Positions 1-37,670 of a stretch of DNA of 37,670 bases are shown here, piece by piece. Both the position numbers and the translations under genes were made by a program. The stretch comes from a virus: IMG/VR virus record IMGVR_UViG_3300030085_000095, positions 1 through 37,670 of that record, one strand, 5' to 3'. Position 1 is the first letter of the stretch; every line of letters starts with the position of its first letter. A model generated the notes under the pieces. That model had not been told where the DNA came from. It saw only the letters and a list, made by a program, of their open reading frames with translations, and did not search any database.

Positions 1-1
1 T

Positions 2-937
2 GAAGATGAAATAATCGCACTTTTAGCGCAATACGGTATTACTGAGGCTGAATTAGAGCAAGCTGCTCAAGTGCTAGGTGTAGATATGGAGCAGTTGCTT
101 GGTGGAGCACAAATGGAGCAACCGCAAATGGAAGTACCGCAACAGCCTATGATGATGGCTAATGGAGGACCAGCAAGTCCACAAGAAATGTTTGAAGCTT
201 TACCTTTGCCTCTGAAAGATGGATATAAAATAGCGTTAGATGACTCATCTTATTTAGTAAGAGATAGGGATACTGCTTTTGGTCCTAATGGCGAAATAAT
301 AGGCGATTTAGTTCAGGTATCAAGCTACTTATCACAATTACCCCAAAAATATAATTCATTATTAGCACAAAAAAGCGAAGCAGAAAAAATGAATAGGCGT
401 AATATAGGTGCAAATATATTTGAAATGCCAGCAAGTGTTGTTTATCCAGAAGGTAGTTCTTTTGGTGACTCTATGAGAGAAAATAGAGCAAACAGAGCTA
501 TGAATCAAAAAGAAATGGCATTAACTCCTGGAGAAATGATTTTTATAGATGCGTATGAATCACATTTTAATCCAAAAAAAATGGCTAATGGTGGTGCATT
601 ATCTGATAAAGATATAGCTATAGCTCGTAGTATGCTTACACCAGACAACGAACCTATGTTTCAAAGCAGATCTCCAGAAGGTCAAATATTTTCTTTAAAT
701 AATCGTATACAAAATTTGATGACATCTTACGATATGTTAGTAAGAAATAATGAATTTGAAAGAGCGCAGGAAGTTGCTGATGAAATTGATGAAGTTCAAC
801 AACAGATTATTGCTATTCAATCTCAAAATGTTCAACAAACATTACGTATCCCACCTATGATTCCTAATAAACCTGGAATTACTCCTATGCCACCTATAGC
901 TCCTAAAGGTATGGGATTAGGTCAAAAAAAAAACTAA
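2..937 (+). CDS. Phage protein of unknown function upstream of terminase (5' partial)
   Basis: The frame is open from base 2 with no stop before the window edge, so the true start lies to the left. A GTG at 71 is only an internal candidate. The visible 311 residues are rich in Gln and Met and carry two MANGG motifs (around 172-180 and 583-600), which I associate with virion or packaging proteins of uncultured marine phages. A LTPGEMIFIDAYESHF segment resembles the GEM/DGEF motifs in the protein at 29288-30988. Being directly upstream of the large terminase could suit a packaging or portal-associated role, but no domain is recognisable. The gene ends just after a run of ten A, and the next frame continues with similar composition, so the true protein probably includes the reading frame that ends at 1296. 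Confidence 0.75.
   Translation, partial: EDEIIALLAQYGITEAELEQAAQVLGVDMEQLLGGAQMEQPQMEVPQQPMMMANGGPASPQEMFEALPLPLKDGYKIALDDSSYLVRDRDTAFGPNGEIIGDLVQVSSYLSQLPQKYNSLLAQKSEAEKMNRRNIGANIFEMPASVVYPEGSSFGDSMRENRANRAMNQKEMALTPGEMIFIDAYESHFNPKKMANGGALSDKDIAIARSMLTPDNEPMFQSRSPEGQIFSLNNRIQNLMTSYDMLVRNNEFERAQEVADEIDEVQQQIIAIQSQNVQQTLRIPPMIPNKPGITPMPPIAPKGMGLGQKKN
924..933 (+). other. A10 homopolymer at a probable frameshift
   Basis: Ten consecutive A sit four codons before the stop of the first gene. A -1 shift here, or one missing A in the assembly, joins that frame to the frame ending at 1296. That frame is open across the tract and reads on through residues such as NTRPPDLGSITPIPPREM. The sequence cannot separate programmed slippage from an assembly error. 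Confidence 0.55.
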
Positions 938-993
938 ATTTTAATACAAGACCGCCTGATCTTGGCTCTATAACTCCCATACCCCCTAGAGAA

Positions 994-1296
994 ATGCGTG
1001 AAGCTTTTGGTGGCCCACTTTACCAAATATTAAATCCAACTGGGAAACGTTTAATAGATAATTTAGGACTACGAGGTGCAGGACTAGGAGGTTTCTTAGA
1101 AGCTGTAGTTGGACCAGGTAGTAAATTTAAAGTAAGCAAAACAGCTATGGCTAAAATAAAACCCTTACTACAGCAAAGAAAAAGACAATTAGATTTATCA
1201 AAAAATATTGATCCAGTAGAAAGAGCAGCGGCACAAAAAAACGTTAAACAAATCGAAAAACAAATAGATAAAATTATAAGAGATGACCAATCCTAA
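994..1296 (+). CDS. Small phage protein, likely the C-terminal part of the preceding gene
   Basis: The frame encodes 100 residues from the ATG at 994. It is open further upstream, back through the A10 run at 924-933, and the untranslated-looking codons before the ATG read as plausible Pro-rich protein (residues RPPDLGSITPIPPRE). There is no good Shine-Dalgarno before 994. The simplest reading is that this is the C-terminal part of the upstream protein, reached by a -1 frameshift. The C-terminal half is basic and helical, with many Lys and Gln. The end overlaps the terminase start by 14 nt. No known domain was recognised. Confidence 0.55.
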   Translation: MREAFGGPLYQILNPTGKRLIDNLGLRGAGLGGFLEAVVGPGSKFKVSKTAMAKIKPLLQQRKRQLDLSKNIDPVERAAAQKNVKQIEKQIDKIIRDDQS

Positions 1297-2752
1297 TTTT
1301 TCGCACTTATCTGATTCAGAAATACGCGAAACTCTTATGTTGCAAGAGCGTCTTGCTTTAATTGAACAACAAAAACAGTGTCAAGAATCTTTTTTAGATT
1401 TTATTAATTACATGTGGCCAGAGTTTATTTGTGGCAGACATCATAAAATTTTTGCACAAAAGCTAGAAGAAGTTGCTAATGGTACTTGTAAACGGTTAAT
1501 TGTTAATATGCCACCAAGACACACCAAGTCCGAGTTTTGTTCTACCTACTTTCCTGCTTGGATTATGGGTAAACAACCCAACCGTAAAATAATGCAAACT
1601 ACTCACACAGGAGAACTAGCAGTAAGGTTTGGTCGTAAAGTTAGAAACATGATGGATACCGAAGAGTATAAAAAAATATTCAGTAAGGTAGAACTACAAG
1701 CAGATTCAAAGTCTGCAGGTCGTTGGGAAACTAACAAAGGCGGCGAATATTTCGCAGCAGGTGTAGGCGGTGCTATAACAGGTCGTGGTGCGGACTTACT
1801 TATAATTGACGACCCACACTCAGAACAAGATGCGCTTAGTCCTACAGCTATGGAGGCTTGTTGGGAATGGTACACTTCTGGACCTAGACAGCGTTTACAG
1901 CCTGGTGGAGCTATTATATTGGTGATGACTAGGTGGAGTTCACTAGATCTTACAGAAAAGCTATTAGAAGCCCAAAAGGAAGAGCTAGCTGACCAGTGGG
2001 ATATTGTAGAGTTCCCTGCTATTTTTGAAGACTCTGGTAATCCTTTGTGGCCTGAGTTTTGGAATATAGACGAACTTAATAAAGTAAAAGCTTCACTCCC
2101 CACACAAAAATGGAACGCCCAGTGGATGCAAACCCCAACCGCAGAAGAAGGTTCTATAATTAAGCGTGAGTGGTGGAACGCTTGGGAATATGATTCCTTG
2201 CCACCAGTCAAATATATTATTCAAAGTTATGATACTGCCTACAGTAAAAAGCAAAATTCTGACTACTCTGCTATTTCTACCTGGGGTGTGTTTAATCCTA
2301 CTCCTGATGATCCAGACTCTATTATTTTGCTTGATGCTCAAAAAGGTAGATGGGACTTTCCTGAACTAAAAAGAGTAGCCTACGAAGAATATAAATATTG
2401 GGATCCTGATATGACTTTAGTAGAAGCAAAAGCATCTGGTACGCCACTTACACACGAACTGCGTAGATTGGGTATTCCTGTGGTTAATTACTCTCCTACA
2501 AGAGGACACGATAAATCAACAAGGATGCACTCTGTTGCACCTATATTTGAATCTGGGTTAGTTTGGGCACCTCAAAAAAAGTTTGCAGAAGATATGATTG
2601 AAGAATGTGCAGCTTTTCCTTTTGGAAAAAATGACGATTTATGTGATACTATGTCTCAAGCCCTAATGCGTTTTAGGGAGGGCGGTCTGGTTTCGCTACA
2701 TGATGATTATGCAGACGAAGAAAGAGCGGTAATTAAAAGGGCATATTACTAA
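1283..2752 (+). CDS. terL: Terminase large subunit (packaging ATPase/nuclease)
   Basis: This is the motor that pumps DNA into the prohead and cuts concatemers. At 489 aa it has normal length. An N-terminal ATPase shows a Walker A-like loop (about residues 75-84, NMPPRHTKSE), Walker B LLIIDD (172-177) and a coupling motif VMTRWS (about 214-219). The C-terminal RNase H-like nuclease has acidic residues at D317 (SYDTAY), E381 (LVEAKASG) and the D451/D452/D455 cluster (DDLCDTMSQAL). It overlaps the previous frame by 14 nt, and its stop overlaps the portal start (TAATG), so the two are translationally coupled. No small terminase was recognised in the window. The gene is intact. Confidence 0.95.
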   Translation: MTNPNFSHLSDSEIRETLMLQERLALIEQQKQCQESFLDFINYMWPEFICGRHHKIFAQKLEEVANGTCKRLIVNMPPRHTKSEFCSTYFPAWIMGKQPNRKIMQTTHTGELAVRFGRKVRNMMDTEEYKKIFSKVELQADSKSAGRWETNKGGEYFAAGVGGAITGRGADLLIIDDPHSEQDALSPTAMEACWEWYTSGPRQRLQPGGAIILVMTRWSSLDLTEKLLEAQKEELADQWDIVEFPAIFEDSGNPLWPEFWNIDELNKVKASLPTQKWNAQWMQTPTAEEGSIIKREWWNAWEYDSLPPVKYIIQSYDTAYSKKQNSDYSAISTWGVFNPTPDDPDSIILLDAQKGRWDFPELKRVAYEEYKYWDPDMTLVEAKASGTPLTHELRRLGIPVVNYSPTRGHDKSTRMHSVAPIFESGLVWAPQKKFAEDMIEECAAFPFGKNDDLCDTMSQALMRFREGGLVSLHDDYADEERAVIKRAYY

Positions 2753-5214
2753 TGGCAATAGAAAAACAAGACAACACCCCAGAGCCAATAGATTCTTTAC
2801 AAGGTACTGAAGATATGACGGTTGCTGTGGAGGCAATAGAAGAAGCAAACGAAGAGGATTTTGAATTACAAGAAGACGGTAGTGCTATTTTAGGTGGTAT
2901 GGATGACATGCCAATAGATGATGGTTTTGGATCTAATCTAGCTGAGTTTTTAGACGATAATCAACTTAATACAATATCTATAGAATTAATTGCAGGTATT
3001 GAAAAAGATAAATCTTCCAGAGAAGACTGGGAAAAAACTTATACAGACGGTCTTAAATACCTAGGCATGAAATTTGACCAAGAAAGGTCAGAGCCTTTTG
3101 CTGGTGCATCTGGTGTTATACACCCTTTGTTAGGTGAAGCTGTAACTAATTTCCAAGCTCAAGCCTACAAAGAGTTATTACCTTCAGGTGGTCCTGTAAA
3201 AACCCAAGTGGTTGGCAAATACGATTCAGTGGTAGAAGAACAAGCACAAAGAGTTGCTGATTTTATGAACTATCAAATTGTGCATGTAATGGAAGAGTTT
3301 GATGAAGAGTTAGATCAAATGCTTTTTTATCTACCTTTAGCAGGTTCAGCCTTTAAAAAAATATATTATGATGAAAACCTTGGTCGTGCCGTATCTAAAT
3401 TTATAGCACCAGAGGATTTAATTGTTCCTTACTTTTCTACCGACCTAGAAACCTGTCCCAGAATAACAAATGTAGTCAAAATGCCTGAAAATGAGCTTAA
3501 AAAACTGCAGGCCATAGGTTTTTACAAAAAAGTTGACGTAAGCAATAGTTATTCTCCTGAAAATAGCCAAATTCAAGAAGAAATAGATGAGTTATCAGGC
3601 CTTGAACCTAGTTATGATTTAGGTGAAGTATCTGTTTTATACGAAGTACACTGTAATTTAGATATAGATGGCTTTGAAGATGTGGATGAAAACGGTAACA
3701 TGACTGGTGTAAAGCTACCTTATATCGTAACTATAGATGCTAGTAGCAATAGTGTCTTGAGTATTTACCGTAATTATGCAGAAAATGACCCATTACGTAA
3801 AAAAATAGAGTATTTTGTGCATTTCAAGTTTTTACCTGGCTTAGGATTCTATGGGTTTGGTTTAACACACATGATAGGCGGTCTTTCAAAGGCCTCTACA
3901 AGCATATTAAGACAGTTAATTGATGCTGGTACCCTTGCAAACTTGCCTGCAGGGTTCAAAACACGTGGAATTAGGATCAGAGACGAAGATACACCATTAC
4001 AACCAGGTGAATTTAGAGATGTTGATGCTCCAGGTGGTATTTTAGGGCAAGCTATACAGCCATTACCTTTCAAAGAACCTAGTCAAACACTTTTAAGCTT
4101 GTTAAATTTACTGGTAAATGCAGGACAAAGGTTTGCATCTATTGCTGAGATTAACGTAGGTCAAGGCAATCCAAACGCTCCTGTTGGAACAACACTAGCC
4201 TTGCTCGAAAGATCTACAAAAGTTTTATCTGCTATACATAAAAGACTACATAACTCACAAAAGAAAGAATTTCGTATTCTTGCTAACGTATTTCAAGAAT
4301 ATTTACCGCAAGAGTATCCATATAATGTAGCAAATGCTAATAACAGTATTAAATTAACTGATTTTGATGAAAGGGTTGATATTTTTCCTATATCTAACCC
4401 AGATATATTTAGTCAATCACAACGTATTGCTATGGCGCAAGAAATGATGCAATTAGTGCAATCTAACCCAGAAGTGCACGGCGCAGCAGGTATTTATGAA
4501 TCATATAAACGTATGTATGCTGCTATTGGAGTGGATAATGTAGAACAAATATTAATGCCGCCTCCATCAACCGAACCACAACCACAAGAAGCTGGTTTTG
4601 AAAATAACGCATTATTACTGGGTAATCCTGCTAAGGCTTTTCCAGAACAAAACCATGACGCACACGTTGCAACACACATGAGTTTGTTAAATACACCCCC
4701 TGTTCAAATGAACGCACAGGTTCAAGCTTTAATACATGCACATATTATGGAGCATTTACAAATGAAAGCTGATATTTTAGCCCAGCAACAAATGCCGCCA
4801 GAAGCTATGCAACAGTTCCAACAATTACAACAGCAAGCTCAACAGGTTAGCCCAGCTGAACAGCAAGCTATAATGCGAGAGGCTAATAATTTGTTAGCAC
4901 AATTTTCTGCCCCAATTATGTCTCAGCTTATTGCTGAATATACATCTAAGATAGCATCTCCTGATGACGAGGATCCATTAGTAGCTATAAGAAAACAAGA
5001 GTTAGCCTTAAAAGGACAAGAATTGGCCATGGAGCAACAACAGTTTGTAGCACAAGAAAATAGGAAAGCACAAGACGCTGCAACTAGAGCTCAAATAGAT
5101 CGAGAAAGAATTAACACATCAGAAGAAATTGCCGAAATGCGTGATGAAACAGCAAGAGCTAGGCTAGACCAACAACGTGAATTTAAAAATTTAGATTTAC
5201 TTACCAGAAATTAA
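2752..5214 (+). CDS. Portal protein (head-tail connector)
   Basis: The ring subunit at the capsid vertex, through which DNA enters and leaves. The call rests on position directly after terL, large size (820 aa) and a conserved-looking core: RSEPFAGASGVIHPLLGEA around residues 113-131, then KELLPSGGPVKTQVVG. This resembles portals of podovirus-like marine phages. An acidic N-terminal 70 residues precede the core. The C-terminal third is Gln-rich and probably a coiled coil (repeated QQ and MEQQQ), as in barrel-forming portals. The start ATG overlaps the terL stop. Family membership is from pattern recognition, not a search. Confidence 0.85.
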   Translation: MAIEKQDNTPEPIDSLQGTEDMTVAVEAIEEANEEDFELQEDGSAILGGMDDMPIDDGFGSNLAEFLDDNQLNTISIELIAGIEKDKSSREDWEKTYTDGLKYLGMKFDQERSEPFAGASGVIHPLLGEAVTNFQAQAYKELLPSGGPVKTQVVGKYDSVVEEQAQRVADFMNYQIVHVMEEFDEELDQMLFYLPLAGSAFKKIYYDENLGRAVSKFIAPEDLIVPYFSTDLETCPRITNVVKMPENELKKLQAIGFYKKVDVSNSYSPENSQIQEEIDELSGLEPSYDLGEVSVLYEVHCNLDIDGFEDVDENGNMTGVKLPYIVTIDASSNSVLSIYRNYAENDPLRKKIEYFVHFKFLPGLGFYGFGLTHMIGGLSKASTSILRQLIDAGTLANLPAGFKTRGIRIRDEDTPLQPGEFRDVDAPGGILGQAIQPLPFKEPSQTLLSLLNLLVNAGQRFASIAEINVGQGNPNAPVGTTLALLERSTKVLSAIHKRLHNSQKKEFRILANVFQEYLPQEYPYNVANANNSIKLTDFDERVDIFPISNPDIFSQSQRIAMAQEMMQLVQSNPEVHGAAGIYESYKRMYAAIGVDNVEQILMPPPSTEPQPQEAGFENNALLLGNPAKAFPEQNHDAHVATHMSLLNTPPVQMNAQVQALIHAHIMEHLQMKADILAQQQMPPEAMQQFQQLQQQAQQVSPAEQQAIMREANNLLAQFSAPIMSQLIAEYTSKIASPDDEDPLVAIRKQELALKGQELAMEQQQFVAQENRKAQDAATRAQIDRERINTSEEIAEMRDETARARLDQQREFKNLDLLTRN

Positions 5215-5253
5215 TAGTTGCAAAATTTAATTTAAGTATTCATAATACCAAAC

Positions 5254-5460
5254 ATGATTAAAAGAACAGAAATCAATCAACAAAAAACACCTACTGTAAT
5301 GAAAAATAAAAATCCTTACAGTAACAAAGGCAGCGTGTCTTTGAAAACAAACCAAGGAACTTTTGATACAAATGTAAAGCCTAAGCCTGGTATGGGTAAA
5401 GGCAAAGCTAGAGGCATGGGTATTGCAGAGTTTGGCGGTAAGTTTTCTGGTGTTTATTGA
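5254..5460 (+). CDS. Small basic phage protein
   Basis: A 68-residue Lys- and Gly-rich protein between portal and the co-chaperonin region. It contains GMGKGKARGMGIAEFGGKFSG near the C-terminus, with no membrane segment or signal. The leader before the ATG (5215-5253) has no clear Shine-Dalgarno, so initiation may be weak or coupled. The end overlaps the next gene by one base (TGATG). Composition suggests a small virion-associated or nucleic-acid-binding protein, but no function is assigned. Confidence 0.65.
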   Translation: MIKRTEINQQKTPTVMKNKNPYSNKGSVSLKTNQGTFDTNVKPKPGMGKGKARGMGIAEFGGKFSGVY

Positions 5461-5669
5461 TGGATGCGGTTTGGCTTGCTAAAAAGTTTTTAAAAGAAAT
5501 AGAAGCAAGGCGAGAAGACACTAAAGATGCTATGTTAGCAGGCTGTAGTGATTTTTCTCAGTACGAGTTTTTGCGTGGGCGGTACAGTTCTCTCGCTGAC
5601 GCAGAAAATATATTTAGAGAGCTGCTAGGGAAAAACATACAAGATGACATCAAAGATACAGGTACCTGA
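5460..5669 (+). CDS. Small hypothetical phage protein
   Basis: A 69-residue, mostly helical protein. I chose the ATG at 5460, which overlaps the previous stop as TGATG, over the TTG one codon earlier. The N-terminus is MDAVWLAKKFLKEIEARRED and the middle has a CSDFSQYEFLRGRYSSL segment. The layout (short helical protein just before head assembly genes) is common in tailed phages, but no family was recognised. It overlaps the following co-chaperonin by 26 nt. Confidence 0.65.
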   Translation: MDAVWLAKKFLKEIEARREDTKDAMLAGCSDFSQYEFLRGRYSSLADAENIFRELLGKNIQDDIKDTGT

Positions 5670-6159
5670 CCACGTAGCCAAGTCAATAGAAGCAGAACAA
5701 AAAATCAAAGAACAACAAGAACAAGAAACTTCGCAAGAAACAGAGGTTGAAGATACTAATGAAAATTCAGCCTATGTATCACAATCAGCGAGAGTTTTAG
5801 ATCCAACGTTATTAGAAAAATCATTTTTAGACCGTATGCCACAACCTACAGGGTGGAGAATATTAATTTTACCCTATAAAGGCAAAGCGGTTACTGAAGG
5901 TGGAATACACTTAGTTCAGCAAACAGTAGACAGAGAATCTTTAGCTACGGTTGTTGGTTATGTGGTAAAAATGGGTCCTGATTGCTATAAGGATGCAAGC
6001 AAATTTGATCATCCTTGGTGTCAGGAAAAACAATGGGTATTAATAGGCAGGTATGCAGGAGCTAGATTCAAGCTTGGAGACGAGTCTGAGTGTCGTATCA
6101 TAAATGATGATGAGGTTATAGCTACCATACTTGATCCTGATGATATTCTTGCAGTATAA
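5644..6159 (+). CDS. GroES-like co-chaperonin
   Basis: A 171-residue protein whose C-terminal ~110 residues look like a Cpn10/GroES fold: PTGWRILILPY, EGGIHL, ATVVGYVVKMG, a VLIGRYAGARFKLGDE strand pair and a final DEVIATILDPDDI. The N-terminal ~55 residues are an extra Gln/Glu-rich charged segment. Phage co-chaperonins such as T4 gp31 replace host GroES on GroEL so that the capsid protein folds. Placement just upstream of scaffold and capsid genes fits that role. No phage GroEL is visible, so the host chaperonin would be the partner. The start overlaps the previous gene. Confidence 0.75.
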   Translation: MTSKIQVPDHVAKSIEAEQKIKEQQEQETSQETEVEDTNENSAYVSQSARVLDPTLLEKSFLDRMPQPTGWRILILPYKGKAVTEGGIHLVQQTVDRESLATVVGYVVKMGPDCYKDASKFDHPWCQEKQWVLIGRYAGARFKLGDESECRIINDDEVIATILDPDDILAV

Positions 6160-6168
6160 GGAGAAATA

Positions 6169-7077
6169 ATGTCTGAAGAAGCAGTAAAAAACGAAGAAAT
6201 AGTTGAAGAAGGTGAAATAGTAGAACTTGAAGATAGTGCTGAGTCTGCTGATGCCCCTGAAGAACAAAATGAATTAGTACAAAATGAAGACAACAATAAT
6301 GTTGAATCTGAAGTAGAATCTGATAAAGAAGAATTACAAGATTATTCAGATAAAGTACAAAAAAGAATAAACACCCTAACTAGAAAGCTAAGAGAGGCTG
6401 AAAGAGGTCAAGATTCTGCTTTGCAGTATGCTCAATCATTACAGCACAAAGTTAATAGACTTGAAACTTCTGTAAATACAGTTCAACAAAACAGCTTATC
6501 AGAATCAGAAACTAGATTAGAAGCACAAAAAGCACAAGCTATGGCATCTTTACAAAAAGCACATGAAGTTTCTGATTACGAAAAAGTTGCTCAAGCTCAA
6601 GATGTTTTAGCTAAATTAGCAGTACAAGAGCAAAAAGTGCAAGAGGGCAAATTAAATATTGCACGACAAAAAAATATAGTAGACCAAAATGCATATAATT
6701 ATGCACAACAACCAGTTCAACAACAAAGTACCTTTTCTCCTAAAATGCAAGAATGGATTGATAACGGTAATGGGTGGTTTTTAAACAACCCAGTTATGCA
6801 CGAAAGTGGCGTTCAAATACATCAAGAATTAGAAGATGAGGGGTTTGTAATTGAAAGTGATGAATATTTTACTGAGGTAAACAAAAGAATTAAGGCCAAA
6901 CACCCTGATTATTTTGGAGAATCAGCCCAATCTAAGCCATCACAAAAGGTTGCTTCAGCTGGTAGAGTAAGCGGAAATTCTGGTAAAAAACAGATAAAAC
7001 TCTCTCCAAGTGAAGTTCAAATGGCAAAAAAATTAAACGTACCTTTGAAAGAGTACGCAAAATATGTTAAAAGGTAA
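6169..7077 (+). CDS. Putative scaffolding protein
   Basis: A 302-residue protein with a very acidic N-terminus (about 60 residues rich in Glu and Asp), a long Gln/Lys/Glu coiled coil (about 60-170) and a basic C-terminus (KKLNVPLKEYAKYVKR). This is the usual profile of phage scaffolds, which shape the prohead by binding capsid protein through a basic tail and then leave. It sits between the co-chaperonin and capsid genes. The Shine-Dalgarno AAGGAG is well placed (6159-6164). There is no sequence-level family evidence, so the call is by architecture and context. Confidence 0.65.
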   Translation: MSEEAVKNEEIVEEGEIVELEDSAESADAPEEQNELVQNEDNNNVESEVESDKEELQDYSDKVQKRINTLTRKLREAERGQDSALQYAQSLQHKVNRLETSVNTVQQNSLSESETRLEAQKAQAMASLQKAHEVSDYEKVAQAQDVLAKLAVQEQKVQEGKLNIARQKNIVDQNAYNYAQQPVQQQSTFSPKMQEWIDNGNGWFLNNPVMHESGVQIHQELEDEGFVIESDEYFTEVNKRIKAKHPDYFGESAQSKPSQKVASAGRVSGNSGKKQIKLSPSEVQMAKKLNVPLKEYAKYVKR

Positions 7078-7082
7078 TAGTT

Positions 7083-7568
7083 ATGACTGAAAAAGATAAC
7101 AACAATTCAAACAGAACACCACGTTCTGCCGACACACGAGCTAAAAAAGAAGCTCGCAAACCATGGAGCCCACCATCTACGTTGGATACTCCTCCTGCAC
7201 CTGAAGGTTACACTTACAGGTGGATTAGAGCCGAAATTGTAGGCCAAGAAGATCGTAAGAATGTTTCTTCAAGATTAAGCGAAGGTTTTGACCTAGTAAG
7301 ATCTGAAGAATTAGAAGATTCTGACCAAGATCGTTTTGATAGCGTACAACAAGGTAAACACGCAGGAGTTGTAGCGCGAGGTGGTTTGCTATTGGCTAAG
7401 ATTCCTAATGAAACACGTGAAGAAAGAAACTCCTACTATGCTGCACGTGCACAGACACAGCAAGATGCTGTAGATAACGATTTAATGAGGGAATCAGATC
7501 CAAGCTCTCCGATTTTAAATCCAGAGAGAAAAAGCAAAGTAACTTTTGGCGGTGGTCAACGTAGTTGA
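7083..7568 (+). CDS. Hypothetical head-region protein
   Basis: A 161-residue soluble protein. The N-terminus is disordered and Lys/Asn/Pro-rich (KPWSPPSTLDTPPAPEGYTYRW begins its ordered part), followed by a charged globular middle with EGFDLVRSEEL and HAGVVARGGLLLAKIP segments and a Gly-rich end (FGGGQRS). I recognise this layout from uncultured marine podovirus-like genomes, where it lies between scaffold and capsid genes, but its role is unknown. A minor head protein or head-completion factor is possible. Confidence 0.7.
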   Translation: MTEKDNNNSNRTPRSADTRAKKEARKPWSPPSTLDTPPAPEGYTYRWIRAEIVGQEDRKNVSSRLSEGFDLVRSEELEDSDQDRFDSVQQGKHAGVVARGGLLLAKIPNETREERNSYYAARAQTQQDAVDNDLMRESDPSSPILNPERKSKVTFGGGQRS

Positions 7569-7606
7569 TTACCAAACTTTAAATAACAAATATAAGGTGA
7601 CTTATT

Positions 7607-8167
7607 ATGGCTAACAAAAATGCCCCTTTCGGAGCACGAGTAGTAGGTAAATTAGGTTCTGGAGTCCAAAATGGTGGAGTTACAGAATACGAAATTGCCT
7701 CTGGTGCTTCTGGGAATATTTTTTCTGGCGATTTAGTAAAAATGCTCAACACAGGTACTATTTTAGTAGCTGGTGCTGGGGATGAAGCCTTGGGTGTATT
7801 TAGAGGTTGTACTTTTACAAACTCTTCAGGTGAGACTGTTTTTAGTTCTCATTTCCCAGATGGCACTGTATCGTCCGATATTAAAGCATTTGTCGTAGAT
7901 GATCCTGATGCTGTATTTGAAATTCAAAGTGCAGGTTCTCCAGCTCAAACTGATGTCGGTTTGAACGCAGATATTTCCTATACTTCTGGCTCAACCAAAA
8001 CTGGTATGTCAGCTATGGAACTGTCTGGAACAACAGCAGCTACAACTGCTACGTTCAGAATTATGGGCTTTTCGAGTGACCCAGATAACAGTACAACAGG
8101 TTCAGCAAACGTAAATGTGATTGTTAAATTTAATGAGCATTTCTATATCGACCCAACAGGAGTATAA
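7607..8167 (+). CDS. Putative capsid decoration or head structural protein
   Basis: A 186-residue protein, Gly/Ser/Thr-rich and predicted mostly beta (FGARVVGKLGSGVQNGG, then NIFSGDLVKMLNTGTILVAG). It lies immediately before the major capsid gene, where capsid cement proteins are often encoded. The Shine-Dalgarno (AAGGTG) precedes the ATG. It has no Cys and no signal peptide. A minor head protein is the alternative. Confidence 0.6.
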   Translation: MANKNAPFGARVVGKLGSGVQNGGVTEYEIASGASGNIFSGDLVKMLNTGTILVAGAGDEALGVFRGCTFTNSSGETVFSSHFPDGTVSSDIKAFVVDDPDAVFEIQSAGSPAQTDVGLNADISYTSGSTKTGMSAMELSGTTAATTATFRIMGFSSDPDNSTTGSANVNVIVKFNEHFYIDPTGV

Positions 8168-8170
8168 ATA

Positions 8171-9073
8171 ATGGCAATTAATAGAGCGCAATTAGCGAAA
8201 GAATTAGAGCCAGGTCTTAACGCCTTGTTCGGTATGGAATATGCCAGATACGAATCTCAACATGAAGAAATTTATGAAACTGAGTCTTCTGATAGAGCGT
8301 TTGAAGAAGAAACCCTAATAGTAGGGTTTGGTAACGCAGAAGTAAAAGCTGAAGGTAGTGGTATCAGATTTGATACAGCTAACGAAGGTTATACTTCACG
8401 TTATACCCACGAAACAGTGGCTTTAGCTTTCGCGCTAACTGAAGAAGCAATTGAAGATAATCTTTATGATAGACTCGGCGCAAGATACACCAAGGCTTTA
8501 GCAAGATCTATGGCTAACACAAAGCAAATCAAAGCAGCTGCAGTATTAAACAACGCGTTTAGTACAACAGGCGGTGACGGTAAAGTGCTTGTGGCTACAG
8601 ATCATCCACTAGGCGGAGGTGGTTCACTAGCAAATAGAGCTACCACTATGGCGGATCTTAATGAAACTTCACTAGAAGACTCACTTATTAATATTTCTAC
8701 ATTTACAGATGATAGAGGTCTTAATATTGCGTTGAAAGGTATGAAGTTAATTATCCCACCACAATTAGTATTTGTTGCTGACAGATTACTACAAAGCCCA
8801 GGCAGAGTAGGAACATCTGACAACGACATTAATGCTATAGCAAATACTGGTATGCTTCCTGATGGATATGTTGTAAACAACTATCTAACAGATACAGATG
8901 CGTATTTCATCAAAACTGACTGCCCAGATGGGTTTAAGTATTTTGAAAGATCTCCTATGCAAACTGCATTAGAGGGTGACTTCGATACAGGTAACATGAG
9001 ATACAAAGCTAGAGAGCGTTATAGTTTTGGATATTCTAACTTTAGAGCCGTTTACGGTTCTCAAGGAGCTTAA
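8171..9073 (+). CDS. Major capsid protein (HK97-like fold)
   Basis: The main shell protein, 300 aa. It is supported by position after scaffold and decoration genes, by a following strong terminator, and by sequence: an N-terminal ELEPGLNALFGMEYARY, a central HETVALAFALTEEAIEDNLYD helix region typical of Mu gpT-like capsid proteins, and an A-domain-like LIIPPQLVFVADRLLQSPG segment. The C-terminus FGYSNFRAVYGSQGA is typical of such proteins. There is no N-terminal delta domain, which agrees with a separate scaffold gene. The spacing to the previous gene is 3 nt. Confidence 0.85.
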   Translation: MAINRAQLAKELEPGLNALFGMEYARYESQHEEIYETESSDRAFEEETLIVGFGNAEVKAEGSGIRFDTANEGYTSRYTHETVALAFALTEEAIEDNLYDRLGARYTKALARSMANTKQIKAAAVLNNAFSTTGGDGKVLVATDHPLGGGGSLANRATTMADLNETSLEDSLINISTFTDDRGLNIALKGMKLIIPPQLVFVADRLLQSPGRVGTSDNDINAIANTGMLPDGYVVNNYLTDTDAYFIKTDCPDGFKYFERSPMQTALEGDFDTGNMRYKARERYSFGYSNFRAVYGSQGA

Positions 9074-9114
9074 GGAACGGATTATTGTAGCGTTTCTCAC
9101 TCAACTACAATTTT

Positions 9115-9139
9115 AAGGGAGCTTCGGCTCCCTTTTTTT
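9115..9139 (+). terminator. Rho-independent terminator after the capsid gene
   Basis: A perfect 8-bp stem (AAGGGAGC / GCTCCCTT) with a stable TTCG loop is followed by a run of T. It lies 42 bases after the capsid stop and would end or attenuate the head-gene transcript. Confidence 0.92.
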
Positions 9140-9242
9140 GTTGCTTCATTTGGTTATGAGGTGTAAACTTTAAGTAGTTTTAAATTAATTAGCTTAATGA
9201 GGATCGTAAAGATTTCCATTAATACAAGTAAAGGAGTTCATA
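9140..9242 (+). promoter_or_regulatory. Leader after the terminator, possible promoter
   Basis: About 100 bases without a gene follow the terminator. A weak sigma-70-like pair (TTGCTT at 9141-9146 and TAAACT at 9164-9169, 17-nt spacer) could restart transcription of the downstream structural genes. Matches to consensus are modest. A strong Shine-Dalgarno (AAGGAG, 9231-9236) precedes the ATG at 9243. Confidence 0.3.
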
Positions 9243-9959
9243 ATGGCTAATCCACATTTTCAAAACTTAATATTATGGGCAGGTAATACTGTTGCTACAG
9301 AGCACAAGAAAAACCAGCCTATGTTCGCACCATATCCATCAGATCAAACATTTTATATGTATCATAATGACTTTTTTACATATAACTCTGGTGATTGGAC
9401 TATAACAACTACTGAGGCTGGTACTGGTAGTGCATCTGAAGCTGTAACTTCATCAGCAGGAGGAGCTTTATTGCTCACTAATGCTGCAGGAGATAACGAT
9501 TTAGACTTTTTACAATTAAAAGGTGAAGGGTTTAAATTAAGCACAAGTAAGAAAGCATATTTTTCTGCCAGATTCAAAGTAAATGACGTAGACCAATCTG
9601 ATTTTGTTATGGGTTTAGGTATAACAGACACAACACCTCTTGATACTACTGATGGTGTTTTCTTCATTTCTGCAGACGGTGACGCAGGTTTAGATTTCTT
9701 AGTTGAGAAAGATAATACTGCTACCACTACAGAGGACGTTGCAACTATGGCAGATGATACATTTATCACGACTACTTGGTTTATTGACCCAGATGCTTCA
9801 AAAGTATATTACTCAATAAATAATGCTGCCCCAGTTGGTGTTGCAATCACTAATCTACCTGATGATGAAGAATTAACCGTATCATTTGGTATTCAAAATG
9901 GTGAAGCTTCAGCACAAACTATGACTATTGACTACGTTGTAGCAGCAGTAGAAAGATAG
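9243..9959 (+). CDS. Putative structural protein with a beta-sandwich
   Basis: A 238-residue Thr/Asp/Gly-rich protein. Its N-terminus (MANPHFQNLILWAGNTV) is followed by a region that alternates like a lectin- or concanavalin-type beta-sandwich: KKAYFSARFKVNDVDQSDFV, then VFFISADGDAGLDFLVEKD and KVYYSINNAAPVGV. Such proteins are commonly surface-exposed decoration or fibre-like proteins. It is the first gene after the terminator and has a very good ribosome binding site, so it is likely abundant. A capsid decoration role is an inference. Confidence 0.6.
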   Translation: MANPHFQNLILWAGNTVATEHKKNQPMFAPYPSDQTFYMYHNDFFTYNSGDWTITTTEAGTGSASEAVTSSAGGALLLTNAAGDNDLDFLQLKGEGFKLSTSKKAYFSARFKVNDVDQSDFVMGLGITDTTPLDTTDGVFFISADGDAGLDFLVEKDNTATTTEDVATMADDTFITTTWFIDPDASKVYYSINNAAPVGVAITNLPDDEELTVSFGIQNGEASAQTMTIDYVVAAVER

Positions 9960-9968
9960 GAGTAAACA

Positions 9969-10373
9969 ATGGCAGATACAGTAACTTCGCAAACTATTCA
10001 AGATGGTGAAAGAGTTGCTATCTTAAAGTTTACTAATGAATCTGACGGTACAGGAGAATCTTCTGTAAAAAAAGTTGATGTATCAGCACTTACTACCAAT
10101 AGTGCTGGAGAGACTTGTACTGGCGTTTCTATAGCTCGTATTTACTGGGCAACCAGAGGTATGGGTGTAGATATAGAGTTTGATGCCTCTACTAACGTTT
10201 TAGCTATACCATTACCAGCAGATAGTACTGGTGATGAATACTATGACGATAGATTTAGCGGTATTCCAAATAACGCAGGATCAGGTGTAACTGGTGATAT
10301 TGACTTTACTACCGTTGGTCACTCTAGTGGTGATGCTTATTCTATAATACTTGTTTTGAATAAGAATTATTAA
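9969..10373 (+). CDS. Putative structural protein
   Basis: A 134-residue, acidic, beta-rich protein (ERVAILKFTNESDGTGESS; then SIARIYWATRGMGVDIEFDA). Both composition and position, directly after the putative beta-sandwich protein, suggest a virion component. A GGAG-like site (aggagtaaac) lies just before the ATG. I do not recognise a family. Confidence 0.6.
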   Translation: MADTVTSQTIQDGERVAILKFTNESDGTGESSVKKVDVSALTTNSAGETCTGVSIARIYWATRGMGVDIEFDASTNVLAIPLPADSTGDEYYDDRFSGIPNNAGSGVTGDIDFTTVGHSSGDAYSIILVLNKNY

Positions 10374-10376
10374 TGA

Positions 10377-10643
10377 ATGGCACAGTACAAAGGAAAAACC
10401 GTAACTCTTAATAGACCTAGGGCTATCCGCAAAGGTAGCCCTGGTTATGGTACAAAACGAAAAGAAGTCTTTGTAAAAAATCCCTCAACAGGAAAAGTCA
10501 AACGTATTGCGTTTGGTGATGCTAAATTAGGCATGCACAAAAACGATCCAAAACGTAAAAGATCATATTGTAAAAGAAGTGAAAAGCTTGGTAATGACCG
10601 TATGAAGGCTAATTATTGGGCTAGAAGAGATTGGGATTGTTAA
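10377..10643 (+). CDS. Small Lys/Arg-rich phage protein
   Basis: An 88-residue, strongly basic protein. It contains GTKRKEVFVKNPSTGKVKRI, a FGDAKLGMHKNDPKRKRSYC segment and a C-terminal NYWARRDWDC. I recognise this type from marine phage genomes, where it is conserved but unassigned. The basic patches suggest contact with DNA or with the acidic capsid interior. It starts three bases after the previous stop and abuts the next gene exactly, so it is part of one transcript. Confidence 0.65.
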   Translation: MAQYKGKTVTLNRPRAIRKGSPGYGTKRKEVFVKNPSTGKVKRIAFGDAKLGMHKNDPKRKRSYCKRSEKLGNDRMKANYWARRDWDC

Positions 10644-10937
10644 ATGGCAAAAAAACGTGATCCCAAAGTAGGCACAGGAAAAAAACCAAAAGGTAGCGGT
10701 AGAAGGCTGTATACAGACGAAAATCCTAAAGATACCGTATCAATTAAGTATGCAACTGTTCAGGATGCCAGAGATACAGTAGCAAAGGTAAAACGCACAA
10801 GAAAACCTTTTGCAAGATTAATACAAATACTTACCGTAGGCGAACAAAGATCTAAATATGGGGGTAAGCCTAAACAAGCTGAAATATTTAGAAGAGGTAA
10901 AGATTCTATTAGAAGAAAGTTTGGAAGAATTAAATAA
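10644..10937 (+). CDS. Small basic phage protein
   Basis: A 97-residue, Lys/Arg-rich protein beginning directly after the previous stop. The N-terminus MAKKRDPKVGTGKKPKGSGR is a disordered basic tail. A helical middle (DARDTVAKVKRTRKPFARLI) and a basic end (KDSIRRKFGRIK) follow. Its end overlaps the SET-domain gene by one base. No known domain. As one of several polybasic proteins beside that enzyme, it is a plausible DNA-binding virion protein and a possible methylation substrate. Confidence 0.65.
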   Translation: MAKKRDPKVGTGKKPKGSGRRLYTDENPKDTVSIKYATVQDARDTVAKVKRTRKPFARLIQILTVGEQRSKYGGKPKQAEIFRRGKDSIRRKFGRIK

Positions 10938-11272
10938 TGTATCCTGTTTATAATAAATTTTATTACAAACCTTTACCAGACTGTATAGAAGTTCAAAAAA
11001 GCCCTATAGAAGGATTTGGTTTGTTTGCAATACAAAATATTAATAAAGATTTTGATATAGGCATGTCACATATAAAAGTTCCTATAATTCAAGGCTATAT
11101 AAGAACATCTATAGGCGGTTTTTTAAATCACTCAGAAGACTCTAATTGTTATTTAAGCGAAGAATTAGACTGGGACGACTATAGAGTATATAACGTAATT
11201 ACATCAAAAAAAATTAGTGTTGGCGAGGAGCTTACGCTAAACTATCATTTGGACGGTTTAAATTATGGCTAA
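10937..11272 (+). CDS. SET-domain protein, putative lysine methyltransferase
   Basis: A minimal 111-residue SET domain, which would transfer methyl from S-adenosylmethionine to a lysine side chain. Landmarks in order are GFGLFA (26-31), the GGFLNHSEDSNC core with the conserved NHS (60-71), and GEELTLNY (96-103), with the expected tyrosine. There are no pre- or post-SET zinc sites. The size is close to the 119-residue vSET of chlorella virus PBCV-1, a known histone methyltransferase. It is flanked by Lys-rich small proteins and overlaps the next gene by 8 nt. The substrate is unknown. The fold is well supported by motif order, while activity is inferred. Confidence 0.8.
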   Translation: MYPVYNKFYYKPLPDCIEVQKSPIEGFGLFAIQNINKDFDIGMSHIKVPIIQGYIRTSIGGFLNHSEDSNCYLSEELDWDDYRVYNVITSKKISVGEELTLNYHLDGLNYG

Positions 11273-11606
11273 AGAAAAATTAAAAAAAGTTATAAAGGGT
11301 TTGCAAAAAGCAAGTAAAACTCACGCAAAACAGGCTGAAACATTAGAATCAATTAAAATGAAAAAAGGTGGTAAGGCTAAAAAAAAGAGTAAACCTAAAA
11401 GCGGAGGTAAAATATGTCCAGAGGGTATAGCCTGGGCAAAAAGAACTTTCGATACATATCCTTCAGCTTACGCAAATTTAGCAGCTTCTAAATATTGCAA
11501 AGATCCAAATTATGCAAAAAAAGCTAAAGGTGGTAAACGAAAAGGTAAAAGAAAAGGCGGTCCCATAAGGGGTCAGGGTATAGTGATGAAAGAGAGACTA
11601 AGATAA
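11265..11606 (+). CDS. Lys-rich protein with a conserved C-terminal motif
   Basis: A 113-residue, very basic protein. The N-terminus (KLKKVIKGLQKASKTHAKQA) is a helix that resembles the small protein at 13168-13293. It is followed by a poly-Lys/Gly stretch (KKGGKAKKKSKPKSGGK) and a compact motif with two cysteines (CPEGIAWAKRTFDTYPSAYA ... KYCKDPNYA), and ends in a Gly/Lys/Arg tail. I have seen this CPEG..WAKRTF..YPSAYA motif in cyanophage and giant-virus proteins, where it may belong to DUF5872, but could not check. It overlaps the SET gene and is a candidate substrate. Confidence 0.65.
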   Translation: MAKEKLKKVIKGLQKASKTHAKQAETLESIKMKKGGKAKKKSKPKSGGKICPEGIAWAKRTFDTYPSAYANLAASKYCKDPNYAKKAKGGKRKGKRKGGPIRGQGIVMKERLR

Positions 11607-12043
11607 TGGGACAATTACAAGGGTGGCTAGATAAAAAGTGGGTACGAATTGGACTTGACGGTTCTATATTGGGACCTTGTGGCACAAGTAAAGATAAAAA
11701 GAATCCAGATCGTTGTTTGCCAAAAGCAAAAGCACAAAGTTTAAGTAAAGCAGAAAGAGCTGCTACAGCAAGAAAGAAAAAAGCAGCAGGCAGAAAAGGT
11801 AAAACTGTTGTAGCTAATACTAAAAAAGCTAGAGTTTCATTAAAAGGAGGAAACAAAGTGACTAAAAAACTAAAACCAATACCGCCAGGCAACAAAGGAT
11901 TGCCTAAATTACCAAAAGAAGTTCGTAATAAAATGGGTTATTTTGTTGATGGTGGTCGTGCACAAAAAAAGAATGGTGGCAAGATAGCTAGAGGTTGTGG
12001 TAAAGTTATGTCTAACAGGCGTAAATTTACAACAATTAGTTAG
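11606..12043 (+). CDS. Lys-rich protein with a WLDKKWVRI motif
   Basis: A 145-residue basic protein starting on the last base of the previous stop. The N-terminal ~60 residues (MGQLQGWLDKKWVRIGLDGS, GPCGTSKDKKNPDRCLPKAK, LSKAERAATARKKKA) form a conserved-looking small domain with two cysteines that I associate with the same family as its upstream neighbour (tentatively DUF5872). A Lys-rich linker follows, then PKEVRNKMGYFVDGGRAQKK. It is probably a DNA- or capsid-associated basic protein. Confidence 0.6.
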   Translation: MGQLQGWLDKKWVRIGLDGSILGPCGTSKDKKNPDRCLPKAKAQSLSKAERAATARKKKAAGRKGKTVVANTKKARVSLKGGNKVTKKLKPIPPGNKGLPKLPKEVRNKMGYFVDGGRAQKKNGGKIARGCGKVMSNRRKFTTIS

Positions 12044-12052
12044 GAGATAAAT

Positions 12053-12211
12053 ATGCCAAAATCAAAAGTTGATCCAAAAATGCAAGCAAGATTGGATGCA
12101 AAAGTTAGACCAGACGAGCCAGTAAAGGAAGATCGTATTTACATAAATATGAAACCAAAAAAGAAAGCTCCTGCAAAAAAAACTACAAAAAAGAAACCAA
12201 GTAAAAAGTAA
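12053..12211 (+). CDS. Very small Lys-rich protein
   Basis: A 52-residue ORF. It has a good Shine-Dalgarno (TAGGAG, 12041-12046) and begins MPKSKVDPKMQARLDAKVRP. The second half is almost wholly Lys/Pro/Thr (KPKKKAPAKKTTKKKPSKK), much like a histone H1 tail. It lies between two other polybasic genes with the same orientation and strong ribosome sites. The spacing to the next gene is 11 nt. It probably belongs to the same set of DNA-condensing or packaged proteins. Confidence 0.6.
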   Translation: MPKSKVDPKMQARLDAKVRPDEPVKEDRIYINMKPKKKAPAKKTTKKKPSKK

Positions 12212-12222
12212 GGAGTACTATT

Positions 12223-12489
12223 ATGCCAGGCAAAAAAAATTCTAAATACGGTAGTATGATGAAAAAGTCTAAAGGCGGCATGATGATGAAAAAATCCAAA
12301 GGCGGTTCACTTATGAAAAAGTCTAAAGGTGGTTCATTAATGAAGAAGTCAAAAGGCGGGAGCATGATGAAGAAATCTAAAGGCGGGTCTTTAATGAAAA
12401 AATCTAAAGGCGGAAGTATGATGAAAATGTCCAAGGGTGGTTCAGTCATGATTGCAGGCAACGCTAATAGAAGAAGAAGCAAGTTCTAA
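12223..12489 (+). CDS. Repeat protein of KKSKGG units
   Basis: An 88-residue protein that is almost entirely a 9-residue tandem repeat with consensus S-(L/M)-M-K-K-S-K-G-G, seven copies from residue 11, framed by a short N-terminus and a C-terminal NRRRSKF. A strong Shine-Dalgarno (AAGGAG) precedes the ATG. The periodic Lys pairs resemble a histone tail or AKGG/KGG-type nucleic-acid-binding peptides. The high Met content is unusual. The antisense ORF is an artefact of the repeat. It is probably a virion-packaged, DNA- or membrane-interacting protein. Function is unknown, and it is a natural candidate for SET methylation. Confidence 0.65.
   Translation: MPGKKNSKYGSMMKKSKGGMMMKKSKGGSLMKKSKGGSLMKKSKGGSMMKKSKGGSLMKKSKGGSMMKMSKGGSVMIAGNANRRRSKF
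12253..12441 (+). repeat. Seven 27-nt tandem repeats (KKSKGG coding)
   Basis: Seven in-frame copies of a 27-nt unit encode the 9-residue repeat. The copies differ at synonymous sites and alternate between SLM and SMM versions. The last copy has K to M at one Lys (KMSKGG). Confidence 0.9.
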
Positions 12490-12490
12490 A

Positions 12491-13165
12491 GTGTCGTATT
12501 TGATAAGTAATATCCCACATTTTAAATGTTGGGTTAGGAGAGAGTTTACACACAATCACGAGGAATACCAAGGTGAGTATTTGCATGCCTTGGCTATTGC
12601 AGTTAATACAATACCTGATAGGTCTTTAAGTTTCCAAGTAGTCTTTACTGGCGAGGAAGCAAATTGTGAGGATTGGGACGAAGGAAATATCCACGGTGGT
12701 GCTATGTGGGCTCGTATGCCTATCCAAGGTTTAGTTGCGGATATACCTATGGACGATTTCCCTAGGCCTATGGAGGACCATCTAGCACAACCTTGGGATT
12801 GTGAAGCTAGGGATCATAGTGTTGTTGTGATGGATAGAGTTAGTTCATCACCCTGGATTGCAAAAATTGATGGTAATTTTTATCAAGCAAAATATTTATT
12901 TAGTGTTGACTATACAAATACAGATATTGCAGATGACCCTGCACAACATAAACAAAGTCATGTATTATATATAACTGAAGACTGTGAATGGAAAGGTAAC
13001 TTAGTTGCTTTACCTAATAATAGAGTAAGAGCTACTAGCCCTGCTTTGTGGGTAACAGGTGAGGGACCTCCACAGTTTAAACCTTCGCAGTGGAAGCACT
13101 CAGCTGAAGGACATGAGAGTTATCTTGATCCATCAATAACTTTTGATAATTTATACGAGGACTAA
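12491..13165 (+). CDS. Hypothetical protein, possible virion component
   Basis: A 224-residue soluble protein. I place the start at the GTG at 12491, two bases after the previous stop, because the frame from there reads MSYLISNIPHFKCWVRREFT, a start I associate with related marine phage proteins. The ATG at 12452 would run 38 nt inside the repeat gene. Its body is acidic with many Trp, His and Cys (EDWDEGNIHGGAMWARMP, then EDHLAQPWDCEARDHSV). It is unlike its polybasic neighbours in charge. No known domain. Its position just before adaptor genes suggests a structural role. Confidence 0.6.
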   Translation: MSYLISNIPHFKCWVRREFTHNHEEYQGEYLHALAIAVNTIPDRSLSFQVVFTGEEANCEDWDEGNIHGGAMWARMPIQGLVADIPMDDFPRPMEDHLAQPWDCEARDHSVVVMDRVSSSPWIAKIDGNFYQAKYLFSVDYTNTDIADDPAQHKQSHVLYITEDCEWKGNLVALPNNRVRATSPALWVTGEGPPQFKPSQWKHSAEGHESYLDPSITFDNLYED

Positions 13166-13167
13166 TT

Positions 13168-13293
13168 ATGGCAGAACTAAGCGTAGCAGCAAAAAGAAAA
13201 TTAATTAAAGAACTTAAGGGAGCTTCTAGGTTACATGCTAAACAAGCAAAGCAAATAGAAAAATCCTTAAAAAAAACTAAAAAGAAAAAATAA
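13168..13293 (+). CDS. Tiny basic protein, paralogue of the 11265 gene's N-terminus
   Basis: A 41-residue ORF. It reads MAELSVAAKRKLIKELKGAS then RLHAKQAKQIEKSLKKTKKK. This aligns with the N-terminal helix of the protein at 11265 (KLKKVIKGLQKASKTHAKQA), sharing the K-L-I/V-K-x-L-x-x-A-S-x-x-H-A-K-Q-A pattern. It is therefore a duplicated module. It starts two bases after the previous stop, and its own stop overlaps the next ATG (TAATG). Confidence 0.6.
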   Translation: MAELSVAAKRKLIKELKGASRLHAKQAKQIEKSLKKTKKKK

Positions 13294-13964
13294 TGGCAAC
13301 ATCAAATAGTACAGATTTTGAACCAAATGTAGCTGAGTTTGTTGAAGAGGCTTTTGAAAGATGTGGTTTGGAGTTAAGAACAGGATATGATTTAAAGACT
13401 GCACGTAGATCTATAAACCTTATGTTAGCTGAATGGGCTAACAGAGGTCTAAACCAGTGGACTATAGAACAAGCTACACAAACAGTTACAGAGGGAACAA
13501 CAGATTACTCTTTAAATTCTAATGTTATTGATATTTTAGACGTTGTTCTACGTAGAACAATTAACCAAACGCAAACTGATATAAGCATGAACCGTATCAG
13601 TAGGTCAGAATTTATTAACATACCAAACAAAACTACAAAAGCTAGGCCATCACAATTTTTTCTGGATAAATTATCCACACCTACATTAAAAATATGGCCA
13701 GCACCCGAAAACTCTACAGATATTTTAGTGTTTAATAAATTAGTTAGAATGGATGATGCAGATAAACCAACAAACACTATGGATATGCCGTTTAGATTTT
13801 ATCCTTGTTTTGCAGCTGGATTAGCTTACTACATATCCTTAAAAAGAGCTCCAGAAAGAACTTCACAGTTAAAATCTTTGTATGAGGAAGAATTTGATAG
13901 AGCTATGTCACAAGATGAAGATAGAGCCTCTTATAGAGTTAGACCTGATATTAGGATGAATTAA
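13293..13964 (+). CDS. Putative head-tail adaptor
   Basis: A 223-residue protein. The N-terminal helical region (FVEEAFERCGLELRTGYDLK then TARRSINLMLAEWANRGLNQW) has the look of adaptor proteins that bind the portal ring in short-tailed phages (P22 gp4-like in role). A central part with PSQFFLDKLSTPTLKIWPAPE looks like a beta insertion, and the C-terminus is helical (RTSQLKSLYEEEFDRAMS). Its stop overlaps the next start. The role rests on context plus pattern resemblance. The gene at 14302 is the other adaptor candidate. Confidence 0.6.
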   Translation: MATSNSTDFEPNVAEFVEEAFERCGLELRTGYDLKTARRSINLMLAEWANRGLNQWTIEQATQTVTEGTTDYSLNSNVIDILDVVLRRTINQTQTDISMNRISRSEFINIPNKTTKARPSQFFLDKLSTPTLKIWPAPENSTDILVFNKLVRMDDADKPTNTMDMPFRFYPCFAAGLAYYISLKRAPERTSQLKSLYEEEFDRAMSQDEDRASYRVRPDIRMN

Positions 13965-14305
13965 TGGCTTACGCATCTGGTAAATTTGCAAAAGCTTTAT
14001 GTGATAGGTGTGCTTTTGAATATAAATTAAATGATTTAAAAGAAGAATGGAACGGCCTAAAAGTATGTCCAGATTGTTATGAGCCAAAACATCCACAATT
14101 AGAACCTTTAACCGCTACAGCTGATCCAGAGGCTTTATATAAGCCAAGACCTAATAACGACCAAGAAGAAGGAGAGGGTTTTGTTGTTGTAGTCAGTTCA
14201 AACATATTTCAACCAGATTTTTTAAACCCAGCAACATTACCTACCAACTTTACAGTTGATAAGATGACAGGTGGCGTTGGTGAGGTTACAATAGTTGTAT
14301 CATGA
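13964..14305 (+). CDS. Small zinc-ribbon protein
   Basis: A 113-residue protein with a likely treble-clef or ribbon zinc site: Cys13-x2-Cys16 and Cys35-x2-Cys38 (LCDRCAF and KVCPDCYEPKHPQ). The rest is acidic and disordered in the middle (KPRPNNDQEEGEGF), with beta-like hydrophobic strands at the end. It overlaps both neighbours by a few bases, between two adaptor-like genes. It may be a small joining or stabilising component, though a zinc ribbon could also bind nucleic acid. Confidence 0.6.
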   Translation: MAYASGKFAKALCDRCAFEYKLNDLKEEWNGLKVCPDCYEPKHPQLEPLTATADPEALYKPRPNNDQEEGEGFVVVVSSNIFQPDFLNPATLPTNFTVDKMTGGVGEVTIVVS

Positions 14306-14976
14306 CTTTAGCAGAGTTAAAAACTTTAATACAAAATTATACTGAAAATACAGAAACTACTTTTGTAAATACCTTAGATGACTTTATTAAAAATGCAGAG
14401 GAAAGAATATTTGAATTAATACAATTTGATTATTTTAGAAAAAATGTTACAGGAACTTTAACTACTGGAAACACATACTTAACTGCGCCTACTGATTATC
14501 AATTAAGTTTTTCACTAGCAATTATAGATAGTGGTGGAGATTATCACTATTTAGACAAAAAACACGTGACTTTTATGCGTGAATACTCTGTAGATCCAAC
14601 AGATTCGACTGCTAGAGGCAGGCCTTTGTATTATGCAGATTTTGACAAAGATTTATCTACAGCTTCTAACAACGGCTCTACGTTAATTGTAAGCCCTGTG
14701 CCAGATGCAGACTATAACGTTGAATTACATTATTTATTTAAGCCAAACTCTTTAGTAACAGACACTACAGGTACTTGGCTGTCTAATAATGCAAGAAATG
14801 CTTTGCTTTACGGTAGTTTAGCTGAGGCATACATATTTATGAAAGGTGAAAATGATTTGACACAGCAATACGAGCAACGCTTTGCAAATGAAATATCTAG
14901 GTTAAAAAACCTTGCAGAAGCTCGCGGAAGGAGAGATGAGTACCGTTATGATTCTTTGAGGTCTTCGGTAACGTAA
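14302..14976 (+). CDS. Adaptor-like virion protein
   Basis: A 224-residue protein with a helical N-terminus (LAELKTLIQNYTENTETTFV, then FIKNAEERIFELIQFDYFR), a beta middle (TGNTYLTAPTDYQLSFSLAI) and a helical C-terminus (NARNALLYGSLAEAYIFMKG, then EQRFANEISRLKNLAEARGR). This is the layout I associate with the SU10-type phage adaptor family. It probably forms a ring below the portal, with the gene at 13293 as partner or paralogue. It overlaps the zinc-ribbon gene by 4 nt. Confidence 0.65.
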   Translation: MTLAELKTLIQNYTENTETTFVNTLDDFIKNAEERIFELIQFDYFRKNVTGTLTTGNTYLTAPTDYQLSFSLAIIDSGGDYHYLDKKHVTFMREYSVDPTDSTARGRPLYYADFDKDLSTASNNGSTLIVSPVPDADYNVELHYLFKPNSLVTDTTGTWLSNNARNALLYGSLAEAYIFMKGENDLTQQYEQRFANEISRLKNLAEARGRRDEYRYDSLRSSVT

Positions 14977-14982
14977 AAAGTT

Positions 14983-15714
14983 ATGAAACAAATAGAAAGT
15001 CTTAAGGGCAAATCAGTTGCTATAGTTGGTATGGGCAAAAGCTGGTTTGATTATAATCTGGCAAAATCACACGGCGTACACTTTGATGAGGTTTGGGCCA
15101 TAAATGGCGTAGCTTCGGTTATTTATCACGATAGGGTATTTATGATGGATCCCGCATCAAGATTTTTAGATACAGATGATGCAGGAGGCCAAACTAAAAG
15201 TATGGCGGACATGTTGCAAGAACATGAGGGTCCTATATATACTTGTGAGTTAGATGATAGATGTCCTGGTCTTGTAGAGTTTCCATTGGAAGAGGTTGTG
15301 CAATATTCAAATTGCCACTACCTAAACAATACAGTTGCATACGCAGTAGCTTTTGCTTATTGGAACGAGGTAGCTAATCTTAAAATGTTTGGTATAGATT
15401 TTAGTTACAAAGGTAATTTACACTTTGCAGAAGCAGGTAGAGGGTGTGTGGAGTTTTGGTTAAGCAAATGTATTTCTGCTGGTATGCAGGTAGAAGTGGC
15501 TCACAGTTCAGGTTTATTAGATACAGACGTTCCAGCAGAACAAAAGTTGTATGGTTACCATAGATTAAAAAATCCTTACATAATTTTAGTTGGAAAAGAC
15601 GGTATTAAATTAGAAAGAATTGATACCTTAGATATTGTAAAAAAGAAACAAGAGCCTGTACTTATAGATAGGCATGATTCGCACTTAAAACCTCCAGAAC
15701 CAAAAAAATGGTAG
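14983..15714 (+). CDS. Rossmann-like protein, possibly MptE/DUF115-type
   Basis: A 243-residue enzyme-like protein embedded among structural genes. It begins LKGKSVAIVGMGKSWFDYNL, a nucleotide-binding style strand-loop-helix (GMGKS). It continues FDEVWAINGVAS, DRVFMMDPASRFLDTDDAGG and a distal HYLNNTVAYAVAFAYWN. This recalls the family that includes the MptE-like pterin kinase and Maf/DUF115 glycosylation factors, which often share a VGAGPSL..N loop and a D-P motif. It has no membrane segment. A role in glycosylating or modifying tail or fibre proteins is possible. No function is asserted. Confidence 0.5.
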   Translation: MKQIESLKGKSVAIVGMGKSWFDYNLAKSHGVHFDEVWAINGVASVIYHDRVFMMDPASRFLDTDDAGGQTKSMADMLQEHEGPIYTCELDDRCPGLVEFPLEEVVQYSNCHYLNNTVAYAVAFAYWNEVANLKMFGIDFSYKGNLHFAEAGRGCVEFWLSKCISAGMQVEVAHSSGLLDTDVPAEQKLYGYHRLKNPYIILVGKDGIKLERIDTLDIVKKKQEPVLIDRHDSHLKPPEPKKW

Positions 15715-16007
15715 ATAAAATAACACCAGCAGGTATGCCTAGTTTAGGCTTAATAGAAGCCAAAACTTCTAATCACGGCGGTCATCCTCCAGAGTTTTGG
15801 GCAGAAAGATTAACAGAAAAAATAGTAAGCGGTAGTGATAGCGAAGATCCCTATATACAGGAGCAAGCTAAGGCATATAAAGATTTGATTTACAAGGTTT
15901 GTTTGATTTATATAAAAAATGCGTTAAAATCCTATAAAGCTACTCTGATACAAGATTTCATTAAACAAGGAGACGCAGAGTTAGCAGATATTATAAAAAG
16001 GATTTAA
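15708..16007 (+). CDS. Small helical hypothetical protein
   Basis: A 99-residue protein. It reads GMPSLGLIEAKTSNHGGHPP then EFWAERLTEKIVSGSDSEDP, with two amphipathic helices after it (IQEQAKAYKDLIYKVCLIYI, then a final helix). It overlaps the preceding gene by 7 nt and is followed after one base by the next. I recognise it from marine phages as conserved but unassigned. It is probably a small virion or chaperone component. Confidence 0.6.
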   Translation: MVDKITPAGMPSLGLIEAKTSNHGGHPPEFWAERLTEKIVSGSDSEDPYIQEQAKAYKDLIYKVCLIYIKNALKSYKATLIQDFIKQGDAELADIIKRI

Positions 16008-16008
16008 T

Positions 16009-16437
16009 ATGGCTATTACATCAACATTAACCACTAGCTTTAAAAAAGAACTACTTGAAGCTGTGCATAACTTTAAAAACTCAGGCGGAGATACTTTTAA
16101 ATTAGCTTTATACACAAGCTCTGCTACCTTAGGTGCAACTACTACAGCTTTTACTACAACAGGACAAGCAAGTGGTACTAACTATACATCTGGCGGTAGT
16201 AATTTAACTAGAGTAGATCCTACATCAAGCGGCACTACAGGATTTACTGATTTTGCTGATTTAACTTTTGGTACAGCTACAATAACAGCTAGAGGTTGCA
16301 TGATATATAATTCGACCGATAGTAATAAGTCTGTAGCTACAATCGACTTTGGTGGTGATAAAACATCAACAGCAGGCGATTTTACTATTGTTTTTCCAGC
16401 AGCAGCAGCTAGTACAGCTATTATTAGAATAGCGTAA
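16009..16437 (+). CDS. Putative structural protein, Thr/Ser/Gly-rich
   Basis: A 142-residue protein. The N-terminus reads AITSTLTTSFKKELLEAVHN, then FKLALYTSSATLGATTTAF, TTTGQASGTNYTSGGSNL and, later, ITARGCMIYN. This is a pattern common to marine phage structural proteins encoded next to tail fibres. It is predicted to be all-beta after the first helix, and is probably a fibre-associated or tail-tip decoration protein. A good Shine-Dalgarno (AAAAGGATT) precedes the ATG. Confidence 0.65.
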   Translation: MAITSTLTTSFKKELLEAVHNFKNSGGDTFKLALYTSSATLGATTTAFTTTGQASGTNYTSGGSNLTRVDPTSSGTTGFTDFADLTFGTATITARGCMIYNSTDSNKSVATIDFGGDKTSTAGDFTIVFPAAAASTAIIRIA

Positions 16438-16448
16438 TTTAGCCAGTT

Positions 16449-17210
16449 ATGGCTAATATATCTGGTTGGGGTCGAGGCACCTGGGGTGAAGGTACTTGGG
16501 GCGAGCCCATACCAGTTACTCTTACAGGTTTAGCAGCAACAAGTGCTTTAGGAACTGTATCTGTTGTAGCTAAAGCTAACGTTACTCCATCATCACAAGT
16601 CGGCACTACAGCAGTAGGCACGCCTACATTTGATTGTGAGTCTAATGTAAGTCCAAGTGGCGTATCTGCTACTTCAGCTCTTGGAACTTTAACAGTAGTT
16701 GCAAAAGCTAATGTCACACCATCTTCTCAAGTAGGTACAAGTGCCTTAGGATCCCTTACAGTTGTTGCTAAAGCAAATGTAACCCCTAGTTCACAAGTAG
16801 GCACAACCGCAGTTGGTGGTGTTGGGGTAAACGGTGATGCTGTTGCAAACGCTCCTAGTGCCGTAGCCACACTTGGTAGCGTCAGCGTAGATGTTGATGG
16901 AGAGGCAAATGTAGTAATTTCAGGACTTGCAGCTACTTCTGCTGTAGGATCTGTAACAATTCATCATAATGCAAAGTTTAATATTGATGGGGTAAGTAGC
17001 ACAGGAGACGTAGGATCCGTAACAACAAATTCAAAAGCAAATATAAGCATAATAGGAGTCTCGGCAACAGGTTTTGTAACAGATGTGTTGGTTTGGGGAT
17101 TAATAGATGATACACAAACGAAAAATTATGCTAATATAAATACTGATCAAAGTTCATCCTTTGCTGAAATTAATGAAACACAAACCCCAGATTGGGAAGA
17201 GGTAGCATAA
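16449..17210 (+). CDS. Fibre-like protein with eight to nine 22-residue repeats
   Basis: A 253-residue protein. It begins with a Trp/Gly-rich head (GWGRGTWGEGTWGEP), which I have seen in other marine phage fibre proteins. Residues 28-230 are tandem 22-residue units of pattern x-x-A-T-S-A-L-G-T-V-x-V-x-A-K-A-N-V-x-P-S-S, at least eight consecutive. Each unit is beta-rich and could form a solenoid or trimeric stalk. The C-terminus (WGLIDDTQTKNYANINTDQS then SSFAEINETQTPDWEEVA) is a conserved-looking end peptide. It lies directly before the S74 fibre, so a stalk or a fibre connector is plausible. Confidence 0.65.
   Translation: MANISGWGRGTWGEGTWGEPIPVTLTGLAATSALGTVSVVAKANVTPSSQVGTTAVGTPTFDCESNVSPSGVSATSALGTLTVVAKANVTPSSQVGTSALGSLTVVAKANVTPSSQVGTTAVGGVGVNGDAVANAPSAVATLGSVSVDVDGEANVVISGLAATSAVGSVTIHHNAKFNIDGVSSTGDVGSVTTNSKANISIIGVSATGFVTDVLVWGLIDDTQTKNYANINTDQSSSFAEINETQTPDWEEVA
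16530..17057 (+). repeat. 66-nt tandem repeats (22 aa units)
   Basis: Eight consecutive 66-nt units can be aligned at protein level. Copies at 16563, 16695 and 16761 encode the same 15-residue core (VVAKANVTPSSQVGT) with different codons. Spacings of 132 and 66 nt fit a 66-nt period. Confidence 0.85.
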
Positions 17211-17213
17211 AAA

Positions 17214-19472
17214 ATGGCAACTTATGTAAATGATTTAAGATTAAAAGAAATAGCGACAGGTGATGAATCAGGAACCTGGGGCACATCTACGAACACAAAC
17301 TTAGAACTTATTGCTGAGGCTTTTAGCTTTGGTACAGAGGCGATAACCACTAACGCCGATACACATACAACTACAATAGCAGATGGTTCTACTGATCCAG
17401 GTAGATCAATTTATTTAAAATACACAGGTACTTTAGATTCAGCTTGTACTATTACTATAGGACCAAATACAGTATCAAAACTTTGGTTTATAGAAAATGG
17501 AACATCAGGCTCACAAAACATAATTATATCGCAAGGTAGTGGTGCTAATGTAACCATACCAGCAGGTGATGTAAAAGTAGTATATTCAGACGGTGCAGGT
17601 TCAGGTGCAGCAATAGTAGATGCTTTTGCTAGTTTAAATGTAGTAGATTTAAAAGTAGAAGATGACTTAACAGTTACAGACGATTTAATTGTAAATGGTG
17701 ATATAGATTTAGCTGGTTCAATAGATGTAGATGGCACAGCTAACCTAGATGTAGTAGATATTGATGGAGCTTTAACGCAAGATGGAGGTGCTGTATTTAA
17801 CGAAGATAGTGCTGATGTAGACTTTAGAGTTGAATCAAACGGACAAACTCATGCTTTGTTTGTTGATGGTGGTTTAGACAATGTTGGAATTGGTTATTCT
17901 TCGAAACCTACAGCTACCGTACAAGGATTAAATATTCTTACTGGTGGTGGTAATGGTGGTATACAGTTAAATAGAGAAGTGGGTGGCAATCCTAGTGATG
18001 GAGAAACTTTAGGTTCTTATGCTTGGAAAGGAGTAGATGGTGCTAATACTAATGCTGCTGCCGAAGCATCCATAGTAGCTATTGCTGCTGAAGACCATAG
18101 TGGTAGTACAGCAGCTACAAGCATGGCTTTTAATACAAAACCAACAGGTACAGGCCCAGGTTCAGCTCCAACGGAAAGAATGAGAATTGATAGTTCAGGA
18201 AATGTAGGAATTGGCTCTACAACAATAAATGCTAAATTTAATGTACATGGAACTATACGAGCAGAAAACGATAGATTTTTAGCAGGTAGAGAAAATGCTG
18301 CTGCACCAGCATACTCATTTCATGATGATGGTGATACAGGAATGTTTAATGTTGCATCAAATATACTTGGATTTTCTACTTCAGGTACAGAAAGGATGCG
18401 TATTACTGACACTGATGTAACAGTTGATGCAGCAGGAGATATTATTCTTGATGCAGATGGAGGTAACATACTGTTTAAAGATGGAAGTGTTGGAACTTTT
18501 TTAGATATACAACAAGACTCAAGCGGTCCTGAATTGATTTCAAGAGTATCTGACGCAGATTTTAAAATTAGAGGTAATGATGGAGGTTCTACAGTAACAG
18601 CTCTTAGTTTTGATATGTCAGAAGGAGGTCTTTGTGCAATAGGATCACACACACCTACAGCAAAACTAGATGTCAGAGGTTCACAAAATTCAGAGCATGT
18701 AGTAATTACAGGTGGATCTAACTCAGGCAGAGGTTTATCAATACAAACTGCTGTTAGTGGCAGTCAAAATGATGCTGGTGTAATTTTTGATGCACAAGAT
18801 ACAGAAAGTGGTGCAAATCCATATCACGCTTTTCAAAATGCTGGTTCAGAAAGTATGAGAATTACAAGCGATGGCAAAATTGGCGTGGGCACATCATCAC
18901 CCCAAGAACTGTTACACGTTTCTACTGGTTCTACTGTTGCTATTAGAGCTAGTGGTGGTGGAAATTCTGCTAGAAAAGTAGAAATAGGTTATGACAATAC
19001 TAATGGTCCATATTTAAAAAGTGGAAGTAGTGGCGTAATAAGTATTCAGTTTTATGTAGATAACACAACATTAGCAGGAAAATTTGATACTAATGCAGAT
19101 TTTTATACTAACGATGGAACTGTTCATAGTCTATCTGATTCAAGAGTTAAAACAGATATAAATGATTTAATTGATGGATTAGATGTTGTAAAACAATTAA
19201 AACCAAAAACATTTAAGTATAACGAAAAATCAGAATTTTATAGTGAAAAAACAAAAGATGAAGTTAGGTATGGTTTTATAGCCGATGAGGTTCAAGAAGT
19301 TGCACCACAATATATGCAGGTTGGAAAAGGTAAAATTGATGGTGTAGAAGTTGATGACTTTAAAACGCTTTCTACTACTAAAATGATACCTATGCTTGTA
19401 AAAGCTATACAAGAACAACAAACACAGATTGATGCTTTACAATCTGAAATTAATATTTTAAAAGGAGAATAG
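17214..19472 (+). CDS. Tail fibre with C-terminal S74 chaperone domain
   Basis: A 752-residue host-recognition fibre. The N-terminus (ATYVNDLRLKEIATGDESGT) resembles the virion-attachment part of other marine phage fibres. The middle is a long beta-helical stalk with repeated GTERMRI / SSGNVGIG-type strands. From about residue 641 an intramolecular chaperone (peptidase S74) appears: SDSRVKTDI, then LKPKTFKY, RYGFIADEVQEVAPQ and a coiled-coil end (QEQQTQIDALQSEINILKGE). This domain trimerises the fibre and, in the family, cuts itself off via a Ser-Lys dyad; the Ser-Asp-x-Arg-x-Lys site is present. It ends next to the gene at 19474. Confidence 0.85.
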   Translation: MATYVNDLRLKEIATGDESGTWGTSTNTNLELIAEAFSFGTEAITTNADTHTTTIADGSTDPGRSIYLKYTGTLDSACTITIGPNTVSKLWFIENGTSGSQNIIISQGSGANVTIPAGDVKVVYSDGAGSGAAIVDAFASLNVVDLKVEDDLTVTDDLIVNGDIDLAGSIDVDGTANLDVVDIDGALTQDGGAVFNEDSADVDFRVESNGQTHALFVDGGLDNVGIGYSSKPTATVQGLNILTGGGNGGIQLNREVGGNPSDGETLGSYAWKGVDGANTNAAAEASIVAIAAEDHSGSTAATSMAFNTKPTGTGPGSAPTERMRIDSSGNVGIGSTTINAKFNVHGTIRAENDRFLAGRENAAAPAYSFHDDGDTGMFNVASNILGFSTSGTERMRITDTDVTVDAAGDIILDADGGNILFKDGSVGTFLDIQQDSSGPELISRVSDADFKIRGNDGGSTVTALSFDMSEGGLCAIGSHTPTAKLDVRGSQNSEHVVITGGSNSGRGLSIQTAVSGSQNDAGVIFDAQDTESGANPYHAFQNAGSESMRITSDGKIGVGTSSPQELLHVSTGSTVAIRASGGGNSARKVEIGYDNTNGPYLKSGSSGVISIQFYVDNTTLAGKFDTNADFYTNDGTVHSLSDSRVKTDINDLIDGLDVVKQLKPKTFKYNEKSEFYSEKTKDEVRYGFIADEVQEVAPQYMQVGKGKIDGVEVDDFKTLSTTKMIPMLVKAIQEQQTQIDALQSEINILKGE

Positions 19473-19473
19473 C

Positions 19474-19821
19474 ATGGCAATATCTTACGCATGGGATTGT
19501 AAAACTTGTGATACATATCCAACAAAAAGCGGTAAATCAAATGTAGTACACACAGTTCATTGGAGATTAACTGCTACAGACGATACTAATAAAGACAGTG
19601 ATGGTAATAACTGGACAGCATCTTCTTATGGAGCACAGTCATTAGATACATCTGATTTATCTAGTTTTAAAAACTGGTCTAGTCTTACTAATAGTGATGT
19701 GCAAGGCTGGGTAGAAACAGCATTAGGTAGCGACAAAGTAACTGAGTTGAAAGCTGGACTAGACGCTCAAATAGCTGAAAAAGTTAGCCCTAGTAGCGTA
19801 ACTAAAACATTAAGTTCTTAA
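19474..19821 (+). CDS. Hypothetical protein next to tail fibre
   Basis: A 115-residue protein, starting one base after the fibre stop. It reads MAISYAWDCKTCDTYPTKSG, then VVHTVHWRLTATDDTNKDSD, with a conserved-looking SYAWDCKTCDTYP and later FKNWSSLTNSDVQGWVETAL. I recognise it as a common small protein in marine phage tail regions. A Cys pair may bind a metal or form a disulphide. It is often called tail-associated, but no function is known. A good ribosome site (AAGGAG) precedes it. Confidence 0.65.
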   Translation: MAISYAWDCKTCDTYPTKSGKSNVVHTVHWRLTATDDTNKDSDGNNWTASSYGAQSLDTSDLSSFKNWSSLTNSDVQGWVETALGSDKVTELKAGLDAQIAEKVSPSSVTKTLSS

Positions 19822-19822
19822 T

Positions 19823-20071
19823 ATGACTACGCAAGAACCAGTAGTTATGCTTAATGACAAAGAAGTAAAAGTAAGTGATCTTACTAACGAACAAAAATAT
19901 TTTCATAGTCAAATATTAGATTTAACGAATAAACAAAAACGCATACAGTTTGAACTTGACCAAGTTAACGCCAGTTTAAGTGTGTTTCAAAACGCATTTA
20001 TAGAGTCTGCTAAAGAAAAAGCAGATGAAGTCTTAAATAATCCAGAGGAGGATCAAAATGACAATACTTAA
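19823..20071 (+). CDS. Small coiled-coil protein
   Basis: An 82-residue, acidic, helical protein. It begins MTTQEPVVMLNDKEVKVSDL and continues TNEQKYFHSQILDLTNKQKR, then a heptad-like QFELDQVNASLSVFQNAFIE. The end (EEDQNDNT) overlaps the next gene by 14 nt. This type is common in marine phages downstream of the fibre, but its function is unknown. Confidence 0.65.
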   Translation: MTTQEPVVMLNDKEVKVSDLTNEQKYFHSQILDLTNKQKRIQFELDQVNASLSVFQNAFIESAKEKADEVLNNPEEDQNDNT

Positions 20072-20222
20072 TATATTAGCGTGGGTCACTGCAATTATAT
20101 CTATAGCTTCTGTTGTAGCAGCAATAACACCTACACCTAAAGATGATCATTGGTTTAGTTACTTATACAAAGTAATAGATTGGTGTGCATTAAATGTGCT
20201 TAAAGCAAAGGATAAAGGATGA
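20058..20222 (+). CDS. Small membrane protein
   Basis: A 54-residue ORF that starts inside the previous gene's end. The ribosome site (GAGGAGGATC) is strong. The N-terminus (TILNILAWVTAIISIASVVA) is one hydrophobic segment, followed by a soluble tail (TPTPKDDHWFSYLYKVIDWC). The tail motif WFSYLYKVIDWCALN recurs in marine phages. A one-segment small membrane protein in the lysis neighbourhood could be a holin partner or pinholin-like. It overlaps the next gene by 4 nt (ATGA). Confidence 0.6.
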   Translation: MTILNILAWVTAIISIASVVAAITPTPKDDHWFSYLYKVIDWCALNVLKAKDKG

Positions 20223-20380
20223 GTTGGTTAAGCAAAATGTGGGGTAAAATTACTGGTACTGAAAAAATTAAAGTAAGAGCTAGGAACAAAAAAGGACATT
20301 ATGTAGGTGATGATAAATCAACACCTGATGTAAATGAAGCTTGGACAACTAAGAGAGTTAAAAAATCTAAAGAATCCTAA
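20219..20380 (+). CDS. Small basic protein
   Basis: A 53-residue ORF coupled to the previous gene by ATGA and to the next by TAATG. It reads MSWLSKMWGKITGTEKIKVR, ARNKKGHYVGDDKSTPDVNE, ending in a Lys-rich tail (TKRVKKSKES). It is amphipathic and basic at the N-terminus and could lie on a membrane surface. No family known. Confidence 0.55.
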   Translation: MSWLSKMWGKITGTEKIKVRARNKKGHYVGDDKSTPDVNEAWTTKRVKKSKES

Positions 20381-20760
20381 TGGCTAAATCACCTGATGCG
20401 TTTGTTTATAACGCTACACTAGAACGTATTGTGGATGGGGACACCTTTGATTGTTGTCTTGATCTTGGTTTTGATGTGAAGTTACATAAACAGCGTGTCA
20501 GACTTGCAGGTATAGATACTCCAGAAAGCCGTACAAGAGATTTAGCAGAAAAAAAACTAGGCTTAGCAGCCAAATCGCGGTTACAAGAGCTTTGTATCGG
20601 TAACTTTAAAGTAAAATCTTTGGGTAAAGGTAAGTATGGCCGAATACTCGGCATTCCATACACAGAGGATGGCAGAGATATTTGCCAGGTACTAATCAAA
20701 GAAGGTCATGCCGTGGAATATGACGGAGGCAAAAAGAAAAAAGTTTGGGGTGATTACTAA
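20380..20760 (+). CDS. Staphylococcal-nuclease-like protein
   Basis: A 126-residue SNase (thermonuclease) domain. It shows the family landmarks in order: RIVDGDTF with D21, VRLAGIDTPE with R41, D46, T47 and E49, and GKYGRILG with R88. These match the catalytic and calcium residues of S. aureus nuclease, whose spacing they keep. No signal peptide is visible, so it would act in the cytoplasm or be released on lysis. It may degrade host DNA or process nucleotides. It overlaps by one base with the membrane protein that follows. Confidence 0.85.
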   Translation: MAKSPDAFVYNATLERIVDGDTFDCCLDLGFDVKLHKQRVRLAGIDTPESRTRDLAEKKLGLAAKSRLQELCIGNFKVKSLGKGKYGRILGIPYTEDGRDICQVLIKEGHAVEYDGGKKKKVWGDY

Positions 20761-21110
20761 TGGAATCAGCCGTAACTTTAATTCAAGAAGTAGGTTTTCC
20801 TATTGCAGCAGCGTTAGGACTTGGTTGGTTTATTTATAAACTAATTATGCGTATTGTTGATGGTATGGAGACAAAACTTGATACCGTAGATGAAAAAGTA
20901 GAAGCACAAATAGCCGCAATAGAAGAACGACTTGGCACAAAACTTGATTCACAACACGGTATTTTGGTAGCATTAATAGATAGAGTGCGTAGTTTAGATA
21001 ACGAAATAATACGTCAAGATACTTTGATAAAAACTATATTAGGAGTACCTAACTTAATTGATAGCGGAAAAATAGCCAAGGCAGGTAGAGATGATCAAAG
21101 AAAAGACTAA
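20760..21110 (+). CDS. Membrane-anchored coiled-coil protein, holin-like
   Basis: A 116-residue protein. It has an N-terminal membrane segment (VGFPIAAALGLGWFIYKLIM, about 11-30) followed by a coiled coil (TKLDTVDEKVEAQIAAIEER, then LVALIDRVRSLDNEIIRQDT). This layout recalls BhlA-type holins and their relatives in phages of many hosts. The adjacent curli-like cassette starts inside its 3' end by 20 nt. It could be a holin, or a non-lytic membrane protein in the same transcript. No catalytic residues are expected. Confidence 0.55.
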   Translation: MESAVTLIQEVGFPIAAALGLGWFIYKLIMRIVDGMETKLDTVDEKVEAQIAAIEERLGTKLDSQHGILVALIDRVRSLDNEIIRQDTLIKTILGVPNLIDSGKIAKAGRDDQRKD

Positions 21111-21603
21111 ACAAGAAAAAATGGAAGAAGAAATTGTAAAAACTAAAATAGCTATATGGGCATTTTTTATAGGTGCTATTATGTTTTCAGCAGTTCTAGG
21201 CATGAATTTAGCTGCTGATACCATAACTCATAAATTTAAGTCACCTAGTTTTAACGGCGTGGGAACGTCTAGTCATTACCTTACAATAGAAAATCAACAA
21301 TATACTCGTAAACTAACAATCAAAGAAGAAATAAAAGCGTTACAAGATGAAATCAAAAGAGAAAAAGAAAATTCTACTCTTGCAAGGTTTATGCGTAATC
21401 TTGAATCTAGGGTTTATGCAGAACTATCAAGACAGTTAGTAAATAACTTATTCGGAGAAACACCGCAAAGCGAAGGTGTCATCACTTTAGAGGGGAATAC
21501 TATTGAGTACACAAGTGATGGTGTAACTTTAACCCTTAAAATAACCGAGGCGGATGGAACAGTTACCGAAATCGTCATACCTATTGGTACTTTTACTTTC
21601 TAG
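21091..21603 (+). CDS. csgF: CsgF-like curli assembly protein
   Basis: CsgF caps the CsgG outer-membrane pore and helps nucleate curli. This 170-residue protein has a hydrophobic signal-like segment after a long basic/charged head (AIWAFFIGAIMFSAVLGMNL, about 21-40). It then shows CsgF-type features. FKSPSFNGVGTSSHYLTIEN parallels FRNPNFGGN..AFLLNSAQ of E. coli CsgF. A middle helix follows (MRNLESRVYAELSRQLVNNL). The final strands GNTIEYTSDGVTLTLKITEA and DGTVTEIVIP parallel the E. coli [20 protein letters not shown] region. The long coiled insertion between is unlike E. coli. It overlaps csgG by 50 nt. The call is by pattern plus the unmistakable CsgG neighbour. Confidence 0.75.
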   Translation: MIKEKTKQEKMEEEIVKTKIAIWAFFIGAIMFSAVLGMNLAADTITHKFKSPSFNGVGTSSHYLTIENQQYTRKLTIKEEIKALQDEIKREKENSTLARFMRNLESRVYAELSRQLVNNLFGETPQSEGVITLEGNTIEYTSDGVTLTLKITEADGTVTEIVIPIGTFTF

Positions 21604-22456
21604 TTGCTCTATATTTGATCAATTTGAAGATACTTACGAACAAAGGTTTTCTAAAGACGTAGCAACAATACAAGAACTGCAATCAGCAGAACTCAAAAAT
21701 GTGCCTATACCAAAGGTAAGTCCTGTGGTTGCTGTGTATCCTACTTCATTTTCAGATCAAACAGGACAGCGTAAAAGCAATAGTGAGTTTGCTTTGTTTA
21801 GCACAGCTATAACTCAACAACCAAATGCGCTACTTATTAGAGCCTTAAAACATGCAGGAGATGGTAAGTTTTTTAGGGTTGTAGAAAGGGTAGGTTTGGA
21901 TAATCTTACCAAAGAAAGACAGCTTATAAGATCAGCAAGAGAACAATCGACTGATGAAGAAGTAAAAAAACAAGCACTTAGACCTTTATTATTTGCAGGT
22001 ATATTAATTGAAGGTGCTGTCATATCTTATGAAACAAATTTAGAAAGTGGTGGAGCAGGAGCTAGGTATTTGGGCATAGGCAAAAGCGTTATGTATAGAG
22101 AAGACAATATAACCATTAGTATGCGTATGGTATCGGTTGCAACAGGCGAGGTTTTGTTAGAAGTATTAAGTCAAAAAACAATATTTAGTTACGGTAAGTC
22201 TGAAGATGTATTTAGATTTGTTGAAGCTGAAAGCGAGCTAGTAGAAATAGAACTAGGCAACGCAAGAAATGAGTCATCAACCATAGCTTTGATGAAAGCT
22301 ATAGAAGGAGGTGTGCTAGAAATCATTAACACTGGTTATGATCGTGGTTTCTGGGTTTTACAAAATGATAACCAAGGAGTAGAATTAAATAATGAAAACA
22401 AAGAAATTGACGTGCCTGATTGTGATGATGAGTGCGTTGACAACATACGCGGCTGA
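21554..22456 (+). CDS. csgG: CsgG-like curli secretion pore lipoprotein
   Basis: CsgG is a lipoprotein that forms a nonameric outer-membrane channel exporting curli subunits (type VIII secretion). This 300-residue protein has a lipobox (LLSSC, Cys18) after a short hydrophobic leader, and core motifs close to E. coli CsgG: YPTSFSDQTGQRK, ALKHAGDGKFFRVVERVGLD, LTKERQLIRSAREQ, GAVISYETNLESGGAGARYL, RMVSVATGEVLLEV, FRFVEAESELVEIELG and GYDRGFWVLQN. Length fits, with a ~25-residue acidic C-terminal extension that overlaps the next gene by 65 nt. The signal peptide is encoded over the csgF 3' end. Confidence 0.93.
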   Translation: MEQLPKSSYLLVLLLSSCSIFDQFEDTYEQRFSKDVATIQELQSAELKNVPIPKVSPVVAVYPTSFSDQTGQRKSNSEFALFSTAITQQPNALLIRALKHAGDGKFFRVVERVGLDNLTKERQLIRSAREQSTDEEVKKQALRPLLFAGILIEGAVISYETNLESGGAGARYLGIGKSVMYREDNITISMRMVSVATGEVLLEVLSQKTIFSYGKSEDVFRFVEAESELVEIELGNARNESSTIALMKAIEGGVLEIINTGYDRGFWVLQNDNQGVELNNENKEIDVPDCDDECVDNIRG

Positions 22457-23123
22457 TAACGAAATATACGTAGATCAATCTGGTACTGGAGCTAATATAG
22501 ACTTAGAGCAACTAGGTATTTCTAATATTATAGGCGGATTAAACTCAACTGCTGGTAGTCTGAATCCTTTTGATTTAGATGGTAACAGTATGACACTTGA
22601 TATAAACATGATAGGTGCAACTAACAAGTTTCTTGGCGATATATTTGCTGATAACTTTACTGGCTTTTACGAGTTTGATGGCGGCACTAATTCATTTACT
22701 ATTCAAGTTGACCCTACAGATACTTATAGTGCTGATGGATCCAATCAAAATGTAGATGTAACAGGGAGCGGTAATACATTTACTTTAAATCAAGGTACCA
22801 CAGCATTAGCAGCTTCTCTTGACTTAGACTGGATAATTAACGGTTCTAATAACACAGTTACATCAAACATAAATATAGATGGTGCTACTAATTATATGGA
22901 TATAGATGGTTCTGATAATACAGTCACTTATACAGGTACAGGAGTTACAGCGTCAGCAGGTGGATATTTCTATCTTGATCATACAGGAGGCTCAAGAACA
23001 TTTAATATTCAACAACTAAGCACCCAAGATAATGACTGGCTTAAGATTATATCCGTTTCTGGCACTGCTGCTTCTACCGTTTGTGTTGTTCAAAACGACC
23101 AAGGTACAAGCACAAGCTGTTAA
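22392..23123 (+). CDS. Secreted curlin-like repeat protein
   Basis: A 243-residue protein with a clear signal peptide (MKTKKLTCLIVMMSALTTYA, cut near residue 20). The mature part begins with curlin-style spacing: VDQSGTGANIDLEQLGISN, with Q40-x-G-x-x-N45. In CsgA the repeat is Q-x-G-x-x-N. It then continues as loose Asn/Gly/Thr-rich strands (GSGNTFTLNQG, INGSNNTVTSNINIDGATNY, DGSDNTVTYTGTG), which suggest a beta-solenoid. It is not a standard CsgA: only the N-terminus keeps the classic motif. Downstream of csgF and csgG, it is the probable export substrate. It ends with two Cys (CVVQNDQGTSTSC), which is unusual for curlin. Confidence 0.7.
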   Translation: MKTKKLTCLIVMMSALTTYAADNEIYVDQSGTGANIDLEQLGISNIIGGLNSTAGSLNPFDLDGNSMTLDINMIGATNKFLGDIFADNFTGFYEFDGGTNSFTIQVDPTDTYSADGSNQNVDVTGSGNTFTLNQGTTALAASLDLDWIINGSNNTVTSNINIDGATNYMDIDGSDNTVTYTGTGVTASAGGYFYLDHTGGSRTFNIQQLSTQDNDWLKIISVSGTAASTVCVVQNDQGTSTSC

Positions 23124-24150
23124 TATTGGAGACATATCTGAATTAAACGGTACTGCTCAAATTGTCAGAGACAAAGCTTATAATGCAGATTTAAAATTTG
23201 CTATACAAAGTAATGATGAAGCTATAACTAAAGATGGCCGTATGGCTATTACTTTTCTTGATGATTCTACTGTAAAGCTTACAGAACATAGTCAGCTACT
23301 TATTGACGAGTACATATATGATCCAGACCCAAGTAAAGCAAAAATGGCTCTTACCTTTGGGCTTGGCACAGCTAGGTTTATTACGGGCAATCTTAACCGT
23401 ATAGATAAACAAAACATAACTCTTAAAACACCAACAGCTAATATAGCAATACGTGGGACTGATTTTACGGCTACAGTTGATGAACTGGGGCGTAGTCTTA
23501 TAATTTTGTTACCAGACGCTCTAGGGCTTTCTAGTGGCGAAATAGAGGTGGTTACTGCTATGGGCACCGTTATATTAAATAAACCTTATGAAGCTACTAC
23601 AGTAAGCGTATTTGAATCCGCTCCAACCAAACCTGTAATTTTAGACCTTACACTTGATGTAATAGATAACATGCTTATTGTTACGCCACCAAAAGAGGAA
23701 ATGTTAGTAGAGGAAGAAGCCACTACTACGCGAGTGGATAGTGTATTAGATTTTAATGATCTTGATATAGATTATCTTGCAGAAGATTATTTAAAAGAAG
23801 ATAGTCTTGAATTTACTGAGCTAGATATAAATTATCTTGATGTAAATTACCTAGAAGATTTATTAAATGTATTAGATGCATTAGCAATAGATGAAGAAGA
23901 GGATGTATTAGCTCAAGCTACTAGCACACAAATAGCAGGAACTTTACTAGGGAAAGATCCAGATACACAAATAACAGCCTTAATTACAGGAAATGTAGTA
24001 AGCTTGCGAAGAGAGGTTAATGAAAGCGTTAGAGTAGATTTAAACGGCAGTAATGCTTATACGGTTATTTTGATTCAAGATGGAGTTTCTAATATAATAA
24101 AAATCAACGGAGGGAGTGATAGCATTATTACTATCACTCAAAGTGATTAA
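23032..24150 (+). CDS. Secreted FecR-domain protein
   Basis: A 372-residue protein with a signal peptide ending in AQA (MTGLRLYPFLALLLLPFVLF, then KTTKVQAQA). Residues ~30-150 form a FecR domain, with AITFLDDSTVKLTEHSQLLI and the hallmark TPTANIAIRGTDFTATV. FecR domains usually sense or transmit signals across envelopes. A long acidic linker (repeating D-I-D/N-Y-L around 245-275) follows. The last 30 residues carry a curlin-like IQDGVSNIIKINGG, near-identical in pattern to QLGISNII of the preceding protein. It starts inside that gene's 3' end (92 nt overlap) and abuts the cyclase gene with no gap. Its partner is probably the CHASE2 sensor. Confidence 0.8.
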   Translation: MTGLRLYPFLALLLLPFVLFKTTKVQAQAVNIGDISELNGTAQIVRDKAYNADLKFAIQSNDEAITKDGRMAITFLDDSTVKLTEHSQLLIDEYIYDPDPSKAKMALTFGLGTARFITGNLNRIDKQNITLKTPTANIAIRGTDFTATVDELGRSLIILLPDALGLSSGEIEVVTAMGTVILNKPYEATTVSVFESAPTKPVILDLTLDVIDNMLIVTPPKEEMLVEEEATTTRVDSVLDFNDLDIDYLAEDYLKEDSLEFTELDINYLDVNYLEDLLNVLDALAIDEEEDVLAQATSTQIAGTLLGKDPDTQITALITGNVVSLRREVNESVRVDLNGSNAYTVILIQDGVSNIIKINGGSDSIITITQSD

Positions 24151-25911
24151 ATGAAGCGATTAATATTACCATTACTTATATTACTAAGTTTGCCTTTAAT
24201 ATTTCAGTCTATACCTACAGAAATTTTAAAGTTAAAAACTTTTGATGCTTTTATAGAAACTCCAGATCCATCAGGTAACTTTGTAATCTTAAATATTACA
24301 GAAGAAGATGTAGAAAAAGAAGGTGGTTGGCCCTTACCTAGACAAAGACTTGCAGAAATACAACTAGAAATGATAGGTAAAGGTGCCTTGGGTGTAGGAT
24401 GGGTAATAAGTTTTCCACAAGCAGACAGAATGGGTGGTGATGAGGATTTTGCTAGATCTTTAGGTTACGCACCATCTGTTATAGCTATGTTTGAAGATGG
24501 TAAAGGAAATTATCCTGCGTCTCCTGGAACTGTAGTGCTTGGCGAAGACAAAGGTGGTATAATTTCTACAGGAGTAAAGTCAAATCTACCCTCAATATCC
24601 AATCACGTTCTACAAGGTTTGGCTATTGCTCCTACTGATGTAGATTTACTTGTTCGTAAAATACCGCTTCTAGTTAAAACACCTAATGATGAATGGATAC
24701 CTAGTTTTGGAACACAAATATATAAATCATTATTTAACGTAAAAACTTATATTATAAAAACTAATGATAATGGTATATCAGAAATATCAATAAGAGGAAT
24801 ACCACCAGTCAAAACTGATAGTTTTGGCCGTAAATGGATTAGTTGGGTAGATACACCACAAACAGACTTACAAGAAATGAATGTTAATGGTAAATTTGTG
24901 TTTGTAGGTGTTACTGCAAACGGTGTAATGCCGCAAATTGCTACTCCAGTTGGATTATTAGAACCACATAAAATACAAGCAGCATTAGCAGAGAGTATAT
25001 TAATAGAAAATTCACCTTTTATACCTGATTGGTCATTAGCAGCAGAACTTTTAATATTAATAGTATTTGTGAGTTTAGTTTGGTTTGCAATACATTACTT
25101 TGGTATAACGTGGGGTGTTTGTATTGCAATCATATTTATGTTGAGCACAGGTATGGGAGGCGTATATATGATAAAACAAGGCACACTAATTGATGTATCT
25201 TGGACAATAATATCTGAATTTATAGCAGGCTCTACGGCTTTTTACTTACGTTTTAGACAACAGTACAAATTGAGACAACAAATAAAAAAACAATTTGAAC
25301 ACTATTTAGATCCAAGACAAGTCAAACATTTACAAGATAATCCAGATTCTTTAGTTCTGGGTGGAGAGCGTAAATATTGTACTTTTCTTTTTACGGATGT
25401 GCGTGGTTTTACAGCCCTATCTGAAAAACTAGAGCCAGAGGAGGTAACAAAAATTATGAATAAAGTGCTTACTATACAAGCAGATACGGTTAAATTTTAT
25501 GACGGTATGGTAGATAAGTATATAGGTGATGCTATGATGGCTATATTTAATGCACCAGTGGATGTTGCAGATCATGAAACAGCAGCAGTATTATGCGCTA
25601 AAGAAATCCAAGATAAAGTTAAAAGTGCTAATTTAGGTGTTGATATAGGTGTTGGTATAAATACTGGATATGCAGTAGTTGGTAATATGGGTAGTGATAC
25701 AAGGTTTGATTATTCTGCTATTGGAGATGCTGTAAATTTAGCCGCAAGATTAGAAAGCTCGACAAAGGAAGTTGGAGAAGATATTGTAATAGGTTATGAT
25801 ACTATTAAATCTAGTTCATTTAGCGAACAAATTATGTTAAAAGAGCTTGATAGTATTTTTGTTAAAGGTAAGAAAAAGCCTATTAAAATATATACATTAC
25901 AAAATGGTTAA
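24151..25911 (+). CDS. CHASE2 sensor fused to class III adenylate cyclase
   Basis: A 586-residue membrane enzyme. An N-terminal membrane segment (1-20) is followed by a periplasmic CHASE2 sensor (~25-290), three membrane segments (about 297-316, 320-341, 350-366) and a cytoplasmic cyclase (~400-586). The cyclase keeps metal ligands D416 (FTDVRGF) and D460, substrate-binding K456 (DKYIGD), and N529 and R533 (GDAVNLAARLES). Position 522 is Ser where IIIb enzymes have Thr and IIIa Asp, so ATP is the likely substrate. It would form cAMP, and GTP use is not excluded. All catalytic residues look intact. Encoded directly after the FecR protein. Confidence 0.9.
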   Translation: MKRLILPLLILLSLPLIFQSIPTEILKLKTFDAFIETPDPSGNFVILNITEEDVEKEGGWPLPRQRLAEIQLEMIGKGALGVGWVISFPQADRMGGDEDFARSLGYAPSVIAMFEDGKGNYPASPGTVVLGEDKGGIISTGVKSNLPSISNHVLQGLAIAPTDVDLLVRKIPLLVKTPNDEWIPSFGTQIYKSLFNVKTYIIKTNDNGISEISIRGIPPVKTDSFGRKWISWVDTPQTDLQEMNVNGKFVFVGVTANGVMPQIATPVGLLEPHKIQAALAESILIENSPFIPDWSLAAELLILIVFVSLVWFAIHYFGITWGVCIAIIFMLSTGMGGVYMIKQGTLIDVSWTIISEFIAGSTAFYLRFRQQYKLRQQIKKQFEHYLDPRQVKHLQDNPDSLVLGGERKYCTFLFTDVRGFTALSEKLEPEEVTKIMNKVLTIQADTVKFYDGMVDKYIGDAMMAIFNAPVDVADHETAAVLCAKEIQDKVKSANLGVDIGVGINTGYAVVGNMGSDTRFDYSAIGDAVNLAARLESSTKEVGEDIVIGYDTIKSSSFSEQIMLKELDSIFVKGKKKPIKIYTLQNG

Positions 25912-26119
25912 TAAAAAAATGACAGTAAATGATGTAGCAGATAGATTAACTAAGCTAGAAACAATATCACATGAGCGTTGGAAAACTGCTTTTAATGAGT
26001 TTTCCGATATAAAACAAGAAATAACTTATATTAATTCAACCATGAAAGCAGCCACCTTTGGTGTATTTGGCTTTCTTGGTGCAATTGGTATAGCTGTATT
26101 AACGAGTATATTAATATGA
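25904..26119 (+). CDS. Small membrane protein, XhlA-like
   Basis: A 71-residue protein with a helical charged front (DVADRLTKLETISHERWKTA, then EITYINST) and one C-terminal membrane segment (FGVFGFLGAIGIAVLTSILI). This matches the layout of haemolysin XhlA-type proteins, which act with a holin in some Bacillus phages. I chose the ATG at 25904, overlapping the cyclase stop, over frames starting at 25847. An internal ATG at 25919 is also possible. It overlaps the holin gene by 4 nt. Probable lysis accessory. Confidence 0.6.
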   Translation: MVNKKMTVNDVADRLTKLETISHERWKTAFNEFSDIKQEITYINSTMKAATFGVFGFLGAIGIAVLTSILI

Positions 26120-26595
26120 AAGGATTGTTAAAAAATATAGTTGGAGCTGTAGCACCAACACTAGGAACGGCGATTGCGGGTCCTATGGGTAACATGGCTT
26201 TAGGCAAAATAGCAGAAGTTTTAGGCTGCCCAGCAGATCAGAAGTCTGTTCAAAAAGCAGTGCAAAATGCGACCCCTGAACAAATGATAGAGCTTAAAAA
26301 AGCAGAACAAGAGTTTGAGGTTCAAATGAAAGAACTTGATGTAGATGTTTTTAAATTAGAGGCGCAAGAAAAACAACACGCAAGAGGGATGTTTAGTAAA
26401 GATTGGACTGCTCGTATCATAGGTTTATTTACTATAGGCGGGTTTCTTGGTTATATTTTTTTAGTAACACTTCAACCGCCTGAACAAAACTCTGAAGCAT
26501 TAATAAATTTGGTGCTAGGTTATTTAGGAGGACTGGCAAGTGCAATTATTTCGTTTTATTTCGGAGCATCTCACACAAACGATAAAGGAGATTGA
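26116..26595 (+). CDS. Holin, putative (GTA-holin-like, three segments)
   Basis: A 159-residue protein encoded directly before the endolysin. The N-terminus is moderately hydrophobic (LKNIVGAVAPTLGTAIAGPM), with a helical charged centre (KAEQEFEVQMKELDVDVFKL). There are two strong membrane segments near the end (IIGLFTIGGFLGYIFLVTL and LINLVLGYLGGLASAIISFY). The layout resembles the three-segment holin family seen in gene transfer agents and marine phages. Holins make the inner-membrane hole that lets the endolysin reach peptidoglycan. Confidence 0.7.
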   Translation: MKGLLKNIVGAVAPTLGTAIAGPMGNMALGKIAEVLGCPADQKSVQKAVQNATPEQMIELKKAEQEFEVQMKELDVDVFKLEAQEKQHARGMFSKDWTARIIGLFTIGGFLGYIFLVTLQPPEQNSEALINLVLGYLGGLASAIISFYFGASHTNDKGD

Positions 26596-26596
26596 T

Positions 26597-27040
26597 ATGC
26601 AAATATCTCAAGAGGGATTATCTCTAATAAAAAAATTTGAGGGTTGTGAACTCGAAGCTTATAAATGTGCAGCAGGAGTTTGGACCTATGGTTGGGGCTC
26701 TACAAAAGGTGTAAAGGAAGGAGATACAATAACACAAGAAGAAGCAGATAAATTGCTTGTAGAAGAAATGTCCGAGTACGAAAGTTATGTAAACGACTTA
26801 GTTAAAGTAGATTTAAAACAAAATGAGTTTGATGCTTTAGTATCTTGGGTTTACAATCTTGGACCAAACAATCTTTCCTCTAGCACATTACTACAAAGGT
26901 TAAATAATAAAGATTGGGATGATGTTCCTAATCAAATAAAACGTTGGAACAAGGCTGGTGGTGAAGTAAAACAAGGTTTAGTAAGAAGAAGAGAAGCAGA
27001 AGCTTTGCTGTTTGAAGGCAAAGAATGGCATGAGGTTTAA
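26597..27040 (+). CDS. GH24 endolysin (lysozyme)
   Basis: A 147-residue phage lysozyme that hydrolyses peptidoglycan glycosidic bonds. The catalytic layout E15-x8-C24-x5-T30 (KKFEG ... KCAAGVWTYGWG) fits the E-8-D/C-5-T signature of the family, with Cys at the second position. Later come ALVSWVYNLGPNNL and a C-terminal RRREAEALLFEGKEW. I use the ATG at 26597, which follows the Shine-Dalgarno AAAGGAG and sits after the holin stop. The upstream ATG at 26540 lies in the holin and would add non-lysozyme residues. No signal peptide, so it needs a holin. Confidence 0.92.
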   Translation: MQISQEGLSLIKKFEGCELEAYKCAAGVWTYGWGSTKGVKEGDTITQEEADKLLVEEMSEYESYVNDLVKVDLKQNEFDALVSWVYNLGPNNLSSSTLLQRLNNKDWDDVPNQIKRWNKAGGEVKQGLVRRREAEALLFEGKEWHEV

Positions 27041-27042
27041 TT

Positions 27043-28911
27043 ATGCCCCTGAAAAAAACAATATTTAGACCAGGCATAAACAGAGAGGGTACCGCTTATG
27101 ATAACGAAGGCGGCTGGTTTGATTGTAATTTAGTTCGTTTTCGTCAAGGTAGACCAGAAAAATTTGGTGGTTGGGAAAAACTTAGTTCTGCTACTTACGA
27201 GGGTACTGCAAGAGCTTTACACGGTTGGATTTCTTTAGGTGGAACAAAATATTTAGGCTTAGGCACACATTTAAAATATTATGTTGAAAGTGGTACGGTA
27301 TTTAATGATATAACACCTATAAGGTCTACCACATCAGCAGGAGATGTAACTTTTTCAGCAAGTAATGGTGATGCAACTATAACGGTAACTGATACAGCAC
27401 ATGGGGCAGTACAAAATGATTTTGTTACTTTTAGTGGAGCAGCTACATTAGGCGGTAACATAACAGCAGCCGTACTAAATCAAGAATATCAAATAGCTAC
27501 TATAGTAAACGCTAATAGTTATACTATAGAAGCAAAAGATACTTCAGGTTCTACCGTAACGGCAAACGCATCAGACAGTGGTAATGGTGGTTCATCTGTT
27601 GTTGGAACATATCAAATAAATGTAGGCTTAGATGTTTATGTGCCTGGTACTGGATGGGGGATCAACGGTTGGGGTGAGGGCACTTTCGGTAGCACATCTT
27701 CATTAAGTGATACAAACCAATTACGATTGTGGACTCATGATAATTTTGGCGAAGATCTAATTATTAATCCTAGAAATAGCGGCATTTATAAGTGGACAGA
27801 AAACAATGGCGTATCTACTAGAGCGGTAGAACTATCTGGTATATCAGGGGCAAACTTAGTTCCTACTAAAGGTTTACAAGTAATAACATCAGAGGTTGAT
27901 AGACATTTAATTGTATTAGGTGCAGACCCTATTTCTGGGACAAGTAGAACTGGAACAATTGATCCTATGTTAATAGCTTTTAGCGATCAAGAAAATGAAC
28001 TAGAATTTGAGCCGCTTTCAACTAATACAGCAGGATCCTTACGATTATCATCTGGATCTTCAATTATTGGAGCGGTAAAATCGAGACAAGAAATATTAGT
28101 TTGGACTGATACTGCACTATATAGTATGCAATTTGTTGGGCCTCCTTTTACTTTTGCAATAAATCTAATTAATGAAGGTACAGGCTTGGTAGGCCCTAAT
28201 GCTGCAGTAACAGCACCTTCAGCTGTATTTTTCATGAGTTACAACAATTTTTATGCATACAACGGGGCAGTGCAAACATTACCTTGTTCTGTTCAAAATT
28301 ATGTGTTTGGTGACATAAACCTTACACAATCATTTAAAATTAGCGCTTTTACTATAAAAGATAAAAACGAAGTAGGTTGGTTTTATTGTTCTAGTAGCTC
28401 TAGCGAAATTGACAGATATGTAATTTATAATTATGCAGAAGAATTATGGTTTTATGGTCAATTAGTAAGAACTGCTTGGTTAGATTCTGGTATAGAAAAT
28501 TACCCAAGAGCAGTAAATGGTGGTTACTTATTTAAACAAGAAATTGGTTTTAATGATGATGGTTCACCTATGACTGGAGTATTTATAGAAAGTTCAGACT
28601 TTGATTTAGATGATGGAGAAAAGTTTGTTTTTGCAAGAAGAATAATTCCTGACTTTAAATTTATTGAAGATTCCAATAATGGGAGCGTAAATGTAGTTGT
28701 AAAAACAAGAAACTTTCCAGGCGACTCTTTAACTACAAACTCAACAAATGAAGTCTCTAGCACAACACAACAGTCACATATACGTGCTAGAGCAAGACAA
28801 ATGGCATTACGTATTGAAAGTAATGATGATGCAACAAATGATGGTAATTTATCAATAGGATGGCGTTTAGGAGCTACAAGAATAGATATAAAATCAGACG
28901 GTAAAAGATGA
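27043..28911 (+). CDS. Putative tail nozzle or stabilisation protein
   Basis: A 622-residue virion protein. The N-terminus (FRPGINREGTAYDNEGGWFD then LVRFRQGRPEKFGGWEKLS) is typical of large proteins in marine podovirus-like genomes that probably sit at the tail tip. The body is beta-rich and repetitive (ITVTDTAHGAVQNDFVTFSG, then DNFGEDLIINPRNSGIYKW, EILVWTDTALYSMQFVGPPF), which suits a beta-propeller like P22 gp10. It lacks Cys clusters and signals. It starts 2 bases after the endolysin stop. The role is inferred from layout and recollection. Confidence 0.6.
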   Translation: MPLKKTIFRPGINREGTAYDNEGGWFDCNLVRFRQGRPEKFGGWEKLSSATYEGTARALHGWISLGGTKYLGLGTHLKYYVESGTVFNDITPIRSTTSAGDVTFSASNGDATITVTDTAHGAVQNDFVTFSGAATLGGNITAAVLNQEYQIATIVNANSYTIEAKDTSGSTVTANASDSGNGGSSVVGTYQINVGLDVYVPGTGWGINGWGEGTFGSTSSLSDTNQLRLWTHDNFGEDLIINPRNSGIYKWTENNGVSTRAVELSGISGANLVPTKGLQVITSEVDRHLIVLGADPISGTSRTGTIDPMLIAFSDQENELEFEPLSTNTAGSLRLSSGSSIIGAVKSRQEILVWTDTALYSMQFVGPPFTFAINLINEGTGLVGPNAAVTAPSAVFFMSYNNFYAYNGAVQTLPCSVQNYVFGDINLTQSFKISAFTIKDKNEVGWFYCSSSSSEIDRYVIYNYAEELWFYGQLVRTAWLDSGIENYPRAVNGGYLFKQEIGFNDDGSPMTGVFIESSDFDLDDGEKFVFARRIIPDFKFIEDSNNGSVNVVVKTRNFPGDSLTTNSTNEVSSTTQQSHIRARARQMALRIESNDDATNDGNLSIGWRLGATRIDIKSDGKR

Positions 28912-29249
28912 GTAAGCTACTGCCAACTCAGCTACCTATAGCACAAAATGAGGTAGATCCTAATACATTTAACCGTTTAGTAAGATTACTAGAAATAAAT
29001 TTAGGGTCTGTAGACCTAGACAATACGCGTCAAGTAAGCGAAAATGAGCTGAATACTATAAATTTTAATGCTGGTAGTATTATTTGGAATACAACACTAG
29101 AAGTATTACAAGTATATACAGGCAACAAATGGATAGATATTGGTACAAGACTTGTAGATGATGGTTTGCAAGCAACAAGTGCAGTAGGTAAGGTTACGGT
29201 AAGAAACAACGGAGCCACATCTATAAAACTTGCTAATTTTGGTAAATAA
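28908..29249 (+). CDS. Short fibre-like protein sharing the 22-residue repeat
   Basis: A 113-residue protein, overlapping the previous gene by 4 nt. A helical N-terminus (NEVDPNTFNRLVRLLEINLG) leads to NFNAGSIIWNTTLEVLQVYT and GNKWIDIGTRLV, a common tail-fibre strand motif. It ends with one copy of the 22-residue unit (LQATSAVGKVTVRNNGATSI), which matches the repeat protein at 16449. It may be a short trimer-forming component that links to the same structure. Confidence 0.65.
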   Translation: MSKLLPTQLPIAQNEVDPNTFNRLVRLLEINLGSVDLDNTRQVSENELNTINFNAGSIIWNTTLEVLQVYTGNKWIDIGTRLVDDGLQATSAVGKVTVRNNGATSIKLANFGK

Positions 29250-29267
29250 TAGATACTTAAGTATCTA
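29250..29267. promoter_or_regulatory. Perfect 18-bp palindrome
   Basis: TAGATACTTAAGTATCTA reads identically on both strands. It lies in the 38-nt gap between the fibre-like gene and the next gene. No U-run follows, so it is not a classical terminator. It could be a repressor or regulator site or a processing hairpin. Confidence 0.5.
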
Positions 29268-29287
29268 CAAACAACTTAGTAAAAGCT

Positions 29288-30988
29288 ATGGAATATAATG
29301 TACAAAAATTAGCAGATATGGGTAGATTCGAGGACGATCAGCTAGCTCATGTTGCAACAGGTGAAATGATCGTACCCCCAGTAATATCGCCAACTACAAG
29401 AATGATGGTTGAGCAAGATATGATAAATCAAGGCATGAACCCCAATCAATATATCGTAGGCGGTAGTCCTTCTATAAACCCGCAAACTGGATTACAAGAG
29501 TTTTTTATAAAAAAACTATTTAAAAAAATAAAAAAAGTAGTCAAAAAAGTAGCACCAGTTGCCTTGGTTGCTACGGGATTAGCAGGGTTTGCTGGTGCAG
29601 GTCCTTTGGGTGGATTTTTAGGAAAAGGTGCTGCAAAAGCAACAACAGGAAAAATATTTGGAGCTGGCGGCAAATTTAGAGCTGGTTTAAGTGGATTTTT
29701 TAATCCAGCAAAAGGAACTACTGGTATATTTGGCGGCAAAATTGGACCAGGTATAAGAAGAGGGCTTGGTGGCATGTTTAGACCAAAACAACAAATGTTA
29801 AGTAGTCTGACACCACAAATGATGCCACAACAAGGAGTTGGTGCCTTTTTACCAACATCTGTCGGAGGACAAGGCGGTGGTTTTGGCGGTGGCTTTCAGT
29901 TTACATCTGGTGGTGGACAAACTAACGCATATCAAACTTTGTCACAAATGAGTCGAGATGAACAACAAGCATTTAATGACTTTTTTACAGATAGCCCTGA
30001 TTTTCCAGGTTTGATGGAAGATCCTCAAGGTAATTTGTACGATCCAAGTACTATGATGAACGAAATGATGACAGCTTATCAAAGCATACCAAGTGGTATA
30101 GGATCATTTTTTAGAAGAGATCCTCGCGATCAAGGACGAACACCCCAAATTATTAAGAGTATAGGTGATGTATTTGGCTTTGGTGGAAGCTCTGGTCCAA
30201 GCGTAGGTTTTGGTAGCAGTAAAACACCAGGTGCTATCAAAGGTATAGAAGATAAAATAAAAAGTATTGGTGGCGACAATACTGGCCTATTGGGACTAGC
30301 TACTCTTTTTGGCTTAGCCACTAAAAAAGCTGCAGAAAAAGTAGAGGGTGGTTTACGTGACATACGTTTATCTACTAGACCAGATCTTATGCCGCAGCAA
30401 GTATTCCAAGGCTTTGATGCTGGAGTAAGACCAGGTATGCAGATGGGAAACGCAGTATTTGATATAAATAAAAGAAACCTTAATAACGAATCTTTTGCTT
30501 ACAGAGTTTTGGCTACTGAAAATCCAAGTAAAACTATTTTAGGGCTAGATGAGATTGATAAACAAAAATTTGAACACGGTTTAATTATGGGTGGTGAATT
30601 TACTACTTTTGCAAGGGCAGTAAAAGATATAGATTATGAACCATCAAGAAACTTTCAAAATATTTTAGTTGCACAAGCAAAACAAATAGCAGATGTTAAT
30701 AGAGGTATGGCTGCGGGAGGACCTATGAATCAAGAGCTTGATCTTCGTGTAGGCGGTCCCTCTATTGGGCCTGGTACCGAAACAAGTGACGATATACCTG
30801 CTTTGTTGTCTGACGGAGAATTTGTTATGACTGCTGCAGCAAATAAAGGATTAGGCGGTTTTAAAATAGAAAAAAATAAAGATAGTCTAACTATTTTCCC
30901 AACAGGAAAACCAGATAGAGAACAAGGATTTAAAAATAACGATAAGTTGATGGATTTTTTTGAAAACTATCAAAATATGATGAGTTAA
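29288..30988 (+). CDS. Putative internal virion/ejection protein with hydrophobic-cationic segment
   Basis: A 566-residue protein. Near residues 73-120 it has a lysine run (KKLFKKIKKVVKKVAPVALV), followed by a Gly-rich hydrophobic stretch (ATGLAGFAGAGPLGGFLGKG), reminiscent of membrane-active peptides. It carries two related motifs: DDQLAHVATGEMIVPPVISP near the start and DDIPALLSDGEFVMTAAAN near the end. The DGEF motif recurs in marine phage structural proteins. The centre is Gly/Phe-rich and disordered (GGQGGGFGGGFQFTSGGGQT). It probably lies inside the virion and helps DNA delivery. Confidence 0.6.
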   Translation: MEYNVQKLADMGRFEDDQLAHVATGEMIVPPVISPTTRMMVEQDMINQGMNPNQYIVGGSPSINPQTGLQEFFIKKLFKKIKKVVKKVAPVALVATGLAGFAGAGPLGGFLGKGAAKATTGKIFGAGGKFRAGLSGFFNPAKGTTGIFGGKIGPGIRRGLGGMFRPKQQMLSSLTPQMMPQQGVGAFLPTSVGGQGGGFGGGFQFTSGGGQTNAYQTLSQMSRDEQQAFNDFFTDSPDFPGLMEDPQGNLYDPSTMMNEMMTAYQSIPSGIGSFFRRDPRDQGRTPQIIKSIGDVFGFGGSSGPSVGFGSSKTPGAIKGIEDKIKSIGGDNTGLLGLATLFGLATKKAAEKVEGGLRDIRLSTRPDLMPQQVFQGFDAGVRPGMQMGNAVFDINKRNLNNESFAYRVLATENPSKTILGLDEIDKQKFEHGLIMGGEFTTFARAVKDIDYEPSRNFQNILVAQAKQIADVNRGMAAGGPMNQELDLRVGGPSIGPGTETSDDIPALLSDGEFVMTAAANKGLGGFKIEKNKDSLTIFPTGKPDREQGFKNNDKLMDFFENYQNMMS

Positions 30989-30990
30989 TT

Positions 30991-32310
30991 ATGGGATTAT
31001 TAAGAGATATAGTTCGTGGCAGAAGAGGTATCCAGCCTCCTATGGGTAGACCAAGAATGGTGCCTAACATACCTGCACCAATACCAGTTAGAGATCCATT
31101 TGAAAGATCACCATTTGATGATCCAAGAGATGATTTTATGTCCATACAAAATATTGAAAATGTTGGTGTGCCAGGTATAACACCTGTAGAACCTGTAATA
31201 CCAACGCCAGTACCTATGCCTATACCTCCAGTAATACCACCAAGCATACCAGCTCCCACACCTTTAGAAAAATTACCTATACAAAGTATAAGAGAGCAAC
31301 AAATATTTGTACCACCAAGAACTATTGTAGATAGAGAGCTACCTAGAGAAGTTTTACCACCACAACTACCTGTAGAAATACCTATCGTTGAAGATGATCC
31401 AATTGTCAGACCTTTGCCTGTGGGTGAACCTGTGCCGTTTGTCCCTTCAATTACGCCTCCAAGTCGTGATGATTTTATGTCTATAGGCGGTCCAGGGGGC
31501 GGTATAACCTCTATTGAAAGAATTAGCGAAGATCCTAGAATATCAATACCACAAGAACAAAGTCCTGAAATAGGAAATGTTGTAGCAGAACCAGTTATTC
31601 CTGCTCCTACTACGCCAGCTGCAGTGGCGACTGATGTAGGGGCAGTACCCCCAACTGTAACACCTGCTGATTACAGGCCTCAAATTGATCCTGTTTTAGC
31701 GCAACAAGATGCAAGAGAGGTCTTATCAGATCCACTATTACGTGCACTTTATTTTGGTACTGCTGATCAACCTGGGTTTATAAATCAGTTACAACAAGCA
31801 ACACAAAATGTTATGGGCGCAGAGCTACCGTCTACACAATTTGATCCAAGCATGACACAACAATTTTACAATCCGTATGAGGATAGAGTTGTGCAACAAA
31901 CCATACAAGATGTTATGGACTTTGGTGAAAAACAAGATATTGCGGCTAGGGCACGAGATATACAAACAGGCGGTTTATCAGCTTTTGGGTCCAGAGCTAG
32001 ATTAACTGCTGACGAAAGAAGAGAAGCACTTGGCAGGGGTTTAGCTGAATCATTATCAGATATTAGAAGATCAGGCTTTACTGAGGCACAAAGAGCAGCA
32101 TTAGGTCAGTTTGGAGATCAATATGCAAGGCAAATGGGACAAATAAATAGGCCGATTGATTTACTTACAAGTGTTGGTAGATCTTTACCTGGATATGGAG
32201 CACAACAAACTGTAATAGACTCACAATATAGATTGCCTGTAGATCCAACTGCTGCAGGGCTAGGAGCTGCATTTAGTACTTATTCAGCCTTAAAACCAGG
32301 ACAAACTTAA
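30991..32310 (+). CDS. Proline-rich virion protein
   Basis: A 439-residue protein with a Pro-rich N-terminal half (PTPVPMPIPPVIPPSIPAPT) and two copies of a DDFMSI motif (DPRDDFMSIQNI, PSRDDFMSIGGP). The C-terminal half is helical (DAREVLSDPLLRALYFGTAD, then GEKQDIAARARDIQTGGLSA and FTEAQRAALGQFGDQYARQM). It is 2 bases after the previous gene, in the same internal-protein block. The helical part, with many Ala/Gln/Arg, is like ejection proteins. No enzymatic motif is seen. Confidence 0.6.
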   Translation: MGLLRDIVRGRRGIQPPMGRPRMVPNIPAPIPVRDPFERSPFDDPRDDFMSIQNIENVGVPGITPVEPVIPTPVPMPIPPVIPPSIPAPTPLEKLPIQSIREQQIFVPPRTIVDRELPREVLPPQLPVEIPIVEDDPIVRPLPVGEPVPFVPSITPPSRDDFMSIGGPGGGITSIERISEDPRISIPQEQSPEIGNVVAEPVIPAPTTPAAVATDVGAVPPTVTPADYRPQIDPVLAQQDAREVLSDPLLRALYFGTADQPGFINQLQQATQNVMGAELPSTQFDPSMTQQFYNPYEDRVVQQTIQDVMDFGEKQDIAARARDIQTGGLSAFGSRARLTADERREALGRGLAESLSDIRRSGFTEAQRAALGQFGDQYARQMGQINRPIDLLTSVGRSLPGYGAQQTVIDSQYRLPVDPTAAGLGAAFSTYSALKPGQT

Positions 32311-32348
32311 TAGGATAATGGTATTTATAACAAATATGGGAAACAAAA

Positions 32349-33950
32349 ATGTCATTAGGTAACGCACCATCATATTCAACTGGTTATTATTCTCCTCGTG
32401 AAGTAAGAGAAGGGACTGTAGAGTCACCCTTACCTGGATTTAGTGCTGAAACACTAGATATTATTAATCAAGCAAAAAACAATCTAGCAGAGGGGGGTAA
32501 TTATGGAGAAATGATTGAAAATCCATATATTACTGATCCAGAAGCAATTGCTGCATTTTTGGAAATGGGTATAGATCCAACTGGAAAAACAGCAGACGAA
32601 CTACAAGCTGCAGTTGATACAGCAGTTTTAGAAGCAAGCGCATTAGCGGTTTTTGATCCCAAAGACCCATTAGATTATTTATCTTTTGGTTTGATGTTTT
32701 CTGGTGTTGGCACAAAATTAGGTTTAGGCACCAAAAGCGTATTAATGGGTGAAAAAGTTTATAGAAAAGGTAAAAAAATTAAAAAGTTACAAAAACTAAA
32801 AAACCTTTTAAATCCTTTTTACCAAAGACCAATAAAACGAGGACCAACGGTTACTCCATTACAAGGCGGTGCACCAAGAACACAAATTAATATACCTACA
32901 ATTCCAGGCGTAGATCCAGGTAAAGGGATGATACTTGGAGGCTCAGGAATTTATGCAATTGATAGAAGCCTTGAAATGGATGCAATAAACGAGCAAAGAG
33001 ATCAATTACAAGAAGATATTAACAAGCTCAAAGTAGAAGAGGTAGTAGCAGCTAATAAAGCAATCGCAGAAGTTCAAGACAATCTTGAAAAACAAGAAAA
33101 AAATGAAGCAGAAGAGATAGCTGCAGAAGCAGGCACAGTCACGACTGCAGGTGCAGAAACGGTTAAAGATAAAAGACCAAGCATTTCAGATATTTTTGGT
33201 ACACCACAGTTTGATAGATTTATACGTAACGTAGGTTCTGCATTAGTCAAAACAGGACAAGTTGGCGCAGGTCTTGCACAAGGTGCTGCTGCAGCGGCAG
33301 AAGAAAGAGCCGCAGAAGAGTTAGCTTTAAGACTTGAACTTATAAAAGCTAGCGGTAAAGGTGGTTTGAGTAATGAATTACGATATAAAATGGATCAAGA
33401 TTACACAACGGCTGCACAAACAATGGCTGAAAATGCAGCTAGTCTTAACTTTTTGAATCAAGTTGAAACTATATTAAGTCAAACAAGCGTTACAGGAATT
33501 AACAATTTATTTAAGCAATTTGGCTACAAAATTAGGGCTTTGGGAAATCCTAATGTGCCTATGGATGCAAAAACAGAGGTTGAGAATTTATTAAGAGAAA
33601 TATCAATTGGAAACGCAGATAAAGTTCTTGGTCAAGCTAGTGGTAGACTATCAGATAAAGATATTGAATTAGCAACAACGCTAGTTGGAAAATTAGAGGG
33701 CTTAAGTGGAGCAACATTAACATCAAATGAAATATTATCAATAATTGCAAGAAGAAGAGCTGACCTAGAAAGAGATCAAGCTAAAGCGGGCACGGAGTTT
33801 CAAAATTTAGAAGATCGTTATGCAGCAGCAGGTGAAAAACCTCCACCTACAGATTTGTTTAAAATATTAGAGGCTTTGCAGCAAGAGAATCAAAGACCAT
33901 CAAAAAACGAAGAAAAAATTGACATAAAATTAAATCCAGGAAGTGAATAA
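32349..33950 (+). CDS. Putative internal virion protein
   Basis: A 533-residue protein. The N-terminal part (GNAPSYSTGYYSPREVREGT) is disordered, then comes a hydrophobic region (ALAVFDPKDPLDYLSFGLMF) and a basic run (YRKGKKIKKLQKLKNLLNPF). The middle is a Lys/Glu coiled coil (INEQRDQLQEDINKLKVEEV), and the C-terminus is helical (NADKVLGQASGRLSDKDIEL). This is similar in kind to short-tailed phage internal core proteins. It overlaps the next start by one base. The gap before it (32311-32348) is AT-rich with no Shine-Dalgarno visible. Confidence 0.6.
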   Translation: MSLGNAPSYSTGYYSPREVREGTVESPLPGFSAETLDIINQAKNNLAEGGNYGEMIENPYITDPEAIAAFLEMGIDPTGKTADELQAAVDTAVLEASALAVFDPKDPLDYLSFGLMFSGVGTKLGLGTKSVLMGEKVYRKGKKIKKLQKLKNLLNPFYQRPIKRGPTVTPLQGGAPRTQINIPTIPGVDPGKGMILGGSGIYAIDRSLEMDAINEQRDQLQEDINKLKVEEVVAANKAIAEVQDNLEKQEKNEAEEIAAEAGTVTTAGAETVKDKRPSISDIFGTPQFDRFIRNVGSALVKTGQVGAGLAQGAAAAAEERAAEELALRLELIKASGKGGLSNELRYKMDQDYTTAAQTMAENAASLNFLNQVETILSQTSVTGINNLFKQFGYKIRALGNPNVPMDAKTEVENLLREISIGNADKVLGQASGRLSDKDIELATTLVGKLEGLSGATLTSNEILSIIARRRADLERDQAKAGTEFQNLEDRYAAAGEKPPPTDLFKILEALQQENQRPSKNEEKIDIKLNPGSE

Positions 33951-36900
33951 TGCCTGCTTATAGAGTAGAAATAGCTCCAGGTGTTTTTGAAAGCGTTGAA
34001 GCTGCAAACCCTAGTGATGCAAGAAAGCTAGTAAAAGCACAAATCATGAAGGGTACTTTGAACCCAGTTATAAACGATTTATTTTTTGATTATGAAACAG
34101 GTGTAGATGATTTACAAATAAGACGTTTACTATCAAGAGCAGAAACTTACGAAGAAAAAGAATCAGTATTAAGAAACTATGTTGGATCGTCTGGATTTAC
34201 TAGAAATTCAAAAGGACAACTTGCTTTAACGCCTACTGGACTAAGAGCTAGAGGACAGCCAGTTCAAACAAAAATCCTTAATGACGGTACTGTATTAGAA
34301 TTAAATACAATTATAGACGCTAATAAATTTGAAGGAAGAGCAGATATTGCTGACTTTGCAGGAATAGCAGGACCCGTAATAGGTGGCGTGTATGGTGTTT
34401 TGCCGCAAAGCAGACTTTATAAAGGAGCTAGAGTCTTAACAGGCGGTAATGTTCGTTATGGAAGAATTTTAGGATCTGGTGTTGGAGGCGCAGGCGGTAA
34501 GGGTATTGAAGAAGTTGCAGATGCAGTTCAAGGTTTTCAGCTACAAGATAAAGAGGATTTAGCTAAATTACTAGGATACGAATTAACTATTGGAGCTGTT
34601 GGTCAAGGAATAGGTGAAGGTTCAGCTGCGTTATATAGAATGTATTTTGGTGCAAAGGCCCCAATATCTACACAAAGATTAGCAAATCAAGCTGCAAAAG
34701 GTAGAGACGTGTTGGATATTAAAAAATTAGATGTATCTTTAGGTAAAGAAGCAACCGAAGCACAAATAAAAAAAGCTGTAGCAGACGGTAAAGTTAAATT
34801 GCTTGATGCTAAATACGCAATAGCTTTACAAGGATTAGATGTTAATTTAGGTGCAAAAACACAACAAATAGCAGAGGCGGTTCTTAAATCATCAAGAGAG
34901 AAAGGCAACATAAATTATTTAAAAGAATTATTTGACACTATGACAGATTCTTTTAGAAAAAGAGGAGCAACTCTTAATGCTTATGTAGATGACGTTACTT
35001 CAGAAAATATTGGTCAGACCGTAAATCAAACAAAAAGAAATTTAGAAATGGCTACTAATGAAGCAGCAAAGGTAACGAAAAATACTGTTGAAGATTTAGC
35101 TGATAGCTTTATAGCTACTGCCAAGTATAGAGATGCTCCTGGTATGCGAGAATACGGCGAACAAGTTTTAGATTTACTAGGTAATGCTAAAGGTGAAGTT
35201 AATCGACAAGTTGGCGATATGTATAATGCAGTAGATGATGCTTTTTCTAGTGTGGCAAAATATGATGGCAACATACCAGTAAATCCAAGCGCAAAGGCTA
35301 TCGATAACGTAATTAAATATTATAGAAATAAAGGTCTACAGGAAATAAAATTTTTTAAAGCAAGAAATAATATTTCTGACAAAACATTAGAAAGTTTACA
35401 AGAGCCAAATTTAGATATTAATATTAGGAATATATTAGAGGCAGAAAAAGAATTTGCTAAACTAGGCCAGAATTTACCACGTTTTGATTTAGAGTTCCCC
35501 GATATTGAAGCAAAGCCTTTTGGTAAATTATCAAGAATTGTTGAAACTAAAAGAAAATTAAATACTTCTATACAAAGCTCAAAAGCAACAAAAGAAAGAG
35601 ATTTATTTATTACTTTAACAAGGTTGCTTGATGATGCTGACTTACATAGATTAAAAGGTCCAAATTTCCTTAAAGAAAATCCAGAAAATGCTGACAGTAT
35701 TTTAACTGTATTGGGACTAAAAGGTAATGAAGTTATCAAATTAGAAAACGCAAAAGGCAAAATGATTTTTGATACTATGTCGTTTGATGAAATTGCTAAA
35801 GTAAACGAAAGTATTGATTTATTAAGAGCAGCTGATAAATTAAATGCTGAACTAAATCAACCTTTTATCAATTCTACAATAAACAATATAACAGAAAGCG
35901 CTAGGGTTACTGGGGCTTTTGATCCTGATGAAGTATACGATAAACTAATATTTAACGGTTCACTCAGACAGTTAGATGACTTTTTCAAAGCGGTTGACGA
36001 TTACGATAAATATTTAATTAATGCTGATAAAGCTGATCTTGCAACAAATTTAAACAGAGTTAAAACACAAACTGCACAAAAATTATTTTCTGATGCTTTT
36101 GAAAAAAGTATAGATCCTGTTACAGATACGTTAAATTATACTGCCTTTGCTAAAGAAATTTTAAAGTTTGAATCAAAACATCCAGGAAAACTTAATTCTT
36201 TGTTTAAAGCTGATGATGGAACATCAAGCGGTCCAATTATACTACAGACTATAAATCAATTAGTAAAAGTAGCTCCTAAACTTAAGTCTGCGGACGTAGA
36301 AGACTTAGTAAAAGTATTTAGAGGACAGGATGGATTAGGCACAACACCAAAAGGTAGAGCTTTTATAAGTGCACTAGAGGCACAGGCCAAAGCATCAGCT
36401 AGAGAGGCTGATTTATTAGCTAACCGTAATCTATCAGAACTGCCAAATAGAAGTCCTAGTGAGATTGTAGAAACAATATTCAGACCAAAAAATAGTGAAA
36501 ATATTTTAAGGCTAAAAAACATGCTAGACCCAGATGATTTTGCGAAAGTGCAAGAAGCAAGCCTTGGTCAACTTTTAGAAGATGCTATTGATTACAACGT
36601 CAAAGGTGGTAACGTAACAGATATTTTTAAAGCAAAAAACTTAAACACAGCTTTAGCTAAATATAGTGATGAAACATTAGAAGCTATGTTTGGTAAAGAG
36701 TTTGCAAAGGACCTTAAACATTTTGCTGATACAATTGATGTATTAACAAAAGGAGAAATAGGCAGAGGTAATTTTCCTGGTGCTTTAGTAGCTGCAGGTA
36801 TGGCAGCAGGTGTTGTTTTTGCCCCACTTTCATCTCTATCAACACTAGCAGGCTTACAATTTGCTAAAAGTATGCTAGGTAGCAAAACTTTTATAAAGCT

Positions 36901-37213
36901 TGCATCTAAAACTGATAAAGGATCAGTAGCACAAGCATTAGAGGTATTAAGAAGAACAGCAATACAATTTGGATATAGATATGTTAATGGTGAATTAATA
37001 AGAGCAGGTGATGTTGCATCTGAACTTATTGATGAAAACGTACCAGATTTGAGTGTAGAGGATCTTTTGGGACAAACTCCACAAACCACAGCACCGCAAG
37101 TTAATATAAGTTTGCCACAAGTTGCACCTGTGCAAATTTCTGATCAGTTAAGCGGCATACCACAAGAAAGAATAGACTTTGCTGAACAGTTATTTAGAAG
37201 ACCTATTATATAA
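33950..37213 (+). CDS. Large putative internal virion (ejection) protein
   Basis: The largest gene here (1087 aa). It begins AYRVEIAPGVFESVEAANPS. A Gly-rich hydrophobic region follows (IADFAGIAGPVIGGVYGVLP, then GRILGSGVGGAGGKGIEE), then hundreds of residues of charged helix. A second hydrophobic Gly/Ala stretch lies near the end (FPGALVAAGMAAGVVFAPLS). Long alpha-helical proteins of this size after the tail genes are typical of ejected internal proteins that cross the cell envelope, as in T7 gp16. No lytic transglycosylase motif is evident. It ends 8 nt into the convergent gene on the minus strand. Confidence 0.7.
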   Translation: MPAYRVEIAPGVFESVEAANPSDARKLVKAQIMKGTLNPVINDLFFDYETGVDDLQIRRLLSRAETYEEKESVLRNYVGSSGFTRNSKGQLALTPTGLRARGQPVQTKILNDGTVLELNTIIDANKFEGRADIADFAGIAGPVIGGVYGVLPQSRLYKGARVLTGGNVRYGRILGSGVGGAGGKGIEEVADAVQGFQLQDKEDLAKLLGYELTIGAVGQGIGEGSAALYRMYFGAKAPISTQRLANQAAKGRDVLDIKKLDVSLGKEATEAQIKKAVADGKVKLLDAKYAIALQGLDVNLGAKTQQIAEAVLKSSREKGNINYLKELFDTMTDSFRKRGATLNAYVDDVTSENIGQTVNQTKRNLEMATNEAAKVTKNTVEDLADSFIATAKYRDAPGMREYGEQVLDLLGNAKGEVNRQVGDMYNAVDDAFSSVAKYDGNIPVNPSAKAIDNVIKYYRNKGLQEIKFFKARNNISDKTLESLQEPNLDINIRNILEAEKEFAKLGQNLPRFDLEFPDIEAKPFGKLSRIVETKRKLNTSIQSSKATKERDLFITLTRLLDDADLHRLKGPNFLKENPENADSILTVLGLKGNEVIKLENAKGKMIFDTMSFDEIAKVNESIDLLRAADKLNAELNQPFINSTINNITESARVTGAFDPDEVYDKLIFNGSLRQLDDFFKAVDDYDKYLINADKADLATNLNRVKTQTAQKLFSDAFEKSIDPVTDTLNYTAFAKEILKFESKHPGKLNSLFKADDGTSSGPIILQTINQLVKVAPKLKSADVEDLVKVFRGQDGLGTTPKGRAFISALEAQAKASAREADLLANRNLSELPNRSPSEIVETIFRPKNSENILRLKNMLDPDDFAKVQEASLGQLLEDAIDYNVKGGNVTDIFKAKNLNTALAKYSDETLEAMFGKEFAKDLKHFADTIDVLTKGEIGRGNFPGALVAAGMAAGVVFAPLSSLSTLAGLQFAKSMLGSKTFIKLASKTDKGSVAQALEVLRRTAIQFGYRYVNGELIRAGDVASELIDENVPDLSVEDLLGQTPQTTAPQVNISLPQVAPVQISDQLSGIPQERIDFAEQLFRRPII

Positions 37214-37670
37214 GTCCTATCTCATCCCTATCAAAACCTAACGGCACATCTGATAAACATGTTAAATGTTCTTTTGGTATGTGTATGTAGGGTTCGTTGT
37301 CCTCATCATAATTAGGTGTTGGATTGATATTCATACGTATATCGTAAACATGATCTGGCATCCATTCATGCATCCAAATACCGTCTGTCATACCGTAAAC
37401 TGTTATAAAAGGATAGCCTGTAGATTGACTAAACGAAGCACCCTTTCGTAGTTTATTTGCAGATAGGATGAACGTGTCGTATTTAGTGCTGGCAAAACTA
37501 CGGCATTTAATTTCACACCAGTACCATTTATCAGCTGATTCTATCCAATAATCTATACCATAACTAACTGGTAGTTTATGACAGCTTACTTGCCATAAGC
37601 CCTCTAAAAAACCTGCTACTCTATCTTCTCTTTTTTTATCTTGTATTGTTTCAAAACTTGGTGTTTTAAA
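37206..37670 (-). CDS. Partial gene of PD-(D/E)xK nuclease type
   Basis: The frame on the minus strand is open from the right edge of the window to a stop at 37206, so the start is outside. The visible ~154 residues include GLWQVSCHKLPVSYGIDYWI, then SADKWYWCEIKCRSFASTKY, a D-(x)n-E-x-K pattern fitting the PD-(D/E)xK nuclease core, and FILSANKLRKGASFS after it. The C-terminal half is acidic (PTPNYDEDNEPYIHIPKEHL). It is the only gene on this strand and converges on the structural genes with an 8-nt overlap, suggesting a change of transcription unit. Nuclease activity is inferred from the motif alone. Confidence 0.65.
   Translation of the reverse strand, partial: FKTPSFETIQDKKREDRVAGFLEGLWQVSCHKLPVSYGIDYWIESADKWYWCEIKCRSFASTKYDTFILSANKLRKGASFSQSTGYPFITVYGMTDGIWMHEWMPDHVYDIRMNINPTPNYDEDNEPYIHIPKEHLTCLSDVPLGFDRDEIGLI

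Follow-up and report, generated by a model that had tools for sequence, protein, structure and literature searches.

SET enzymes are known chiefly as writers of histone marks in eukaryotes and as effector proteins in bacteria and in viruses of algae, and to our knowledge bacterial hosts have no histones. What, then, would a SET gene do in a bacteriophage, in the midst of genes for small lysine-rich proteins? The window, i.e., the whole stretch of 37,670 nucleotides that was analysed, belongs to a marine phage of the HTVC023P type, and SET and seven small basic open reading frames lie at 10377-13293, between its capsid and adaptor genes (Table 1). An earlier note on this DNA had recognized at least six Lys-rich small proteins around SET; our count is seven, with pI values of 10.4-11.9 and a Lys plus Arg content of about 28-37%. 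Outside the cluster, Lys averages 6.6% overall and most of the encoded proteins are acidic. The basic genes make up seven of nine consecutive genes, a clustering that exceeds chance (permutation p = 1.1-1.2e-4).

Table 1. Positions in the window of SET, the basic genes B1 to B7 and the genes that anchor them.
Feature	Coordinates	Strand	Description
Major capsid protein	8171..9073	+	69% to DSL-LC04 major capsid protein; upstream anchor
B1	10377..10643	+	88 aa, basic, pI 10.7; C-terminal Cys/Arg motif; PHROG_7595; distant to DUF6321
B2	10644..10937	+	97 aa, basic, pI 11.1; N-terminal GTGKKPKGSGRRLYTDENPKDTV stretch; three predicted helices
SET	10937..11272	+	Predicted minimal SET-domain protein-lysine methyltransferase, 111 aa
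B3	11265..11606	+	113 aa, basic; YPSAYAN motif; PHROG_27331; DUF5872-like
B4	11606..12043	+	145 aa, basic; PHROG_23735; conserved Cys pair; C-terminal ARGCGKVMSNRRK tag
B5	12053..12211	+	52 aa, Lys-rich, pI 10.4; has homologues in other loci
B6	12223..12489	+	88 aa; seven K[K/M]SKGG units; 27-bp period
Acidic protein	12491..13165	+	224 aa; GTG start; PHROG_3704 (labelled 'ferredoxin'); inside cluster
B7	13168..13293	+	41 aa, basic; KGASRLHAKQAKQIEK helix motif
SU10-type adaptor protein	13293..13964	+	PF24175 48.5 bits, cut-off 27; downstream anchor

At the junctions 10643/10644, 10937/10937, 11265-11272 and 11606/11606 neighbouring genes adjoin directly or share 1-8 bases, and past the last of these the cluster genes are separated by gaps of 1-11 bases. 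Promoter and terminator scans gave signals at chance level only. The overlapping or abutting arrangement previously described is present in the first part of the cluster, and the co-expression deduced from it is plausible for SET and the basic genes, judging from these adjoining, presumably late genes.

The product of the SET gene had been described as a minimal SET domain on account of its NHS and GEELTLNY motifs, and profile and structure comparisons bear this out. It scores 35.4 bits against the Pfam SET profile (PF00856), passing the curated cut-off of 22.4, and matches PHROG_28741 (E value 1.5e-21). The primary structure is a SET domain without flanking domains and includes the motifs EGFGLFA (GxG), GFLNHSEDSN (NHSxxxN) and GEELTLNY, the last with the catalytic Tyr, which does not vary among 64 aligned sequences. 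Modelling with AlphaFold (mean pLDDT 87.7) gave a vSET-like fold: in a Foldseek search of the PDB the best match was vSET of PBCV-1 (3kma; E value 1.7e-6, TM 0.64/0.68), and 261 PDB chains matched at E<=1e-3, the matches listed being SET domains. The VIA Z of the model is 11.6 with vSET, the maximum being 12.3, and a profile comparison with vSET gives an E value of 1.7e-8; MLL proteins outscore vSET by sequence and slightly by VIA Z. The window SET is a bacteriophage relative of the already known viral SET enzymes and, judging from its motifs and modelled fold, is predicted to be a SAM-dependent protein-lysine methyltransferase. A literature search found no paper on pelagiphage or cyanophage SET proteins. 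The relatives of this protein in cell genomes lie mostly on short MAG contigs, which are probably phage sequence.

Both its very small size and the Ser that replaces the usual Pro of NHSxxPN in the window copy would be in keeping with a catalytically dead protein that has a structural or binding role. However, the Pro position varies within the SET family, where PN forms are common, and nearly all of 263 loci retain NH, GxG and the catalytic Tyr (GxG in 257, NHSxxxN in 259, the Tyr of GEELxxxY in 262). Furthermore, the gene is under strong purifying selection (pN/pS 0.19), and we consider a dead enzyme highly improbable.

The window copy of B1 has no match to Pfam DUF6321 (PF19846), while the gene at the same position contains this domain in DSL-LC04 (54.8 bits) and HTVC023P (49.5 bits); window B1 aligns with these positional counterparts at 27-29% identity. 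Window B3 likewise has no match to Pfam DUF5872 (PF19197), and its DSL-LC04 relative, at 20.1 bits, falls under the cut-off of 27.5. B3 has a KASKTHAKQA helix motif at its N-terminus, where it has the KGASRLHAKQAKQIEK motif in common with B7, and an IRGQGIVM tag at its C-terminus. In B2, the N-terminal GTGKKPKGSGRRLYTDENPKDTV stretch is near-invariant and of low model confidence; this Lys-rich stretch is probably disordered. The B2 model has no match in the PDB at E<=1e-3 and lends no support to a histone-like fold. The KKSKGG-repeat protein of the earlier note was confirmed as B6. The copy number of its units varies from 3 to 7 among relatives, and it is the peptide rather than the DNA that is kept, since the units differ by synonymous codons. 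None of the N-termini of B1-B7 has a capsid targeting start of the MK[TS][FY]xxF type; in a T4-like-anchored sample, 7 of 80 ORFs had a start of this type ahead of B2.

T4-like marine phages have B2 modules joined to B4/DUF6321 modules. Single-chain fusions of B2, B4 and a B1-class module were found in 8 ORFs of T4-like phages and those of B2 and B4 in 11; SSM2_109 of S-SM2 is a T4-like example, and the fused chains in T4-like cyanophages have 490-708 amino acids. ORF137 (gp137) of S-CREM2, in which DUF6321 is present, was found in virions by mass spectrometry (PMC10665884 Table 3), and SSCSM1_29 of S-SCSM1, labelled as a virion protein, has B4-like, WPSAYAS (B3-like) and DUF6321 parts. The occurrence of relatives of the B-family modules in T4-like cyanophage virion proteins is thus supported by two virion proteomes. 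HTVC008M AGE60464 was rejected as a further link, being a cytidylyltransferase-like/DUF5824 protein without B modules. Independently of SET, B2, B4 and the DUF6321 class belong to a single set of modules, which T4-like phages have in fused form and in their virions, and recognizing this assigns a working role to a number of large marine-phage families of unknown function.

The clade of the window SET, which we named "FYYKPLP", was compared with other phage SETs and with SET-less relatives. Within three genes of SET, 391 of 509 genes in this clade are small and basic, against 20 of 518 at a distance of 6-12 genes. In whole records with a FYYKPLP SET, B2 is found in 18/22, B3 in 19/22 and B4 in 19/22; the corresponding values are 0/13, 0/13 and 1/13 in the records of other phage SETs, and 3/13, 6/13 and 7/13 in SET-less relatives. 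These counts are inflated by shared ancestry, because most FYYKPLP-SET records come from one phage family, and the Fisher values for co-occurrence, which count related records as independent, are descriptive only. In five FYYKPLP-SET records the distance from SET to B2 is about 19-38 kb. The recurrence of B2, B3 and B4 with the FYYKPLP SET across phages, beyond adjacency, is supported. The conserved neighbourhood that had been looked for therefore exists within this clade. It is absent for Kolga- and P-SSM7-type phage SETs, which have no basic neighbours and whose records lack B2 and B3, and the cassette persists without SET in close relatives (loci L094, L095, L097, L100, L102 and L111, and DSL-LC04). 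An independent B2-anchored sample yielded SET in 0/18 long records.

Such a pattern might reflect an accessory-gene hot spot between the cement-like and adaptor genes, with SET as one of the accessory genes and its target an unrelated protein of the phage or the host, e.g., one of the ribosome or of replication. Otherwise syntenic relatives differ in whether they have SET, the gene content between capsid and adaptor is highly variable, other phage SETs adjoin nrdB, gp25 or helicase genes, and several FYYKPLP-SET records have SET off the cassette, near genes for a Cas4-type exonuclease, PAPS reductase or glycosyltransferase. Nevertheless, the FYYKPLP SET accompanies B2/B3/B4 genome-wide, even when non-adjacent, and sits amid these basic genes in several different gene orders; we regard a hot spot as a serious possibility that falls well short of being probable.

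We tentatively favour the proposal, itself somewhat less than probable, that SET is a late-expressed phage protein-lysine methyltransferase, the likeliest substrates of which are the virion-type basic proteins of the cassette. SET would be made together with this lysine-rich cassette from the head-to-adaptor region, presumably late. The cassette proteins are stand-alone forms of the modules fused in the virion proteins of T4-like marine phages, and SET would methylate lysines in flexible basic stretches of at least one of these co-made proteins, B2 being the best single candidate. Methylation would take place before or during head assembly, with packaging presumed in the HTVC023P-type phage of the window, and might tune the contact of the cassette proteins with DNA or with each other. 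The earlier claim that SET methylates packaged basic proteins is partly supported by a constrained SET, by module relatives in virions and by the clade-wide co-occurrence of B2/B3/B4; vSET in PBCV-1 particles and Go1-SET with its basic substrate (see below) are precedents. On the other hand, the cassette often occurs in the absence of SET, the other phage SETs lack basic neighbours, and SET-dependent lysines in B2 were rejected, the tail lysines being equally conserved in phages where SET was not found.

SET might also be cargo, travelling in the particle alongside the basic proteins and entering the host together with the DNA, to act on host proteins at an early stage of infection, as thought for vSET in algae. 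vSET is indeed found in virions and has host H3 as its substrate, and enzymes such as the NMNAT-like cytidylyltransferase occur in cyanophage virions. Moreover, the BFVD entry A0A218ML49 ('SET domain-containing protein', 971 aa) matches the B2 model and hints at a SET-module fusion. This fusion, however, rests on a database name and was absent from 160 further loci (L479-L558 and L593-L672). No targeting sequence is evident in the window SET and bacterial hosts offer no histones, and SET as cargo seems unlikely.

If the cassette proteins are indeed the substrates, this SET clade of abundant ocean phages, which keeps company with very basic proteins of virion type, would bring protein methylation into the biology of the phage particle, and SET and cassette would offer a defined enzyme-substrate set for testing. 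More speculative, and rather doubtful at this stage, is the broader idea that marine phage SETs place methyl groups on lysine-rich tails in a modular set of internal head proteins, as a phage counterpart of histone-tail methylation in which podoviruses encode the substrates by separate genes and T4-like myoviruses as fused chains.

Among known systems, PBCV-1 vSET (A612L; PDB: 1n3j, 3kma) is likewise virus-encoded and minimal, with about 110-119 amino acids and no pre- or post-SET, and has 28% identity with the window SET over 89 aligned residues. Its host is a histone-containing alga and its substrate H3K27, whereas the window SET belongs to a bacteriophage, where there are no histones, and is encoded within a late cluster of basic proteins. 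PBCV-1 virions contain vSET (PMC3946773). The prokaryotic Go1-SET of Methanosarcina mazei, cellular and archaeal unlike the phage protein, methylates the DNA-binding protein MC1-alpha in vitro (PMC3980110), a substrate that is small and basic. The SETs of Kolga EXVC016S, P-SSM7 and P-RSM6 are members of the same family (41-44% identity) with the conserved RTxxGGFxNHSxxxNC and GEELxxxY, although their genes, next to helicase, nrdB or gp25, have no basic cassette. SSM2_109, SSCSM1_29 and gp137 contain B2, B4, WPSAYAS (B3-like) and/or DUF6321 (B1-class) modules, related to those of the cassette, in one chain instead of separate genes; SET was not detected in these modular virion proteins. The T4 internal proteins IPI-IPIII differ from the basic proteins of the window in entering by an N-terminal capsid targeting sequence. 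They are packaged with the DNA, and among their positively charged residues only lysines were seen touching DNA phosphates (PMC3012670), in which they resemble the role proposed for the cassette.

In the window (a virus record of 37,670 bases), the gene for a 111-aa SET protein belongs to a cluster of nine genes, seven of which (B1 to B7, in gene order) encode small basic proteins with a pI of 10.4–11.9. The earlier note had set a SET methyltransferase among polybasic small proteins encoded by overlapping or abutting genes, and both points are borne out. Because Lys is 6.6% genome-wide, the window proteins are mostly acidic, and permutation gave a p near 1e-4 for seven basic genes among nine neighbours, the cluster is not attributable to AT bias or chance. 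The terminase and capsid genes match those of HTVC023P-type pelagiphages and DSL-LC04. The curli (type VIII secretion) module, already described in HTVC023P-type phages (PMC9599517), also includes a curli-repeat-like protein without a Pfam match.

Coordinates of the features discussed (window positions unless a comparison locus, L, is given)
Feature	Position	Remark
Basic protein with C-terminal tag	5254-5460	
Capsid gene	8171-9073	upstream of cluster, with two cement-like or unassigned genes
Nine-gene cluster	10377-13293	one strand; genes abutting or nearly so
SET protein, 111 aa	10937-11272	in cluster
B3	11265-11606	in cluster
B4	11606-12043	in cluster
Acidic protein	12491-13165	in cluster
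Helix motif	11265-11380 and 13168-13293	B3 N-terminus and B7
SU10-type adaptor	13293-13964	downstream of cluster
Staphylococcal-nuclease-like protein	20380-20760	PF00565; late region
Curli module	21091-25911	CsgF (PF10614), CsgG (PF03783), FecR (PF04773), CHASE2-adenylate cyclase
Long proteins, T4-like cyanophages	L387:3438-5564; L477:4663-6216; L590:2150-3622	DUF6321 and B4-like modules
S-SZBM1_192	L591:4129-4626	DUF6321
S-SCSM1 NMNAT	L592:16820-18049	

The SET protein scores above the Pfam SET cut-off and shares with its relatives the motifs RTxxGGFxNHSxxxNC and GEELxxxY. It is predicted to adopt a SET fold, for which vSET is first among the Foldseek matches and MLL1 ranks first by VIA Z. 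The pN/pS of SET (0.19; 52 close relatives) is close to the value for the adaptor (0.18) and a little above that for the capsid (0.11). Close relatives occur on at least 103 IMG/VR contigs and members of the wider family in 263 of the fetched loci; within the annotated phage collection, the family was found only in Kolga EXVC016S, P-SSM7, P-RSM6 and AG-345-P14. Relatives in genome_contigs (L559–L589) sit on MAG contigs of very different assigned phyla (Pelagibacteraceae, Porticoccaceae, Saccharibacteria, Flavobacteriia), which are probably misbinned phage or prophage pieces.

Among the basic proteins, B1 (PHROG_7595) is a distant relative of the Pfam family DUF6321, a gene of which fills its place in DSL-LC04 and HTVC023P. 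B3 carries the YPSAYAN motif of DUF5872-like proteins, and B4 is PHROG_23735. B2 is strikingly conserved in sequence; it matched no Pfam family and only stray PHROGs, and its model, a low-confidence Lys-rich N-terminus with three predicted helices, has no relative in the PDB. B6 contains three to seven KKSKGG units, depending on the relative, and the units differ by synonymous changes. Short C-terminal tags alike in pattern end B3, B4 and a further basic protein (IRGQGIVMKERLR, ARGCGKVMSNRRKFTTIS and ARGMGIAEFGGKFSGVY, respectively); tags of the first two kinds are found across loci on 76 copies each of B3 and B4, and the tags may serve in common for targeting or assembly. A helix motif (KASKTHAKQAE, GASRLHAKQAK) is common to the B3 N-terminus and B7, and is found also in HTVC033P gp41 and a long pelagimyophage protein (L494).

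In the SET clade of the window, 77% of the genes up to three positions from SET in either direction are small and basic, as against 4% at 6–12 genes away, and SETs 57–81% identical in other phages lie among B2, B3 and B4 genes in varied orders (L067, L071, L176, L182, L194, L199, L200). Whole records with a SET of this clade contain B2, B3 and B4 in 18, 19 and 19 of 22 cases; the three records without any of them are fragments of 25–35 kb, and in five the SET–B2 distance is ~19–38 kb. The corresponding counts are 0/13, 0/13 and 1/13 with Kolga- or P-SSM7-type SETs, and 3/13, 6/13 and 7/13 in SET-less relatives. Since most of the 22 records share the window capsid or terminase, common descent accounts for part of this co-occurrence; records G016 and G019 matched neither gene. 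The link is one-sided, i.e., SET of this clade goes with the cassette and the cassette does not need SET, because SET was absent from all 18 long B2-anchored records, the cassette is kept without SET in relatives with capsids 72–96% identical, and the B2 lysines show equal conservation in samples where no SET was detected. That the locus is an accessory-gene hot spot, where SET would reside as one accessory gene, is a somewhat less likely alternative to a functional link.

In T4-like marine phages the B-type modules are fused in one protein, whereas in the window they are separate genes. S-SM2 SSM2_109 joins B2, B4-like, DUF192, WPSAYAS (resembling a B3 variant) and DUF6321 modules, and the B2-anchored sample includes B2+B4+B1-class fusions in 8 ORFs and B2+B4 fusions in 11. 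Almost all of the 465 phage records with the DUF6321 core are of marine cyano- or pelagiphages, and the long proteins of T4-like cyanophages in which DUF6321 and B4-like modules occur are encoded just upstream of terminase. Fusion of SET to such modules may also exist, as BFVD A0A218ML49 and A0A218MMM0 (uncultured virus, 947–971 aa), which bear the names SET and cytidyltransferase, align to the B2 model with 39–40% identity.

Relatives in T4-like phages lend support to the view that the module families are virion proteins. The coordinates of S-CREM2 ORF137, represented by four unique peptides in virions (PMC10665884), are those of gp137, which has a DUF6321 domain. S-SCSM1 SSCSM1_29 is labelled 'virion protein', as is the S-SCSM1 NMNAT that its authors reported from mass spectrometry. 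Packaging of the window proteins would follow by analogy with relatives only, since the virion data concern S-CREM2 and S-SCSM1 proteins and, as the virion-proteome authors themselves caution, non-structural proteins may co-purify; for B1 the argument runs via DUF6321, below which B1 itself falls in Pfam. The N-termini of S-SZBM1_192 (MKTFKQYITEA) and S-SCSM1 NMNAT (MKSFLQFLKEA) presumably resemble the T4-type capsid targeting sequence. A less likely rival reading is that SET is itself an injected effector.

The predicted SET enzyme and its basic-gene company are real. The earlier note had further proposed that SET methylates packaged basic proteins, which is partly supported: the enzyme, its neighbourhood and, through relatives, the virion link of the module families stood, while the substrates are putative and methylation is a testable hypothesis. 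The simplest account, which we favour tentatively, is a predicted protein-lysine methyltransferase with the basic proteins of the cassette as substrates. SET would be made late, together with these proteins, and would methylate their lysines; its action would be optional and not essential, which is what one would expect of a tuning modification. In T4, lysines of internal proteins touch packaged DNA (PMC3012670), which provides a physical rationale for lysine methylation in phage heads; as a caution for the mechanism, neutralisation of phage DNA by basic proteins is thought to be small (PMC3281028). Each half of the idea has a precedent, one in the archaeal Go1-SET with MC1-alpha (PMC3980110) and the other in vSET of PBCV-1 (PMC3946773).
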